Shown piece by piece: positions 1 to 64,000 of a stretch of 64,000 nt of DNA (the stretch's first letter is position 1; each line of letters starts with the position of its first letter). Source of the stretch: Thioalkalivibrio sp. ALJ21 (lineage in GTDB: Bacteria > Pseudomonadota > Gammaproteobacteria > Ectothiorhodospirales > Ectothiorhodospiraceae); assembly GCF_000378605.1 (NCBI RefSeq), contig NZ_KB905157.1, forward strand, positions 186,001 to 250,000. The letters are read 5' to 3'. The notes beneath the pieces were generated by a model. The model saw only the letters and a program-made list of their open reading frames with translations. It was not told where the DNA came from and searched no databases. The position numbers and the translations under genes were made by a program.

Positions 1-232
1 CCGCGGCTTCTTCCGGCGTCAGGGCGCGGATGGACAGCGCATGGACCTCGCCGGAGTCGATCTGGTCGCGCACCGTCGCGTAGACGGTCTGGTGCTTCTT
101 GACCTTGTTCATCCCGGCGAACTGCGGGCTGACGACCAGGGCCTCGAACTTGCCTTCGCCCCCGGTCACTTCGACCTTCTCGGCCTCCGGCAGGCCGGCG
201 CGGATGAGTTCGGCCACTTGATTGGCTTCCAT
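1..232 (-). CDS. ibaG: BolA-family protein IbaG, 3' end beyond the window
   Basis: The 77 visible residues match the BolA fold of the IbaG/YrbA subgroup. They include the run KVKKHQTVY around residues 43-51 and the segment HALSIRALTPEE near the visible end, which in E. coli IbaG reads HAVSIKAYTPAE. IbaG-type BolA proteins partner monothiol glutaredoxins and help iron-sulfur and acid-stress metabolism; that role is family knowledge. The ATG at 232 is preceded by an AAGGA ribosome binding site. The gene runs off the left edge, so the stop and the last residues are not seen. It is divergent from the persulfide dioxygenase gene. A different BolA subgroup is possible but less likely. Confidence 0.85.
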   Translation of the reverse strand, partial: MEANQVAELIRAGLPEAEKVEVTGGEGKFEALVVSPQFAGMNKVKKHQTVYATVRDQIDSGEVHALSIRALTPEEAA

Positions 233-464
233 GGTGAGTCCTTGATGTCGATGTGTATGTCGGCAGAGGCCGCATGATAGCCAGTGGCGTGTCACGACAG
301 AAGGGTGGGGCGGGCAGGGCGCGGGAACTCGTGGTCGCCGCGAGGTTCCGAATCGGAACAATGGCGCACGCCACATGTGCCCGGTTGGTGCGTGAACCGG
401 CCGCCGGTTAGCATCGAACCATGTACCCCAATGGACCGGCCCTTGTGGCCACGGAGGACACCGC

Positions 465-1217
465 ATGATTTTCAAGCAGCTGTTCGAGGATGAATCGTCC
501 ACCTACACCTATCTGTTGAGCTGCCCGGATACGGGCAAGACCGCACTGATCGATCCGGTCATCGAGACCGTGGACCGCGACCTGCGTGTGTTGCAGGAGA
601 TGGGGCTGAGCCTCGACTACGCGATCGAGACGCACATCCACGCCGACCACATCACCGGCGGCAAGATGCTGCGCGAGCGGACGGGCTGCCAGCTGGCCGG
701 CCCGGCGCTGGACGAGCTGCCCTGCCGTGACGTCGACCTGCGCGAGGGCGAGCCCTTCCAGGTGGGGAATCTGGTGATTAACCCGCTGTTTACGCCAGGG
801 CATACCGATACCCATCACGCCTACCTGATGGATCACGTCGGCCTGAAGATGCTGTTCTCGGGCGATGCCCTGCTGATCGAGGCCTGCGGCCGCACCGATT
901 TCCAGTCGGGTGACGCCAAGACCCTGTACCGGTCGATCCACGACAAGTTCTTCACCCTGCCGGACGAGACGCTGGTGTATCCGTGCCACGACTACGAGGA
1001 GCGTCAGATCACCACCATCGGGCAGGAGAAGATGCGCAACCCGCGCCTGGGCAAGAACAAGCCCGAGGCCGAGTTCATCAAGATCATGGAGGAGATGGAC
1101 CTGCCGTATCCGAAGAAGATCGACTGGGCGCTGCCCGGCAACGAGGGCTGCGGGATCTGCCCGGACAACCTGCCGGACGAGAAAAAGCGCCTCTGCGAGC
1201 CGGATCAGCAGGGCTGA
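465..1217 (+). CDS. MBL-fold persulfide dioxygenase (ETHE1-like)
   Basis: This 250-residue metallo-beta-lactamase-fold protein carries the motif THIHADH at residues 56-62, PGHT at 111-114 with His113, Asp134 in the SGDALLIEACGRTDFQ stretch, and His175 in PCHDY. The sequence between Asp134 and Gln147 is typical of ETHE1/SDO enzymes rather than glyoxalase II. ETHE1 enzymes use one Fe(II), bound by two His and one Asp, to oxidise glutathione persulfide to sulfite, which fits a sulfur-oxidising host. The C-terminal 60 residues contain a CGIC pair (GNEGCGICPDN) whose role is unknown. The gene appears monocistronic, ends before a hairpin at 1268-1291, and has no fused rhodanese domain. The exact substrate is inferred. 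Confidence 0.88.
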   Translation: MIFKQLFEDESSTYTYLLSCPDTGKTALIDPVIETVDRDLRVLQEMGLSLDYAIETHIHADHITGGKMLRERTGCQLAGPALDELPCRDVDLREGEPFQVGNLVINPLFTPGHTDTHHAYLMDHVGLKMLFSGDALLIEACGRTDFQSGDAKTLYRSIHDKFFTLPDETLVYPCHDYEERQITTIGQEKMRNPRLGKNKPEAEFIKIMEEMDLPYPKKIDWALPGNEGCGICPDNLPDEKKRLCEPDQQG

Positions 1218-1267
1218 CCGAGGGTGGCGGGGCCGATTGCACGGCCCTGACACTGGCACCGGGGTGT

Positions 1268-1291
1268 GGTGGGCGGTTTTGCCTGCCCACC
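1268..1291 (+). terminator. hairpin between persulfide dioxygenase and mazG
   Basis: GGTGGGC at 1268-1274 pairs with GCCCACC at 1285-1291, and two further pairs are possible across a one-base bulge. The loop is T-rich but no T-run follows the stem. It may be a weak terminator or attenuator. Confidence 0.35.
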
Positions 1292-1313
1292 GGACCCCTT
1301 AGACTCCACCCTC

Positions 1314-2141
1314 ATGAGGAATACCAATCCCGTGGAGCGCCTGCGCGCGATCATGGCGCGCCTGCGTGATCCCGAGCAGGGCTGTGCCTGGGACCGGGCG
1401 CAGACTGCCCAGACCATCGTGCCTCACACGCTGGAGGAGGCCTTCGAGCTGGCCGATGCGATCGCTCGCGACGATGGCCGCGAGGCGGCTAGTCGCGAGC
1501 TGCGCGACGAACTGGGCGATCTTCTCTTTCAGGTGGTCTTCCAGGCGCGGATCGCGGAGGAGGCGGGGCGCTTTGACCTCGATGACATCGCCCGTGCGAT
1601 CGGCGACAAGCTGGTGCGGCGCCACCCGCATGTTTTCGCCGATGCCGAATACTCGGACGATGCCGCCCGCGAGGCGGCCTGGGAGTCGGCCAAGGCCGAG
1701 GAGCGCGCCGCGCGCGACCACCACAGCGCGATGGACGATATCCCGCTGGCGATGCCGGCCCTGGCCCGTGCCGCCAAGACCCAGCGCCGCGCCGCCCGGC
1801 TGGGCTTCGACTGGGACGATCCGGCCCCGGTGCTGGAGAAGATCCACGAGGAACTGGACGAGGTCCGCGAGGAGTTGGCCGGCGACGCCGATCCCGAGCG
1901 TGTGGCCGAGGAGATCGGCGATCTGCTGTTTGCCGTGACCAACTGGGCGCGTCATCTGGGGGTGGAGCCGGAGGGTGCGCTGCGCGGGACCACGCGCAAG
2001 TTCGAGGCGCGCTTTCGTACCATGGAGGCCCTGGCCCGCGCGCAGGGGCAGGCCCTTGAAGAACTGGATTTCGACGCCCAGGAGGCCCTTTACCAGGAGG
2101 CCCGGCGGCGTGAACGCGACAACAACACGGACCCCGAATGA
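1314..2141 (+). CDS. mazG: nucleoside triphosphate pyrophosphohydrolase MazG
   Basis: This 275-residue protein has two tandem all-alpha MazG domains. The first has EE at 41-42, E45, and the DELGDLLFQVVF helix around residues 66-77. The second repeats the pattern as EKIHEELDEVREEL followed by EEIGDLLFAVTNWAR. E. coli MazG is 263 residues with the same layout. It hydrolyses NTPs to NMP and PPi, cleaning damaged nucleotides and modulating starvation responses. An in-frame upstream start at 1266 would add 16 unconserved residues across the hairpin, so the ATG at 1314 (MRNTNPVERL) is preferred. The stop overlaps the next gene by four bases (ATGA), indicating translational coupling. Confidence 0.95.
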   Translation: MRNTNPVERLRAIMARLRDPEQGCAWDRAQTAQTIVPHTLEEAFELADAIARDDGREAASRELRDELGDLLFQVVFQARIAEEAGRFDLDDIARAIGDKLVRRHPHVFADAEYSDDAAREAAWESAKAEERAARDHHSAMDDIPLAMPALARAAKTQRRAARLGFDWDDPAPVLEKIHEELDEVREELAGDADPERVAEEIGDLLFAVTNWARHLGVEPEGALRGTTRKFEARFRTMEALARAQGQALEELDFDAQEALYQEARRRERDNNTDPE

Positions 2142-2866
2142 CACACGCCGTTGAACTGCCCGAACACTTCATGCCGGCCCGGATCGAGGCCATCGAACAG
2201 GTCACACCGCTGATCAAGGTCTTTACCCTGTCGGCCGACCCGGCGCGCTTTTCCAGCAAGGCCGGGCAGTGGCTGGACCTGGTGATCCCGCAGCCCGCTG
2301 GCAAGCCCTTTGTCGGGGGGTATTCGGTGGTCTCCGCGCCGCGTGATGACGGGCGGCTGCAGCTCGCGATCAAGTATGCCGATCACCATCACGCCACGCA
2401 TTACCTGCACACCACCGCGCGCGAGGGGGATACGGTCTATATCACCCCCGGCCAGGGCAGCTTCTTCTTCGAGCCGGGTATGGCACGGAACGTCGTGCTG
2501 CTGGGCGCGGGGATCGGGGTTACGCCACTGTTCAGCATCCTGCGTGCGGTCAATGACGGCATGCCGGACGTTTACGCCCATCTCGTCTACAGCGTCGCTC
2601 ACCAGGACGAGATGCTGTTCCCCGACGAGCTGGCGCACCTGGCCAAGGCCGAGAACATCGACGTAACGCTGACAGTGACGCGCGAGGCCGAGGACTGGCT
2701 GGGCCACACCGGGCGCATCAGCCACGAGCTCCTCGAGTCCCTGAACCTGCCGCGCGACGCCCTGTTCTACTTCTGCGGTTCGCGCGAGTTCATCGAGGAC
2801 ATGGCGGCGTTGCTGGCCGAGTGGGGGATCCCCGAGGTCCAGCTCAAGTACGAGAAGTGGTGGTAG
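2138..2866 (+). CDS. FAD/NAD(P)-binding ferredoxin reductase-like oxidoreductase
   Basis: The 242 residues contain the flavin-domain signature GGYSVVSAP (consensus RxYS, here with Gly for Arg), the NAD-binding glycine stretch LLGAGIGVTPLFSIL and the late FCGS motif. It ends in a double Trp (YEKWW), a C-terminal aromatic position often found in ferredoxin-NADP reductases. This places it in the FNR superfamily, near OXNAD1-like proteins. The electron partner is unknown. The ATG lies inside the mazG stop codon (ATGA). No ferredoxin domain is fused. The substitution at the RxYS arginine could alter FAD pyrophosphate binding. The precise reaction cannot be assigned. Confidence 0.82.
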   Translation: MTHAVELPEHFMPARIEAIEQVTPLIKVFTLSADPARFSSKAGQWLDLVIPQPAGKPFVGGYSVVSAPRDDGRLQLAIKYADHHHATHYLHTTAREGDTVYITPGQGSFFFEPGMARNVVLLGAGIGVTPLFSILRAVNDGMPDVYAHLVYSVAHQDEMLFPDELAHLAKAENIDVTLTVTREAEDWLGHTGRISHELLESLNLPRDALFYFCGSREFIEDMAALLAEWGIPEVQLKYEKWW

Positions 2867-2880
2867 CGCCGCCGCGCTTG

Positions 2881-3001
2881 CCTCCGTTATTGCGAGGAGC
2901 CGCAGGCGACGCGGCAACCGCCCGAAGCTGACGTCGCTTTGGGGTTCGCTGGCTTGCGGATACCGATTGTTTCGTCGCGATGCTCCTCGCAATGACGGAG
3001 G
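2881..3001. repeat. REP-like palindromic intergenic repeat
   Basis: A 20-base end at 2881-2900 (CCTCCGTTATTGCGAGGAGC) is matched in inverted orientation at 2982-3001 with one mismatch. Inside are looser inverted segments (GCAGGCGACGCGGCAAC against the complement of the right half). The unit fills the space between two convergent genes. ATTGCGAGGAGC-type palindromes recur in many proteobacterial genomes; that is recalled knowledge, and copy number here is unknown. Confidence 0.75.
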
Positions 3002-3007
3002 AGCAGC

Positions 3008-4648
3008 TTACGGCCGGCGGCGGTCGCCCGGGCGCAGGGCGTTGTCCGGTGCCAGGATCGTCGGCTGCCCGTCCAGGGCCGGGTCGGTCTCGGGGTAGTC
3101 GCGGATAAAGTGCAGCCCGCGGCTTTCCTTGCGGGACAGAGCGCTGGTTACGATGATCTCCGCGACCATGGCCAGGTTGCGCAGCTCGAGCAGGTCCGGC
3201 GAGATACGGAAGTGGCTGTAATACTCGTGGATTTCTTCCTGCAGAATGCGGATGCGGCGCTCGGCGCGATGCAGGCGCTCGCGGGTGCGCACAATGCCGA
3301 CGTAGTCCCACATCAGGCGTCGCAGTTCGTCCCAGTCGTGGGCGACCACGACCTCTTCCTCGGATTCCGTGACCCGTGACTCGTCCCAGGCGGGTGGTAC
3401 CGCGAGCTGCTCCGGCGCGGGCAGATCGGTCTGCGACAGGATGTGCTCGGCGGCCGCGCGGGCATAGACCAGGCACTCCAGCAAGGAATTGCTGGCCATG
3501 CGGTTGGCCCCGTGCAGGCCGGTATAGGAGACCTCGCCGGCCGCGTACAGGCCCGGCAGGTCGGTCTGGCCAAAGTGGTTCACCATCACCCCGCCACAGG
3601 TGTAGTGCGCGGCCGGCACCACCGGCAGCGGTTCGCGAGTCATGTCGAAGCCGAACTCCAGGCAGCGCTCGTGGATCGTCGGGAAGTGCTCGCGGATGAA
3701 CTCTGCCGGTTTGTGACTGATGTCCAGGTTCACATGATCCAGGCCGAGGCGTTTCATCTCGTGGTCGACCGCGCGGGCGACGATGTCGCGCGGGGCCAGT
3801 TCCGCGCGCTCGTCGAAGCGCGGCATGAAGCGTTCTCCGTCGGGGAGCAGCAGCAGACCGCCCTCGCCACGCACCGCCTCGGAGATCAGGAACGACTTGG
3901 CGCGCGGGTGGAACAGGCAGGTCGGGTGGAACTGCATGAACTCCATGTTCGCGATGCGGCAGCCGGCACGCCAGGCCATTGCGATCCCGTCGCCGGTGGC
4001 GCCATCGGGGTTGGAGCTGTACAGATAGACCTTGCTCGCGCCGCCGGTCGCCAGGATCACGGTCGGGGCGAGGATGGTCTCCACTTCGCGGGTCTTGGCG
4101 TCCTGCACATAGGCGCCGACCACGCGCCGGGTGCCATCCACGGGCTGGGTGATCAGGTCCACCGCCACGTGGCGCTCGAAGACCTCGATGCTGGCCTGCC
4201 CGGAGGCGCTCTTTACAAGCGCATCCTCGATCGCGCGGCCCGTGGCGTCGGCGGCATGGGCGACGCGTCGGGCGCTGTGCCCCCCCTCGCGGGTCAGGTG
4301 CAGGCGGCTGCGCCCCTCCAGGGCCTCACGCGTGAACGGCACGCCGAGGTTCAGCAGCCACTGGATCGCCTCGGGGCCGGCGGCCACGGTGCGGCGTACG
4401 GCGTCCGGGTCGCACAGGCCGGCCCCCGCATCCAGGGTGTCGGCGATATGGGCATCGAACGAGTCGGCGCGGTCGAGAACGGCGGAGATGCCGCCCTGGG
4501 CATAGCGGGTCGAGCCCTCGTCCACCGGGCCTTTGCTGATCACGGTTACGCGGCGATGGGGGGCCAGATGCAGGGCGGCGGAGAGCCCCGCCGCGCCGCT
4601 ACCGATGACCAGTACGTCGGCCAGGCGAGGTTGTTGTACTGTTCCCAT
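3008..4648 (-). CDS. nadB: L-aspartate oxidase NadB
   Basis: The 546-residue flavoprotein begins with the FAD dinucleotide-binding motif [13 protein letters not shown] around residues 14-26. It has [13 protein letters not shown] and the [21 protein letters not shown] region typical of NadB and fumarate reductase-type flavoproteins, then [41 protein letters not shown]. NadB oxidises L-aspartate to iminoaspartate, the first step of de novo NAD synthesis in the cytoplasm. Length is close to E. coli NadB (540). It is divergent from rpoE, as in many gammaproteobacteria. Confidence 0.97.
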
Positions 4649-4720
4649 GGCTCAGGTAACGTGCTGCGCTTGTTGCCCGAGCAAATCGTGGCCCTTTCGC
4701 AACAGTGTTGTGCGGAAAGC

Positions 4721-4748
4721 GAACTTAATGCGAGTCAGGCGGTCCATG
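4721..4748 (+). promoter_or_regulatory. sigma-E-type promoter of rpoE
   Basis: GAACTT at 4721-4726 is followed by exactly 16 bases and then TCCATG at 4743-4748. The -35 is a perfect sigma-E hexamer; the -10 keeps only the leading TC of TCTGA. The position, about 45 bases before the rpoE start, fits autoregulation, which is known for RpoE/AlgU. Confidence 0.65.
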
Positions 4749-4792
4749 CATCATAGATTACCGGAGACCGGTGCCCTGGCGGGAGCCCCCGC

Positions 4793-5374
4793 ATGAGCGA
4801 GAAGGCTTCCGACGAGGCCCTGGTCAAACGCGTACAAAACGGCGACAAGGCGGCTTTCGACATCCTGGTGCTGAAGTATCAGCACAAGATCATCAATCTG
4901 GTCGGGCGCTATGTGCATGATCAGGCTGCCGCCCTGGATGTGTCCCAGGAGGCCTTTATCAAGGCGTACCGGGGGCTGGCGAACTTTCGCGGCGAGAGTG
5001 CGTTCTACACCTGGCTCTACCGCATCGCCATCAATACGGCCAAGAACTACCTGGTTTCCCAGGGACGGCGGCGGCCGGAGGCCGAAGTCGACGCACAGGA
5101 CGCGGAACAGATGAGCGGTGATTCCGCTCTCAAGGACAATGCAACCCCGGAGGGGGAGCTCTTGTCCGAGGAGATAGAAGGCGCGGTGCAGCGCACCATC
5201 GAGAAACTGCCCGACGACCTTCGCATGGCGATTACGCTGCGCGAAATCGAGGGACTGAGTTACGAAGAAATCGCGCAGACGATGGGATGTCCGATCGGTA
5301 CCGTACGGTCGCGCATCTTCAGGGCCCGCGAGGCCATCGACCGGACCTTGCGTCCTTTGTTAGACGAAGAATGA
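4793..5374 (+). CDS. rpoE: RNA polymerase sigma factor RpoE (AlgU)
   Basis: This 193-residue ECF sigma factor has region 2 (AFDILVLKYQHKIINLVGRYVHDQAAALDVSQEAFIKAYR) and region 4 (LPDDLRMAITLREIEGLSYEEIAQTMGCPIGTVRSRIFRAREAI), closely matching E. coli RpoE and Pseudomonas AlgU. It directs envelope-stress transcription and is held by the membrane anti-sigma factor encoded next. Length equals the family norm. A sigma-E-type promoter lies upstream, and the downstream order matches algU-mucABCD. Confidence 0.97.
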   Translation: MSEKASDEALVKRVQNGDKAAFDILVLKYQHKIINLVGRYVHDQAAALDVSQEAFIKAYRGLANFRGESAFYTWLYRIAINTAKNYLVSQGRRRPEAEVDAQDAEQMSGDSALKDNATPEGELLSEEIEGAVQRTIEKLPDDLRMAITLREIEGLSYEEIAQTMGCPIGTVRSRIFRAREAIDRTLRPLLDEE

Positions 5375-5385
5375 CGAGAAGCACC

Positions 5386-5955
5386 ATGAAAGAACAAGTC
5401 ACCAAGAATGAACGTCTATCCGCCCTCGTAGACGGAGAAACGGATGACTTCGAGACGCGGCGCCTGATCGACGAACTGGTCAAGTCCGAAGAGGACCGCA
5501 ACCAGTGGGAACGCTATCACCTGATCGGCGACAGTCTCCGCGGCGGGCTGCGCAACACCGCCCCCGCACATTTCATGGATGATATCCGCACGGCCCTGGC
5601 GGACGAACCCGTCCTGCAGGGTGTACCCCGACGCGAGTCGCCGCGCTGGCTGAAGCCCGTCGCCGGCACCGGAGTGGCCGCGGCCGTGGCGATGGTCACG
5701 CTGGTGGGCATGCAGATGCTGGGGGATCAACCCGGTCAGGATGCGACCCCGGTGGCCGTGGAAAGCGGTACCCCGGCGGCTACGGGTGACGTGCAGACGG
5801 CCAGCTCCCGCGCCGGTGCCGATGACTCGGCACAGACGGAGGGTGGCGACTCCCTGGATCCGCGGTTTGCCCGCTACCTCGAGAACCATGCCGAACTGAC
5901 CGGTCCGGGCTCCTCGGCCCTGGGACGCGTACGCTACTCGGTCAGCGACGAGTAA
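5386..5955 (+). CDS. rseA: anti-sigma-E factor RseA (MucA)
   Basis: The 189-residue protein has an N-terminal cytoplasmic anti-sigma domain (LSALVDGETDDFETRRLIDEL at 11-31, then WERYHLIGDSLRG) and one transmembrane segment around 93-112 (VAGTGVAAAVAMVTLVGMQM). Its periplasmic tail is Ala/Thr/Asp-rich. RseA binds RpoE and releases it after regulated proteolysis. The ATG at 5386 has a GAGAAG sequence upstream; an ATG at 5371 overlapping the rpoE stop would add five residues. The tail ends RVRYSVSDE rather than in a typical hydrophobic DegS-activating residue. Confidence 0.93.
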   Translation: MKEQVTKNERLSALVDGETDDFETRRLIDELVKSEEDRNQWERYHLIGDSLRGGLRNTAPAHFMDDIRTALADEPVLQGVPRRESPRWLKPVAGTGVAAAVAMVTLVGMQMLGDQPGQDATPVAVESGTPAATGDVQTASSRAGADDSAQTEGGDSLDPRFARYLENHAELTGPGSSALGRVRYSVSDE

Positions 5956-5961
5956 TACGTC

Positions 5962-6945
5962 ATGTGGCGTGGGCTGCCGCTCGTTCTGGCCGCAACCGCG
6001 CTCTGCCTTCCGGCACAGGTCCTCGCGGACGAGGCCTCGCCGTCGGAATGGCTCGAGCGCATGACGACAAGCCTGCATGCGGAGAGCTACCAGGGCACCT
6101 TCGTGTTGCAGCGCGATGACCGCATCGACACCATTCGTGTGGTGCATGTCGCCGAGGATGGTGGCTATCGCGAGCGCCTGGAGACCCTGACTGGCGCCGA
6201 ACGCGAGATCCTTCGATCGGTGGACCGCCTGAGCGCGATCAAGGGCGCGCGCGGCGCGTCGGGCGATGGTGCGCAGTCGCCGCTGGGGCCTGCCGGTGCG
6301 CCCGTTTCCCTGCTGGAAGAACACGACCTCTATGCCCTGGATATCCAGGGACTGGACCGCGTGGCCGGTTACCCCTGCACCCTGATTCTGGCGCGCGCGC
6401 GGGATGCCCTGCGCTACAGCCATCGCTACTGTCTCCATATGGACAGTGCCCTGCCGCTCCTGAGCGAGCTGTACGACCCCAAGGGCAAGCTGCTGGAGCG
6501 GCTTGCCTTCACCGATCTGGAGTTGAGCGACGAGATCGCCGAGAGCGAACTCGAGCCGACGACCGATCAGGCCGAGCACATCGAGGTGCGCGCCGATCGC
6601 GGCCACAAGAAGCCCCAGTGGGACGACGACAACGGCCTGGGTGGCTGGAAGTTTGGTGAACTCCCCCCTGGCTTTCAGGCAGTCGCCGCCACGGAGCGCT
6701 CGCTGGGTAATGGGGACGAGGTCTCGCGCCACTTCGTGCTGAGTGATGGCCTGGCGTCGGTGTCGGTCTATGTAGAGCCGGCGGATGGCGAGAAGAGTTT
6801 CGAGGGTACGACCCGTGCCGGCGCCACGCATGCCGCGGCGCGGGTGATGGCCGGGCATCAGGTCACGGCGGTCGGCGATGTGCCCCATATTACGGTCCAG
6901 CAGGTGCTGGACGCGGTCTATTACCAGGGCGCCGCGGGCGAGTAA
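5962..6945 (+). CDS. rseB: sigma-E regulatory protein RseB (MucB)
   Basis: This 327-residue periplasmic protein has a signal peptide (residues 1-22, ending PAQVLA before DEAS). The N-terminal LolA-like domain includes SYQGTFVLQRDDRIDTIRVVH. The C-terminal domain begins near GWKFGELPPGFQAV and ends with GHQVTAVGDVPHITVQQVLDAV. RseB shields RseA from DegS cleavage and senses mislocalised lipoproteins or LPS. It starts six bases after the rseA stop, within one operon. Confidence 0.95.
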   Translation: MWRGLPLVLAATALCLPAQVLADEASPSEWLERMTTSLHAESYQGTFVLQRDDRIDTIRVVHVAEDGGYRERLETLTGAEREILRSVDRLSAIKGARGASGDGAQSPLGPAGAPVSLLEEHDLYALDIQGLDRVAGYPCTLILARARDALRYSHRYCLHMDSALPLLSELYDPKGKLLERLAFTDLELSDEIAESELEPTTDQAEHIEVRADRGHKKPQWDDDNGLGGWKFGELPPGFQAVAATERSLGNGDEVSRHFVLSDGLASVSVYVEPADGEKSFEGTTRAGATHAAARVMAGHQVTAVGDVPHITVQQVLDAVYYQGAAGE

Positions 6946-6950
6946 GACCC

Positions 6951-7436
6951 GTGGGACACTGGATCGAGGAACAGGGTGTCGTGCTCTCGGCCGAGGCGCA
7001 CAGCGCGCGCGTGCGCATCGAGCGCCAGTCCACCTGCGGAAGCTGTTCGGCCCGCACCGGCTGCGGTAGCGGTGTGCTGTCCGAGGTGCTGGGGCGAAAG
7101 GCTGTGGAGGTGACCATTGGTCACCCGGGTCAGCTCCGTGCCGGCGATCGCGTGATCATCGGGATTCGCGATCAGGCCCTGGTCTCGGGGGCGCTGGCGA
7201 TGTACCTGCTGCCTCTGCTGGGCCTGGTTGCCGTGCCGGGGCTGCTGATGCTGGCCTGGCCGCTGCTGGGCGAGGGCTGGCTGATGCTGGCCGGTGCGGC
7301 GGGTTTTGTGCTGGGGCTCGGCGGGGTGCGGTACTGGATGCGCCACCGCGCGCCGGATCTGGCGCCGGTATTCCTGCGGCGCGAGACGGGTGCGGGGGTG
7401 GTCCGGGCGCAGGGCCGTCCGCGTCCGATCGAATAA
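6951..7436 (+). CDS. rseC: sigma-E positive regulator RseC (MucC)
   Basis: The 161-residue inner-membrane protein shows the RseC cysteine motif CGSCSARTGCG (Cys29, Cys32, Cys38), then two transmembrane segments at about 82-102 and 108-128. The CxxC-x5-C pattern suggests redox or Fe-S chemistry, as proposed for RseC/RnfB-linked proteins. In E. coli the Cys cluster commonly has four cysteines; only three are seen here. The start is GTG at 6951, five bases after the rseB stop. RseC modulates sigma-E activity by an incompletely known mechanism. Confidence 0.92.
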   Translation: MGHWIEEQGVVLSAEAHSARVRIERQSTCGSCSARTGCGSGVLSEVLGRKAVEVTIGHPGQLRAGDRVIIGIRDQALVSGALAMYLLPLLGLVAVPGLLMLAWPLLGEGWLMLAGAAGFVLGLGGVRYWMRHRAPDLAPVFLRRETGAGVVRAQGRPRPIE

Positions 7437-7451
7437 TGCAGGCAATCGCCG

Positions 7452-7480
7452 GGAACTTGTCCCGGTACGAATTTTCTAGA
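7452..7480 (+). promoter_or_regulatory. sigma-E promoter of degP
   Basis: GGAACTT at 7452-7458 is followed by 16 bases and TCTAGA at 7475-7480, an excellent match to the sigma-E consensus GGAACTT-N16-TCTNA. Transcription would begin near 7486, which lies after the first possible degP ATG (7483) and supports the later ATG at 7513. Confidence 0.8.
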
Positions 7481-7512
7481 GCATGAACGCACGAGCAAGA
7501 GCGGCTTCAATC

Positions 7513-8934
7513 ATGACGCGACCGATGCAATGGGCCCTGCTGGGGCTGATCCTGTTTGCCTTCTCCCTGCCGGCCTCGGCGCGCATGCTGCCGGACTTTG
7601 TTCCGCTGGCGGAGGAGCACAGCCCCGCGGTGGTCAATATTTCCACCACGCGTGAGCGCGAGGGTGGTCAGACGGGCGGACACCCCGATTTCGAGGGCTC
7701 TCCGTTCGAGGACCTGTTCGAACGCTTCTTCGGTTCGCCCCCGGGCGGCGAGGGGGGGCAGGGACGGATGCCCGAGCGCAGCTCGCTGGGGTCCGGCTTT
7801 ATCTACACCGAGGACGGCTACATCATCACGGCGAACCACGTCGTGGAGGGGGCCTCCGAGGTTGTCGTGCATCTCTCCGACCGGCGTGTGTTCGATGCCG
7901 AAGTGGTCGGCAAGGACCCGCAAAGCGACGTGGCCCTGCTGAAGATCGATGCCGATGACCTGCCGACGCTGGAGCTGGGCTCCTCGGACGACCTCAAGGT
8001 CGGCGAGTGGGTGCTGGCGATCGGCTCGCCGTTTGGCTTTGACCACTCCGTGACGGCCGGGATCGTCAGCGCCAAGGGGCGCAACCTCCCGACCGAGAAT
8101 TACGTCCCGTTCATCCAGACCGATGTCGCGATCAACCCCGGGAATTCGGGTGGCCCGCTGCTGAATCTGGACGGCAAGGTCGTGGGGATTAATGCCCAGA
8201 TCTACAGCCGCACCGGTGGCTTCATGGGGCTGTCGTTCGCTGTCCCGATCGAGATGGTCGAGGATGTCGTCAAGCAGCTGCGCGAGCACGGCGAGGTCAC
8301 GCGAGGCTGGCTGGGCGTGCTGATCCAGGAGGTGACCCGTGATCTGGCCGAGTCGTTTGGCATGGACAAGCCCAGCGGCGCCCTGGTCGCCCGCGTGCAG
8401 TCGGACAGCCCGGCGGAGAAGGCCGGCTTCGAGACGGGGGATGTGATCCTCAAGTTCAATGGGATCGAGGTCCCGAACTCCTCCGCGCTGCCGCCGATCG
8501 TGGGACGTACACCGGTCGGTACCGAGGCCGAGGTGGAGATTCGTCGCGGCGAGGAGACCAGGACCCTGACGGTCGAGATCGAACGCCTGCCGGACGATAT
8601 CGCGGCGGAGCGCGGCGGTCCCCAGCCGGAGCAGGGAGAGCGTGCCGAGCCGCAAAGCCTGCTCGGGATGCACCTGGAGCCGCTGGACGCGGCCCAGGCC
8701 GAGGAGCTGGGCCTCGACGGCGGGCTCGTGGTTACGGAGGTGACCGGCAACCCGGCGCGTTCCTCCGGCATTCGCCCGGGTGACGTGATCGTGCAGTTCG
8801 GTCGCCACTCGGTGGACTCGCTGGAGGAGCTGGAAGAGCAGATCGAGGCCGCCGGTAGCGGACGCACGGTGCCGGTCCTGATTCAGCGCGACGGCAACCC
8901 GACCTTTATCGCCCTGCGCATCCCGTCCGAATGA
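7513..8934 (+). CDS. degP: periplasmic serine protease DegP/MucD
   Basis: The 473-residue HtrA-family protease has a signal peptide (MTRPMQWALLGLILFAFSLP, then ASA). Its trypsin-like domain has the triad His109 (TANHV), Asp139 (QSDVALL) and Ser212 (GNSGGPLL). Two PDZ domains follow, at about 265-355 and 385-470. It degrades or refolds misfolded envelope proteins and closes the sigma-E stress loop. An ATG at 7483 would give ten more residues (MNARARAASI), but it sits before the expected start point of the sigma-E promoter and would put a polar stretch ahead of the signal peptide. Both starts may be used on different transcripts. Confidence 0.95.
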   Translation: MTRPMQWALLGLILFAFSLPASARMLPDFVPLAEEHSPAVVNISTTREREGGQTGGHPDFEGSPFEDLFERFFGSPPGGEGGQGRMPERSSLGSGFIYTEDGYIITANHVVEGASEVVVHLSDRRVFDAEVVGKDPQSDVALLKIDADDLPTLELGSSDDLKVGEWVLAIGSPFGFDHSVTAGIVSAKGRNLPTENYVPFIQTDVAINPGNSGGPLLNLDGKVVGINAQIYSRTGGFMGLSFAVPIEMVEDVVKQLREHGEVTRGWLGVLIQEVTRDLAESFGMDKPSGALVARVQSDSPAEKAGFETGDVILKFNGIEVPNSSALPPIVGRTPVGTEAEVEIRRGEETRTLTVEIERLPDDIAAERGGPQPEQGERAEPQSLLGMHLEPLDAAQAEELGLDGGLVVTEVTGNPARSSGIRPGDVIVQFGRHSVDSLEELEEQIEAAGSGRTVPVLIQRDGNPTFIALRIPSE

Positions 8935-8948
8935 TGGTCCTGCCCGGA

Positions 8949-8969
8949 CCCGGGCGCTGTGCGCCCGGG
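8949..8969 (+). terminator. GC-rich hairpin after degP
   Basis: CCCGGGCGC at 8949-8957 pairs perfectly with GCGCCCGGG at 8961-8969 around a TGT loop. No T-tract follows, so it may be a terminator or a transcript-stabilising hairpin between degP and the glutaredoxin-like gene. Confidence 0.5.
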
Positions 8970-8983
8970 CGGCGGCGGCGATC

Positions 8984-9226
8984 ATGATGCGGACCCTGAC
9001 GCTGTATCACCGCGAGGGCTGCGGGCTTTGCGAGCAGATGCTCGCGGAGCTTTCGGCCCTCAAAAGTCGTTATACTTTCGCCCTCGAGGTCGTCGACATC
9101 GACGAGGACCCGGACCTGCGCGCGCGTTTCAACGCGAAGGTCCCGGTGCTTGCGGTCGACGGCGACATTCTTTGCTGCCATTTCCTCGACCGAAAGGCAC
9201 TGCTGGACCTACTGGCCCCTGCATGA
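8984..9226 (+). CDS. glutaredoxin-like protein (DUF836 type)
   Basis: This 80-residue thioredoxin-fold protein has [15 protein letters not shown] with a CGLC pair (Cys13, Cys16), the cis-Pro region KVPVLAVDG, and a length typical of the short glutaredoxin-like DUF836 family. Its redox partner is unknown. The stop overlaps the lepA start (ATGA at 9223-9226), so the two are translationally coupled. A second ATG at 8987 is an equivalent start. Confidence 0.85.
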
Positions 9227-11028
9227 CCGAAACTCGCCTCACCCGTAATTTTTCCATCATCGCGCATATCGACCACGGCAAGTCCACGCTGGCCGACCGC
9301 CTGATTCAGGGCTGCCATGGCCTGACCGAGCGCGAGATGTCCGAGCAGGTGCTGGACTCGATGGACCTGGAGCGCGAGCGCGGGATCACCATCAAGGCAC
9401 AGAGCGTCTCGCTGTTCTACGACGCCCAGGACGGCCAGCGTTACCAGCTGAATTTCATCGATACCCCGGGGCATGTGGATTTTTCCTACGAGGTGTCGCG
9501 TTCGCTGTATGCCTGCGAGGGCGCACTGCTGGTGGTCGATGCCTCCCAGGGTGTGGAGGCGCAGAGTGTGGCCAACTGCTACACCGCGATCGACCAGGGG
9601 CTCGAGGTCGTCCCGGTGCTGAACAAGATCGACCTGCCGGCGGCCGAACCCGACCGCGTGGCGGCCGAGATCGAGGACGTGATCGGCATCGAGGCCACCG
9701 ACGCCGTGCGGGTCTCCGCCAAGACCGGCGAGGGCATCGCCGAGCTGCTGGAGGAGATCGTGCGCCGCATCCCGCCGCCGGAGGGGGACGCCGAGGCCGC
9801 GCCCAAGGCGCTGGTGATCGACTCCTGGTACGACAACTACCTGGGCGTAGTCGCGCTGGTGCGGGTGAAGGCCGGGCGCTTCTACGCGGGGCAGAAGATC
9901 AAGGCGATGTCGGTTGGGCGTGCCCACGAGGTCAGTCGGGTCGGGGTGTTCACGCCCAAGCCGGTGGACCGCGAGACCCTGGAGGTGGGCGAGGTCGGCT
10001 ACCTGATCGCGACTATCAAGGACATCTCCGGGGCCAAGGTGGGCGACACCTTCACCGACTTCAACAACCCGGCCTCGGAACCGGTGCCGGGCTTCCAGGA
10101 GGTCCAGCCGCGGGTGTTCGCCGGACTGTTCCCGGTCAGCGCGGATGACTTCAACGACCTGCGTGATGCGCTGGACAAGCTGCGCCTGAACGATGCCGCG
10201 CTGTCCTTCGAGCCGGAGACCTCGCAGGCGCTGGGCTTCGGCTTTCGCTGCGGCTTCCTCGGCATGCTGCACATGGAGATCGTGCAGGAGCGCCTGGAGC
10301 GCGAGTACGACCTCGACCTGATTACCACCGCGCCCACGGTGGTCTACGAGGTGGAAAAGAGCGACGGCGAGGTGGTGATGGTGCACAACCCCTCCGGGCT
10401 GCCGCCGAGCAACGAGATTGCCGAGATTCGCGAGCCGATCATCGAGGCGAACATCCTCGTGCCACAGGACTACGTCGGCGCGGTGATCACCCTGTGCATC
10501 GAAAAGCGCGGGGTGCAGACCAAGATGCAGTACCTGGGGCGTCAGGTGCAGCTGTCCTACGAGCTGCCGATGTCCGAGGTGATGCTGGATTTCTTCGACC
10601 GGCTGAAGTCCGCAACCCGTGGCTACGCCTCGTTCGACTACCAGCCGCGGCGCTTCCAGGCGGCGCCACTGGTGCGCGTGGATATCCTGATCAACGGCGA
10701 GCGGGTGGATGCCCTGTCCGGGATCGTGCATCGTGACCATGCGGAGTCGCGCGGTCGCGAGCTGACCGAGCGCATGGCCAAGATCATCCCGCGGCAGATG
10801 TACGAGGTGGCGATCCAGGCGGCGATCGGCTCGAAGATTATCGCGCGCTCCACGGTCAAGGCGATGCGCAAGAACGTGCTGGCCAAGTGCTACGGCGGCG
10901 ACGTCTCGCGCAAGCGCAAGCTGCTGGAGAAGCAGAAGGCGGGCAAGAAACGCATGAAGTCGATTGGCAAGGTCGATGTGCCGCAGGAGGCCTTCCTGGC
11001 AGTACTGTCGGTCGGCGACGACAAATAA
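9223..11028 (+). CDS. lepA: translation elongation factor 4 (LepA)
   Basis: The 601-residue translational GTPase begins [19 protein letters not shown] (P-loop AHIDHGKS). It carries the switch II motif DTPGHVDF and the NKID motif ([13 protein letters not shown]), followed by EF-G-like domains II, III and V. The LepA-specific C-terminal domain ends [29 protein letters not shown]. It back-translocates or assists stalled and assembling ribosomes. The ATG inside the preceding stop codon is the conserved family start. It is followed by lepB, as in most proteobacteria. Confidence 0.98.
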
Positions 11029-11079
11029 CGCGCCCGGGTCGGAGCGGGCACGCCGCAAGGCGGTGATCGAGGACAATAC

Positions 11080-11850
11080 ATGGCGAATCTGGAACTGATC
11101 CTGGTACTGGCCACGGCCGCAACGGGCCTGATCTGGCTGGGCTGGGTGCTCCTGCGGCGGCGGCTGAGCCCCGAGCGCCAGGCGCGCATGCCGTGGTTCG
11201 TGGACTATTCGCGCTCGTTCTTTCCGGTGCTGCTGATCGTACTGGTGCTGCGCTCGTTCGTGGCCGAGCCGTTCCGTATCCCGTCGGGCTCCATGATGCC
11301 GACCCTGCTGGTGGGGGACTTCATCATGGTGAACAAGTTCTCCTACGGGATTCGCCTGCCGGTCACACGCACCAAGGTCTTTGATATGGGTGAGCCCGAG
11401 CGTGGCGAGGTCGTGGTGTTCAAGTACCCGCGCAATCCGCAAGAGGACTACATCAAGCGGGTGATCGGTCTGCCGGGCGATACCATCGAGTTCCGTGATC
11501 GTGTGCTGTACGTCAACGGCGAGGCACAGTCGGCCGAGCGTGTGGGCACCTTCGAGGGTGAGGGCTCCGGGGAAGTCATGTCGGGGGCCTCGCTGTACGA
11601 GGAAACCCTCGACGGACGCACCTACACGACGCTGATGCGCGAGGAACGCCCAAGCCTGGATGGCTCGGTGACGGTCCCCGACGGCCACTACTTCATGGTC
11701 GGAGACAATCGCGACAACTCGAACGACAGCCGGACCTGGGGTTTTGTCTCCGAGGACCTGCTGGTGGGGCGTGCCCTCTTTATCTGGCTGCATTGGGATT
11801 ACAATGAAGGGCACAGGGACTTTTCCCGGATTGGCCAGGCAATTCGTTAG
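11080..11850 (+). CDS. lepB: signal peptidase I (LepB)
   Basis: The 256-residue type I signal peptidase has two N-terminal membrane segments (about 4-24 and 48-60). It has catalytic Ser71 in IPSGSMMPTL, catalytic Lys126 in YIKRVIGLPGD, and the GDNRDNSNDSR box. It removes signal peptides from exported proteins at the periplasmic face. E. coli LepB is longer (324) because of an extra insertion; this size is common in other gammaproteobacteria. It lies between lepA and a DUF4845 gene. Confidence 0.97.
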   Translation: MANLELILVLATAATGLIWLGWVLLRRRLSPERQARMPWFVDYSRSFFPVLLIVLVLRSFVAEPFRIPSGSMMPTLLVGDFIMVNKFSYGIRLPVTRTKVFDMGEPERGEVVVFKYPRNPQEDYIKRVIGLPGDTIEFRDRVLYVNGEAQSAERVGTFEGEGSGEVMSGASLYEETLDGRTYTTLMREERPSLDGSVTVPDGHYFMVGDNRDNSNDSRTWGFVSEDLLVGRALFIWLHWDYNEGHRDFSRIGQAIR

Positions 11851-11888
11851 GTCCATTTCGCGGGCGCAGGCAACCAGGGGATAGGGCG

Positions 11889-12266
11889 ATGCGGCATTCC
11901 AGACATTCCATGCGCGGGGCGGGTGCCCTGACGGTGATGGCGTTGATCCTGCTGGCGCTGCTGGTCGGGACCTTCGTGATCAAGATGGGCACTCAGTACA
12001 CCCAGTATCTGACGGTGCGCTCGATCATGCAGGATGTCGCGACCCAGCCCGGTGCGGCCGAGAAAAGCGAGCGCGAGCTGTGGCGCGAGATGAACCGCCG
12101 CTTCCAGATCAACTCGGTGTACGACGGGATCGAGGAGGAAGACTTCTCGGTGACCGAGGAGGGCGATCGCCGGCAGATGCATCTGGAATACGAAGTCCGC
12201 CGCGAGTTCCTGGGGAACGTGGATGTGGTCGCGCGTTTTTCCCGTAGCGAAACCCTGGCGCCCTAG
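11889..12266 (+). CDS. DUF4845 membrane protein
   Basis: The 125-residue protein has one N-terminal transmembrane segment (ALTVMALILLALLVGTFVIK, about 13-32) and a periplasmic domain. The position between lepB and rnc and the pattern YTQYLTVRSIMQDVATQPG match the DUF4845 family. The resemblance of the N-terminus to pilin-like sequences is only superficial. No biochemical function is known to me. The conserved linkage hints at a role in signal-peptide processing or envelope quality control, which is inference. Confidence 0.8.
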   Translation: MRHSRHSMRGAGALTVMALILLALLVGTFVIKMGTQYTQYLTVRSIMQDVATQPGAAEKSERELWREMNRRFQINSVYDGIEEEDFSVTEEGDRRQMHLEYEVRREFLGNVDVVARFSRSETLAP

Positions 12267-12275
12267 AGAAACACT

Positions 12276-12986
12276 GTGGGATTGTCGGAACGTAACCTTC
12301 AACGATCGAGTCGCGACTTTCGCGAGCTGCTGCCGGAGGTGGTGCGCGAGGGCGATGGCGTTCGCCAGGCCCTGACCCATCGCAGTGCCGGCGGGCGCAA
12401 CAACGAGCGCCTGGAGTTTCTGGGCGATGCGGTCCTGGGTCTGGTTATCGCCGATGCCCTGTACGAGCAGCTGCCGGACGCGCCAGAGGGGGATCTCACG
12501 CGTCTGCGCGCGGCGCTGGTCAACCGCGAGTCGCTGGCGGCCCTGGCGCGCGAGTCGGGACTGGAAGGCACGCTCAATCTCGGTCAGGGCGAACGCAAGA
12601 GCGGCGGCCAGCGGCGCGATTCCATCCTCGCCGACGCAGTCGAGGCCCTGATTGGCGTGACCTACCGCGAGGCGGGCATGCAGGCTGCACGCGACTTCAC
12701 CCTCGCACTATATGCCGAGCGCCTGGGGAATCTCCCCTCCGCCGAGTCCCTGAAGGACCCGAAGACCCGGTTGCAGGAACAGCTGCAGGGCCGCAATGCG
12801 GAACTGCCTGTTTACGAAGTTCTGGAGGTGGTCGGTCCCGATCACCAGCGCCGTTTCACCGTCTCCGTGCATCTGCCTACCCAGGGCTGGGGGCAGCAGG
12901 GCGAGGGCTCCTCTCGGCGCCGCGCGGAGCAGGCTGCGGCCGAGGCTGCGCTGCAGCGGTTGCAGCAGCAGGCCCAGGAGCAGTGA
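12276..12986 (+). CDS. rnc: ribonuclease III
   Basis: This 236-residue protein carries the RNase III signature NERLEFLGDAVLGLV, the second acidic site DAVEALIGV, and a C-terminal dsRNA-binding domain (DPKTRLQEQLQGRN through RRRAEQAAAEAALQRL). It processes rRNA precursors and structured mRNAs. The start is GTG at 12276, nine bases after the DUF4845 stop. The stop overlaps the era start region, typical of the rnc-era operon. Confidence 0.97.
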   Translation: MGLSERNLQRSSRDFRELLPEVVREGDGVRQALTHRSAGGRNNERLEFLGDAVLGLVIADALYEQLPDAPEGDLTRLRAALVNRESLAALARESGLEGTLNLGQGERKSGGQRRDSILADAVEALIGVTYREAGMQAARDFTLALYAERLGNLPSAESLKDPKTRLQEQLQGRNAELPVYEVLEVVGPDHQRRFTVSVHLPTQGWGQQGEGSSRRRAEQAAAEAALQRLQQQAQEQ

Positions 12987-13903
12987 GCGGCATGGACAGC
13001 GCCCCCGAGTCCGGAACGCGGTGCGGTATGGTCGCGCTGGTTGGCCGCCCGAATGTCGGCAAGACCACGCTGATGAACCGTCTGGTGGGCGAGAAGCTGG
13101 CAGCCACTACGCGGCGTCCCCACACCACGCGCAATCGTATCCTCGGCATCGTGACCGAGGGCAACGACCAGATCGTGCTGATGGACACTCCGGGGATTGA
13201 TACCGAGCGCACGCGTCTGGTGAACCGGGTGCTGAACCGCACGGCCAGTCAGGCCCTGGCCGACGCGGACCTGGTGTGTTTCCTGGTCGAGGCGGGACGC
13301 TTTGGCGAGGGCGACGAGCGCATCGAGCAGCTGATTCGCCAGTCCGGGTGCCCGGCGCTGCTGGTGATCAACAAAGTCGATCGGGCGCGGGAAAAAGAAG
13401 AACTGCTGCCGTTTATCGCGGCGCGAATGGAGGCAATGCCGTATGCGGGTGTTGTCCCGCTGTCGGCAAAGACGGGTTCCAACGTCGCGGGCCTGATCGA
13501 CGAGATCCGGGGCCATCTGCCCGCCGGGCCCTTCCTCTACGACCCCGAGCAGCTGTCCGATCGCCCGGAGCGCTTCCGCGCCGAGGAGATGATCCGCGAA
13601 TCCCTGCTCGAGAGCCTCGGGCAGGAGGTCCCGTACTCGGTGGCCGTGCGCGTGGAGCAGTGGGCCGACGAGCCGCGGACGACGCACATCGACGCGGTGA
13701 TCATGGTCGAGCGCGACAGCCAGAAGGGGATCGTGATCGGCAAGGGCGGGCAGCGGTTGAAACGCATCGGACAGGCGGCTCGCCTGCAACTGGAAGAACT
13801 GCTGGGCCGCAAGGTCATGCTGCGCCTGACGGTGCGCGTCGAAGCGGACTGGACCCGGAATCCGCGCGCCCTGCGCGAGCTGGGCATCGAAGAGCCCCGG
13901 TGA
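12983..13903 (+). CDS. era: GTPase Era
   Basis: The 306-residue GTPase has G1 (GRPNVGKTTLMNRL), G3 (DTPG), G4 (NKVD) and a C-terminal KH domain with VIGKGGQRLKRIG. Era binds the 3' end of 16S rRNA and acts in 30S assembly. The start is GTG at 12983 overlapping the rnc stop, or ATG at 12992. It sits in the canonical rnc-era-recO order. Confidence 0.97.
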   Translation: MSGMDSAPESGTRCGMVALVGRPNVGKTTLMNRLVGEKLAATTRRPHTTRNRILGIVTEGNDQIVLMDTPGIDTERTRLVNRVLNRTASQALADADLVCFLVEAGRFGEGDERIEQLIRQSGCPALLVINKVDRAREKEELLPFIAARMEAMPYAGVVPLSAKTGSNVAGLIDEIRGHLPAGPFLYDPEQLSDRPERFRAEEMIRESLLESLGQEVPYSVAVRVEQWADEPRTTHIDAVIMVERDSQKGIVIGKGGQRLKRIGQAARLQLEELLGRKVMLRLTVRVEADWTRNPRALRELGIEEPR

Positions 13904-13919
13904 AGGCCCTGCGGCGCGC

Positions 13920-14579
13920 ATGAGTGGCGCGGCGACGGCTGTCACCCAGGGTGTGGTGCTGCATGCCAGGGCGCTGCGCGAGAACAGCCGTGTGCTGGAA
14001 CTGCTGACGGGCGAGGCCGGGCGTGTGGCGGCGGTGGTACGTGGCAAGGCGGGGTCGGTACAGCCCTTTGTGTTGCTGGATCTGGCCTGGCGCGGACGAG
14101 GCGAGCTGCCCACACTGCAGGTGGCGGAGCAGCAGCGGGTCTTTCCGCTGACCGGGCGGGCGCTGGTTTGCGGTTTGTACCTGAACGAACTGGTATTGCG
14201 CCTCTATCCGCGCGAGGCCCCGATCCCCGAGGCGCTGCCGGCCCTGCTGACGGCCTACGCGCGGCTGGCGGCCCGGGAGCGGGCAGACGTAGTGTTGCGC
14301 CGCGCCGAGTGGGCGTTGCTGTTGCCGATCGATTCCGGGCTCGAGCATGTCGATGTTGCCGAGCTTGAACCGGCGGTCTGGTATCGGTACGAGCCCGAAA
14401 TGGGGCTGGAGCCCACGGCACCGGGGCGCGCGGGCGCCATCGCCGGGGAGGCCCTGGCGGCGCTGGCTTCGGGGCAGTCGGTCCCCGATAATTATGCCCG
14501 CCCGGCGCGTGACTTCATGCGCGCCCTGATTGACCATCACCTGGCCGGTCGCGCGCTGCGCACGCGAGCGCTGCTGTAG
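13920..14579 (+). CDS. recO: DNA repair protein RecO
   Basis: The 219-residue protein has an N-terminal OB-fold with VLHARALRENSRVLELLTGEAGRVAAVVRG and the helical segment GLYLNELVLRLYPREAPIPEAL. RecO loads RecA onto SSB-coated DNA in the RecFOR pathway. It lacks the Cys4 zinc motif present in some RecO proteins. It starts 16 bases after era. Confidence 0.95.
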   Translation: MSGAATAVTQGVVLHARALRENSRVLELLTGEAGRVAAVVRGKAGSVQPFVLLDLAWRGRGELPTLQVAEQQRVFPLTGRALVCGLYLNELVLRLYPREAPIPEALPALLTAYARLAARERADVVLRRAEWALLLPIDSGLEHVDVAELEPAVWYRYEPEMGLEPTAPGRAGAIAGEALAALASGQSVPDNYARPARDFMRALIDHHLAGRALRTRALL

Positions 14580-14625
14580 CCCCGGCCCTGACACGCATCC
14601 AAGCCCATACAAGGCCACTCGTACC

Positions 14626-15393
14626 ATGTCGCATCCCGCACCGCTCAAGCTGGGGGTCAACCTCGACCACATCGCCACGATCCGCCAGGCGCGCCACACG
14701 CCGTATCCCGACTTGATGCAGGCGGTGCGCCTGGCCGAGGCCAGCGGCGCGGACTCGATCACCCTGCACCTGCGCGAGGATCGCCGCCATATCCAGGACG
14801 ACGATGTCTTCGGTATCAAGCCGAAACTCACGGTGCCGATGAATCTCGAGATGGCCGCCACCGAGGGCATGCAGGCGATCGCCCTGAAGCTGCTCCCCGA
14901 GGCCTGCTGCATCGTGCCGGAGAAGCGCGAGGAGCTGACCACCGAGGGCGGACTGGATGCGGCCGGGCAGCTCGAGCGGTTGCGCGATTTTGTGGCCCCG
15001 CTGACCGCGGCCGGGATCGAGGTCTCGCTGTTCGTGGAGCCGGACGTGCGCCAGTTGGAGGCGGCGGTCAAGATCGGCGCCCCGGTGGTGGAGCTGCATA
15101 CGGGCGCCTATGCCAATGCCCGTGATGCGGCCGAGCGCGAACGCTTGCTGGCCGGGATTAACGAGGCCGCCGCTGCCGGTCAGGCCATGGGGCTGGTGAT
15201 CAATGCCGGTCACGGGCTCGATTACGACAATGTGCGTCCGATCGCCGCGAATCCGGTCTTCCACGAGCTGAATATCGGCCACTCCATCGTGGCACGGGCG
15301 CTGTTTACCGGGTTGCCGGAGGCAGTCAGCCACATGCGCGGGCTGATGGACGCCGCCCGCGCCGGTCTGCCGGTCGGCCAGTACCCGGTGTGA
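14626..15393 (+). CDS. pdxJ: pyridoxine 5'-phosphate synthase PdxJ
   Basis: The 255-residue TIM-barrel enzyme has the signature LGVNLDHIATIRQARHTPYPD, the ITLHLREDRRHIQDDD loop, and NAGHGLDYDNVRPI. It condenses 1-deoxyxylulose 5-phosphate with 3-amino-2-oxopropyl phosphate to make pyridoxine phosphate. The ATG at 14626 gives MSHPAPLKLGVNLDH, the conserved family start; a longer frame would overlap recO. The recO-pdxJ-acpS order is typical. Confidence 0.97.
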   Translation: MSHPAPLKLGVNLDHIATIRQARHTPYPDLMQAVRLAEASGADSITLHLREDRRHIQDDDVFGIKPKLTVPMNLEMAATEGMQAIALKLLPEACCIVPEKREELTTEGGLDAAGQLERLRDFVAPLTAAGIEVSLFVEPDVRQLEAAVKIGAPVVELHTGAYANARDAAERERLLAGINEAAAAGQAMGLVINAGHGLDYDNVRPIAANPVFHELNIGHSIVARALFTGLPEAVSHMRGLMDAARAGLPVGQYPV

Positions 15394-15400
15394 TCGTCAG

Positions 15401-15781
15401 ATGATCCTCGGCATCGGCACCGACCTCGTCCAGGTGGCGCGCATGCAGGGCATGTGGGAGCGCCACGGTCGGCGGCTGGCCGAGCGGATCCTGCATCCGG
15501 TCGAGCGCGCCGATCTGCCGTCGGAGCACCCGGCGGGATTCCTCGCCCGGCGCTTTGCGGCCAAGGAGGCCCTTGCCAAGGCGTTGGGATGCGGAGTCGG
15601 GGCCGACATGGGACTGGCCGAGGCCGGGGTGACCCATGATGCCCGCGGGCGCCCCGAGTTTGTGCTGGAAGGCCGCGCGCGGGCGACTGCCGAACGCCTC
15701 GGGGTGGTCGCCATTCACTTGAGCATCAGTGACGAGCGTGACTATGCCCAGGCGTTTGTTGTCGTCGAGAGCGGCGAGTAA
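15401..15781 (+). CDS. acpS: holo-ACP synthase AcpS
   Basis: The 126-residue phosphopantetheinyl transferase has the motifs MILGIGTDLVQVARM and FLARRFAAKEALAKALG, the two metal and CoA-binding signatures of the family. It transfers 4'-phosphopantetheine from CoA to acyl carrier protein. It starts seven bases after the pdxJ stop. Confidence 0.96.
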   Translation: MILGIGTDLVQVARMQGMWERHGRRLAERILHPVERADLPSEHPAGFLARRFAAKEALAKALGCGVGADMGLAEAGVTHDARGRPEFVLEGRARATAERLGVVAIHLSISDERDYAQAFVVVESGE

Positions 15782-15905
15782 CCCGTATTTCCCTCCGGAC
15801 GTGGTTGCCCGGGTGGGGTCGGCTCCCTAGAATGTGGCCCCTTATGCCCATCCATGTCGGCTGAACGGATGGTGCCAGCCCTGAGCGAGTGACGGAGTCC
15901 AGTCC

Positions 15906-17111
15906 ATGCCCTGGAACGAACCGGGAAATAGTAACCGCGACCCCTGGAGTGGGGGCGGCGGTGGTAGCGGTGGTGGCGGGGGCAACCAGCCCCCCGATCT
16001 GGAAGAAATGATGCGCAAGCTGTCGCGCCAGCTGAACGGAATCTTCGGCGGTGGTGGCGACAGTGGCTCCGGGGGGGCCTCCGGTGGCGGCATGGGTCGT
16101 GGTACCCAGGCCCTGGTCAGCCTCGGGTTGATTATTGCTCTGGTGGTCTGGCTGGCCTCCGGCTTCCATATCATCTCCGAGGGCGAACGCGGCGTCGTGC
16201 TGCGCTTCGGCGCCTTCCAGGAAGTGAAGAACCCGGGCCCCGGCTGGCACCTGCCGTATCCGATCGAGCGCATCGAGATCGTCAACGTGGACAACGTGCG
16301 AACCATCGAGCACCGCGCGCTGATGCTGACCGGGGACGAAAACATCATCGATATCGATATCGCGGTGCAGTACCGCATCCTCGATCTGGTCGATTTTCTC
16401 TTTAACGTGCGCAATCCGGACTCCACCGTGAATCACGTAATGGAATCCGCGATCCGCGAGCGCGTGGGTCGTTCCAACCTGGACTTCATCCTCGGTGAAG
16501 GCCGTGGCGAGATTGCATCCTCGGCACGTGTTGTGATGCAGGAGAGCCTGGATGCCTACGGGGCCGGGGTTACGGTAACCGCCGTGTCCATGCAGCAGGC
16601 CCAGCCGCCGGAGCCGGTCCAGGAGGCCTTCGCCGACGCGATCCGTGCCCGTGAGGACGAGGTCCGCTTCCGCAACGAGGCCGAGGCCTACGCCAACGGG
16701 GTGATCCCGCGGGCCCGTGGTCAGGCGGCCCGTATCATCGAGGAGGCCGAGGCCTATCGCGATCAGGTCATTGCGCAGGCCGACGGTGATGCCGCCCGCT
16801 TCGACCAGTTGCTGGTGGAATACCAGCAGTACCCGGAAGTGACCCGCGACCGTCTGTATCTTGAGGCCGTCGAGGCCGTGCTCGAGGATTCGCGCAAGGT
16901 CATGCTCGACGTGGGCAGCAGCAACAACCTGATGATGCTGCCGCTGGATCAGCTGTTCCGTGGTACCGGTACCCGGTCCAACTCGGGTGATACGCCGACC
17001 CCGCAACCCATCGATACCAGCCGCGGTGGCCTGGGTGCCACTACTGGGTCAGGTGTCAATCGACTGGGTAGCCGTGATCCGGCGGCCCAGCGCTCGCGGG
17101 AGGTGCGCTAA
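15906..17111 (+). CDS. hflK: FtsH protease modulator HflK
   Basis: The 401-residue inner-membrane protein has a Gly/Ser-rich cytoplasmic N-terminus (about 1-55), one transmembrane helix (ALVSLGLIIALVVWLASGFHII), then a stomatin/prohibitin (SPFH) domain with EGERGVVLRFGAF and NPGPGWHLPYPIERIEIVNV. A coiled-coil Glu/Ala-rich helix and a low-complexity tail follow. With HflC it forms the periplasmic cage around FtsH. The TAATG junction couples it to hflC by one base. Confidence 0.96.
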   Translation: MPWNEPGNSNRDPWSGGGGGSGGGGGNQPPDLEEMMRKLSRQLNGIFGGGGDSGSGGASGGGMGRGTQALVSLGLIIALVVWLASGFHIISEGERGVVLRFGAFQEVKNPGPGWHLPYPIERIEIVNVDNVRTIEHRALMLTGDENIIDIDIAVQYRILDLVDFLFNVRNPDSTVNHVMESAIRERVGRSNLDFILGEGRGEIASSARVVMQESLDAYGAGVTVTAVSMQQAQPPEPVQEAFADAIRAREDEVRFRNEAEAYANGVIPRARGQAARIIEEAEAYRDQVIAQADGDAARFDQLLVEYQQYPEVTRDRLYLEAVEAVLEDSRKVMLDVGSSNNLMMLPLDQLFRGTGTRSNSGDTPTPQPIDTSRGGLGATTGSGVNRLGSRDPAAQRSREVR

Positions 17112-17995
17112 TGCTACGCATAGCCGGTATCGCCGTTGTTGTCATCGGGATCGTGGTGGCGCTGTCGACCTACACCGTCGACGAGCGCGAGCGCGTGATC
17201 AAGTTCGCCCTGGGCGAGATTCGCCAGGTCGACCCGGAGCCGGGTCTGCACTTCAAGTTTCCGCTGATCCAGAACGTCGAGAAGTTCGACGCCCGGATCA
17301 TGACGCTGAACATCCCGCCGGATCGGTTCCTGACCTCCGAGGCGAAGAACATCATCGTCGACTTCTATGCCAAGTGGCGGATCGACGATGTCGGCCAGTT
17401 CTACCGCTCGACTCGCGGTGACGAACGGCTGGCCGAGGAGCGCCTCGCACAGATCCTGCGCGACGGCATGCGTAACGAGTTCGCGCGGTACGAACTGCAG
17501 GAAGTCGTGGCCGGCGAGCGCCTCGAGATCCTGGGCGCGGTACGCCAAACCGCGCTGGAGACGGCGCTGGAGCTGGGGATCAATCTGGTGGACGTGCGCG
17601 TGCGCCGGATGGACCTGCCGGACGAGGTCTCCGAGTCGGTGTACGAACGTATGCGTGCCGAGCGTGAGCGCGTGGCGCAGGACTTCCGGGCCCGTGGTCA
17701 GGAGGAGGCCGAGCGCATCCGCTCGCGCGCTGATCGTGACCGCACGGTTATCCTCGCGAACGCCTATCGCGACTCCGAGGAGATCCGGGGTGCCGGTGAT
17801 GCGCGTGCTACCGAGACGCTGGGCCGCTCGTTTGGCGAGGACGAGGAGTTCTTCCGCTTCTACCGGAGCCTGATCGCCTACCGCAACAGCATGAGCGGCG
17901 AGAAGAGCACCTTTATCCTGGAGCCGAACTCCGAGTTCTTCCAGTTCTTCAACGCGCCGGGCGGGGAGCGGCCGGCGCCGCTGCCGACCCAGTAA
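17111..17995 (+). CDS. hflC: FtsH protease modulator HflC
   Basis: The 294-residue SPFH protein has an N-terminal membrane anchor (residues 3-20), then DERERVIKFALGEIRQVDPEPGLHFKFPLIQNVEKFDARI. A charged coiled coil (ERMRAERERVAQDFRARGQEEAERI) and the conserved late stretch FYRSLIAYRNSM follow. It pairs with HflK to regulate FtsH. A strong hairpin follows the gene. Confidence 0.96.
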   Translation: MLRIAGIAVVVIGIVVALSTYTVDERERVIKFALGEIRQVDPEPGLHFKFPLIQNVEKFDARIMTLNIPPDRFLTSEAKNIIVDFYAKWRIDDVGQFYRSTRGDERLAEERLAQILRDGMRNEFARYELQEVVAGERLEILGAVRQTALETALELGINLVDVRVRRMDLPDEVSESVYERMRAERERVAQDFRARGQEEAERIRSRADRDRTVILANAYRDSEEIRGAGDARATETLGRSFGEDEEFFRFYRSLIAYRNSMSGEKSTFILEPNSEFFQFFNAPGGERPAPLPTQ

Positions 17996-18043
17996 CACCG
18001 GGGCCGGGCGCCGTCGCAGGTGCCCGGTGCGCGGTGACCGTTT

Positions 18044-18073
18044 GACTCGGGCCCGGTCTTCCGGGCCCGAGTC
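18044..18073 (+). terminator. 13-bp perfect hairpin after hflC
   Basis: GACTCGGGCCCGG at 18044-18056 pairs perfectly with CCGGGCCCGAGTC at 18061-18073 around a TCTT loop. There is no following T-tract. It probably ends or attenuates the hflKC transcript before hisZ. Confidence 0.6.
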
Positions 18074-18120
18074 ATGCCGGGCGCCGCTGTCTACCGCGCG
18101 ACACAAGAGGCAGGGACGAG

Positions 18121-20605
<2,485 letters not shown>

Positions 20606-20634
20606 TCCAGGGTCGTTTGGGGCATCAGTTGGAC

Positions 20635-20663
20635 GTGCGGTGCGGGCTAGTCCCGTGCCGCAC
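20635..20663 (+). terminator. hairpin after purA
   Basis: A 12-bp stem (GTGCGGTGCGGG at 20635-20646 with CCCGTGCCGCAC at 20652-20663, including G.U pairs) closes a five-base loop 30 bases after the purA stop. No T-run follows. Confidence 0.5.
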
Positions 20664-20755
20664 ACGCGGACACGCGTATAGACACCGCTACACGGACATC
20701 CGTGCGGAGCGACGGGGCGGGTATTTTCGTCTTGGGGATTCCGGAAGCAGAGAAA

Positions 20756-20842
20756 TGGTGCCGAGGAGAGGACTTGAACCTCCACGAGCTTTCGCTCACT
20801 AGCACCTGAAGCTAGCGCGTCTACCAATTCCGCCACCTCGGC
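20756..20842 (-). tRNA. tRNA-Leu (anticodon CAG)
   Basis: Read on the minus strand, the 87-base gene begins GCCGAGG and ends CCTCGGC-A-CCA, giving a perfect seven-pair acceptor stem and an encoded CCA. The D-arm (GCGGAATTGGTAGACGC), the anticodon loop TTCAGGT on a CTAGC stem, a long variable arm (TGAGCGAAAGCTCG) and the T-arm GGTTCAAGTCC are all present. The long variable arm and anticodon CAG identify a class II tRNA-Leu reading CUG, the dominant Leu codon in this window. Confidence 0.97.
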
Positions 20843-21080
20843 ACGAGGTCGGAGCGCCGGTGCGAGCCCGGGTCCTGCGCTTCAGGAGCGCGCAATATAG
20901 TGCGCGGCCAAAAGCCTGTCAACGTCCGCGAGAATGTCCAGTGTCATGGGCGCGAACGTGAGACTGCGTTCGCGTGTCCTCCGGCACTTCCGGCAGCAAA
21001 TCTTTACATGCCGCATAATAGGTCGCTTGCGCTGCCGGCCTTCCGCGGGCAGCCACCGAATCATCCAACGAGTTGTTTGA

Positions 21081-23564
21081 ATGCCAAGAAAAAGAAGCAA
21101 GGCGCCGGTCGATCCCAATTTCGAGCGCGAGGCGCAGAAGTACGACAATCCCATCCCCAGCCGCGAGTTCATCCTCGGGCTTCTGCAGGAAGCCGACAAC
21201 CCCCTGTCCTATGACGAGATCGCCGAGCGGCTGGAGATCGCCGACGACGATCGTCTCGAGGCCCTGCGCCGCCGCCTGAAGGCGATGGAGCGCGACGGCC
21301 AGGCCCTCTGCAACCGGCGCGGAGCCTATCTCCCGGTTAACCAGGAAGACCTGATCCGCGGTCGCGTGATCGGCCACCCGGACGGCTTCGGCTTTCTGGT
21401 GCCGGATGAGCAGGACGACGATCTGTTTCTCTCGCCGCGCCAGATGCGCGGTGTGTTCCATGGCGACCGCGTGCTGGCGCGGGTCATGGGCGTGGATCGT
21501 CGCGGTCGCCGCGAGGGCGGTATCGTCGAGGTCCTCGAGCACAACACGACCCAGGTGGTCGGGCGCCTGCGCATCGAGGACGGGGTGGGCATCCTGACCC
21601 CGGACAACAAGCGCATCACCCACGACATCCTGGTGCCGCCCGATGGCCTGGGCGAGGCCGGAGACGACCAGATCGTGGTCGTGCGTATCCGCGAGTCCGC
21701 GTCGCGCACGGCACGCCTGCGCGGCGATGTGATCGAGGTGCTGGGCGAACACATGGCGCCCGGCATGGAGATCGACATCGCGATCCGTGCCCACGGTCTG
21801 CCGCACGAGTGGCCGGAAGAGGTCGCCGCCGCGGCCGACGAGCTGGGCGCCGAGGTCAGCGAGAAGGCCAAGAAAGGTCGGCTGGACCTGCGCGAGCAGC
21901 CGTTTGTGACCATCGATGGCGACGACGCGCGGGACTTTGACGATGCGCTGTACTGCGAGCGCGACGGCAAGGGCTGGCGCCTGTGGGTCGCCATCGCGGA
22001 CGTGTCGCACTATGTCGAGCGGGAGGCGGCACTGGACCGCGAGGCACGTACGCGCGGGACCTCGGTATATTTCCCGAACAACGTGATCCCGATGCTGCCG
22101 GAAGTCCTGTCCAACGGGCTGTGCTCGCTGAACCCGAAGGTGGATCGGTTGAGCATGGTCTGCGAGATGGAGATCGGTGCGCGCGGTGCCCTGAAGAACT
22201 ATCGTTTCCACGAGGGCCTGATCCGCTCGCATGCGCGCCTGATCTACGAGGACGTGGCGGCGATGCTCGATGGCGATGCGTCGCTGCGCGAGCAGAATGA
22301 GCATGTGATGCCCCACCTGGAGGTCCTGCACGAGGTCTTCAAGGCGCTGCACGCCGCGCGCAACCGCCGAGGGGCGATCGACTTCGATACCACCGAGACC
22401 AAGATCCTGTTCGGCGAGGATCGCAAGATCGAGCAGATCGTGCCGACCGAGCGCAACGACGCGCATCGCATGGTCGAGGAATGCATGATCATGGCCAACG
22501 TGGCGGCCGCGCGCTTCCTCAAGAAGCACAAGGTGCCGGCGCTCTTCCGTATCCACGACCAGCCGCCGACGGACAAGGTCGACGACCTGCGTGACTTCCT
22601 CAATGGGGTGGGTCTGGCGCTCGGCGGGGGCAGCGAGCCGAGCCCCCGCGACTACACCGAGGTCCTGAAGGCGGCGAAGAAGCGTCCCGACCAGCAGCTG
22701 ATCCAGACCGTGCTGCTGCGCTCGCTGAGCCAGGCGGTGTACGCGCCCGAACTGGACGGCCACTTCGGGCTGGCGCTGGATGACTACGCCCACTTCACCT
22801 CGCCGATCCGGCGCTACCCGGATCTGCTGGTGCATCGCGGGATTCGCCATGTGCTGCGCAAGGGCAGCAACAAGGGCTTCCCTTATTCGCACAACGACAT
22901 GGAATCGCTCGGCGAGCACTGCTCCATGGCGGAGCGCCGTGCGGATGATGCCACGCGCGACGCGGTCGCCTGGCTCAAGGCCGAATACATGCAGGACAAG
23001 GTCGGCGACACCTTTGACGGCGTGGTCTCCGGGGTGACCGGATTCGGGCTGTTTGTCGAGATCAAGGATGTCTACATCGAGGGACTGGTGCATGTGACCG
23101 CCCTGGATAACGACTTCTACCACTTCGAGCCGTCGCGCCACACGCTGACCGGCGAGCGTGGTGGTCGCGTGTTCCGCATCGGCGACGAGGTGCGCGTGCA
23201 GGTCGTGCGCGTCAGCCTGGATGATCGCAAGATCGATCTGGCGCTGGCCGAAGAGTCGACAGTCGAGCCCGCGCCCAAGAAGAAGGGCGGCCGTGGTCGC
23301 AAACGCAAGGACGCGGAGGCCGTGCAGCCGGCGCCGGAGGCCGCGCCCGAGCAGGCCCAGGACGACGCCCCGCCGAAGAAGAAGCGCCGCCGTCGTGGTG
23401 GACGCGGTCGCGGCAAGTCGGCGGAGTCCGCCACGGAAGCCCCGACTCCCGAGGCGTCGTCCGGCGACACTTCAGAGACGCCGTCGGGTACCGACGGCGA
23501 GCCCGGTGGCAAGTCCGGCCGGCGTCGTCGTGGTCGGCGGCGTCGTTCGTCCAGCGCCTCCTAG
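21081..23564 (+). CDS. rnr: ribonuclease R
   Basis: The 827-residue RNase II-family exonuclease has an N-terminal winged helix, cold-shock domains, the RNB catalytic domain with DGDDARDFDDALY and HYVEREAALDREARTRGTSVYFPN, and a C-terminal S1 domain (GDTFDGVVSGVTGFGLFVEI). It degrades structured RNA 3' to 5'. The last 100 residues form a very basic low-complexity tail of KKK, RGRKRK and RRRRGRRRR blocks mixed with Pro/Ala/Glu. This tail is longer than that of E. coli RNase R and probably binds RNA. rlmB follows, as in E. coli. Confidence 0.97.
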   Translation: MPRKRSKAPVDPNFEREAQKYDNPIPSREFILGLLQEADNPLSYDEIAERLEIADDDRLEALRRRLKAMERDGQALCNRRGAYLPVNQEDLIRGRVIGHPDGFGFLVPDEQDDDLFLSPRQMRGVFHGDRVLARVMGVDRRGRREGGIVEVLEHNTTQVVGRLRIEDGVGILTPDNKRITHDILVPPDGLGEAGDDQIVVVRIRESASRTARLRGDVIEVLGEHMAPGMEIDIAIRAHGLPHEWPEEVAAAADELGAEVSEKAKKGRLDLREQPFVTIDGDDARDFDDALYCERDGKGWRLWVAIADVSHYVEREAALDREARTRGTSVYFPNNVIPMLPEVLSNGLCSLNPKVDRLSMVCEMEIGARGALKNYRFHEGLIRSHARLIYEDVAAMLDGDASLREQNEHVMPHLEVLHEVFKALHAARNRRGAIDFDTTETKILFGEDRKIEQIVPTERNDAHRMVEECMIMANVAAARFLKKHKVPALFRIHDQPPTDKVDDLRDFLNGVGLALGGGSEPSPRDYTEVLKAAKKRPDQQLIQTVLLRSLSQAVYAPELDGHFGLALDDYAHFTSPIRRYPDLLVHRGIRHVLRKGSNKGFPYSHNDMESLGEHCSMAERRADDATRDAVAWLKAEYMQDKVGDTFDGVVSGVTGFGLFVEIKDVYIEGLVHVTALDNDFYHFEPSRHTLTGERGGRVFRIGDEVRVQVVRVSLDDRKIDLALAEESTVEPAPKKKGGRGRKRKDAEAVQPAPEAAPEQAQDDAPPKKKRRRRGGRGRGKSAESATEAPTPEASSGDTSETPSGTDGEPGGKSGRRRRGRRRRSSSAS

Positions 23565-23575
23565 GAACCCGGGCG

Positions 23576-24331
23576 ATGGGCAAGGGCGGCAAGGGGCCTC
23601 GCGGCGAGTCCTTTGGCGGGATCCACGCGGTCGCCGCCGTGCTGCAGCATGCCCCGGAGCGCGTGCGTCTGCTGCAGCTGGCGAGTGGCACCCTGGAGCC
23701 GGCGCTGGCGCATTTGCTGGAGCAGGCCCAGGCACGCGGGATCTCGGTCGAGCGGGCGGGGCGCGACAAGCTCGACCAGCAGCACCCCGGCTTCCAGCAT
23801 CAGGGTGTGATCGTGCATTGCGCCCCGCGCCCGGTGGTGGACGAAAAGACCCTGGTCCAGCGGGTACAGGACGGGCTGGACCTCGTGCTGGTGCTGGACG
23901 GGGTGACCGATCCGCACAACCTGGGCGCCTGCCTGCGTACGGCGGATGCGGCCGGAGCGGGTGCCATCGTGACACCCCGACACCACAGTGCGGCGCTCAC
24001 GCCGGCGGCGATCAAGGTCGCCTCGGGCGCGGCGGAAACCGTGCCGGTGGTCGCGGTCGGCAACCTCGCGCGGACCCTGGCGGTATTGAAGGATGCCGGC
24101 ATGTGGACCGTAGGACTTGATGGTGCCGCGCACGAGGACCTCTATGCAGTCGATCTGCGGCCGCCGACCGCGATCGTGATGGGGGCCGAGGGCGAGGGTA
24201 TGCGACGCCTGACCCGTGAGGCCTGCGATCATCTCACCCGGATCCCGATGGGCGGCACGGTGGAGAGTCTGAACGTCTCGGTGGCGACCGGGATCACCCT
24301 GTTCGAGGTCCGGCGCCAGCGCCAATCCTGA
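23576..24331 (+). CDS. rlmB: 23S rRNA 2'-O-methyltransferase RlmB
   Basis: The 251-residue SPOUT methyltransferase has an N-terminal substrate-binding domain and the three conserved motifs LDGVTDPHNLGACLRTADAAG, IVMGAEGEGMRRL and IPMGGTVESLNVSVATGI. It methylates the 2'-O of G2251 in 23S rRNA using SAM. It starts 11 bases after rnr, preserving the rnr-rlmB operon. The start at 23576 (MGKGGKGPRG) gives a short basic leader before GIHAVAAVL. Confidence 0.95.
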   Translation: MGKGGKGPRGESFGGIHAVAAVLQHAPERVRLLQLASGTLEPALAHLLEQAQARGISVERAGRDKLDQQHPGFQHQGVIVHCAPRPVVDEKTLVQRVQDGLDLVLVLDGVTDPHNLGACLRTADAAGAGAIVTPRHHSAALTPAAIKVASGAAETVPVVAVGNLARTLAVLKDAGMWTVGLDGAAHEDLYAVDLRPPTAIVMGAEGEGMRRLTREACDHLTRIPMGGTVESLNVSVATGITLFEVRRQRQS

Positions 24332-24358
24332 CACCGCCGGGCCTGATACACTCGGGAT

Positions 24359-24673
24359 ATGCGCGCGCATCCTCGACCGTTCCTCTGGCTGTTGCTGCTG
24401 TTGCCCCTGCTGGTGATGGCGCAAACCGTACATGCGGCCGACATGGCGACCATGCCCGCCGAGCCCGTAGAGATGGACGCCTCCATGCACTGCGAGGGCG
24501 CGCACTGCGATCATCACGCCGAGCAGGAGTGTTCCAGCCACGGTGGCTGTTGCATGGCCCCGCTGGCGACTGTCGTCTCGCTTACGCCGAAGCTGGCCCG
24601 GATACCCGCCGAATCGCTGTTGCGGCCGGCCCGGTCATCCGCCGCACCCCCGAGCCCTCCACCGAGATCCTGA
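24359..24673 (+). CDS. Cys/His-rich secreted protein, possibly CopL-like
   Basis: The 104 residues begin with a signal peptide (RPFLWLLLLLPLLVMAQTVHA, cut near residue 27). A short metal-ligand-rich segment follows, with MHCEGAHCDHHAEQECSSHGGCC containing five Cys, five His and one Met. The C-terminus is Pro/Ser-rich and looks disordered. No enzyme motif is visible. The layout of signal peptide, Cys/His cluster and Pro-rich end resembles CopL-type copper-associated proteins and the protein at 33586; this is inference. It is followed closely by two cytochrome genes and may act with them in metal binding. The function is not established. Confidence 0.65.
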   Translation: MRAHPRPFLWLLLLLPLLVMAQTVHAADMATMPAEPVEMDASMHCEGAHCDHHAEQECSSHGGCCMAPLATVVSLTPKLARIPAESLLRPARSSAAPPSPPPRS

Positions 24674-24738
24674 TTCCCCTGTCCCGGGACGCGGCCTGGC
24701 CGCGTCCGTTTTGATGATTGCGACAGCGAGGAATCGAG

Positions 24739-25365
24739 ATGTCTTTTGCAACCGCTTTTCCGGTCAGCGTCCTGCTGGCCATGAGCCTGACCCTGGCCAC
24801 GCCGCTCGCGGCGAGCGAGGGCCACGACCACCACCACGGCGAGCCGGCCCATGATCACCATGACCATTCCGGCCAGGGTGACCACCGCGGCCATGACCAT
24901 CACGCGCACGATGACCCCATGCACGACCACGACGCGCATGAGCATCGCTGGGAGGCGCCTTCCGATGCGGCCGAGCGCGATAACCCCCACGCGGCGGACG
25001 AGGCATCCATCCGCATGGGGCGGGATGCCTACAAGGCCCAGTGCCTGGTCTGCCACGGGGAGGCTGGCGCCGGTGACGGCCCGCAGGCGCGTGCGCTGGA
25101 GTCGCGTCCAGCCGATTTACGGGCACACGCCGGGGGGCACACCGCAGGCGAATACCACTGGATGATTCGCGAGGGTTCGGGCGAGATGCCCGCCTTTGCC
25201 AGTGTGCTGGACGACGACGAGATCTGGCACGTGGTCAATTACATCCGCTACGAGCTGGCCGATGCCGGCGACGATCCCTCGGATGGCCACGATGGCCATC
25301 ACGCGCCTGACGGACACGACGACCACGATCACCACAACGGGGGGCATCATGGGCATGCGTATTAA
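24739..25365 (+). CDS. c-type cytochrome with His-rich extensions
   Basis: The 208-residue exported protein has a signal peptide (about 1-26, ending PLAA). A His/Asp-rich stretch (residues 28-70, about 18 His) precedes a class I cytochrome c domain with the haem site CLVCH at 102-106 and a likely distal Met150 in GEMPAF. A second His-rich tail runs from about 173 to 208. The His tracts look suited to binding Cu, Zn or Ni near a redox centre. The ATG at 24739 follows GAGGAATCGAG; an upstream in-frame start at 24718 is less likely. It overlaps the next cytochrome gene by 17 bases, so they are probably co-translated. The redox partner is unknown. Confidence 0.85.
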   Translation: MSFATAFPVSVLLAMSLTLATPLAASEGHDHHHGEPAHDHHDHSGQGDHRGHDHHAHDDPMHDHDAHEHRWEAPSDAAERDNPHAADEASIRMGRDAYKAQCLVCHGEAGAGDGPQARALESRPADLRAHAGGHTAGEYHWMIREGSGEMPAFASVLDDDEIWHVVNYIRYELADAGDDPSDGHDGHHAPDGHDDHDHHNGGHHGHAY

Positions 25366-25804
25366 GTCGGTCGGGGCACCGGTGATCGCGCTGGCCCTCG
25401 CCAGTCTGCTCGCCGGGTGTGGCGACGAGGTCTCGGAGGCCGCGAAGGAGCGCGCGCCGTATCCGATCCAGGGGCTGGCCAGTATCGAGCTGTACGGCGA
25501 TCCGCAGGTGGGTCGGGAGCGCTTCGCGCAGAGCTGCGCGGAGTGTCATGGCGCCGATGCCCGCGGTACCGGGCAGGGGCCGGCGCTGATCCACCGGATC
25601 TACGAGCCGTCCCATCACGCCGACATCACCTTCTTCATCGCGGTCGAGCGCGGGGTGGTCGCGCATCACTGGGAATACGGCGACATGCCGCCGGTCCCGG
25701 GGCTGGATCATCAGGATGTGGCGGATATCGTCGCCTGGGTGCGGCACGAGCAGCGTGACGACGGGATTATTCCGGACGACGAGTGGCCGGTGGACGAGGA
25801 CTGA
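25349..25804 (+). CDS. lipoprotein c-type cytochrome
   Basis: The 151-residue protein has a lipoprotein signal (VIALALASLLAGC, acylated Cys24) and a monohaem cytochrome c domain with CAECH at 63-67 and a likely distal Met in YGDMPPVPGL. The end is very acidic (PDDEWPVDED). It would be membrane-anchored in the periplasm. Its start lies inside the preceding cytochrome gene. Together they could form a short electron-transfer relay; donor and acceptor are unknown. Confidence 0.85.
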   Translation: MGMRIKSVGAPVIALALASLLAGCGDEVSEAAKERAPYPIQGLASIELYGDPQVGRERFAQSCAECHGADARGTGQGPALIHRIYEPSHHADITFFIAVERGVVAHHWEYGDMPPVPGLDHQDVADIVAWVRHEQRDDGIIPDDEWPVDED

Positions 25805-25851
25805 CATCGTCGCCCGGCCTGGCGCGACGGCGCTACCGAGGCCCGTCGGGC

Positions 25852-25880
25852 TTGTTGCCGGGGCCCAGTTCGTTTAAGGT
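25852..25880 (+). promoter_or_regulatory. possible sigma-70 promoter of rpsF
   Basis: TTGTTG at 25852-25857 and TAAGGT at 25875-25880 are separated by 17 bases, about 90 bases upstream of the rpsF start. Both hexamers match the consensus only partly. Confidence 0.35.
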
Positions 25881-25969
25881 ATCGCGCCTTTCCGTCTGCC
25901 GGTTATCCGGTGGCCGGAATCCTTGCCTCACCGCTGCGTCGGGAGGCTGATACCCGCAAGGAGTCGAAA

Positions 25970-26374
25970 ATGCGTCATTACGAAGTTGTGTTCCTGGTCC
26001 ACCCGGACCAGAGCGAGCAGGTCCCGGCGATGATCGAGCGCTACAAGGGCCTGGTCGAAGGTCACGAGGGCAAGATCCACCGCCTGGAAGACTGGGGCCG
26101 TCGTCAGCTGGCCTACCCGATCCAGAAGCTGGTCAAGGCCCACTACGTGCTGATGAACATCGAGGCCTCGGAAGAGGCGCTGGAAGAACTGGTCAGTGCC
26201 TTCCGGTTCAACGATGCCGTGCTGCGCCACCTGGCCATGCGCATGGAAGAGGCCGTCACCGAAACCTCCCCGCTGGCCAAGGGCCAGGAAGAGGAAGGTG
26301 CCAAGGGCCGTCGCCGCGAGCGTGACGACGAAGGTGGCCAGGCCGCCTCTGACGACTCGGCCTCCGCCGAGTAA
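25970..26374 (+). CDS. rpsF: 30S ribosomal protein S6
   Basis: The 134-residue protein starts [19 protein letters not shown] and has the S6 core with [28 protein letters not shown]. It has an acidic and charged C-terminal tail (REREDDEGG-like), the region that RimK glutamylates in E. coli. S6 binds S18 on the 30S platform. The ATG at 25970 has AAGGAG ten bases upstream. An upstream in-frame start at 25910 is not conserved. Confidence 0.97.
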
Positions 26375-26416
26375 GTCCCGCCCGTCCGTTGACCGAATTT
26401 TTGAAGGAGATCTGAC

Positions 26417-26641
26417 ATGGCCCGTTTTCCGCGTCGTCGCAAGTACTGCAAGTTCACCGCCGAAGGCATCGAGTACATCGATTACAAGGACCTGAACCTG
26501 CTGAAAGGTTTTGTAACCGAGACCGGCAAGATTGTGCCCAGCCGCGTGACCGGCACCAGCGCGAAGTATCAGCGCCAGCTGGCCACGGCCGTGAAGCGCG
26601 CGCGCTACCTCGCGCTGCTGCCGTACAGCGACAACCACTGA
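26417..26641 (+). CDS. rpsR: 30S ribosomal protein S18
   Basis: The 74-residue protein has the family core [34 protein letters not shown] and [18 protein letters not shown]. The single Cys near residue 10 is the C- form. A strong ribosome binding site (GAAGGAGAT) precedes it. It lies between rpsF and a DUF2232 gene. Confidence 0.98.
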
Positions 26642-26672
26642 TCCGCGCTCCGGTTCGCCCGGACGCACGGCC

Positions 26673-27620
26673 ATGCGTGTACTGGCCGAATTCGTGATGA
26701 AAAGCCGGGGCCGCGCCGTGGGCGCGGTCTCCGGCTTTGGCGTTGCGGGGCTCTTCCTGCCGCCGATCGCGATCGTCAGCAGTGCCCTGATTGCACTGGT
26801 CGGCCTGCGTGTCGGTCTGGGGCAGGCCCTGCTCGTCGCCGCGCTGTCGGCGCTGGTACTCGGGGCCGCGATGTTCGTGCTGATCCCGGAGGCCCCGCCG
26901 ATGGCGGGCGTGGCTGCCGGGTTTGTGCAGTGGGCACCCGTGGTCCTGCTGGCCGAGGTCCTGCGCCGTACGGTGTCCTGGCGCATGACGCTGAAGGCCG
27001 GCGCGATGGTCGCCGGGCTCGGTGTACTGGCAGTGCATGCCCTGGTGCCGGACCTGCAGACGGCCTGGTCCGAGGCGGGCATGGCCCTGCTGGGACCGCT
27101 GTTCGAAGGTACGGATACCGGGGCGCAGGAGCTGGAAGCCGCGCTGCGCCGTGCGGCGCCCTACCTGACGGGTCTTTTTGCCGGGATCGTGCTGCTGAGC
27201 CTGACGCTGAGTCTGCTGATCGGGCGCTACTGGCAGGCGCTTCTGTACAACCCGGGGGCGTTTGGCGAGGAGTTCCGGGCGCTGCAGTTCGGTCGTGCCA
27301 TGAGCGGCGTGACCGTCGCGCTGGGGCTGGTCGGGCATCTCGGCCCGGTGCCGCTGGCCACGGAGCTGGCGTTCATCCTGGGGGTGCTGTTTTTCCTCCA
27401 GGGGATCGCACTGGTGCATGCGCTGACGCACCACCAGGGCATGAGCAGCTTCTGGCTGGTGGGTATGTACGTACTGATGGCGCTGGCCCTGCCGCAGATG
27501 TTCCTGCTGCTGGCGACGATCGGGGTGATCGATGCCTGGGCGGACATCCGTTCGCGCCTTGGCGCGCTAGGCGGGCGCAAGGGTCCGGGTGACGGACCGG
27601 ACGGTGACAACAATTCGTGA
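26673..27620 (+). CDS. DUF2232 membrane protein
   Basis: The 315 residues contain about eight hydrophobic transmembrane segments, including VSGFGVAGLFLPPIAIVSSALIALVGLRVGL near the start and the pair LATELAFILGVLFFLQGIALVHAL and SFWLVGMYVLMALALPQMFLLL near the end. The position between rpsR and rplI is the usual place for this family in non-enteric gammaproteobacteria. No enzymatic motif is visible and the function is unknown to me. Confidence 0.8.
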   Translation: MRVLAEFVMKSRGRAVGAVSGFGVAGLFLPPIAIVSSALIALVGLRVGLGQALLVAALSALVLGAAMFVLIPEAPPMAGVAAGFVQWAPVVLLAEVLRRTVSWRMTLKAGAMVAGLGVLAVHALVPDLQTAWSEAGMALLGPLFEGTDTGAQELEAALRRAAPYLTGLFAGIVLLSLTLSLLIGRYWQALLYNPGAFGEEFRALQFGRAMSGVTVALGLVGHLGPVPLATELAFILGVLFFLQGIALVHALTHHQGMSSFWLVGMYVLMALALPQMFLLLATIGVIDAWADIRSRLGALGGRKGPGDGPDGDNNS

Positions 27621-27688
27621 GACCGGTCGGCGACCGGTGTAGAATGCGCCCCTTTGGGGGCTGACCCAACGTTACAGGAATACCGAAG

Positions 27689-28138
27689 ATGGAAGTCATT
27701 CTGCTGGAAAAGATCGATAACCTGGGTGGTCTGGGTGACCGCGTGACCGTGCGCTCCGGCTTCGCCCGCAACTACCTGCTGCCGCAGGGCAAGGCCAAGT
27801 TCGCCACCGCGGAGAACATTGCCGAGTTCGAGGCCCGCCGTGCCGAGCTGGAAAAGGCCGCCGCCGAAGCGCTGGCCGCCGCCGAGGCGCGCAAGGCACA
27901 GCTGGAAGGTACCGTGCTGGAAATCACCGCCAAGTCCGGTGGCGAGGGCAAGCTGTTCGGCTCCATCGGCCCCGCCGATATCGCCGACGCGCTGACTGCC
28001 AAGGGCACCGAGGTGGAGAAGAAGGAAGTGCGCATGCCGGAAGGCCCGCTGCGTACCACGGGCGAGTTCGAGATCGGCCTGCACCTGCATACGGACGTGG
28101 ATGTCGACATTCACGTCGTGGTCATCGGCGAGGAGTGA
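27689..28138 (+). CDS. rplI: 50S ribosomal protein L9
   Basis: The 149-residue protein has the L9 N-domain [32 protein letters not shown], a long connecting helix rich in Ala/Glu/Lys, and a C-terminal RNA-binding domain with [18 protein letters not shown]. It stabilises the L1-stalk region of the ribosome. Length is identical to the E. coli protein. Confidence 0.98.
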
Positions 28139-28214
28139 TCCTCCGCATGTCGGGAGAGTGGCCGCAGGTCGCTGACGCCCGGCAGGCTGGCCGGTTCACA
28201 CGGTGCCCTCTGGC

Positions 28215-29585
28215 ATGAACCGGCCAATGACGCCGAATCCGCGCATCCCCCCGCATTCCGAGGAGGCCGAGCAGTCGGTCCTCGGCGGGCTGATGCTGGA
28301 CAACGCCGCCTGGGATCGGGTGGCGGACCGCATTACCGATGAAGACTTCTATCGCCATGACCACCGCCTGATCTTCCGGGCGGTGGCCGCATTGGCCGAA
28401 CGCAACGCCCCGTTCGACATGGTGACCGTGTCGGAACAGCTCGAGCGAACCTCCGAGCTGGAAGACGCGGGCGGCATGGCTTATCTGGGCCGCCTGGCGG
28501 CCGAAACCCCCAGTGCCGCGAACATCGTGGCCTATGCGGACATCGTCCGCGAGCGTTCCATCCTGCGTTCCCTGATCTCGGTGGGCACCGAGATCGCCGA
28601 TTCGGCCTTTGTGCCCGAGGGTCGGGAATCCAAGGAACTGCTGGATCAGGCCGAGCAGAAGGTGTTCCGCATCGCCGAGCAGGGTGCGCGCGGAGCTCGG
28701 GGATTCCGCGGCATGAAGCCGCTGCTGACCGCCGCGGTCGAGCAGATCGAGTACCTCTACGAGACGCAGAACCCGATCACAGGCGTGGCGACGGGGTATC
28801 AGGACCTGGATGCCCTGACGTCAGGGCTGAACCCCGGCGATCTGGTGATCGTTGCCGGCCGACCCTCGATGGGCAAGACCTCGTTTGCCATGAACATCGC
28901 CGAGTATGTGGCGATGAAGAACGCCGAACCAGTCGCGATCTTCTCCATGGAGATGCCCGGCGAGCAGTTGGCGATGCGTCTGTTGTCGTCCATGGGCCGG
29001 ATCAATCAGCAGAAGCTGCGCTCCGGGCGCCTGGAGGACGGCGACTGGCCGCGCCTGACCAGTGCCGTGCAGATGCTCTCCGAGGCCCCGCTGTTTATCG
29101 ACGACACCCCGGCGCTGTCACCCACCGAACTGCGCGCCCGTACGCGCCGGCTGATGCGCGAGCACAAGGGGCTCAAGCTGATTGTGGTCGACTACCTGCA
29201 GCTGATGCAGTCGCCCGGCAGCAGCGAGAATCGCGCGAATGAGATCTCGGACATCTCGCGATCGCTGAAGGCCCTGGCGAAGGAGCTGAGCGTACCGATG
29301 ATCGCGCTGTCGCAGCTCAACCGTTCGCTGGAGCAGCGCCCGAACAAGCGCCCGGTGATGTCCGATCTACGCGAGTCCGGGGCCATCGAGCAGGACGCTG
29401 ACATTATTGCCTTCGTCTACCGCGACGAGGTCTATAACGAGGAGTCCCCGGACAAGGGCACGGCCGAGATCATTATCGCCAAGCAGCGTAATGGCCCCAT
29501 CGGGACTGTGCGCCTGACCTTCCGCGGGCAGTTCACTCGCTTCGAGAACTACGCCCCCGACGTCTACGGCGGGATGGAGCAGTAG
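28215..29585 (+). CDS. dnaB: replicative DNA helicase DnaB
   Basis: The 456-residue hexameric helicase has an N-terminal DnaG-interacting domain (PPHSEEAEQSVLGGLMLDN), Walker A (GRPSMGKTSFAMN), Walker B (LIVVDYLQLM) and the arginine-finger region. No intein interrupts it. It unwinds DNA ahead of the fork. The ATG at 28215 is chosen; a GTG at 28203 would add four residues and neither has a strong ribosome binding site. The rplI-dnaB-alr order is common in proteobacteria. Confidence 0.97.
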   Translation: MNRPMTPNPRIPPHSEEAEQSVLGGLMLDNAAWDRVADRITDEDFYRHDHRLIFRAVAALAERNAPFDMVTVSEQLERTSELEDAGGMAYLGRLAAETPSAANIVAYADIVRERSILRSLISVGTEIADSAFVPEGRESKELLDQAEQKVFRIAEQGARGARGFRGMKPLLTAAVEQIEYLYETQNPITGVATGYQDLDALTSGLNPGDLVIVAGRPSMGKTSFAMNIAEYVAMKNAEPVAIFSMEMPGEQLAMRLLSSMGRINQQKLRSGRLEDGDWPRLTSAVQMLSEAPLFIDDTPALSPTELRARTRRLMREHKGLKLIVVDYLQLMQSPGSSENRANEISDISRSLKALAKELSVPMIALSQLNRSLEQRPNKRPVMSDLRESGAIEQDADIIAFVYRDEVYNEESPDKGTAEIIIAKQRNGPIGTVRLTFRGQFTRFENYAPDVYGGMEQ

Positions 29586-29655
29586 GGGGACACCCAGCCA
29601 TGTACACAGTTGCGTTGGCGCCCAATGCTTCTCGATCCCTGGCCCGAGGCGGCGC

Positions 29656-30765
29656 GTGAGGCGCGCGGCCAGCATCCAGCTCCACCCCGAGGCCCTGCGG
29701 CACAACCTGGCCGTGGCGCGAGGCCTCGCACCCGGTGTCCCCATGTGGTCGGTGATCAAGGCGGAAGGCTACGGCCACGGACTGCTGTGGGCGGCCGAGG
29801 CACTCGCCAGCGAAAGCGACGGGCTGGCCGTTTCCCAGGTCGGTGAGGCGCGGGCACTGCGCGATGCCGGCTTCGACGGCGCGTTGCTGGTGCTGCAGGG
29901 TCCGCGCGATCCCTCCGAGGTGCATGCCTGCACCGAATTCGACCTGCAGCCTGTGCTGCACGACGCGGCACAACTCGACCATCTCGAGACCGCCCGAGTC
30001 ACGCTTCCCATCGTCTGGATCAAACTGAATACCGGGATGAACCGGCTGGGTTTCGTGCCGTCGGAGGCGGCCTCGGTCGCCAGGCGACTCCAGGCTACCG
30101 GCCACGGGCAGGGCGGGTTGCACTGGATGACCCACATGGCCTGTGCCGACGAGCCGGAGCATCCACAAAATGCCCGCCAGCTGGACCGTTTCGCGACGAC
30201 GGTGGCGGAATTTTCGGGACGCCGCAGCGTGGCCAATTCGGCGGCCCTGTTTGCCGGCTGGGGTCGGGGCGGGACGTCCGATGCCCCCGGTGAATACTGG
30301 GGCCGGCCCGGTATCATGCTCTACGGCGCGCATCCGGCCTCGGTACCCACCGAGCACCTCCCGGAGGGTCCGGACAGCGACCTGCGCCCGGCGATGACCG
30401 TGCAGGCCCCGATCATCGCCACCCAGCCGCTCGAATCCGGCAGTACCGTCGGTTATGGGGCGACCTGGGCTGCCGATGTGCCGGGCCGGGCCGGGATCGT
30501 CGCGATGGGGTATGCCGACGGATACCCGCGCCATGCCCCGTCGGGCACACCAGTGCTGGTGAAGGGGGCGCTTTGCCCGCTGATCGGGCGCGTGTCCATG
30601 GACATGCTGGCGGTGGATCTCTCCGGGGTGCCCGATGCGCAGGTCGGGGACCCGGTGACCCTGTGGGGCGAAGGCCTTCCCGTTGAGCGCGTGGCGCGCG
30701 CGGCGGGGACGATCAGCTACGAGCTGCTGACGCGCGTGGCGGACCGCCTGCAGCCGGCGCGCTGA
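29656..30765 (+). CDS. alr: alanine racemase
   Basis: The 369-residue PLP fold III enzyme has the PLP lysine at residue 35 in VIKAEGYGHG (consensus VKANAYGHG) and the late region MGYADGYPRHAP with RVSMDMLAVDL. It interconverts L- and D-alanine for peptidoglycan. The two substitutions after the PLP lysine (EG for NA) are mild. The start is GTG at 29656, giving MRRAASIQLHPEALRHNL. Confidence 0.94.
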   Translation: MRRAASIQLHPEALRHNLAVARGLAPGVPMWSVIKAEGYGHGLLWAAEALASESDGLAVSQVGEARALRDAGFDGALLVLQGPRDPSEVHACTEFDLQPVLHDAAQLDHLETARVTLPIVWIKLNTGMNRLGFVPSEAASVARRLQATGHGQGGLHWMTHMACADEPEHPQNARQLDRFATTVAEFSGRRSVANSAALFAGWGRGGTSDAPGEYWGRPGIMLYGAHPASVPTEHLPEGPDSDLRPAMTVQAPIIATQPLESGSTVGYGATWAADVPGRAGIVAMGYADGYPRHAPSGTPVLVKGALCPLIGRVSMDMLAVDLSGVPDAQVGDPVTLWGEGLPVERVARAAGTISYELLTRVADRLQPAR

Positions 30766-30799
30766 TACACTGTCGCATCCCGCATTCAAGGATGCCGCG

Positions 30800-31990
30800 A
30801 TGACCGACTTCGACCCCGCTGATTACGACCCGCAGACTGTAGCCATCCGGCACGGTTACCAGCGTACGCCCGAGGGCGAGCACTCCGAGGCGATCTTCCC
30901 GACCTCCAGCTTCGTATTCGGCTCGGCCGCGGAGGCCGCCGCGCGCTTCGGCGGGGAGTCGCCCGGCAACATCTACTCGCGCTTCACCAACCCGACCGTG
31001 CGTACCTTCCAGGACCGCCTGGCCGCGCTGGAGGGGGGCGAGGCCTGTGTGGCCACCGCCTCCGGTATGTCCGCGATCCTGGCGACCATGATGGGTCTGC
31101 TGAAGGCCGGCGATCACGTGGTCTGCTCGCGTTCGGTGTTCGGCACGACCACGGTGCTTTTCAACAACTACCTCGGCCGTTTCGGTGTCGAGGTGACCTA
31201 CGTCGAGCTGTCGAACCTCGAGGCCTGGGAGGCCGCCACGCAGCCCAATACCCGGCTGTATTTCTGCGAGACGCCGTCCAACCCGCTGGGCGAGGTGGTG
31301 GACATTGCCGCGCTGGCGGAGATCGCGCATCGGCACGACGCGCTGCTCGCGGTGGACAACTGCTTCTGCACGCCGATCCTGCAGCGCCCGCTGGATTTGG
31401 GCGCCGACATCATCATCCACTCGGCGACCAAGTTCCTCGACGGCCAGGGGCGCTGCCTGGGTGGCGCGGTGGTCGGCGATGCCGAGCGCGTGGGCAAGGA
31501 CGTCTACGGCTTCCTGCGCACCGCCGGGCCGACCCTGTCGCCGTTCAACGCCTGGGTGTTCCTGAAGGGGCTGGAGACCCTGGCCCTGCGCATGCGCGCC
31601 CACAGCGAGAACGCCCTGGCCCTGGCGCAGTGGCTGCAGGCCCACCCGAAGGTCACCGCCGTGCATTACCCGGGGCTCGAATCCCACCCGCAGCATGCGA
31701 TCGCCAAGCGCCAGCAAAGTGGCTTCGGCGGCGTGCTGAGCTTCGAGGTCGCCGGCGGGCGCGAGGCCGCCTGGTCGGTGATCGACGCAACGAAATTCCT
31801 GTCGATCACCGCGAACCTGGGCGATACCAAGACCACCATCACCCATCCGGCCACCACTACCCACGGCCGTGTGGACCCGGACAAGCGGGAGGCTCAGGGC
31901 ATTACCGAGGCCCTAGTGCGGGTCGCGGTCGGGCTGGAGGCGGTCGCCGACATCCAGCGCGATCTGGCCCGCGGGCTCGACGCGCTCTGA
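30800..31990 (+). CDS. metZ: O-succinylhomoserine sulfhydrylase MetZ
   Basis: The 396-residue Cys/Met metabolism PLP enzyme has the PLP lysine in HSATKFLDGQGRCLGG and the signature IYSRFTNPTVRTFQDRLAALEGGEACVATASGMSA. The sequence around the active site (DGQGRCLGGAVVG) is characteristic of MetZ rather than MetB/MetC. It forms homocysteine directly from O-succinylhomoserine and sulfide, a sensible route in a sulfide-rich metabolism. It starts 34 bases after alr. Confidence 0.92.
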   Translation: MTDFDPADYDPQTVAIRHGYQRTPEGEHSEAIFPTSSFVFGSAAEAAARFGGESPGNIYSRFTNPTVRTFQDRLAALEGGEACVATASGMSAILATMMGLLKAGDHVVCSRSVFGTTTVLFNNYLGRFGVEVTYVELSNLEAWEAATQPNTRLYFCETPSNPLGEVVDIAALAEIAHRHDALLAVDNCFCTPILQRPLDLGADIIIHSATKFLDGQGRCLGGAVVGDAERVGKDVYGFLRTAGPTLSPFNAWVFLKGLETLALRMRAHSENALALAQWLQAHPKVTAVHYPGLESHPQHAIAKRQQSGFGGVLSFEVAGGREAAWSVIDATKFLSITANLGDTKTTITHPATTTHGRVDPDKREAQGITEALVRVAVGLEAVADIQRDLARGLDAL

Positions 31991-32017
31991 CGCAGGCACC
32001 GGGTCGACCGCGCGGAT

Positions 32018-33490
32018 ATGTCCAGACCCGGGTCCGGTGATGTCCATCCGAAGCCGCGCCGGCGTCCGCGCTGGCGTGTACTGCTGACGATTGTCATTGG
32101 TTTCCACCTGCTGGGGTTCCTGTCGTCGCTGGATGCGCTGATGTCCACCCGCACGCCGCAGGGCGCGGTGGCGTGGATCGTGTCGCTCAACACCGTTCCC
32201 TATGTGGCTGTGCCGGCCTACTGGGTATTCGGCGCCAGCGAGTTTCGCGGCTATGTGGTCGCGCGCCGTGACGAAGACTCCGCTCTGGCGCGGGCCCTGC
32301 AGCCGAAAACCGAGGAGCTGTGGTCGCACCAGTACATCGCGCAAGAACCGAGCAAGCACCTGGACGGGGTGCAGCAACTCGCCCGCTGGCCGTTTCTGCA
32401 CGGCAACGAGGTCGAGCTCCTGGTGGATGGCGAGGCGGCTTTCGACAGTATCTTCGAGGGGATCGAACAGGCCGAGCGCTACCTGCTGGTGCAGTTCTAT
32501 ATCGTGCGTGACGACGCGATCGGGCGCGAACTCCAGCGACGGCTGGTGGAGCGGGCGCAAGATGGGGTCGAGGTCTACTTCCTGTACGACGAGATCGGCA
32601 GCTACCGCCTGCCCGGCAGCTATCTCGACGACCTGCGCGAGGCGGGGGTGCATGTGCAGCACTTTCACTCGACCCGCGGGCGCGGCAATCGCTTCCAGCT
32701 GAACTTCCGCAATCACCGCAAGATCGTGGTGGCCGATGGCGAACAGGGTTGGGTCGGCGGACTGAACGTGGGGGACGAGTACCTCGGGCGGGACCCGAAG
32801 ATCGGCCCCTGGCGCGACACCCACCTGCGCATCGAGGGGCCGTCCGCCCTGGCCCTGCAGTCGGTGTTCCTGGAGGACTGGCACTGGGCCACCGAAGAGA
32901 TCCCGGAGCTGGACTGGCAGCCGGCGACCATGGCGGACGATGGCGTCCCGGTGCTGATCCTGCCCTCAGGACCGGCCGACGAGTTCGAGACCGCCAGCCT
33001 GATGATGCAGCAGGCGATCCATGCGGCGGAGCGGCGCATCTGGATCGCCAGCCCGTACTTCGTGCCGGACGAGGGCGTGCAGGGCATGCTCAAACTGGCC
33101 GCGCTCAGTGGCGTCGACGTACGGGTGCTGATCCCCGAGGTCACCGACAACCCGCTGACCACGCATGCGGCCTATGCCTTTCTGGGTCCGCTGCTGGATG
33201 CCGGCGTGCGCATCTACCGCTATCAGGAGGGTTTCCTGCACGGCAAGGCCTTCGTGGTGGACGACATGGGCGCGGCGGTGGGGACCGTGAACCTGGACAA
33301 CCGCTCGTTCCGGCTGAATTTCGAGGTCACCGCGCTGGTGATGGATCCGGCCTTCGCTCGCGAGACGGCGCGCATGTTTGAAGCCGACTTTGCCCGCTCG
33401 CGCGAGATGACCCGGCAGGACGTGGACGACCTGCCGCTGTGGCGACGGGTGGCCGCAAGGGCTGCCTATCTGCTGGCGCCGGTGCTGTAG
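32018..33490 (+). CDS. cls: cardiolipin synthase (phospholipase D family)
   Basis: The 490-residue protein has two N-terminal membrane segments (about 20-37 and 47-66) and two HKD motifs: NHRKIVVADGEQGWVGGLN in the first half and HGKAFVVDDMGAAVGTVNLDNRS in the second. It makes cardiolipin from phosphatidylglycerol or PG plus PE at the inner membrane. Length matches the ClsA type (486). It precedes the copper cluster but is probably transcribed separately. Confidence 0.93.
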   Translation: MSRPGSGDVHPKPRRRPRWRVLLTIVIGFHLLGFLSSLDALMSTRTPQGAVAWIVSLNTVPYVAVPAYWVFGASEFRGYVVARRDEDSALARALQPKTEELWSHQYIAQEPSKHLDGVQQLARWPFLHGNEVELLVDGEAAFDSIFEGIEQAERYLLVQFYIVRDDAIGRELQRRLVERAQDGVEVYFLYDEIGSYRLPGSYLDDLREAGVHVQHFHSTRGRGNRFQLNFRNHRKIVVADGEQGWVGGLNVGDEYLGRDPKIGPWRDTHLRIEGPSALALQSVFLEDWHWATEEIPELDWQPATMADDGVPVLILPSGPADEFETASLMMQQAIHAAERRIWIASPYFVPDEGVQGMLKLAALSGVDVRVLIPEVTDNPLTTHAAYAFLGPLLDAGVRIYRYQEGFLHGKAFVVDDMGAAVGTVNLDNRSFRLNFEVTALVMDPAFARETARMFEADFARSREMTRQDVDDLPLWRRVAARAAYLLAPVL

Positions 33491-33585
33491 GTTTCAAGGC
33501 AGTGACCGGAAGGCTTGATCTGTGTCATGTGCAGATGCAGCGCCAGTGCTAGACTTGCAAAACGAATACCTGTTCAGGCCAGCCC

Positions 33586-33954
33586 GTGTCGCGAGCCCTG
33601 CACCATCTGCTGAATCTGCTGATTGTCGCCGCCCTGTTGCTGGCGCCGATTGCCGGCGCCGGGATGATGCACGGTGATCCCGCGGACAGCATGACCGCGG
33701 CGGATCACTGCCCGAATCATGGAGCGGGATCACCTGCGGAGCCCCTGCCTTCGGACCTTTCCCTGGACCTCGTGATCCAGGCCGAGCCTTCGGCCTGCGA
33801 GATGCCCTGCGCGGTCTGTGGCGTCTGCGGGGTCCCGGCCTTGCCTTCGCCCGCCGGCACGCCGGTCACCGCGGCTGCACCGGTTCTCGCGCCCCTTCCC
33901 GTTGCCATGGGCCCCGGTATCCCCGCAGCACCGGATCTGCGACCTCCCCTCTGA
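33586..33954 (+). CDS. small secreted Met/Cys-rich protein, CopL-like
   Basis: The 122 residues start at GTG 33586 with a signal peptide (LLNLLIVAALLLAPIAGAG). Met/His-rich residues (MMHGDPADSMTAADHCPNH) and a cysteine cluster (CEMPCAVCGVCG) follow. The C-terminus is Ala/Pro-rich and ends DLRPPL. This layout and the copper ATPase and oxidase genes downstream suggest a CopL-type copper-associated protein. CopL in Xanthomonas is needed for copper induction of copAB; equivalence is inference. It shares its layout, though not clear sequence identity, with the protein at 24359. Confidence 0.65.
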   Translation: MSRALHHLLNLLIVAALLLAPIAGAGMMHGDPADSMTAADHCPNHGAGSPAEPLPSDLSLDLVIQAEPSACEMPCAVCGVCGVPALPSPAGTPVTAAAPVLAPLPVAMGPGIPAAPDLRPPL

Positions 33955-33986
33955 GTTCTCCCTGGCTGGGGTTCCGCCCGGCCCCG

Positions 33987-34005
33987 GGTGATCGTGGATC
34001 ACCCA
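33987..34005 (+). promoter_or_regulatory. hairpin between CopL-like gene and copper operon
   Basis: GGGTGATC at 33987-33994 pairs perfectly with GATCACCC at 33998-34005 around GTG. It lies 58 bases before the small membrane peptide gene and could be an attenuator, an operator or a terminator without a T-run. No known copper-regulator box was recognised. Confidence 0.4.
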
Positions 34006-34062
34006 CTCGGTGCGCGGTGTCGCGCATTGCAGTTGTCACGATGTCCTTGGGAGGACTACACC

Positions 34063-34194
34063 ATGATGCATGAACAAGGTTTTGGCTGGATGACGGGCCT
34101 CGGCTTCGGCCATGGCTGGATTGGTCTCCTGATTCTGGTACTGCTGATCCTCGGGATCGCGGCCCTGATCAAGTATCTGTTCAGCAATCGCTAA
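34063..34194 (+). CDS. 43-residue membrane peptide upstream of copA
   Basis: The reading frame MMHEQGFGWMTGLGFGHGWIGLLILVLLILGIAALIKYLFSNR has one transmembrane helix (WIGLLILVLLILGIAALIKY split over residues 19-38) and a Gly/Met/His-rich N-terminus. A near-perfect ribosome binding site (GGGAGGA) sits 10 bases before the ATG at 34063. It ends 12 bases before copA. Its N-terminal half resembles SHOCT-type small membrane proteins found in metal clusters, but the SHOCT helices are absent. A role as a copper-pump partner or chaperone is inference. Confidence 0.75.
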   Translation: MMHEQGFGWMTGLGFGHGWIGLLILVLLILGIAALIKYLFSNR

Positions 34195-34206
34195 AGGAAT
34201 CGCACG

Positions 34207-36710
<2,504 letters not shown>

Positions 36711-36714
<4 letters not shown>

Positions 36715-38294
36715 AACGACGTCAGTTTCTCGGACTGGCCGCGGCGCTGCCCGTGGTCACCACGTTTGGCGGCTGGACCCTGTTCAACCATGCGGTCTCC
36801 GCCCCGCGTTTCGACAACACGCTGTTTCTGCCCGGGAGTGACGGGCCGTTTGCAGTACTGGCGCCCGATGCGCCGTTCACCCTGGTGGCCGAACAGGGGT
36901 GGTTGCCGGTGCCGGGCCGCAGCGAGACCCCATTCCTGTGGTACCGCACGCAGGTGAACGGGGCCGACTATCAGAATCCGATCCTGCTGCTGCGCACGGG
37001 CGACGAACTGGACGTGACCCTGGACAACCAGCTTGACGAGGGCACGATTATCCACTGGCACGGCCTGCATGTGCCGGGCCGGGAGGACGGGCACCCGATC
37101 CATACGGTCGACCCCGGTGACCAGTACGAATACCGCTTCAAGGTCACCAACCGCGGCGGTACCTACTGGTATCACACCCATGCCCACCACCGGACCGCGC
37201 GCCAGGCCCACCAGGGACTGGCCAGCTTTCTGCTGGTCGGGGACGACGACAACGATGCCCTGAACGAGGCACTGGACCTGGAGCTGGGCAGCACCGATCT
37301 GCCGCTGGTGCTGCAGGACAAGCGCTTCGACCGGCTCGGGCATCTGGTGTACCAGCCGAATCCGATGCAGGGGATGATGGGGTATCTCGGGGACGAGGTG
37401 CTGGTGAACATGACACCGTCCGCCCGCCACGAGGTCGAGCGTCGCATCCATCGCCTGCGCCTGCTGAACGGCTCCACCGCCCGGATCTATCGCCTCGCCC
37501 TGCGGGCCGATGGCGACGCGGTCCCGTTCCGGGTCATCGGCACGGACGGGGGTCTGCTGGGGTCGCCCCGGGAGGTGAAAGAGGCCTTCCTGTCACCGGG
37601 CGAGCGTCTGGAGGTGCTGGTCGACTTCGCGGCCTTTGCCGGGGGCGATCGGGTGGAACTGCACAGCCTCGAATTCGACCCGATGGCCGGCGGCGGCATG
37701 ATGGGCCGCGGTGGTATGGGAAGAGGCATGGGCGGTGGCATGGGCCGGATGATGGGCGGCGCGATGCACGACGGCGACCCGCTCGCGCTGCTCGAATTCG
37801 TGGTCCGCGAGGGCGAGGCCGTGACCGCCCGGGTGCCCGAGCGCCTGTCACGGATTGAGCCCATCGACATCACCGATGCCAGGGAGCGGGACATCCGCCT
37901 GGACATGGCCCCGATGCAGTGGCGCATCAACGGCGAGGTCTATGACCCGGACCGGGTGCCGATCGAGGTGGATGCCAACACGAAGGAGGTGTGGGTCATC
38001 CGCAATGCGGACCACAGCATGCCGCACCCAATGCATATCCATGGCTTCTCGTTCCAGGTGCTGTTGCGCTCTGGCGGCCCCGATTTCGTGCGCGAACAGG
38101 CGGTCAACGACGACGGGCTGACGGTCGCGGATCTGGGCTGGAAGGACACGGTCCTGCTGTGGCCGGGCGAGACCGTGCGCATCGCCATCGACTTCACGCA
38201 CGATTACGATGGCGACCAGCTCTACGTGTTCCACTGCCACAACCTGGAACACGAGGACAATGACATGATGGTGAACGTCCGCGTGCGTGCCTGA
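36711..38294 (+). CDS. multicopper oxidase (CueO-like) with Met-rich insert
   Basis: The 527-residue oxidase has a Tat-like leader ([13 protein letters not shown]). Its copper sites are HWHG at 115-118 and HTHAHH at 155-160, then PHPMHIHG and the C-terminal [10 protein letters not shown]. Between the second and third cupredoxin domains a Met/Gly-rich run (about residues 324-355, roughly 13 Met) resembles the CueO methionine-rich helix that binds Cu(I). It would oxidise periplasmic Cu(I) to Cu(II). It overlaps copA by four bases (ATGA), so pump and oxidase are made together. Confidence 0.92.
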
Positions 38295-38322
38295 CGGCGC
38301 GCCTGCACGTACAGGGAGATCC

Positions 38323-39159
38323 ATGAACGCGACAGCGCGACCGGAGGCAAACCTCTACCGGGCGGCCGAGGCCGCCCTGCTGGAATCCGATCCGGAGGGC
38401 AAGTGCGAGCGCGTGCTGGGGCTGATGGACGCCTGGTGGTCGGGCGCGACGGCGCTGGCAGCGGCGCCACCCCCGCGGCGCCTGGAGGTGCCCGGGCGCC
38501 CCGAGCGTCCGGTGCTCGTGCACCCGCGCGAGCTGCCGCGGCGCGGGCTGCACACGACGGCCGGACGGGCAGCCCTGGTGCATGCCGTTGCGCATATCGA
38601 GTTCAACGCGATCAACCTGGCGCTGGATGCCGTCTACCGCTTTCGCGACATGCCGGCTCCCTTTGTCAGCGATTGGCTGCAGGTGGCGGCCGAGGAGGCG
38701 CGCCATTTCCGGCTGTTGCGTGCGCGGCTCAACGAGCTGGGAGCGGACTACGGCGACCTGCCGGCCCACAACGGGCTGTGGGAGGCCGCACTCGCGACCG
38801 ACCACGACGTGATGATCCGCATGGCCCTGGTGCCGCGGGTGCTGGAGGCGCGCGGGCTGGACGTGACCCCGGGCATGATCGAGCGCCTGACGGCGGCGGG
38901 CGATCACGCGACCGTGGCGCTTCTCGAGATCATCCAGCGCGAGGAGGTCGCTCACGTGGCGATCGGCACGCGCTGGTTCCGCGAGCTGGCCCACGCACGC
39001 GGGCTCGACCCCGAGCCGCTGTTCCTCGAGCTGCTGGCCGAGTACATGCCGGGCCGTGTACGCCCGCCCTTCGCCCACGAGGCCCGCCGCGCCGCCGGCT
39101 TCACCGACTCCGAGATGGCGCAACTGGAGGCCCAGGCCATCACCGAACCGTCGCCCTAG
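38323..39159 (+). CDS. DUF455 ferritin-like protein
   Basis: The 278-residue protein has the DUF455 pattern: HAVAHIEFNAINLALDAVYRF, QVAAEEARHFRLL, and IIQREEVAHVAIGTRWFREL. These supply the Glu and ExxH ligands of a di-iron ferritin-like fold, as in MiaE-related proteins. The reaction is unknown. The ATG at 38323 follows AGGGAGAT. It starts 28 bases after the multicopper oxidase and is likely in the same transcript, which is unusual; the link to copper is unproven. Confidence 0.85.
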   Translation: MNATARPEANLYRAAEAALLESDPEGKCERVLGLMDAWWSGATALAAAPPPRRLEVPGRPERPVLVHPRELPRRGLHTTAGRAALVHAVAHIEFNAINLALDAVYRFRDMPAPFVSDWLQVAAEEARHFRLLRARLNELGADYGDLPAHNGLWEAALATDHDVMIRMALVPRVLEARGLDVTPGMIERLTAAGDHATVALLEIIQREEVAHVAIGTRWFRELAHARGLDPEPLFLELLAEYMPGRVRPPFAHEARRAAGFTDSEMAQLEAQAITEPSP

Positions 39160-39194
39160 ACTCGACCGCCTGCCTTATTGAGGCTGGCCTTGGT

Positions 39195-39396
39195 TCGGCA
39201 CCCGGTGTTTACGTGCCTTCGGTCCGCATACTGCCGAGCGCTCACTCGCGAGTGCGCCGCGAGGTACTTTCTTGTTTGCCCAAGAAAGTACCCGTCGAGG
39301 CGCACCCGGATTCCGCCCGGGGACCTTGCTCCAGGGCCCTCGGGCCGGCGGCGCTGAAACTCGCTGCGCTGTCGCTCCGCTCAGACAGTCAGCGCC
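39195..39396. repeat. left arm of a 202-bp inverted repeat pair
   Basis: This arm matches the complement of 39764-39965 along its full 202 bases. The inner 54 bases (39343-39396) are identical. The arm contains a perfect 11-bp hairpin at 39264-39291 (GTACTTTCTTG/CAAGAAAGTAC). It begins 35 bases after the DUF455 stop. No open frame of note is present. Confidence 0.85.
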
Positions 39397-39763
39397 CCCG
39401 TTTCTATTTTGAATCGTCCGTCCCGAGAACCCTTCCGCAAGGGGCTTCATACGGGGGGATAAGGTCAAGACAACGGCTGGCCTGACGTTCCTGCCAGTGG
39501 ATAGAGGCTAGGCATTCGGACATCTTGGCACGCTCGGCCTTCGGCCCTGGCGTGCCGCGCCCGCCAGCGGGCGCCAGACCCATCGTAGGATGCGGATGAG
39601 CGCAGCGAATCGCATCAGGGTTAACCCCGGCGTCGGATCGGTGAGTTTCGCTGTGCTCAACGCACCCTACAGCTCGGGACTTAGACAGGTGCGGGAACAC
39701 CGCCTGTTTTGACCTACCCTCCCGATATGAGCCCCTTGTGGAGGGCGTGACAGGCCGGGAGAA
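39397..39763. repeat. 367-bp spacer of the inverted repeat, with nested palindromes
   Basis: The gene-free spacer holds a hairpin at 39527-39556 (GGCACGC/GCGTGCC with inner GGCC/GGCC). It also holds an imperfect inverted pair at 39585-39616 and 39640-39670 sharing GTAGG-TGCG--TGAGC-CAGCGAA. The latter resembles REP-type elements common in gammaproteobacteria (recalled, not checked). No convincing coding region is seen. Confidence 0.7.
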
Positions 39764-39965
39764 GGCGCTGACTGTCTGAGCGGAGCGACAGCGCAGCGAG
39801 TTTCAGCGCCGCCGGCCTGGCGCGTCCGGAGCAAGGTTCCCGGGCGAATCCCGGGCGTGTTTCTTGGTTACTTCTTTGCACGAGCAAAGAAGTAACTCGG
39901 GGCGCGCTGCCGAAACAGCGCTTGGCAGGCGGCCGGCCGAAGGCACCGTAAACACCGAGTGCCGA
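39764..39965. repeat. right arm of the 202-bp inverted repeat pair
   Basis: This is the inverted copy of 39195-39396; its inner end 39764-39817 is identical for 54 bases. Its own internal hairpin at 39867-39896 has a 13-bp stem (GTTACTTCTTTGC/GCAAAGAAGTAAC), different in sequence from the left-arm hairpin but equally paired. A second palindrome, CCCGGG-N5-CCCGGG, lies at 39839-39855. It ends 39 bases before the lpxH stop. Confidence 0.85.
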
Positions 39966-40004
39966 GAAAGAGGCCCAGCTTTACAGCGGCGCGAGGCGCG
40001 TGGT

Positions 40005-40760
40005 TCAGGCGTGCAGCAGGTGCGCGGGGTAGGGCGAGCCGTCCAGCTCGCGCAGGACGGGCCCGGTTGCCGCGACCTCGAGGTAGCCCGGGTGCTCGTC
40101 CCAGGCCGGGAGGACGCAGCGCTGGCGGGGCTGACCGTCGACCGCCAGGTCGTGGATCGCGGGGCGGTGGGTGTGGCCATGGATCATCAGCGGGACATCG
40201 GCGTCGCGGAAGGTATCCGCTACGGCGTTCGCATTCACGTCCATGATGGCGTCGGCCTTCATCCGGCTGTTGTCACGACTGGTGGCGCGCATGGCCTCGG
40301 CCTGCCGGATGCGTTCCTCCAGTGGATGGGCCAGGAAGGCCCGCTGCCATTCGCCGCCGCGCACCTGCTGGCGAAAGGCCATGTGTTCGGTGTCGTCGGT
40401 GCACAGGGAATCGCCATGCAGCAGCACGGCGGGCCCGCAGGGCAGGGCCGCGTGCAGCGGCTCGGGCGCCAGCTGCATCCCGGCGCGGGCGGCATAGTCC
40501 GGGCCCACGAGAAAATCCCGGTTGCCATGGATGAAGGCGACCGGGATCTCGAGTGACTTGAGGGCGTTGGCCAGTTGTTCGGCGGCCGGGAAGCCGGCGT
40601 CATCGCCGACCCAGTATTCGAACAGGTCGCCGAGGATGTACAGCGCCGAGGCGCTGCGCGCCGGTCCCTTCAGGAAGGCGAGCGCGGCCTCCAGCAGGGG
40701 GCCGGGCTCGCGATCCAGGTGCAGGTCGGAGATGACCAGGGCCGGCGCACTCGAAGCCAC
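40005..40760 (-). CDS. lpxH: UDP-2,3-diacylglucosamine diphosphatase LpxH
   Basis: The 251-residue calcineurin-like phosphoesterase has the metal motifs SDLHLD, GDLFEYWVGDD, GNRDFLVG, HGDSLCTDD and HGHTHRP in order, with LpxH-specific spacing. It cleaves UDP-2,3-diacylglucosamine to lipid X in lipid A synthesis. The start is GTG at 40760 (complement CAC). It follows a cyclophilin gene, an arrangement also seen in E. coli (ppiB-lpxH). Confidence 0.93.
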   Translation of the reverse strand: MASSAPALVISDLHLDREPGPLLEAALAFLKGPARSASALYILGDLFEYWVGDDAGFPAAEQLANALKSLEIPVAFIHGNRDFLVGPDYAARAGMQLAPEPLHAALPCGPAVLLHGDSLCTDDTEHMAFRQQVRGGEWQRAFLAHPLEERIRQAEAMRATSRDNSRMKADAIMDVNANAVADTFRDADVPLMIHGHTHRPAIHDLAVDGQPRQRCVLPAWDEHPGYLEVAATGPVLRELDGSPYPAHLLHA

Positions 40761-40768
40761 GGGGTGGC

Positions 40769-41359
40769 TCAGTCCTCGACGCGTTTCACGCTTTCCATCA
40801 CGACCGGCTCCTGCGGCACATCCTGGTGCATGCCGGAACGCCCGGTGGGCACGGATTCGATCTGGCGCACGACGTCCATGCCCTCGGTCACCTTGCCGAA
40901 CACCGCATAACCCCAGCCCTGCGCATTCGGGGCCGTGTGGTTAAGGAAGTCGTTGTCGTTCACGTTGATGAAGAACTGCGCGGTGGCCGAGTGCGGATCC
41001 TGGGTGCGGGCCATGGAGATCGCACCCACCTCGTTCTTCAGGCCGTTGTCCGCCTCGTTGCGGATCGGCTCGCCGGCGGACTTCTGGCTCATGTTCTTGT
41101 CGAAGCCGCCGCCCTGGACCATGAAGCCCGGGATCACGCGGTGAAAGATCGTGCCGTCGTAGAAGCCGTCATCCACGTAGGACATGAAGTTGGCGACCGT
41201 CTCCGGGGCGGCCTCGGCGTTGAGTTCCAGCACGATGCGGCCATGGTTGGTTTCGATCGCGACCTGCGGATTGGTATCGGCCATGGGGGCTCCTGAAAGC
41301 AGTAGGGCAAGAAGGGCGGTGGCCAGCACAATGCCGAGCCGGAAACGGGATCGCTGCAC
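40769..41359 (-). CDS. ppiB: cyclophilin-type peptidyl-prolyl isomerase, probably exported
   Basis: The cyclophilin core runs from VAIETNHGRIVLELN through FHRVIPGFMVQGGGF, AQFFINVNDNDFLNH and GYAVFGKVTEGMDVV. A cytoplasmic start at the ATG at 41284 (MADTNPQ, with AGGAG upstream) would give 171 residues. The GTG at 41359 has GGAGG nine bases before it and adds an Arg-rich start plus a hydrophobic run (LGIVLATALLALLLSGAPMA) that looks like a signal peptide ending in an APMA cleavage site. I therefore prefer the 196-residue exported form. The linkage to lpxH resembles ppiB; export resembles PpiA. Both starts may be used. Confidence 0.85.
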   Translation of the reverse strand: MQRSRFRLGIVLATALLALLLSGAPMADTNPQVAIETNHGRIVLELNAEAAPETVANFMSYVDDGFYDGTIFHRVIPGFMVQGGGFDKNMSQKSAGEPIRNEADNGLKNEVGAISMARTQDPHSATAQFFINVNDNDFLNHTAPNAQGWGYAVFGKVTEGMDVVRQIESVPTGRSGMHQDVPQEPVVMESVKRVED

Positions 41360-41430
41360 GGGACTGGCCCTCCGGATGAATGTCGGGCAGCCATGGTACC
41401 CGGCAGGCGGGGTGCCTGCCAGCAACGCTA

Positions 41431-41718
41431 CTAGGGAGACGCTGATTGAATCGCGCGTCCGCGCTCGAGTCGCTTTTGCGTGCGAACAAGGCGCGGTGAC
41501 TGCCGTGCAGTCATTCTGCACAAGGGAACCGCAACGCCGTTCCCACGCAAAAGCGGCCGAGCCCCTGCAGTAAATGGCTTGTGGGGTTGGTGCCCCCTGT
41601 TCCCCGATCCTGCGTTGCGCCGCTTGCGGGTAGAACCACTACCCGCTGCACGACGCGCCTTGTCTCGGAAAACAGGGGGCACCAACGCGGACGTGCGATT
41701 CAATCAGCGTCTCCCTAG
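41431..41718. mobile_element. 288-bp MITE-like element with 33-bp inverted ends
   Basis: The ends CTAGGGAGACGCTGATTGAA... at 41431-41463 and the complement at 41686-41718 are 33 bases long with one mismatch. Each end begins with CTAG, which could be a four-base target duplication (YTAR, as in the IS5 family) around a GGGAGACG terminus. No transposase is encoded. It lies in the divergent space between the cyclophilin and gltX genes and may affect their promoters. Assignment to IS5 is inference. Confidence 0.75.
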
Positions 41719-41763
41719 GGCCACGGCCAGCCCGGCTGGTGGCGTGCGGGGTGCTCCGCTAAC

Positions 41764-43191
41764 ATGCGCGCGATGACGACACCGCCGACCAAGACCCGTT
41801 TCGCGCCCAGTCCCACCGGGCTTCTCCATCTCGGCAACGTGCGCACCGCGTTGTTCAGCGCGCTGTTCGCCCGCTCGCGCGGCGGGCATTTTCTGCTGCG
41901 GATCGAGGACACCGACGCCGAGCGCTCGCGCCCGGAGTTCGTGGCCGCGCTGATGCGCGACCTGCGCTGGCTGAAGCTGGACTGGGACGAGGGCGTTGAT
42001 TCGGGTGGCGATGCCGGACCGTATGCCCAGTCCGAGCGTGGCGGGATCTTCGATGGCTATTACCAGCAGTTGATCGACGCCGGTCAGGCCTACCCCTGTT
42101 TCTGTTCGCCCGCCGAGCTGGAGCGGGGGCGCAAGCGCATGCGCGCCCAGGGCAAGCCGCCGCGCTATCCGGGGACCTGCGCCCACCTGAGTGCGGAGGA
42201 GGCCGAGCGGCGCTTGGCCGAGGGGCAGAAGCCGACCCTGCGCTTTCGTGTGCCGCTGGGCCGCACGGTCCGTTTCGAGGACGGGGTGCGCGGGCCGGTG
42301 AGTTTTCGGACCGACGAGATCGGCGATTTCGTGATCCGCCGCTCCGACGGCACGCCTGCCTTTTTCTTCTCCAATGCGATCGACGATGCCCTGATGGGCG
42401 TAACTGACGTGGTGCGCGGCGAGGACCATATCGCCAACACCCCGCGCCAGATGCTGCTGCTGGAGGCGCTGGGGCTGGCGGCGCCGGCCTATCATCATCT
42501 GCCGCTGGTGATGGGACACGACGGTGCGCCGCTTTCCAAGCGCAATGGCTCGGCCAGCGTCGAGGATCTGCGCACGGCGGGCTACCTGCCGCTCGCGATC
42601 CTCAACCATCTCGCCCGCCTTGGGCACCGGTACGAGTCGGATGAACTGTTGAGCGTTGAGGAACTGGCGACCGGGTTCAGCCCGGAGCGTATCGGTCACA
42701 GCGCTGCACGCCACGATGCACAGCAGCTGGAACACTGGCAGGCCGAGGCCCTGCGCCAGCTGTCCGATCCCGATCTGCTGGCCTATCTCGAGGACTTCGA
42801 TGTATTCGGGCAGGTGCCAGAGGACCAGCGCCCGGCACTAGCGGGACTGTTGCGTGACAACATCACCCGCGCCGAGGACGCCCGTATCTGGGTGGAGGCC
42901 TTCGCCGCCGATCCGGCCCCGGTGAGCGAGGCGGCCGCCGCCGAGCTGCAGCAGGCGGGTGCCGATTTCTACCGCGCCGCCCTGGAGGCCCTGGACGAGG
43001 CCGAGGATTTCCCGGCTCTGGCAAAGGCCGTCGGCGCAGCGACGGGTGCGAAGGGGCGCAAGCTGTTCATGCCGTTGCGCGCAGCGCTGTCCGGCCAGAC
43101 GCATGGGCCCGAGCTGCCGCGTATCTTCGAGTATCTGGGACGCGAGCGTGTACGTGCGCGCCTGCAGGTCGCGCTCGAACAGGCGGGCTGA
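41764..43191 (+). CDS. gltX: glutamyl-tRNA synthetase
   Basis: The 475-residue class I synthetase has the HIGH-type motif APSPTGLLHLGNVRTALF and the KMSKS-type motif PLSKRNGSASVEDLR. The catalytic core carries RIEDTDAERSRPEF, and an alpha-helical anticodon domain follows. The zinc-binding SWIM-like region has CFCSPAELE. It charges tRNA-Glu. The KMSKS loop (PLSKRNG rather than KLSKRHG) resembles the second GluRS of bacteria that carry two; whether a paralog exists is unknown. ATG at 41764 or 41773 are both possible starts. Confidence 0.93.
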   Translation: MRAMTTPPTKTRFAPSPTGLLHLGNVRTALFSALFARSRGGHFLLRIEDTDAERSRPEFVAALMRDLRWLKLDWDEGVDSGGDAGPYAQSERGGIFDGYYQQLIDAGQAYPCFCSPAELERGRKRMRAQGKPPRYPGTCAHLSAEEAERRLAEGQKPTLRFRVPLGRTVRFEDGVRGPVSFRTDEIGDFVIRRSDGTPAFFFSNAIDDALMGVTDVVRGEDHIANTPRQMLLLEALGLAAPAYHHLPLVMGHDGAPLSKRNGSASVEDLRTAGYLPLAILNHLARLGHRYESDELLSVEELATGFSPERIGHSAARHDAQQLEHWQAEALRQLSDPDLLAYLEDFDVFGQVPEDQRPALAGLLRDNITRAEDARIWVEAFAADPAPVSEAAAAELQQAGADFYRAALEALDEAEDFPALAKAVGAATGAKGRKLFMPLRAALSGQTHGPELPRIFEYLGRERVRARLQVALEQAG

Positions 43192-43200
43192 AGCGCTTTT

Positions 43201-44616
43201 TCAGTCTCCCTCGGGCGATTTCGTCGCCGTCACCTTCAGTTCCAGTGCGCCGCGCGCCAGGCGGGCCTTCAGCGGCGCGCCAATCTCGGTTCTTGCGGCG
43301 TCGCGCAGGACCTGTCCTTCTTCCGTTTGCAGGATCGCATAGCCGCGCTCCAGGACCGCCTGGGGGCCGAGGGCGTTCAGTTGGCGCCGCGTCGCCTCCA
43401 GCCGCTGCTGGCGGATCGTCAGGGCCTGGCGCATCTGGTATTCGAGATCCCGGTGCAGGCGTGCCAGGCGCTCGCGGTGCGCGCGGATGTCGTGTGCCGG
43501 GGTGGCACGCGCGAGACGCTGGTGCAGATGGTCGAGGCGCATTCGCGCAGAGGCGATGCGATTGCCGGGTGAGGCCCCGGCCAGGCGCAGGCGCAGATGC
43601 TGCAGGCGCTGGCCGGCCTGCTCGTGGCGGCGCTGCCAGGCGCGTTGCAGGCGCTCGTGCTGGTCGTCCAGGCGCTGTGCGTTGCGTTCCATCAGCTGGC
43701 GCGGGTGGCGCCGCTCGAGTCGGGTCCACAGGGCGTTCAGCGTCTGCCGGTGCTGGGCAACGCGCTGGGCCGCAAGTGTGGTCATCCGGTCGCGCGCCCG
43801 CTCGATCCGGTGGCGCAGGGTGGCGCCATCCGGGCTGACCGCCTCGGCCGCCGCGGTGGGTGTGGAGGCGCGCAGGTCGGCGACGAAGTCCGCAATGGTG
43901 GTATCGGTCTCGTGCCCGACCCCCGTCACGACCGGGATCGGCGAGGCGGCGATGGCGCGGGCCACGCTCTCCTCGTTGAACGCCTGCAGATCCTCCAGCG
44001 ACCCGCCGCCGCGCGCCAGGATGATCACGTCCACGGTGCCCTCGCGGGCGGCCTGCTCCAGGGCCGCGGCGATCTGGCTGGCGGCCTGCGCGCCCTGTAC
44101 CGCGGTGGGGTAGAGGGTGAAGGGCAGCAGTAGCGGGAAACGCCGCGCCAGGGTGCGTTCGATATCGTGCCGCACATCGCCCTGGGTGGAGGTGATCACG
44201 CCGAGGCGGTGGGTCCAGGGGGGGAGGGGCTTCTTCCGCTCGGGGTCGAACAGGCCCTCGGCGGCGAGCTTTTCCTTGAGGCGCTGGAAGGCCGCCAGAA
44301 GCTGGCCCTCGCCGGCCGGCTGCAGCTGCTCGACGATGATCTGGAACTGGCCGCGTGCCGCGTAGATCCCGGCGCGGCCCTGGATCTGCACTGCGTCGCC
44401 ATCGGAGAAGCGGGCAGCGTTGCGGGCATTCCCGCGAAAGAGCACGCAGCTCACCGAGCTGTTCGCGTCTTTCAGCGAGAAGTACTGGTGGCCGGAGGCG
44501 TACTGGCGCAGGTTGGAGACCTCGCCCTCCACGCGTACCCGGCCCAGGCCGTCGCGCAGCAGGCCGTCGGCACACTGGTTGAGTTCGGTGACGGTCAGTA
44601 CGGGGGCGTCGCTCAT
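43201..44616 (-). CDS. xseA: exodeoxyribonuclease VII large subunit
   Basis: The 471-residue protein has an N-terminal OB-fold (VRVEGEVSNLRQYASGHQYFSLKDANSSVSCVLFRGNA) and the nuclease region GVITSTQGDVRHDIERTLARRFP. The conserved VDVIILARGGGSLEDLQAFNEESVARAI, PVVTGVGHETDTTIADFVADLRASTPTAAAE and a long Arg/Gln-rich coiled coil follow. With XseB it degrades single-stranded DNA to oligonucleotides. Its end is nine bases from the gltX stop, so the genes converge. Confidence 0.96.
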   Translation of the reverse strand: MSDAPVLTVTELNQCADGLLRDGLGRVRVEGEVSNLRQYASGHQYFSLKDANSSVSCVLFRGNARNAARFSDGDAVQIQGRAGIYAARGQFQIIVEQLQPAGEGQLLAAFQRLKEKLAAEGLFDPERKKPLPPWTHRLGVITSTQGDVRHDIERTLARRFPLLLPFTLYPTAVQGAQAASQIAAALEQAAREGTVDVIILARGGGSLEDLQAFNEESVARAIAASPIPVVTGVGHETDTTIADFVADLRASTPTAAAEAVSPDGATLRHRIERARDRMTTLAAQRVAQHRQTLNALWTRLERRHPRQLMERNAQRLDDQHERLQRAWQRRHEQAGQRLQHLRLRLAGASPGNRIASARMRLDHLHQRLARATPAHDIRAHRERLARLHRDLEYQMRQALTIRQQRLEATRRQLNALGPQAVLERGYAILQTEEGQVLRDAARTEIGAPLKARLARGALELKVTATKSPEGD

Positions 44617-44664
44617 GGCTCGGGATTCGCGGACGTGGGTTTAAGGGTATGGGGGGGCGAGGGG

Positions 44665-45432
44665 CTACTGGCGCCGGAACACGCGGTGCAGGACATCGGT
44701 GCCGCGTCCTTGCGGGTTGGCCCGCAGGCGGGCCTCCTCTTCAGCCAGCATGAAGAACAGGCCGTCCATCGCATGCTCCAGGACGTGCTCGACCGGGTCG
44801 AAGCGCACGCGGGCGAGGAAGGGGATGTCGCGCATGCGCTCCTTCAGTTCGCCGTAGGTGTCCAGGGCCTGCACCTGCTCCAGACTCTGCTGGATGGCCG
44901 GGCGCATCGCCTCGGTGATGCCGGCGCGTGCGTGGTATTCGAGATGCCGGGTGGCGGCGTCGTCATCGCCACCCAGGATCTCGCGGGCATTGTCCAGATC
45001 CAGCGCGAACACGGCCCGCACCAGCGGCTCGCGTGCCTCGGGTATGGCGGCCTCGGCGGCCCGGTTCATCCCCTCCTCAAGCTGGGTTAGTGGTGTTGCC
45101 ATGCCGATGCGGTCCAGCGACCGGCGGGCGGTCGCGAGTACCTCCGGGAGCGGGATGCGTACGTCCGGGTTGCCGAAGAAGCCGTTGCGCTGGGACAGGG
45201 TCTCGGTGGCTGAATGGGAGGCGATGATCAGGGCTTCGTGTACCGCCTCGATGATCTCGGCCGTCGTGAGATCGGAGGCATCCGGGCGGCGGGTCAGCGC
45301 GCGCAGCACGTCGGGGTTGAAGGGCCACCAGCTGGCGCGGGCCGTCGGTGCCGCGGCGATCGCGATCAGCCCGGGCGCGAGCATCAGGGCAAGCAGTCGG
45401 CGGCGGCTCAGGCGGGGCATGCGCTCGGGCAT
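44665..45432 (-). CDS. exported DUF4197 protein
   Basis: The 255-residue protein has an Arg-rich signal peptide (SRRRLLALMLAPGLIAIAAAPTARA). A helical domain matches the DUF4197 family: ATETLSQRNGFFGNPDVRIPLPEVL, LEEGMNRAAEAAIPEA, and LDTYGELKERMRDIPF. It should be periplasmic. No catalytic motif or known function is visible. It lies upstream of xseA on the same strand, 48 bases away. Confidence 0.82.
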   Translation of the reverse strand: MPERMPRLSRRRLLALMLAPGLIAIAAAPTARASWWPFNPDVLRALTRRPDASDLTTAEIIEAVHEALIIASHSATETLSQRNGFFGNPDVRIPLPEVLATARRSLDRIGMATPLTQLEEGMNRAAEAAIPEAREPLVRAVFALDLDNAREILGGDDDAATRHLEYHARAGITEAMRPAIQQSLEQVQALDTYGELKERMRDIPFLARVRFDPVEHVLEHAMDGLFFMLAEEEARLRANPQGRGTDVLHRVFRRQ

Positions 45433-45527
45433 GAACGGGCTCGGTGGCTTGAAACGAGGACGGTCATCGTAGCAGGGTGCCGACGTTGCGTCTGCCGGGC
45501 GACATGCACGGCGTTTGCCCGGTCTGC

Positions 45528-45557
45528 TTGTCGGGAGCTAGCCGGAAAATTTATACT
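45528..45557 (+). promoter_or_regulatory. possible sigma-70 promoter of guaB
   Basis: TTGTCG at 45528-45533 and TATACT at 45552-45557 are 18 bases apart, about 70 bases before the guaB start, in a locally AT-richer stretch. No PurR-like box was recognised. Confidence 0.45.
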
Positions 45558-45559
45558 GA

Positions 45560-47086
<1,527 letters not shown>

Positions 47087-47149
47087 TCCTGCCCCCGGGC
47101 GGATCCCCGACAGCGACCCGGCCGTCCGGCCGGGATACCGGATGACCTC

Positions 47150-48727
47150 ATGACCCAGGATCTTCACGCCCACCGCATTCTGGTGCTGGACTTCGGCTCC
47201 CAGTACACCCAGCTGATCGCCCGCCGCGTGCGCGAGGCCGGGGTCTACTCCGAGGTGCATGCCTGGGACATGCCGGCGGCGGACATCCGCGCCTTCAATC
47301 CCACCGGGATCATCCTGTCCGGCGGCCCGGAGTCGGTGAACGTCGACCACCCGCCGCGCGCCGAGGATGCAGTGTTCGAGCTGGGTGTGCCGGTGCTGGG
47401 GATCTGCTACGGCATGCAGACCATGGCCGCGCAGCTGGGCGGACGGGTCGAGCCCTCCGAGCGCCGCGAGTTCGGTTACGCCCAAGTGCGTGCCCGCGGC
47501 CATACGCCGCTGCTGCGTGATATAGAGGATCACACCACACCGGAGGGCTACGGCCTGCTGGACGTGTGGATGTCGCATGGCGACCACGTGACCGAGCTGC
47601 CGGAGGGCTTCCGCCTGATGGCCTCCACCGATTCCGCGCCCATCGCCGGCATGGCCGACCCGGAGCGCGGTTTCTACGGTGTGCAGTTCCACCCCGAGGT
47701 CACGCACACGACCCAGGGCCAGCGCATCCTGGAGCGCTTCCTCCACGAGATCTGCGGCTGCGAGTCGCTGTGGACTGCGGACAACATCATCGACGACATG
47801 GCCGCGCGGGTGCGCGAGCAGGTCGGGGACGACCACGTGGTGCTGGGCCTGTCCGGCGGGGTCGACTCCTCGGTGGTCGGGGCGCTGCTGCACAAGGCGA
47901 TCGGCGACCAGCTGACCTGCGTGTTCGTGGACACCGGCCTGCTGCGCCTGGGCGAGGGCGACCAGGTGATGGCGACCTTCGCCCGCCACATGGGCGTGAA
48001 CGTGATCCGCGTGGATGCCGAGGACCGCTTCATGCGCTCGCTCGCCGGGGTCGAGGACCCGGAGGCCAAGCGCAAGGTCATCGGCGGGCTGTTCATCGAC
48101 GTGTTCGACGAGGAGGCCGCGAAGCTGAACAACGTGCAGTGGCTGGCCCAGGGCACGATCTACCCGGATGTGATCGAGTCGGCCGACTCCAAGACCGGCA
48201 AGGCGCATGTGATCAAGTCGCACCACAACGTGGGCGGGCTGCCCGAGAACATGAAGCTGGGGCTGGTGGAGCCGCTGCGCGAGCTATTCAAGGACGAGGT
48301 GCGCAAGATCGGCGTGGAGCTGGGCCTGCCCACCGAGATGGTCTACCGCCATCCGTTCCCGGGGCCGGGCCTGGGCGTGCGCATCCTCGGCGAGGTCAAG
48401 AAGGAATACGCCGAACTGCTGCGCCGGGCGGACGCGATCTTCATCGAGGAGCTGCGCGCCGCGGATCTGTACGACAAGACCTCGCAGGCGTTTGCGGTGT
48501 TCCTGCCGGTGAAGTCGGTCGGGGTGATGGGCGACGGCCGGCGCTACGACTACGTGGTCGCGTTGCGCGCGGTGGAGACCATCGACTTCATGACCGCGCG
48601 CTGGGCGCACCTGCCGTACGACTTCCTCGACCACGTCTCGCGCCGGATCATCAACGAGATCCCCGGCATCTCGCGTGTGACCTACGACATCTCCGGCAAG
48701 CCCCCGGCCACGATCGAGTGGGAGTAG
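47150..48727 (+). CDS. guaA: GMP synthase
   Basis: The 525-residue enzyme has an N-terminal glutamine amidotransferase domain (Cys in [15 protein letters not shown], His in [11 protein letters not shown]) and the ATP pyrophosphatase P-loop [14 protein letters not shown]. The C-terminal dimerisation domain ends with [17 protein letters not shown]. It aminates XMP to GMP. It forms the guaBA operon. Confidence 0.98.
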
Positions 48728-48756
48728 GCGCTGCGGCGCGAGGGGGCGAGTCTCCC

Positions 48757-49347
48757 TCAGGCCCCGGCCAGAAACAGATAGCCCGCCGTACCGGCGATGC
48801 CTGCGGCTACGGCGGCCGCGACCCAGCCCGCCAGGGCCAGCAGGCGGCGCCGATCGCCCGGCGGGGCGTGGCTCGTTGAAGGCGTGCTCCCGCTGGTCGC
48901 GGGTGCGGTCTCCAGCTCGCTGTCGCGTCCGCTGCGCAGGAGATCCAGCATCGCCTCGATCTGCTGATCGTCGAAGCCGAATGGATCGAACCGGCGCTGC
49001 CCGAACTGCTGCAGCAGGGCGCGTACCTCGCCGGCCGCGGGTACATATTTCATCGACCACTCTCCGAACCCGGGGCGCTCCAGTTCGCGCTCGCGCAGTA
49101 CGGTGATCTCTTCGTGGCGCGGGTCGCAGCGGATGCGCTCCAGGGTCGCGTAGACGGCCTTGGGCTCGCCCTCCAGGCATTGGAAAAAGTGGCCGTCGCC
49201 GTAGTAGAGCGCACCCACGATGCCGGCCCGGGGGTTGTTCTGGCGCGACTGCAGCAGGATCCGCCCGACCTCGGGCTCGATGCCCTGGGCGGCATGTTCA
49301 TGGGGCGCAAAGGCCGCGCGGCTGACATACACCAGCTGGAGCGTCAT
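48757..49347 (-). CDS. membrane-anchored BLUF photoreceptor
   Basis: The 196-residue protein begins with a complete BLUF domain: LVYVS with Tyr7, SRQNNPRAGIVGALYYGDGHFFQCLEGE with Asn37/38 and Gln56, DPRHEEI, and WSMKY (Trp97, Met99). All flavin-binding and photocycle residues are present, so it should sense blue light through FAD. After an Asp/Gln-rich helix and a Ser/Thr/Pro linker, a C-terminal transmembrane helix (LLALAGWVAAAVAAGIAGTA at about 169-188) anchors it with the photosensor in the cytoplasm. There is no EAL, GGDEF or cyclase output domain. The HDOD gene lies 82 bases upstream on the same strand. Confidence 0.92.
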   Translation of the reverse strand: MTLQLVYVSRAAFAPHEHAAQGIEPEVGRILLQSRQNNPRAGIVGALYYGDGHFFQCLEGEPKAVYATLERIRCDPRHEEITVLRERELERPGFGEWSMKYVPAAGEVRALLQQFGQRRFDPFGFDDQQIEAMLDLLRSGRDSELETAPATSGSTPSTSHAPPGDRRRLLALAGWVAAAVAAGIAGTAGYLFLAGA

Positions 49348-49429
49348 CAGCGGAACATCCCTGAATGGATATGTAGGGAAGACCACACCCGGGGTCGGAC
49401 GTTCCGCAGCGGGTGTCGGTGTCCTCGTT

Positions 49430-50281
49430 TTACTCGATGATCTGGTTGACGTGTTCCAGACCGATCGCGTCGCCTTCCCAGTCCAGATTCCGGGTGGACG
49501 AACGCGGGGCCAGTCGGCGCAGTGAAGCGACCCCTTCGCGATCGATGTGGGCCAGGCGGTGGGGAGTGCCGACATGGCTTTCGATGTTCGCGGCCTGTAC
49601 GACGTCGCTGTAGCTGATCGGGGACTCGGGCTCCGGTTCGCGCTGGAGGTTCTCGTGGTCGGCGACCGCGCGGATGATCTCCGGCTCGAAGTTCCAGTTC
49701 TTCAGCATCGCGCGGCCGATTGCGACGTGCGCGGCATCTGCCGCTGCCTGCAGGGCGCGTGGATCCTCGTAGATCGCCGGCGTCTTCTCCGCACGGCGCA
49801 GGATCGGGATCATGCCGATGTCGTGCACCAGGCCGGCGAGCAGGGCGGTGTCCGGGTCCAGATGCGGATGCCGGCGCGCCAGCAGATAGCTAATGATCGC
49901 GACCTCGAGGCTGTGGTTCCACAACGCCTCCATGCGTTGCCGGATCGCGTCGTTCCCGCTTTGAAAGACCTCTTTCATCGACAGGGCGATGATGGTCTGC
50001 CGCGCCCGCTCCATCCCCAGTCGGGTCACCGCGGAGCGGATGGTCGCGCAGCGGCTCAGCCCCCGATAGGCGGGGCTGTTGGCATGGCGTACCAGCCGCG
50101 TGGCCAGCGCCGTATCACGAGAGATCAGGTTGACCAGGTCGGCGATGGAGCTGGTGTCGTCCTGCACGATGAACAGCGCCTGCACGGAAATATCCGGCAG
50201 GGTCGGGATGTCGATCTGCTGACGTTCCAGATCCGAGCGCAGTCGCTCGAGGAATTTTTCCACTTCCGCGCGGGTGGCCAA
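49430..50281 (-). CDS. HDOD-domain signalling protein
   Basis: The 283-residue protein has an HDOD domain beginning LPTLPDISVQALFIVQDDTSS-like, then LISRDTALATRLVRHANSPAYRGL, LGMERARQTIIALSMKEVF, and GLVHDIGMIPIL with the vestigial HD pair. HDOD proteins act in regulation, often with c-di-GMP or chemotaxis signalling, and generally lack phosphodiesterase activity. A TTG at 50281 with AGGGA upstream is the best start; a longer reading frame would overlap the divergent RNase P gene. It is probably co-transcribed with the BLUF gene. Confidence 0.85.
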   Translation of the reverse strand: MATRAEVEKFLERLRSDLERQQIDIPTLPDISVQALFIVQDDTSSIADLVNLISRDTALATRLVRHANSPAYRGLSRCATIRSAVTRLGMERARQTIIALSMKEVFQSGNDAIRQRMEALWNHSLEVAIISYLLARRHPHLDPDTALLAGLVHDIGMIPILRRAEKTPAIYEDPRALQAAADAAHVAIGRAMLKNWNFEPEIIRAVADHENLQREPEPESPISYSDVVQAANIESHVGTPHRLAHIDREGVASLRRLAPRSSTRNLDWEGDAIGLEHVNQIIE

Positions 50282-50417
50282 GGGTCGTCCCTGTATGGCT
50301 GGGAGGTCAGGCGGGATTATGCCACACGGTGTCGCCCTCGCCGATCGGAAGGTGAACCTGGTTGACGGGTTTGCGACCGCCGCCGATGATGGAGAAAGAA
50401 CCCGACAGGAGGTCGTG

Positions 50418-51008
50418 ATGCGCCGCTTTGTGCTGGATACCAGCGTGTTCACCAACCCGCATGTGGCGGGTCAGTTCGGTGCGGATCCGGAAGACATCCT
50501 GCGGACCTTTCTGCACCTCGCTCGGGACTGCCCGGCCGAGTTCTACATGCCGCTGTCGGTGTACGACGAGTTTCGCGGCATGCGCGATCTCGAGGCCCTG
50601 GCCGCCGATTTCGAGACCGTGGTCTGGGTACGCTCGCCGCGTCGCTTCGCCCTGACACTACCCAGCGACATCCTCTACGAGTTCATCGACGAGGTGCGTA
50701 CACGCATCGACCGCGGGCTGCGCATTGCCGAGGAGCACACGCGCCAGGCCGGTGCAGCCGAATCGCTCAAGCCGGAACTCATTACCCAGCTGCGTGAGCG
50801 CTTTCGCGAGGCCATGCGCAAGGGCCTGGTGGATTCGCGCGAGGATGTCGACGCCGTCCTGCTGGCGATGGAACTCGATGCCGAGCTGGCCAGTGCCGAC
50901 GAGGGCATGCGCAAGCTGGGCAATCGCATGGGGATCAAGCTGGTCACCGCCGACTACCTGCGTCGGGTGATGGAGAATCTCGCGGAGACGGAGCGCCCCG
51001 GCGCCTGA
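50418..51008 (+). CDS. protein-only RNase P, HARP family
   Basis: The 196-residue PIN-like protein starts MRRFVLDTSVFTNPHV with Asp7. It shows AEFYMPLSVYDEFR, SPRRFALTLPSDILYEFIDEVRTRIDRGLRIAEEHTR, DSREDVDAVLLAMELDAELASADEGM (Asp139, Asp143, Asp161) and MGIKLVTADYLRRVMENL. This is a strong match to the Aquifex RNA-free RNase P family (HARP, formerly 'RNA ligase partner protein'). HARP cleaves the 5' leader of pre-tRNA without an RNA subunit. Most bacteria use RnpA plus RnpB RNA, so this may be a second RNase P or serve other RNAs. The ATG at 50418 follows CAGGAGG. It converges on an RNA ligase gene. Confidence 0.93.
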   Translation: MRRFVLDTSVFTNPHVAGQFGADPEDILRTFLHLARDCPAEFYMPLSVYDEFRGMRDLEALAADFETVVWVRSPRRFALTLPSDILYEFIDEVRTRIDRGLRIAEEHTRQAGAAESLKPELITQLRERFREAMRKGLVDSREDVDAVLLAMELDAELASADEGMRKLGNRMGIKLVTADYLRRVMENLAETERPGA

Positions 51009-51024
51009 CCCCGGGCCCGGGTCA
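51006..51024. terminator. palindrome spanning both stop codons of the HARP-ligase pair
   Basis: TGACCCCGGG at 51006-51015 pairs with CCCGGGTCA at 51016-51024 with one bulged C. The TGA at each end is the stop codon of one of the convergent genes, so a single palindrome supplies both stops and could act as a bidirectional terminator. Confidence 0.55.
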
Positions 51025-52122
51025 GTCGTACTGGCGGTCGCCGGCCAGGGCGGAGGCCAGCGTGCCGGTGATGCGGTCGAACTGGCGTTCGAACTCCAGC
51101 AGCCAGTAGCCATCCTCCTCGCGCGGCCCGTCGTCGGCAAAGCTTACGTGACGTCCGCCCGTGGCCTGCATGTGATTCATGAAGTGCAGGGCGTTGGCAT
51201 GCTCGCGAAAGCGGCAGCGATAGCGATGGCCGACGTGCCCCTGCCGTCGGTGTTGAGCGACCGCGCCATGGAGCCCTGACAGCAGTGCCTGGCCCAGTGC
51301 CTGATCGAGGTCGGCGTGGTGCCGATCCGGGTGTTCGGACAGGAAGATCGCGAGCCGTGTCAGGCGGTTGGTGAAATACTCCGGCGGCAGGTCCAGTAGC
51401 TGTTCCGCGCAGACCCGGATATCGGAGACGCAGGAGCTCCCGGTCACATACTTGGCCCGGTGCAGCCCGTCCGCAGTCTTCAGCACCAGTCCCTCGGCGC
51501 CTTCCTCGTCCAGTCGCTGAATCAGGCGCCAGAGTGGCTTGGTGTCGCGCGGGGTGAACTGTCCGTGCAGTGGTGCCGGGGGTAGGGCGTGGCGCTCGAT
51601 CAGTGCGAACTTCTCCGGCTGGGGTACGAAGCCGGGGTGGCCCAGGCGCATCAGATCGAACACGAACAAGCCCACGTCATGGGCGACCCGGGGCGTGGAC
51701 CCTTCCAGGTACGGCGTATCCGGCCCGGCGATCTCCGCGCACAGGATCAGGTCGGGTTCGGCATCGAAGATCACCGGGTCCATGAAATCCACTACCCGGT
51801 CAGTGCTGAATGCGCAGACGTAACCGCCGCGGCTGAACGCATAGACGCGCCCCTGCCAGCGCAGGATGCGCACGTTGAAGCCGTCGATCTTTTCCTCCGC
51901 CCAGAACGGCTGCTCGAACTGCCGTGGCAGCCCGGCCTCCAGCGACTGGATGCGCCCGATCGACGGGTATCCGGGCACCACCGAGCCACCTGGCAGCACC
52001 ACGGAACCACGCGGATAGTGGTTCACCGGTTCCAGCAGGCGGGCGTATTTCAGTCCGTCGAACGTCAGCGCCTCGGCGCGACGATTCTCGATGGCTTCTT
52101 GCAGCACTTGGTGCTCGATCAT
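51022..52122 (-). CDS. ATP-dependent RNA ligase, Rnl3/Pab1020 family
   Basis: The 366-residue nucleotidyltransferase has the ligase lysine motif EEKIDGFNVRI (KxDG, Lys78), VYAFSRGGYVCAF, CAEIAGPDTPY, GLFVFDLMRL, and EGAEGLVLKTADGLHRAKYV (motifs III to V). A C-terminal helical domain follows. This pattern and length fit the archaeal-type dimeric RNA ligases (Pab1020/MTH1221 type), which join or circularise 5'-phosphate and 3'-OH RNA. Its natural substrate in bacteria is unknown. It overlaps the upstream transporter gene by four bases and converges on the HARP gene. Confidence 0.88.
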   Translation of the reverse strand: MIEHQVLQEAIENRRAEALTFDGLKYARLLEPVNHYPRGSVVLPGGSVVPGYPSIGRIQSLEAGLPRQFEQPFWAEEKIDGFNVRILRWQGRVYAFSRGGYVCAFSTDRVVDFMDPVIFDAEPDLILCAEIAGPDTPYLEGSTPRVAHDVGLFVFDLMRLGHPGFVPQPEKFALIERHALPPAPLHGQFTPRDTKPLWRLIQRLDEEGAEGLVLKTADGLHRAKYVTGSSCVSDIRVCAEQLLDLPPEYFTNRLTRLAIFLSEHPDRHHADLDQALGQALLSGLHGAVAQHRRQGHVGHRYRCRFREHANALHFMNHMQATGGRHVSFADDGPREEDGYWLLEFERQFDRITGTLASALAGDRQYD

Positions 52123-53789
52123 GCGGTTTCCGAATCCAGTGTCGAGTCGAGGTCCCGAGGATGGTTTTGCAGGATCTCGCTGTGGCGGCGCGCCTTGTCG
52201 GCCTGAGTCACCAGACGACGCGCCATGCTGATGATCCGCAGCTGCCGCTCCATCTCGGCCATGCTCAGCGAACCGAAGGTCCCCTCGCGCAGCAGCGCGG
52301 CCTTTAGTTCGGCATAGGCGATCTCAACCGATTGCACGGCCTCGGCAGCCGCGATGTTCTCGCCATTTTCGGGTTCCAGGTTGGCCAGGTCGAGGGCGCG
52401 GATAACCTGCTCCTGCCAGGTGCGACGCTGTTCGCTGACGGCCGGGCGTTCCTCGCCGGTGGATTGCCTGCGCAGGTCGCTGATCTGCTCGGCCAATACG
52501 GCAATCTCGCGATGATAGCGGGCGATGCGGACGACCTCGGCGATCCCGTGCCCTATCGCCTGCGGCATGGGGTGGTTGGCGGTGCGGGTGGCGAAATCGC
52601 TGATCGCCGCCGTCAGCTGCTCGACTGCGGCACGCCGGGTGTCCAGGCTGCCCTCGGCTGGTGGGTCGGCCCGCAGGGCCTCACGCGCCATGGAGTGGCT
52701 GATATCGGCGAGACGGTCGGTCTCCTGCAGCAGTGACTGCAGCGCCAGATCCGGCACGCCGGCGCTGTGCCGGTCAAGGAAACGCGGCCGGGCGATGTCT
52801 TCCTCTTCTGTGCGAAAGCGTGTCTGCAGGAAGCGGATCATCGGCGGGGCGACCGGCACCATCAGCGCCACACCCAGCAGGTTGAACGCGGTATGGAACA
52901 GCGCCAGCAGTACCGCCGGGGCCGGGGCCTCCCCGGTGCTGCCCCAGATCCAGGCGATCGCGGCCAGGAACCAGGGCAGGATAAGCAGGGCGACAATTGC
53001 GGTCAGGCCATTGAAGATCACATGGGCCGCGGCGACGCGCTTGGCGTTCGGGGTCGCGCCGATCACGACCAGCAGCGCCTTGACCGTGGTGCCGAGGTTC
53101 GCGCCAATCACGGCGGCGGCGGCCGCTTCCAGCGGAACCGCGCCGCTCATCGCGGCGGTCAGGGCCATGGCCATGGAGGCCGAGGAGCTCTGCATCAGCA
53201 CAGTCAGCAGCGCGCCGAGGCCGACCATGATGACCAGCCCGAGGAAGCCGGGGCGGGCCAGCGCGCCGAGGTCAAAGGTCGCGCTTAGGCCCTCGAAGGC
53301 CTCGCGCAGCACGTCGATGCCGAAGAACAGCAGGCCGAAGCCGGCCAGGGCCAGGCCCAGATAGCGCGGCCGCGCGGCCTTCATGAACAGGTAGAGCAGG
53401 GCGCCGATGCCGATCGCCGGCAGGGCAAAGGCCTCGATGCGGATATTGAAGCCGATCAGCGCGACCAGCCAGCCGGTCATGGTGGTGCCGACGTTGGAGC
53501 CGAAGATCACCCAGACGGACTGGCCGAGCGTCAGCAGACCGGCGTTGGCGAAGCCGATGGTGGCCACGGTGACCGCGCTGGAGGACTGCACCAGCGCGGT
53601 CACACCCATGCCCGAGGCGAGGGCGCGCGGGCGGGTGCGTGTCCACTGCCCGAGGATGTGTTGCAGCGCCTTGCCGCCGGCGGTCTTCAGGCCGTCGGTC
53701 AGCAGGGTCATCCCGAGCAGGAACAGCCCGAGACCGCCGAGGAAGCCGGCGATCAGGGCATAGGTGCTGACGGCTTCGGCCTCCAACAT
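52119..53789 (-). CDS. Na/Pi cotransporter family protein with PhoU-like domain
   Basis: The 556-residue protein has two inverted NptA-type repeats with the signatures VTALVQSSSAVTVATIGFANAG and TVLMQSSSASMAMALTAAMSG in about eight membrane helices. From about residue 340 it has a cytoplasmic helical PhoU-like region. The family (YjbB type) moves phosphate with sodium, usually outwards, when cellular phosphate is high. Its stop overlaps the RNA ligase start (ATGA), and it begins 21 bases after the beta-CASP nuclease gene, so an operon of unusual content is likely. Confidence 0.9.
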   Translation of the reverse strand: MLEAEAVSTYALIAGFLGGLGLFLLGMTLLTDGLKTAGGKALQHILGQWTRTRPRALASGMGVTALVQSSSAVTVATIGFANAGLLTLGQSVWVIFGSNVGTTMTGWLVALIGFNIRIEAFALPAIGIGALLYLFMKAARPRYLGLALAGFGLLFFGIDVLREAFEGLSATFDLGALARPGFLGLVIMVGLGALLTVLMQSSSASMAMALTAAMSGAVPLEAAAAAVIGANLGTTVKALLVVIGATPNAKRVAAAHVIFNGLTAIVALLILPWFLAAIAWIWGSTGEAPAPAVLLALFHTAFNLLGVALMVPVAPPMIRFLQTRFRTEEEDIARPRFLDRHSAGVPDLALQSLLQETDRLADISHSMAREALRADPPAEGSLDTRRAAVEQLTAAISDFATRTANHPMPQAIGHGIAEVVRIARYHREIAVLAEQISDLRRQSTGEERPAVSEQRRTWQEQVIRALDLANLEPENGENIAAAEAVQSVEIAYAELKAALLREGTFGSLSMAEMERQLRIISMARRLVTQADKARRHSEILQNHPRDLDSTLDSETA

Positions 53790-53810
53790 CGGTGCTGATT
53801 TTTCGTGCGG

Positions 53811-55211
53811 TTACAGGGTGATGGTCTCGCCGAAGGCGGGTACATGCGCCTCGGCCCCCAGCTCGTCGCGCAGGCCGGCGGCCAGGGCCTCGCGCGCTTC
53901 CGGCTCGCCGTGGACCAGATGGAACACCGGCTGGTCCTGAAAACCGCGTGCCCAGTCGAGCAGCTGGCTGCGCCCGGCGTGGGCGGAAAAGCCGCCCAGG
54001 GTGTGGACCTTCGCGTTCACTGCGACCTCGTCGCCCAGCAGCTTGACTCGCTCGGCGCCGTCCACCAGCCGCCGTCCCAACGTACCCGCCGCCTGGAAGC
54101 CGACGATCACCAGGTGCGCCTCGCGCCGCCACAGGTTGTACTTCATGTGGTGACGGATGCGCCCGCCATTGCACATGCCGGAGCCGGCAATGATGATCGC
54201 GCCGCCGGTGATGCGGTTGATCGCCATGGATTCCTCCACCGTGCGGCAGACCTGCAGCCCCGGCAGGTAGCCGTTCGGGTCGCCATTCGCGGCCTGGTGG
54301 AGTCGGTCGACGTCCTCCGGGTCCAGTGTCCGGCGCAGGCGGGCGTACAGCTCGGTGACCTTGATCGCCATCGGGCTGTCGAGGAAGACCTTCTGCTGCG
54401 GCAGGCGCCCGGCGTGGTGCAGCATGCTCAGGTGGTAGAGGATCTCCTGGGTGCGGCCCACGGCGAAGGCCGGGATCAGCACGTTGCCGCCGCTCTTGTC
54501 GGCCTCGGCCAGCACCTGCGCGAATTCCTCGACCGTTTCGTCCATTGGGCGGTGGTCGCGGTTGCCATAGGTGCTCTCCAGCAGCACATGATCCGCGTGT
54601 TCCGGGCGAGCCGGCTTGTGCATCAGCACCGCGTCGTCATTGCCGAGGTCGCCGGAGAAGATCAGGTGCCGGTCACGCCCGCCAGAGGGCACGATCAGGC
54701 CCACGATCGCGGAGCCGAGGATATGCCCGGCATCGCGAAAGGTCAGTCGGACCTCGCCCGCGATGGTGCGGGTGTCGCCGTAGGGGATGGCTTGGCAAAG
54801 CCCGAGGGTGGTCGCGACATCATCGATGTCGTAGACCGGCTCCAGCAGCGGCCTGTCCGCGCGCCGGCGCCACTTGTTCTCCCACTCGATGTCCTTGCTC
54901 ATCACGAACGCGGCGTCCTCGAGCATGATCTCGAGCAGCTCCTCCGTGCCCGGCGTGCAGTAGATCGGGCCGCGGTATCCGTCGCGCACCAGCTTGGGCA
55001 GTAGCCCCGAGTGATCGAGGTGGCCGTGGGAGAGGACCACCGCATCGATTGTTTCCGCCAGTTCGGCGAGCGAGGCGCGATTCGCCTCGTCCGCCTCGCT
55101 GTTGCCCTGGTGCAGGCCGCATTCCAGCAGGATGCGGGCGTCGTTGGTCTCGAGGAGATAACGCGATCCGGTGACTTCGCCGGTCGCGCCGAGAAAGGTC
55201 AGTTGTGCCAT
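53811..55211 (-). CDS. beta-CASP metallo-beta-lactamase RNase (CPSF73-like)
   Basis: The 466-residue protein has the metallo-beta-lactamase motif SHGHLDHSG (His62, His64, Asp66, His67), DAGHILGSA and FSGDLGN. It then has the beta-CASP module with ESTYGNRDH (motif A), LIPAFAVGRTQEILYHL, AGSGMCNGGRIRHH (motif B) and the late FSAHAGR with motif C. This is a YSH1/CPSF-73-type exo- or endoribonuclease, a family best known in archaea and eukaryotes. The ATG at 55211 (MAQLTFLGATGEVTGS) is chosen over an ATG six codons upstream. It heads the ligase-transporter gene run. Confidence 0.92.
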   Translation of the reverse strand: MAQLTFLGATGEVTGSRYLLETNDARILLECGLHQGNSEADEANRASLAELAETIDAVVLSHGHLDHSGLLPKLVRDGYRGPIYCTPGTEELLEIMLEDAAFVMSKDIEWENKWRRRADRPLLEPVYDIDDVATTLGLCQAIPYGDTRTIAGEVRLTFRDAGHILGSAIVGLIVPSGGRDRHLIFSGDLGNDDAVLMHKPARPEHADHVLLESTYGNRDHRPMDETVEEFAQVLAEADKSGGNVLIPAFAVGRTQEILYHLSMLHHAGRLPQQKVFLDSPMAIKVTELYARLRRTLDPEDVDRLHQAANGDPNGYLPGLQVCRTVEESMAINRITGGAIIIAGSGMCNGGRIRHHMKYNLWRREAHLVIVGFQAAGTLGRRLVDGAERVKLLGDEVAVNAKVHTLGGFSAHAGRSQLLDWARGFQDQPVFHLVHGEPEAREALAAGLRDELGAEAHVPAFGETITL

Positions 55212-55286
55212 GGCAGGAAGTGTACGCACGGTCAGGCCCGTCTGCGCAACCCGCTGGTGCTTTCCGGGCGCGCCGGGCGCTTCGGT

Positions 55287-55778
55287 TCAGCGGCGCTCCA
55301 GGCGTTCGAAGGTAAAGGCGCAGGCGTGGCGGTCGTCGGGTTCGTGGCGTTCGGACCAGACGCAGTCCCAGTCATCGGGGTTGATGGCCGGGAACCAGGT
55401 GTCCCCGGTATGGGGTTCGTGCACGCGTGTCAGGTGTAGCACAGAGGCCCGGGGCAGGGCCTCGGCAAACAGCCCGGCACCGCCTATCACGAAGGCGGGG
55501 CCCTCGGGGATGGAGGCCAGGGCGCTGTCGAGATCCGGATAGACTTCTACACCGTCCTCCTGCCAGTTCGCCTGGCGCGTCAGCACCAGGTTGCGGCGTT
55601 TCGGAAGAGGGCGGCCGATGGACTCGAACGTGCGCCGACCCATGATCATCGGGTGCCCGTCGGTGACGCGCTTGAAGTGCTGCAGGTCCTTCGGCAGGTG
55701 CCAGGGCAGATCGTTGTCGCGTCCGATCACATGGTCCGGGTCCAGCGCGACGATCAGGTGGATCTCGGGGGTCGCCAT
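55287..55778 (-). CDS. folA: dihydrofolate reductase
   Basis: The 163-residue enzyme has IHLIVALDPDHVIGRDNDLPWHLPKDLQHFK (substrate and NADPH site with Asp in LPWHLPKD), MIMGRRTFESIGRPLPKRRNLVLTR and FVIGGAGLFAEALPRA. It regenerates tetrahydrofolate from the dihydrofolate made by ThyA. It overlaps the thyA stop by one base (TGATG). Confidence 0.96.
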   Translation of the reverse strand: MATPEIHLIVALDPDHVIGRDNDLPWHLPKDLQHFKRVTDGHPMIMGRRTFESIGRPLPKRRNLVLTRQANWQEDGVEVYPDLDSALASIPEGPAFVIGGAGLFAEALPRASVLHLTRVHEPHTGDTWFPAINPDDWDCVWSERHEPDDRHACAFTFERLERR

Positions 55779-56596
55779 CAGATCGCCACCGGCGCCTTGA
55801 TTGGCGGGTGCGACTGATAGTCGCGCACCTCGATGTCGTCGAAGGTGAAGGCGAACAGGTCGGTGACCTCGGGATTCAGGTGCAGGGTGGGCAGCGGCAG
55901 GGGCTCGCGGCCCAGCAGCTCGTCCACCTGCTGTTCGTGGTTGTGATACAGGTGGGCGTCGCCGAAGGTGTGCACGAAGTCGCCCGGTTCCAGGCCGGCG
56001 ACCTGCGCCAGCATGTGTGTGAACAGGGCATAGCTGGCGATGTTGAACGGCACACCGAGAAATACGTCGGCACTGCGCTGGTAGAGCTGACAGGACAGTC
56101 GGCCATCGGCAACGTAGAACTGGAACAGGGTGTGGCAGGGCGCCAGCGCCATGCGCCCGGCGTTCGCATTCTCCTGCGGCGAGACGGACTCGTCCGGCAG
56201 GTCGGCCACATTCCAGGCGCTGATGATGTGGCGCCGCGAGTAGGGACGGTTCTTCAGGTTGTCCACCAGTTCGGCCAGCTGGTCGTGCCCGGCCCAGTTG
56301 CGCCACTGTGCGCCGTAGATCGGGCCGAGGTCACCGTCCTCGGTCGCCCACTCGTCCCAGATGCGGACCTTGTGTTCCTTGAGATAGCCGATGTTCGTCT
56401 CGCCGCGGATGAACCACAGCAGTTCGTGGATCACCGAGCGCAGATGGGTGCGCTTGGTGGTGACCAGCGGGAAGCCCGCAGCGAGGTCGAAACGCATCTG
56501 GTAGCCGAACACCGAACGTGTGCCGGTGCCGGTGCGGTCCGGGCGGTCGGTGCCGTGTTCGCGAATGTGGCGGACGAGGTCGAGGTATTGCTGCAT
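55778..56596 (-). CDS. thyA: thymidylate synthase
   Basis: The 272-residue enzyme has the N-terminal loop [19 protein letters not shown] and catalytic Cys in [13 protein letters not shown] (ALPPCHxxFQF in the family). [25 protein letters not shown] and [16 protein letters not shown] follow. It methylates dUMP to dTMP. It is coupled to folA downstream and begins two bases after the lgt stop. Confidence 0.97.
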
Positions 56597-56597
56597 G

Positions 56598-57413
56598 TCA
56601 GGGGCTCTCGGTGGCCGGGCGGGATTCCGGCACGGCGTTCTTGCGTGACCAGACGATCAGACCGATCCCGAACAGGATGACCGGCAGGCTCAGGACCTGG
56701 CCGAGCGTCAGCCAGTCGAAGGCCAGATAGCCGATATGCGCATCCGGCACGCGCACGAACTCGACCAGGAAGCGGAAGCTGCCGTATAGCGTCAGGAACA
56801 GCCCGGAGACCAGCCCCGTGCGGCGTGGATGACGCGAGACGATCCATAGCACCACGAACAGCACCAGCCCCTCGAGGAAGGCCTGGTAGAGCTGCGACGG
56901 GTGGCGCGGCACGTAGTCTGCGGCCGGGAAGATCATTGCCCAGGGCAGGTCGGTGGGCTTGCCCCACAGCTCCCCGTTGATCCAGTTCCCGATGCGTCCC
57001 GCGCCCAGGCCGATCGGCACCAGCGGGGCGATAAAGTCCGTCAGGCGGAAGAAGCCCACGCCCAGTCGGCGTGCATAAAGCCAGGCCGTTACGAGTACCC
57101 CGACCAGACCGCCGTGGAAGGCCATGCCGCCCTCCCAGACGCGGAACAGGCTGACCGGGTCGGCCAGTGTGGCATCCAGGTTGTAGAACAGGGCATAGCC
57201 CAGGCGCCCACCGATGATTACGCCGATCGCGCCCCAGAACAGCAGATCGCCGACCTGTACCGGCTGCAGGGGCGCCCAGCCCTGCGTGCGTGCACGCCAG
57301 GCCCCCAGCGCCCAGAAGGCCACGAAGCCGATCAGGTACATCAGCCCGTACCAGTACAGGGTCAGGGGTCCCAGCGACAGGGCTACCGGATCGATAAACG
57401 GGTGCGTGGGCAT
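56598..57413 (-). CDS. lgt: prolipoprotein diacylglyceryl transferase
   Basis: The 271-residue membrane enzyme has seven hydrophobic segments and the Lgt motifs [22 protein letters not shown] with the HGG loop, and [17 protein letters not shown] (signature with essential Arg/Asn). It transfers diacylglycerol to lipobox cysteines of prelipoproteins, such as the cytochrome at 25349. The ATG at 57413 ([15 protein letters not shown]) is the conserved start. The lgt-thyA-folA order is common. Confidence 0.96.
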
Positions 57414-57515
57414 GGTCGCTTGCGGATGGAAAATCGGCTGCACATGCTACCCGGCCTGGCCCTGACGTGCACCTGTGCCCGCCGGGGCGAATCCGATTTC
57501 CAGGGAGGTCGTGCG

Positions 57516-59549
57516 ATGAACCGACTGGCTGGAGCCAGCAGCCCGTATCTGCTGCAGCATGCCGACAATCCGGTGGACTGGTATCCGTGGGGCGAGGAGG
57601 CGCTGGAGCGCGCCCGCCGCGAGGGCAAGCCGATCCTGCTGTCGATCGGTTATTCCGCCTGTCACTGGTGCCACGTGATGGCGCATGAATCGTTCGAGGA
57701 TCCGGCCACCGCCGAGGTAATGAACCGCCGCTTCATCAACATCAAGGTGGATCGCGAGGAGCGTCCCGACCTCGATCGTATCTACCAGAACGCCCACATG
57801 CTGCTGTCCCAGCGCCCGGGCGGCTGGCCACTGACGGTGTTCCTGACCCCCGACCAGGTGCCGTTCTTTGCCGGCACGTACTTCCCCAGTACCCCGCGCC
57901 ACGGGCTGCCGTCATTCGTCGACCTGATGAACCGGGTGGCTGATTTCCTCGCGGAGCACCCCGACGAGATCCAGCGCCAGAACGAGTCCCTGCAGCAAGC
58001 GCTCTCACGCATCTACCGCCCGGCAGGCGGGGCGATACCGGCGATCGGCGCACTGGACAAGGCGCGGGCGGAACTCGCGCAGACCTTCGACGCGCAGTTC
58101 GGGGGCTTCGGCGACGCGCCCAAGTTCCCGCACCCGGCCAGCCTCGAATGGCTGGCCTGGCACTCGGCGCGCCACGATGATGCCGAGGCCGACCACATGC
58201 TCGAACGGACGCTCGCGGCGATGGCCGCAGGCGGGATCTTCGACCAGGTCGGTGGCGGCTTCTGCCGCTACTCGGTGGATGCGCGCTGGATGATCCCGCA
58301 CTTCGAGAAAATGCTCTACGACAACGGGCCGCTGCTGGGCCTGTACGCCGAGCGCGCGGCCACCGGCGACGACCGCGCCCGGCGCGTGGCCGAGCAGACG
58401 GTCGCCTGGCTGGAGCGCGAGATGCGCGACCCCTCCGGCGCGTTCTACTCCAGCCTCGACGCCGATTCCGAGGGCGAGGAGGGTCGCTTCTACGTCTGGG
58501 ATCCGGAGACGGTCGAGGGTCTGCTGGCGGAGGACGAGTGGGCGGTCGCCAGCCGGGTCTGGGGGCTGAACGGCCCGGCCAATTTCGAGGGCCGCTGGCA
58601 CCTGCACGAGGTGGTCCCGATTGCGACCGTGGCCGATGCCGTGGGCATCGACCAGTCCGAGGCGGATGCGCGCCTCGGCCGTGCCCGCGAGCGCCTGCTG
58701 GCCGCGCGCGAGCAGCGCGTGCGGCCGCATCGCGACGACAAGATCCTGGGCGCCTGGAACGCGCTGATGATTACCGGGCTCGCCCGCGCCGCGCGCGCGC
58801 TCGGGCGGCCCGACTGGCTGGGACTCGCCCGCGCGGCGATGGACGCGGTGCGCGAGCGGCTCTGGCGTGACGGTCGGCTGTTTGCCAGCTACCGCGAAGG
58901 GGCAACCGGCCAGCTGCCACGCGCCTATCTGGACGACCACGCCCTGCTGCTGGAGGCCACGCTGGCGCTGCTGGAAGCCGAATGGGACAGCGACCTGCTG
59001 GGCTGGGCCACAACCCTGGCGGAGGCCCTGCTGGACGACTTCGAGGATGCCGAGCACGGCGGCTTCTTCTACACCGCGCGTGATCACGAGGCGCTGATCC
59101 AGCGGCCCAAGGTCTACGCCGACGACGCGATGGCCGCCGGCAATGGCATCGCCGCGCAGGTGCTGCAGAAGTTCGGCTTCCTGCTGGCCGAGCCACGCTA
59201 TCTGGAGGCCGCCGAGCGTACGCTGGCCAATGCCGGGCCGATGATCGAGCAGGCCCCGCTGGGGCACATGAGTCTGCTGATCGCGCTGGACATGCATCAT
59301 CAGCCGCTGCCGTTGATCGTGCTGCGTGGCGCGGCGGACGAGCTGCCGGCCTGGCAGCAGCGCCTGCGGTCACAGGGCCGCCCGGTGTGGGGGTTCGCGA
59401 TCCCGGGCGATGCCGACGGCCTCCCGGCAACCCTGGCGGAGAAGACGCCGCCGGAGGCTGGCGTGTGCGCCTATCTCTGCCGCGGCCTGCAATGCGAGGC
59501 GCCGGTAGCGGCCCCGGATGCCCTGGAAAACGCCCTGGGTCAGGGTTGA
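57516..59549 (+). CDS. YyaL/DUF255 thioredoxin-like and glycosidase-like protein
   Basis: The 677-residue protein starts [29 protein letters not shown] and has a thioredoxin-fold DUF255 domain with CHWC in [17 protein letters not shown] and [14 protein letters not shown] six-hairpin glycosidase-like (alpha/alpha toroid) region follows, containing [29 protein letters not shown] and the late [13 protein letters not shown]. The family is widespread and related to spermatogenesis-associated protein 20; its reaction is not known. The ATG at 57516 has CAGGGAGG upstream. It is divergent from lgt. Confidence 0.9.
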
Positions 59550-59621
59550 ATCGGCGCCCTTTGGCCACAGTTTGAAGTACCGTCGTATCCGTTTTCTGTT
59601 CACTGCAAAGGGAAGGTTCGA

Positions 59622-60035
59622 ATGAGCGAGAAGAAGCTGATGGATTTCGTCGCCGAGGCGCGCCAGAACGTCGAGGAGATCTCCCCCGAGGAACTCTCGG
59701 AGAAGATGGAGGCCGGAGAGGACTGGTTGCTGGTGGACGTGCGCGAACCCTACGAATACGAAAAGATCCATGTGCCGAACTCGCTGCTGATTCCGCGCGG
59801 CCTGCTCGAAGGCGCGGCGGATCCGAACACCCCGCATCGCATCGATGCACTGGTCAACGCCCGCGAGAAGCCGGTGGCCGTGATGTGCGCCACGGGCGGA
59901 CGTGCCGCGATGTCGGTGCAGCGCCTGCGCGAGATGGGCTTTGGCCAGGTCGTGAACGTGGCCGGCGGCATAAAGGGCTGGGAGGCCGAGGACCTGCCGG
60001 TGGAATCCGGCGCCTATACCGGTCAGCTGCCGTAG
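59622..60035 (+). CDS. single-domain rhodanese-like sulfurtransferase
   Basis: The 137-residue protein has the rhodanese pattern LLVDVREPYEYEKIHVPNSLLIPRGLLE and an active-site loop CATGGRAAMS carrying the catalytic Cys. It ends with VVNVAGGIKGWEAEDLPV. It would carry persulfide sulfur between proteins, in keeping with the sulfur theme of the persulfide dioxygenase at 465. The six-residue active loop is sulfurtransferase-like. The partner is unknown. Confidence 0.9.
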   Translation: MSEKKLMDFVAEARQNVEEISPEELSEKMEAGEDWLLVDVREPYEYEKIHVPNSLLIPRGLLEGAADPNTPHRIDALVNAREKPVAVMCATGGRAAMSVQRLREMGFGQVVNVAGGIKGWEAEDLPVESGAYTGQLP

Positions 60036-60148
60036 AAAACCCTCCCTGCTGACACCCGTGGCGTGTTCACGGGAACGTCACGCGGGTTACACGAGGCCGT
60101 CAAATCGCGGGCGTAGTCTCCGGGACAGTTCAACCGGAGGTGGCGCCC

Positions 60149-60964
60149 ATGTCCGCACCGCAGATCATCCCGCCCGTAAAGGCGGCTCACGCCGAGACGG
60201 GCTTTCGCGTTCATCTGGCCGCCGGACCGGGCGATCTGGAGGCCGCTCAGCGCCTGCGCTACTCCGTGTTCGCGGAGGAGATGGGCGCGCGGATCCCCGA
60301 CGCCGAACGCGAGCTGGGTGCCGATTATCTGGACCCCCACTGCCATCACCTCCTGGTACGCGAGCCCCGCACCGGGGAGCTGGTCGCCTGCACACGCATC
60401 CTGACCGAGGAGAGCGCGGCCATTGCCGGTGGCTTCTACTCACTGGCCGAGTTCGAGCTGGGTCCGTTGATGAATCTGCCCGGCAAGACGCTGGAGATCG
60501 GGCGCACCTGTGTGCGCGCGGATCAGCGCCAGGGTGCGGCGATCAATGCCCTGTGGTCCGGTCTCGCCCGCTTTATGACCGCGCGGCAGTATCAGTACCT
60601 GATGGGCTGTGCCAGCCTGCCGCTGACCGAACGGACCCCGGCCCAGCTCGCCTGGCTGCGCCTGTTCCATCGCGGCCCGTCGCGCCTGCGGGTCACACCG
60701 CGCCGGCCGCTGCCCAATTCCCTCAGTATCTGGCACGGCACACCCTCGCGCGCCGACTTGCCGCCGCTGCTCAAGGCCTATCTGCGTCTGGGCGCCCGTA
60801 TCTGTGGCGAGGCCTGTCACGATCCCGACTTCAACGTCGCCGATCTGCTGGTCCTGCTGGATGTCAGGGACCTCCCGGATCGCTACCATCGGCACTTCCT
60901 GGGCGCGACCGCGCCCGCAAGCCGAGGGTTGCACCATGACGGGAAGCCTGCGGGCATCGGGTAG
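60149..60964 (+). CDS. OlsB-like GNAT-type N-acyltransferase
   Basis: The 271-residue protein matches the OlsB/hemolysin-like acyltransferase family: LEAAQRLRYSVFAEEMGARIPD, DYLDPHCHHLLVREPRTGELVACTRIL, YSLAEFEL, LEIGRTCVRADQRQGAAINALWSGLARFM, and YQYLMGCASLPL. OlsB transfers a hydroxyacyl group from ACP to ornithine, the first step of ornithine lipids. The amino-acid substrate here is inferred. The ATG at 60149 follows GGAGG; a GTG at 60140 is less likely. The next gene is a PlsC-type acyltransferase overlapping its 3' end. Confidence 0.82.
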   Translation: MSAPQIIPPVKAAHAETGFRVHLAAGPGDLEAAQRLRYSVFAEEMGARIPDAERELGADYLDPHCHHLLVREPRTGELVACTRILTEESAAIAGGFYSLAEFELGPLMNLPGKTLEIGRTCVRADQRQGAAINALWSGLARFMTARQYQYLMGCASLPLTERTPAQLAWLRLFHRGPSRLRVTPRRPLPNSLSIWHGTPSRADLPPLLKAYLRLGARICGEACHDPDFNVADLLVLLDVRDLPDRYHRHFLGATAPASRGLHHDGKPAGIG

Positions 60965-61715
60965 GCTGATGCGCATTCTCCTGCACCTGCTGAAGGGCGT
61001 CTGGCTGACCTGGCGCATGTCGCGCCGGGGCGATGACTTCGAGACACGCAGCCGCATCCGCCGCGACTGGTACGACCGTGCGTTGTGGCTCGCGGGTGTG
61101 CGTTTTCGCCTTACCGGTACACGGCCCGAACAGGCCTCGCTGGTGGTGGCCAACCATGTCTCGTGGCTGGACATCCCGCTGATCGGTGCGGCCGTGGATC
61201 CGTGCTTTCTTTCCAAGGACGAGATCGCCCGCTGGCCAGTGATCGGCTGGCTGGCGCGCCAGCACGACACGCGTTTCATCCGCCGCGGTGCGGGCGAGGC
61301 AAACGCCCACATCGAGGCCATGCGCGAGGGCCTCGACGAGGGCCGGCACTTCGTCGTGTTTCCGGAAGGGACGACCAGCCGCGGACAGGGCGTACGCCGC
61401 TTCCACCCGCGCCTGTTTGCCGCAGTGGCCGAGAACGGCCATCCGGTGCAGCCGGTGGCGCTGGACTACGAGCGCCCCGAGGGCGGTCCGGTCCCGGTCG
61501 CCTATACCGACGACGACCGCCTGCTTGTGAATGCCTGGCACCTGCTGTGCCGCCGCGAGACCCGCGTGCAGGTGCATTTCCTTGCGCCGCTGCAAACCGC
61601 TGAAGAGGATCGCCGTTCGCTGGCCGAGGCCTCGCGGGATGCGATCGTCGAGCGCCTGGGTCTGCCCGCCGACCCCCTGGACCCGCCCACCACGAAGCGA
61701 CGAAAGGCGCGCTGA
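60936..61715 (+). CDS. 1-acyl-glycerophosphate acyltransferase-like (OlsA/PlsC)
   Basis: The 259-residue membrane-associated acyltransferase has NHVSWLDIPLIGA (NHxxxxD motif), DTRFIRRGAGEANAHIEAM, and FPEGTTSRG. These are the four PlsC blocks. Paired directly with an OlsB-like gene, it is likely the O-acyltransferase (OlsA) that completes ornithine lipid, or it makes phosphatidic acid. The ATG at 60936 overlaps the previous gene by 29 bases; an ATG at 60969 (MRILLHLLKGV) would also fit. Confidence 0.82.
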   Translation: MTGSLRASGRLMRILLHLLKGVWLTWRMSRRGDDFETRSRIRRDWYDRALWLAGVRFRLTGTRPEQASLVVANHVSWLDIPLIGAAVDPCFLSKDEIARWPVIGWLARQHDTRFIRRGAGEANAHIEAMREGLDEGRHFVVFPEGTTSRGQGVRRFHPRLFAAVAENGHPVQPVALDYERPEGGPVPVAYTDDDRLLVNAWHLLCRRETRVQVHFLAPLQTAEEDRRSLAEASRDAIVERLGLPADPLDPPTTKRRKAR

Positions 61716-61717
61716 CC

Positions 61718-62968
61718 ATGGAGGCCGCGACGATGCCCGCCCCGTTTACCCTTGCATCGCGTGGCCCGAATCCAGGTCGTTTGAACGTGGCCCTCGTGAC
61801 CGAGACCTGGCCACCCGAGGTCAATGGTGTGGCGCATACGCTCGAGCGGCTGACCGAGGGGCTGCGGCAACGCGGCCACCGGGTACAGGTGATTCGCCCG
61901 CGGCAGGTGCTGGATCGGCCCGTCGCGGGGCCCCGGCATGCAACGAGCCCCGAGGATGTCACGCTGCCCGGTATCGCGATCCCCGGCTACCGGGGGCTGC
62001 GGATGGGTTTGCCCTCCACGCGCCGGTTGCGCCACCTGTGGCGGCACTCACCCCCGGATGTCGCCTACATCGCCACCGAAGGACCCCTCGGGCATGCCGC
62101 GCTGGCGGTGGCCAGGCAGCTCGGTATCCCGGTGGCCTCGGGTTTTCACACGCGCTTCGATGGCTATGCCCGCCACTACGGGCTGGGACTGCTGACCCTC
62201 CCGGTGCGCAGTCTGTTGCGGCGGTTTCACAACCGTTGCGGCGCTACCCTGGTACCCACCCGCGCGCTGGCCGAGGAGCTTCGGGATCAGGGCTTTCGAC
62301 GGGTGGGGGTGCTGGCGCGAGGCGTGGATACCCGGCGTTTCACTCCCGCGCGTCGTTCCCGGACGCTGCGGGGGCAATGGGGCGCGAGTGGTTCGGTACC
62401 GGTCGTGATCCATGTGGGACGCCTGGCCGCGGAGAAGAACCTGGATCTGGTGATCGCCGCCTTCCGCGCGATCCAGACGGCCCGTCCCGATGCGCGGCTT
62501 GTGCTGGTGGGGGACGGCCCCCAGCGGGAGCGCCTGGCGCGCGCGCATCCGGATGTCATTTTCGCCGGGCAGCAGACCGGACAGGCCCTCGCGCAGCACT
62601 ACGCCAGCGCGGACCTGTTCCTGTTCCCGTCGACCTCCGAGACCTTCGGCAATGTGGTGATCGAGGCCATGGCCAGCGGACTTCCGGTGCTCGCTTTCGA
62701 TACGGCCGCCGCCCACGAGCACCTGGCCGATGGCATCTCGGGTACTCGCATCTCGCTGACCGGCGCCCGTCGGGTCGACGAGCAGGCCTTCGTGCGCGCG
62801 GCGCGCGAGCTCGCCGACCGCCCCGAGCAGTGGCCGCTGCTCGGCGCGCGAGCGCGGGAGCATGCGTCCACGCTGGACTGGTCCGAAGTGATCGGCGGCT
62901 TCGAGTCGGTCCTGGTGCAACTGGTGCAGACGGAGGCCCGTGATGCGCATGCCTCGGCGCATGGATGA
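61718..62968 (+). CDS. GT4-family glycosyltransferase
   Basis: The 416-residue GT-B enzyme has the N-terminal VALVTETWPPEVNGVAHTLERL, FHTRFDGYARHY, GVDTRRFTPARRS, and the C-terminal IHVGRLAAEKNLDLVI. The Ex7E donor motif lies in STSETFGNVVIEAMASGLPVLAF. It resembles the alpha-mannosyl/glucosyl transferases (MgtA/DgtA type) that glycosylate diacylglycerol in phosphorus-limited bacteria. Its substrate is inferred from the lipid-gene neighbours. It begins two bases after the previous stop. Confidence 0.85.
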   Translation: MEAATMPAPFTLASRGPNPGRLNVALVTETWPPEVNGVAHTLERLTEGLRQRGHRVQVIRPRQVLDRPVAGPRHATSPEDVTLPGIAIPGYRGLRMGLPSTRRLRHLWRHSPPDVAYIATEGPLGHAALAVARQLGIPVASGFHTRFDGYARHYGLGLLTLPVRSLLRRFHNRCGATLVPTRALAEELRDQGFRRVGVLARGVDTRRFTPARRSRTLRGQWGASGSVPVVIHVGRLAAEKNLDLVIAAFRAIQTARPDARLVLVGDGPQRERLARAHPDVIFAGQQTGQALAQHYASADLFLFPSTSETFGNVVIEAMASGLPVLAFDTAAAHEHLADGISGTRISLTGARRVDEQAFVRAARELADRPEQWPLLGARAREHASTLDWSEVIGGFESVLVQLVQTEARDAHASAHG

Positions 62969-63473
62969 GGCGGAGCTGGCGATCTGCCAGCTGTGCAATC
63001 AGGTCAATCGTCAGTGGGCGGTCAGCCGCTTCTTCGGACTGATCAGCCGGCTGGGAGACGGGGTGTTCTGGTACGGGCTGATGCTCCTGCTACCGCTGCT
63101 CCACGGTCCCGAGGCCGCCTGGGTCAGCCTGCAGATGGCCGCGGTGGGGCTGGCGTCATTACCGCTGTACAAGTGGCTGAAACGCCGCACGAGCCGACCG
63201 CGACCGTGCCACCGCGACCGTCCGTTCACCCGCACGGTGGATCCACTGGACGAGTTCAGCTTCCCCTCCGGCCACACCATGCATGCGGTGGGATTCACCG
63301 TCGTGCTGGTGGCATGGTTCCCCGTCTGGGCCTGGCTGGTGGTGCCGTTCGCCGCCCTGGTCGCCGCCTCGCGCCTGGTACTGGCGCTGCACTATCCCAG
63401 CGATGTCGCAATGGGGGCGCTGATCGGGGCCAGCATGGCCGGAGCGGTGCTGGCACTGGCCGGTCTGGTTTGA
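62943..63473 (+). CDS. PAP2-family membrane phosphatase
   Basis: The 176-residue membrane protein has the three phosphatase motifs KRRTSRPRPC, FSFPSGHTMHAV and SRLVLALHYPSDVAMG, with about five transmembrane segments. PAP2 enzymes dephosphorylate phosphatidic acid, PGP or undecaprenyl pyrophosphate. Its place after two acyltransferases and a glycosyltransferase suggests making diacylglycerol for glycolipid synthesis. It overlaps the glycosyltransferase gene by 26 bases, supporting one operon. The exact substrate is unknown. Confidence 0.87.
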   Translation: MRMPRRMDEAELAICQLCNQVNRQWAVSRFFGLISRLGDGVFWYGLMLLLPLLHGPEAAWVSLQMAAVGLASLPLYKWLKRRTSRPRPCHRDRPFTRTVDPLDEFSFPSGHTMHAVGFTVVLVAWFPVWAWLVVPFAALVAASRLVLALHYPSDVAMGALIGASMAGAVLALAGLV

Positions 63474-63508
63474 GTTGGCCCCGCCCCTTGTGAGTAGGCT
63501 GTCGCCAG

Positions 63509-63542
63509 CACCCCGGATAGCCACTGCGCGGTCCCCGGGGTG
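63509..63542. terminator. hairpin between convergent PAP2 and small unknown gene
   Basis: CACCCCGG at 63509-63516 pairs with CCGGGGTG at 63535-63542 across an 18-base loop. It lies between convergent stops and may terminate either transcript. Confidence 0.4.
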
Positions 63543-63563
63543 TCGGCACGGTGGGCGAGGGGG

Positions 63564-63893
63564 TCAGCCGCGCGAGGAGAGGGCCTCGTCGTTGTAGGCG
63601 GCGTCGATGGTGACGATGGTCTTCTCGACCAGGCGGAAGCCCTCGACCGGGGCGTCGTCGGCCATGTACTTCAGGCGCAGCGGGCCGATGGCCTTGACCG
63701 CCTCGGCGCGCTCCAGGGTGGTGTCCGGGCCGTCGGCACCGGCACCGTCCATCAGCGTGGTCAGCACCTCGGCCGCGATCGGGTTGCGGTGCTGGCCTGC
63801 ACGGGCCTTTTCCAGGGTGCTGGCCGGGTCGCCGTCCAGGAAGACCCCCTCCATGTTCTCGTCCAGATACTGCAGCAGTTCGGATAGTGTCAT
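63564..63893 (-). CDS. small hypothetical protein
   Basis: The 109 residues (MTLSELLQYLDENMEGVFL...) are acidic, soluble and mostly helical by composition. There is no signal peptide, membrane segment or motif that I recognise. The frame has a GGGAGA ribosome binding site before the ATG at 63893 and codon use like its neighbours, so it is probably a real gene. It converges on the PAP2 gene. No function can be assigned. Confidence 0.65.
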   Translation of the reverse strand: MTLSELLQYLDENMEGVFLDGDPASTLEKARAGQHRNPIAAEVLTTLMDGAGADGPDTTLERAEAVKAIGPLRLKYMADDAPVEGFRLVEKTIVTIDAAYNDEALSSRG

Positions 63894-63930
63894 GTTGCGT
63901 CTCCCGCAGGTTTCGTTATCGGCTCGCCCA

Positions 63931-63968
63931 GGAAGCGCTGAATAAAGCCATCCTGGCTTTCTCAGCGC
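63931..63968. repeat. palindromic repeat start at window edge
   Basis: GCGCTGA at 63935-63941 pairs with TCAGCGC at 63962-63968, and AAAGCCA at 63944-63950 with TGGCTTT at 63954-63960. The start GGAAGCGCTGAATAAA resembles the GGGAGACGCTGATTGAA ends of the element at 41431. The unit may continue beyond the window. Confidence 0.55.
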
Positions 63969-64000
63969 ACGCGGCGTTGCAACGTTCTTGATGCCCTGGC

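What the first reader, a model, noticed from the sequence alone, without database searches (positions are those of the whole stretch)
50418..51008. Protein-only RNase P (HARP) in a gammaproteobacterial chromosome
The sequence shows near-complete conservation of the HARP landmarks (LDTSVFTNP, SPRRF, RIAEEHTR, SADEGM and the acidic PIN residues). HARP is established as RNA-free RNase P in Aquifex and occurs in a scatter of bacteria and archaea. Most gammaproteobacteria rely on RnpA and RnpB, so a second RNase P here raises the question of its true target. Whether rnpA and rnpB exist in this genome cannot be seen from the window.
Basis: partly seen in the sequence, partly recalled or inferred. 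Interest (0 to 1): 0.85.

Follow-up and report, generated by a model that had tools for sequence, protein, structure and literature searches.

The report
HARP nuclease paired with RNA ligase
A soda-lake bacterium (Thioalkalivibrio) carries a real protein-only RNase P-type enzyme (HARP) tail to tail with its usual RNA-ligase partner, next to a complete normal RNase P elsewhere in the genome; both the enzyme in such bacteria and the pairing are already published, but what the pair does there is still unknown.

Summary
In detail: window 50418-51008 (+) encodes a 196-aa HARP (NF003344 305 bits, cut-off 241; TIGR03875 217, cut-off 95.3), 66% identical to the solved HARP of the gammaproteobacterium Halorhodospira halophila (7OG5), with all catalytic aspartates and key spike-helix arginines. 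The surprise is smaller than stated. The window is Thioalkalivibrio, a genus already listed as HARP-positive. That pairing was published in 2025 (PMC12153264). I confirmed it independently: in 369 genomes of the class, HARP is in 17 and Rnl3 over cut-off in 15, all HARP-positive. Among 45 HARP-positive genomes 43 have Rnl3, including all 14 Aquificota without rnpB. HARP and Rnl3 trees match far beyond a ribosomal-protein tree. All 63 linked bacterial pairs are convergent, many overlapping. No third conserved partner was found. Best reading: HARP cuts a tRNA-like RNA and Rnl3 seals or circularises 5'-P/3'-OH ends; the bacterial substrate is unknown. Known kind, genuinely open function.

The parts
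50418..51008 (+). HARP (homolog of Aquifex RNase P; RNA-free RNase P / 'RNA ligase partner protein'), 196 aa, PIN_5 metallonuclease
51022..52122 (-). Rnl3-type ATP-dependent RNA ligase (Pab1020 family), 366 aa, motif I K78-I-D-G; converges on HARP with 13 bp between the two stop codons
   Evidence: TIGR01209 270.5 bits, cut-off 136.9; PF18330, PF09414; 3qwu, 2vug
49430..50455 (-). HDOD-domain protein, divergent from HARP (ORF bounds; its start codon is uncertain). A neighbour only, not a conserved part of the system
   Evidence: PF08668; conserved beside HARP only within Thioalkalivibrio
52119..53789 (-). Na/Pi cotransporter family protein. A neighbour only
   Evidence: conserved only within Thioalkalivibrio
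53811..55229 (-). beta-CASP metallo-beta-lactamase ribonuclease-like protein. A neighbour; tested and not supported as a partner

Best explanation
This is a bona fide HARP (homo-oligomeric PIN_5 metallonuclease of the protein-only RNase P family) that works with its convergent neighbour, an Rnl3 RNA ligase, as a specialised RNA cut-and-seal (processing, circularisation or repair) pair, not as the housekeeping RNase P, which the RnpA/RnpB holoenzyme supplies. Likely mechanism: HARP binds a tRNA-like fold with its spike helix and cleaves at a helix junction, leaving 5'-phosphate and 3'-OH ends; Rnl3, with ATP, joins such ends, mostly intramolecularly. SHOWN here: HARP identity, catalytic residues, presence of rnpA/rnpB, the ligase and its motif I, co-occurrence, linkage, co-phylogeny, purifying selection. 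FROM LITERATURE: HARP cleavage of pre-tRNA and its need for oligomers (PMC8266387); Rnl3 circularises C/D box RNAs in Thermococcus (PMC9014305). INFERRED: that the two act on the same RNA, and that this is their role in bacteria. The bacterial substrate is not identified.
For: HARP identity. RNP RNase P present: rnpB 330.8 bits, rnpA 98.8 bits. Class sample of 369 genomes: 17 HARP+, 15 Rnl3+ over cut-off, all within HARP+; a 16th carries a ligase fragment cut by a contig end (Fisher p 7e-25, not corrected for kinship). 45 HARP+ genomes: 43 Rnl3 over cut-off. Rnl3 is kept in all 14 Aquificota lacking rnpB and in the genomes that have it, so the link does not depend on whether HARP is the sole RNase P. 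HARP and Rnl3 tree distances correlate r 0.84; partial r given RplB 0.80, and 0.87 without Aquificota and Verrucomicrobiota; 0 of 2000 permutations reach it. 63 of 63 linked bacterial pairs convergent, in 18 of 24 HARP groups. dN/dS 0.03-0.07 (HARP) and 0.08-0.22 (Rnl3) among the nearest linked relatives. 63 of 64 tRNA genes encode CCA, and a Hydrogenobacter HARP cleaves CCA-bearing pre-tRNA about 10 times slower (PMC10652100).
Against: No substrate shown. C/D box RNAs, the proposed archaeal substrate, are not known from bacteria. Convergent genes are not an operon, so co-expression is not implied. Linkage alone can give matching trees without joint function. One HARP+ genome (G300/G394, MAG, 93% complete) has no detectable Rnl3. 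Deleting Rnl3 in T. kodakarensis, or HARP in two archaea, gave no growth defect (PMC12153264).
Confidence: 0.55

Rival explanations
1. HARP is a stress back-up RNase P that matures pre-tRNAs when the RNP enzyme is impaired (high pH, salt, cold); Rnl3 is separately useful for RNA repair in the same habitats.
For: All catalytic and tRNA-contact residues tested are conserved. H. halophila HARP, 66% identical, cleaves pre-tRNA in vitro (PMC8266387). RNase P RNA was down-regulated at 10 C in two Thioalkalivibrio strains (PMC8092127). HARP-positive bacteria are extremophiles (PMC12153264).
Against: Does not explain why Rnl3 is found only with HARP and shares its phylogeny. HARPs of Thioalkalivibrio nitratireducens, Alkalilimnicola and H. 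halophila were reported not to process pre-tRNA in another study, as cited in PMC12153264 (conflicts with PMC8266387 for H. halophila). tRNA genes here encode CCA.
Confidence: 0.25
2. HARP and Rnl3 do not cooperate; they were gained together on one DNA piece and are kept for separate reasons.
For: Identical 27-nt overlaps in distant bacteria point to one old arrangement inherited together.
Against: Where they are separated, in Halorhodospira, Aquifex, Thermocrinis, Hydrogenobacter and some Thioalkalivibrio, both are still kept, and in haloarchaeal megaplasmids they sit together in the opposite, head-to-head order.
Confidence: 0.14
3. A toxin-antitoxin-like pair: HARP as PIN RNase toxin, the ligase or an adjacent gene as antidote.
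For: HARP belongs to the VapC-like group of PIN domains (PMC10941002).
Against: No antitoxin-type ORF beside HARP, only a divergent HDOD gene; unlinked pairs persist; fixed in the genus with dN/dS about 0.1 or less; no HARP in phages, viral contigs or bacterial plasmids; no PADLOC hit.
Confidence: 0.04

Closest known systems
HARP of Halorhodospira halophila (Hhal2243, PDB 7OG5; PMC8266387)
   Same: Same family, 66% identity, same catalytic and spike-helix residues; from a gammaproteobacterium
   Different: In Halorhodospira abdelmalekii, its close relative, the ligase lies elsewhere (downstream of a dxs-like gene); here it is adjacent
HARP-Rnl3 gene pair (Seshadri and Gopalan, mBio 2025, PMC12153264)
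   Same: Exactly this pair, and Thioalkalivibrio spp. are named there as HARP-positive
   Different: The paper calls the order 'bidirectional'; here all linked bacterial pairs are tail to tail, often overlapping, and two haloarchaeal plasmid pairs are head to head. The C/D-box substrate proposed there cannot apply directly to bacteria
Aq_880, the RNase P of Aquifex aeolicus
   Same: About 54% identical (Aquifex aeolicus MAG protein); same active site
   Different: Aquificaceae lack rnpA/rnpB so HARP is the only RNase P; here both are present

Membership tests
HARP (RNA-free RNase P, TIGR03875/NF003344/PF08745) | Full-length match over curated cut-offs | tested here: met
HARP (RNA-free RNase P, TIGR03875/NF003344/PF08745) | Catalytic aspartates of the PIN site (Aq_880 D7, D138, D142 and the later one) | tested here: met
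   D7, D139, D143, D161; invariant
HARP (RNA-free RNase P, TIGR03875/NF003344/PF08745) | Spike-helix arginines needed for cleavage (Aq_880 R125, R129) | tested here: met
   R126, R130; requirement from PMC8266387
HARP (RNA-free RNase P, TIGR03875/NF003344/PF08745) | Oligomer (tetramer to dodecamer) and pre-tRNA 5' cleavage | not testable with these tools
   needs protein; close relatives give conflicting reports
Sole (housekeeping) RNase P of the cell | Genome lacks rnpA and rnpB | tested here: not met
   both present
Rnl3 RNA ligase (TIGR01209, Pab1020) | Full-length match, motif I KxDG, Lig_C domain | tested here: met
Published HARP-Rnl3 pair | Both genes in one genome, adjacent or within 5 kb | tested here: met
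   13 bp between stops
PIN toxin-antitoxin (VapBC) | Adjacent antitoxin gene | tested here: not met
   none found

The most novel reading that the evidence does not exclude
In bacteria that keep RNP RNase P, HARP and Rnl3 form a dedicated RNA circularisation or repair module with a non-tRNA (or damaged-tRNA) substrate, and the Aquificaceae later recruited HARP as their only RNase P; the overlapping convergent order makes the two mRNAs antisense at their 3' ends and couples their expression.
Probability: 0.3. Interest if true: 0.7.

Novelty: already known. Interest (0 to 1): 0.3.

Why it matters
HARP's role beside an RNP RNase P is an open question in RNA biology. Thioalkalivibrio gives a clean case: HARP in 29 of 30 genomes of the genus, absent from the 17 sampled genomes of other genera of the family, with an adjacent ligase and an intact rnpA/rnpB. 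If the pair were shown to circularise or repair an RNA in bacteria, it would explain why a slow protein RNase P persists and where the Aquifex RNase P came from. As it stands, the locus is another instance of a published pair.

Tried and rejected
(1) A third conserved partner: neighbour families clustered over 81 loci; only Rnl3 recurs across HARP groups. An apparent MnmE recurrence mixes different GTPases (EngA in L083). (2) beta-CASP RNase as partner: also near HARP in L052 and L099, but present in 162 of 369 genomes of the class; 13 of 17 HARP+ against 149 of 352 HARP- (p 0.01 uncorrected for kinship); rejected as weak. (3) Mobile or phage origin: none in phages or viral contigs; plasmids give only five haloarchaeal megaplasmids. 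(4) Defence function: no PADLOC hit. (5) A split or interrupted 23S rRNA as ligase substrate: the 23S match here is 2872 bp, full length. (6) CCA-less tRNAs as HARP's niche: 63 of 64 tRNA genes end in CCA. (7) Known structured RNA near the locus: none in the window except one tRNA-Leu 30 kb away. Two relevant papers were not held.

Full report
OBSERVATION. The ORF at 50418-51008 (+) encodes 196 aa. It passes the curated cut-offs of NF003344 (305 vs 241 bits), TIGR03875 'RNA ligase partner' (217 vs 95) and Pfam PIN_5 (206 vs 27), with no hit to a generic PIN toxin family. All seven distinct PDB sequences matched are named RNA-free ribonuclease P; the best is 7og5 of Halorhodospira halophila at 66% identity. 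Alignments with 12 relatives of the class and with Aquifex show the catalytic aspartates (D7, D139, D143, D161) and the spike-helix arginines R126/R130, equal to Aq_880 R125/R129 (function of those residues from PMC8266387). One point: that paper numbers the last aspartate D161, while in the Aquifex protein aligned here the equivalent is residue 160.

GENOME. The window is G000:C3:186001-250000 of a 2.96-Mb, 99.99% complete genome. Its nearest relatives in GTDB are Thioalkalivibrio (98% HARP identity to T. thiocyanoxidans ARh2). It carries one full rnpB (330.8 bits) and one rnpA (98.8 bits). HARP is therefore an additional enzyme. HARP is in 29 of 30 genomes of the genus (the exception is a 66% complete assembly) and in none of 17 genomes of other genera of the family. 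dN/dS between this copy and close relatives is 0.03-0.10: strongly constrained, not a relic.

THE PARTNER. On the other strand, 13 bp from the HARP stop, lies an Rnl3 RNA ligase (TIGR01209, 270.5 bits; Pab1020 C-terminal domain; motif I KIDG at 78; best solved relatives 3qwu and 2vug/PAB1020). That HARP and this ligase go together was published in 2025 (PMC12153264), which also names Thioalkalivibrio among HARP carriers. Independent check here: of 369 genomes drawn evenly from the class, 17 have HARP and 15 have Rnl3 over cut-off, all among the 17; another has only the ligase's C-terminal end at a contig edge, and one (G300) has none. Of 45 HARP+ genomes reached from the GTDB scan, 43 have Rnl3 over cut-off. 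Of the same 45, 29 have rnpB and 29 rnpA. The 14 Aquificota have neither, as known; the remaining misses are single ones (rnpB in G396 and G411, which have rnpA; rnpA in G395 and G400, which have rnpB). Rnl3 is kept in all 14 Aquificota, so the link does not depend on HARP being the housekeeping enzyme.

ANATOMY OF THE PAIR. In 81 loci (window included), 63 have the ligase next to HARP and every one is convergent, covering 18 of 24 HARP groups at 80% identity. Spacing between stop codons runs from an overlap of 54 nt to a gap of 1070. An overlap of exactly 27 nt occurs in Tectomicrobia, Aquificales and proteobacteria, which points to one inherited arrangement. In two haloarchaeal megaplasmids (L149, L152) the pair is instead head to head; in three others HARP has no annotated ligase within 6 kb. 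Convergent overlap means the two mRNAs are complementary at their 3' ends; regulation through this is inference only.

CO-PHYLOGENY. Tree distances of HARP and Rnl3 across 34 genomes correlate at 0.84, against 0.48 and 0.45 with ribosomal protein L2; the partial correlation given L2 is 0.80 (0.87 within the 24 genomes that are neither Aquificota nor Verrucomicrobiota), with 0 of 2000 permutations as high. The pair thus moves and diverges together, in part against the species tree. Linkage itself contributes, but genomes in which the pair is split keep both genes.

MECHANISM. Established elsewhere: HARPs cleave pre-tRNA 5' leaders as oligomers with Mg2+ or Mn2+, H. halophila HARP included (PMC8266387); another study, cited in PMC12153264, found HARPs of T. 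nitratireducens, Alkalilimnicola, H. halophila and Methylacidiphilum inactive on pre-tRNA; the reports conflict. HARP deletions in two archaea are silent (PMC10941002, PMC12153264). Rnl3 of Thermococcus circularises C/D box RNAs (PMC9014305). Best inference for this genome: a cut-and-seal pair on an unknown, tRNA-like RNA, with RnpA/RnpB doing routine tRNA maturation. C/D box RNAs are not known from bacteria (general knowledge), so the published archaeal substrate does not carry over. Tests that came out negative for candidate substrates: no intervening sequence in the 23S rRNA; nearly all tRNA genes encode CCA (63 of 64), so there is no large CCA-less tRNA pool that HARP would favour.

VERDICT. 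Observation confirmed; interpretation partly supported; the system is already known. What this adds: intact rnpA/rnpB in this genome, strict tail-to-tail and often overlapping order in bacteria, co-phylogeny beyond a species marker, and no third partner. Interest 0.3: a real open question, but not a new finding.

Noticed in passing
G000:C4:236370-240260 (locus L183:8372-12256): A tight array of 21 tRNA genes on one strand, covering many amino acids and largely duplicating tRNAs elsewhere in the genome; flanked by HNH endonuclease-, Fic- and DNA methyltransferase-like ORFs (read by eye), which looks like a mobile element carrying a tRNA array.
   Followed up: partly
G000:C2:286729-286800: A second, weak tRNA-Gln(TTG) (33.8 bits), the only one of 64 tRNA genes without an encoded CCA, about 140 bp from a normal tRNA-Gln(TTG); possibly a remnant from an integration.
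   Followed up: no
L075, L076, L077, L078, L081 (Methylacidiphilales-type Verrucomicrobiota): HARP and Rnl3 coding ends overlap by 54 nt in all five; in L075 a MnmE tRNA-modification GTPase gene lies directly upstream of and in line with the ligase (a GTPase ORF sits at the same place in L076 and L078).
   Followed up: partly
L148, L150, L151 (haloarchaeal megaplasmids): HARP without an annotated ligase within 6 kb, each with a HalOD1 output-domain gene next to it.
   Followed up: no
L052 (Ectothiorhodospiraceae MAG): The beta-CASP ribonuclease gene is directly divergent from HARP (about 100 bp), a different arrangement from Thioalkalivibrio, where it lies beyond the ligase.
   Followed up: partly

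Follow-up and report, generated by a model that had tools for sequence, protein, structure and literature searches.

The window analyzed here (a stretch of Thioalkalivibrio DNA, 64 kb in length) probably records the merger of two gene modules within one branch of this genus of soda-lake bacteria, i.e., a lineage-specific arrangement and not a widespread new RNA system. One module would be the published, convergent pair of HARP and an Rnl3-type RNA ligase, which is patchy and probably laterally moving. The other, older and originally separate, would be a pair consisting of a beta-CASP ribonuclease gene (bCASP) and a Na/Pi cotransporter gene (NaPi), which also occurs without HARP or ligase. In one Thioalkalivibrio branch, the ligase appears to have become the third cistron of a bCASP-NaPi operon, with HARP transcribed separately towards it. 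Co-transcription of bCASP, NaPi and the ligase is what we infer from the gene arrangement. What is newly noted relative to the published pair is the ligase as the last gene of this operon, which is a genus-level merger and no new system. The chief clue to the role of HARP in cells that also hold an RNA-based RNase P is its ligase partner.

All four genes of the locus have strong profile matches in the window. These matches and the sequence bear out the gene identities, strands and coordinates (50418–55211) of the original prediction, and the 4-base overlap of NaPi and ligase (52119–52122) and the 21-base gap between bCASP and NaPi that it described are both exact. The features, including a neighboring gene, are as follows:

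49430..50281, minus strand: HDOD-domain protein, start approximate, divergent from HARP (PF08668)
50418..51008, plus strand: HARP, homologue of Aquifex RNase P, 196 aa, PIN_5 metallonuclease, "RNA ligase partner" (PF08745, TIGR03875; ATG at 50418)
51009..51021, no strand: intergenic gap of 13 bases between the HARP and ligase stop codons (from the sequence)
51022..52122, minus strand: ATP-dependent RNA ligase, Pab1020/Rnl3 type, 366 aa (TIGR01209, PF18330)
52119..53789, minus strand: Na/Pi cotransporter with a PhoU-like C-terminal domain, 556 aa (PF02690, NF037997)
53811..55211, minus strand: beta-CASP ribonuclease, TTHA0252 type, 466 aa (PF10996, PF07521; ATG at 55211)

In profile searches, HARP is matched by PF08745 (E-value 1.4e-60, 204.6 bits against a cut-off of 27) and by TIGR03875 (216 bits, over a cut-off of 95). 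The nearest solved structure is 7og5 (265 bits, full-length match), presumably the HARP of Halorhodospira halophila (PMC8266387). Residues Asp7, 139, 143 and 161 correspond to the catalytic quartet of Aq880 (D7, D138, D142 and D161; PMC8266387), are invariant in 44 of 44 alignment rows, and are common to the H. halophila enzyme. The work on that enzyme reports pre-tRNA cleavage activity and leaves genomic partners unaddressed (PMC8266387), whereas the window HARP is known from sequence. In contrast, PMC12153264 cites a lack of pre-tRNA cleavage for four HARPs from bacteria, those of H. halophila and a Thioalkalivibrio among them. Since these reports conflict, the activity of HARP in this organism is uncertain.

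The ligase is matched by TIGR01209 (E-value 1.8e-80, 270 bits, cut-off 137) and PF18330 (59 bits, cut-off 25). Its KIDG nucleotidyl motif lies at residue 78, and EKxDG is present in 42 of 43 alignment rows. Solved structures that match the protein are 3qwu and 2vug (Pab1020). With the latter it shares a nearly full-length match, the KxDG motif and the Ligase Pab1020 C-terminal region, but Pab1020 acts on C/D box RNAs in archaea, whereas the window ligase is bacterial. C/D box RNAs, which are the best-studied substrates of Rnl3 ligases, are archaeal.

NaPi possesses PF02690 Na_Pi_cotrans repeats with QSSS motifs and matches NF037997. For a PhoU domain, no Pfam match was obtained in this protein at E<=5. 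Its structure model is confident in the C-terminal part only, and a fold search with this model is topped by PhoU structures, to which residues of about 345–542 are matched with a Foldseek probability of 1.0 and a target-based TM-score of 0.75, although the E-value is only 5.6e-3. The repeats and the modelled PhoU fold bear out the label "Na/Pi-PhoU protein", the latter half of which is a prediction from the model. In its repeats, QSSS motifs and PhoU-fold tail the protein resembles known Na/Pi-PhoU transporters; unlike them, it shares an operon with a ribonuclease and, in some members of the genus, also with an RNA ligase.

bCASP is composed of MBL, beta-CASP and RMMBL regions, with an HxHxDH motif and without KH domains. 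Its best solved match is Thermus thermophilus TTHA0252 (2dkf; E-value 3.4e-97, nearly whole length). TTHA0252 is reported to act as a 5'-3' exonuclease, and probably also as an endonuclease, with effects on many mRNAs (PMC4229858); unlike the neighborhood of the window bCASP, a link to HARP or ligase is undescribed in the available part of that work. Identity as the archaeal termination factor aCPSF1/FttA was rejected, given a TIGR03675 score of 304 bits against a cut-off of 580, a match starting at position 175 of 631, and the lack of KH domains. Beta-CASP is also the family for which the mainly archaeal distribution claimed in the original prediction fails: it is common in the class (171 of the 369 genomes sampled), and its best solved relative is bacterial.

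The HARP-ligase linkage, by comparison with published work, is real and already described. According to Seshadri and Gopalan (mBio 2025, PMC12153264), 665 of 751 HARP genomes carry the ligase and every ligase genome carries HARP. In bacteria, they find ~80% of HARP-Rnl3 pairs to be linked, usually with the two genes oppositely oriented, and Thioalkalivibrio is among the carriers. This linkage is reproduced in our sample of 369 genomes of the class, where HARP occurs in 17 and the ligase in 16, all 16 of which are HARP-positive (Fisher p 4e-27, relatedness ignored). The two genes are adjacent in 12 of the 17 HARP genomes, and convergent in all 12. Families, co-occurrence, adjacency and opposite orientation are all shared between the window pair and the published pair, but the window ligase additionally ends a bCASP-NaPi operon, and the bCASP and Na/Pi neighbors are unmentioned in the available part of PMC12153264. 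One genome, G300 (L007, L057; assembly 93% complete), is HARP-positive with no Rnl3 ligase detected. Plasmid matches to HARP or ligase are all haloarchaeal, and in two of these plasmids (NZ_CP096020.1 and CP031304.1; hits H5 and H6; L112, 4766–6666) the genes are divergent, a small difference in orientation from the convergent bacterial pairs (n = 2).

Within its order, HARP was found in 29 of 30 genomes of Thioalkalivibrio and 0 of 17 of sister genera. The full four-gene block is present in 13 of the 30, on the T. versutus side of the genus; in these island genomes the HDOD-HARP-ligase-NaPi-bCASP block is kept while group flanks differ. Among the genomes examined, the HDOD gene adjoins HARP in island genomes only (synteny in L019–L028, L065 and L119–L130). 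Two further genomes (G378 and G387) hold bCASP, NaPi and ligase together, with HARP on a separate contig. In a third (G397), the contig holding the trio breaks off some 60 bases beyond the ligase, too early to judge where HARP lies. The HARP-ligase pair without a NaPi orthologue characterizes 14 of the 30 genus members, which have at most distant relatives of bCASP (about 35–47%) or of the transporter (31–38% identity). Conversely, orthologous bCASP and NaPi genes occur on the same strand in two sister-genus genomes that lack HARP and ligase, spaced by about 95 bases in G410 and 1.6 kb in G408. The co-occurrence proposed in the original prediction is thus seen in part of one genus, and the block was absent from the HARP-bearing genomes examined outside Thioalkalivibrio. 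The four-gene set is undescribed in the titles and abstracts of the papers found on beta-CASP together with an RNA ligase.

As bCASP and NaPi also pair up in sister-genus genomes devoid of HARP and ligase, two modules were evidently joined, and the simplest history on sequence grounds would be addition of the ligase, with or without HARP, to a bCASP-NaPi pair. It would be the ligase rather than HARP that joined the operon, because the trio persists with HARP elsewhere and the overlap at the junction recurs. For example, 11 of the 13 island genomes share the 4-base ATGA-type NaPi/ligase overlap, the remaining two having a gap of 31 bases, and so does G397, where the overlapping ligase start is kept at 73% identity. 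In G378 and G387, the ligase lies directly downstream of NaPi (a 22-base overlap and a 47-base gap, by aligned starts) at a ligase identity of 60–62%.

The history of the operon need not have been a single event. On the ligase tree, constraint of the operon ligases to one clade is rejected and operon linkage requires at least three changes. The ligases of Methylonatrum and of two Ectothiorhodospiraceae MAGs nest among those of Thioalkalivibrio, within the clade of the operon bearers (SH-aLRT 96 and 99). The HARP tree is poorly resolved, and also places Methylonatrum, L048 and L029 among T. versutus-side rows; these carry the HARP-ligase pair with no NaPi within the available flanks. Both the non-monophyly of operon ligases and the nesting of Methylonatrum are expected if the pair moves. 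The nested ligases would be explained by lateral transfer of HARP-ligase or by repeated loss of linkage, the operon may also have been gained or lost more than once, and transfer could have run in either direction. For Methylonatrum and the two MAGs themselves (L030, L048 and L029), HARP is 92–94% identical and the ligase is nested in Thioalkalivibrio, and lateral transfer of their HARP and ligase is likely. As a separate observation, the ligase tree groups the window genome with G385/G389/G404 and the NaPi tree with G388/G391/G405, a conflict that suggests recombination inside the block.

Cleavage by metal-dependent PIN nucleases, as by beta-CASP RNases, yields 5'-phosphate and 3'-hydroxyl termini, which are the kind that Rnl3 ligases join. 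As the end chemistries of HARP and Rnl3 fit, a HARP cut could be sealed without end healing, which makes a cut-and-seal pair plausible. HARP would cut structured RNA to yield 5'-phosphate and 3'-hydroxyl ends, and the ATP-dependent ligase would seal them, such that a subset of RNAs might be trimmed, circularised, resealed or repaired. bCASP might trim these RNAs too, or remove them, while the transporter would most simply be an operon passenger. This cut-and-seal mechanism, in which the substrates, end chemistry and joint pathway are all suppositions, is a tentative proposal, possible but short of likely. An extended version, in which bCASP, Rnl3 and usually HARP form a cut-trim-reseal module assembled in soda-lake bacteria, with its expression set by phosphate through the mid-operon Na/Pi-PhoU gene, is quite improbable; the notion of a phosphate link to RNA processing is an idea taken solely from the transporter's position.

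The original prediction offered, as a testable idea, a trim, cleave and reseal pathway for tRNA or other RNA, perhaps tied to phosphate state. In a true four-gene system of this kind, trimming would fall to bCASP, cleavage to HARP and resealing to the ligase, with phosphate supplied or sensed by the Na/Pi-PhoU protein. Retention of the block in 13 genomes despite differing flanks is in keeping with such a system, as is the recurrence of bCASP near HARP in three lineages, matched by no other plausibly relevant family apart from the ligase. The arrangements differ, though: in the other two lineages, bCASP abuts HARP divergently on the non-ligase side (Ectothiorhodospiraceae MAG L033, 2976–5122) or is placed ~4 kb away from the ligase (G343). 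With placement modelled simply, this proximity exceeds chance (2 of 11, binomial p about 9e-4), but the value is post hoc, with many families open to notice. In the class sample, genomes with HARP also have bCASP somewhat more often (13 of 17) than those without (158 of 352, p 0.013), but this is a weak excess that ignores relatedness, and apart from L033 and G343, bCASP in other HARP genera is elsewhere in the genome or absent. Moreover, the block is missing from the other genera examined, the 14 pair-only members lack a NaPi orthologue, a strong Na_Pi_cotrans protein is missing from 7 of the 17 HARP genomes in the class sample, and HARP sits outside the cluster in G378 and G387. A four-gene system is hence unlikely; as a general unit it lacks support, with no instance in the other genera examined and bCASP-NaPi found without HARP or ligase, whereas a bCASP-NaPi-ligase operon within the genus, kept even with HARP elsewhere, bears the idea out in part. 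A more substantial possibility, if still not a probable one, is that the genes are neighbors by inertia, HARP-ligase having landed downstream of an unrelated operon, with the modules linked only through shared transcription of the ligase. The four-gene form is genus-restricted and in the minority even there, the transporter is without an RNA role, and the sister-genus bCASP-NaPi pair stands alone. Against this, the ligase is still the third cistron in G378 and G387 at 60–62% ligase identity with HARP elsewhere, and G397 retains the overlapping ligase start. For the function of HARP, Thioalkalivibrio is useful as a natural comparison among close relatives that have the pair alone, the ligase in a bCASP-NaPi operon, or HARP apart from that operon. 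Such a comparison lets one ask which part of the partnership needs linkage and whether a second RNase participates.

Two other readings concern HARP and the ligase only. That HARP serves this cell as its functional RNase P, as it does in Aquifex, would agree with its intact Asp quartet and its closeness to the H. halophila enzyme with reported pre-tRNA cleavage, yet is extremely unlikely. An RNase P RNA gene (RF00010) is present at G000:C2:1044271–1044617 with 331 bits, where an Aquifex-type RNase P serving alone would be accompanied by no such gene, and a T. versutus transcriptome paper reports expression of this RNA in Thioalkalivibrio (PMC8092127). Further, the four clear tRNA genes in the sample, one from the window and three from a relative, all encode 3'-CCA, which is reported to slow a related HARP about 10-fold (PMC12153264). 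Because the RNase P RNA gene is present, housekeeping maturation of tRNA by HARP is unlikely, and 5' maturation would stay with the RNA-based RNase P. It is also very unlikely that HARP and the ligase are a toxin-antitoxin or defence pair, an idea raised in PMC12153264 and compatible with a PIN-domain nuclease beside a possible repair enzyme in a patchy, probably laterally moving pair. The five proteins have no PADLOC family match, relatives of HARP or ligase were not detected in phage or IMG/VR viral collections, the genes are convergent with no small co-directional antitoxin, and G300 has HARP without any detected ligase.

At the HARP-ligase junction, a near-palindrome, TGACCCCGGGCCCGGGTCA, spans both convergent stop codons (window 51006–51024). 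Short palindromes like TGACCCCGGGCCCGGGTCA also occur in G382 and G404. The stop-to-stop gap is 10–88 bases in relatives, several of which contain a hairpin or REP-like repeat in it. A REP-like palindrome beginning GCCTGCAAGCAGGCTCCTACA lies in the 87–88-base gap of L127, L128 and L065, and is absent from the window's gap. Rfam returned zero RNAs above gathering score near the locus, and promoter and terminator scans of the locus gave about the same output as shuffled sequence. Elsewhere in the window, a 288-base stretch (41430–41717) has three copies of 69–97% identity in one contig of G223, the single contig covered by the synteny comparison with that genome, and resembles a dispersed repeat.
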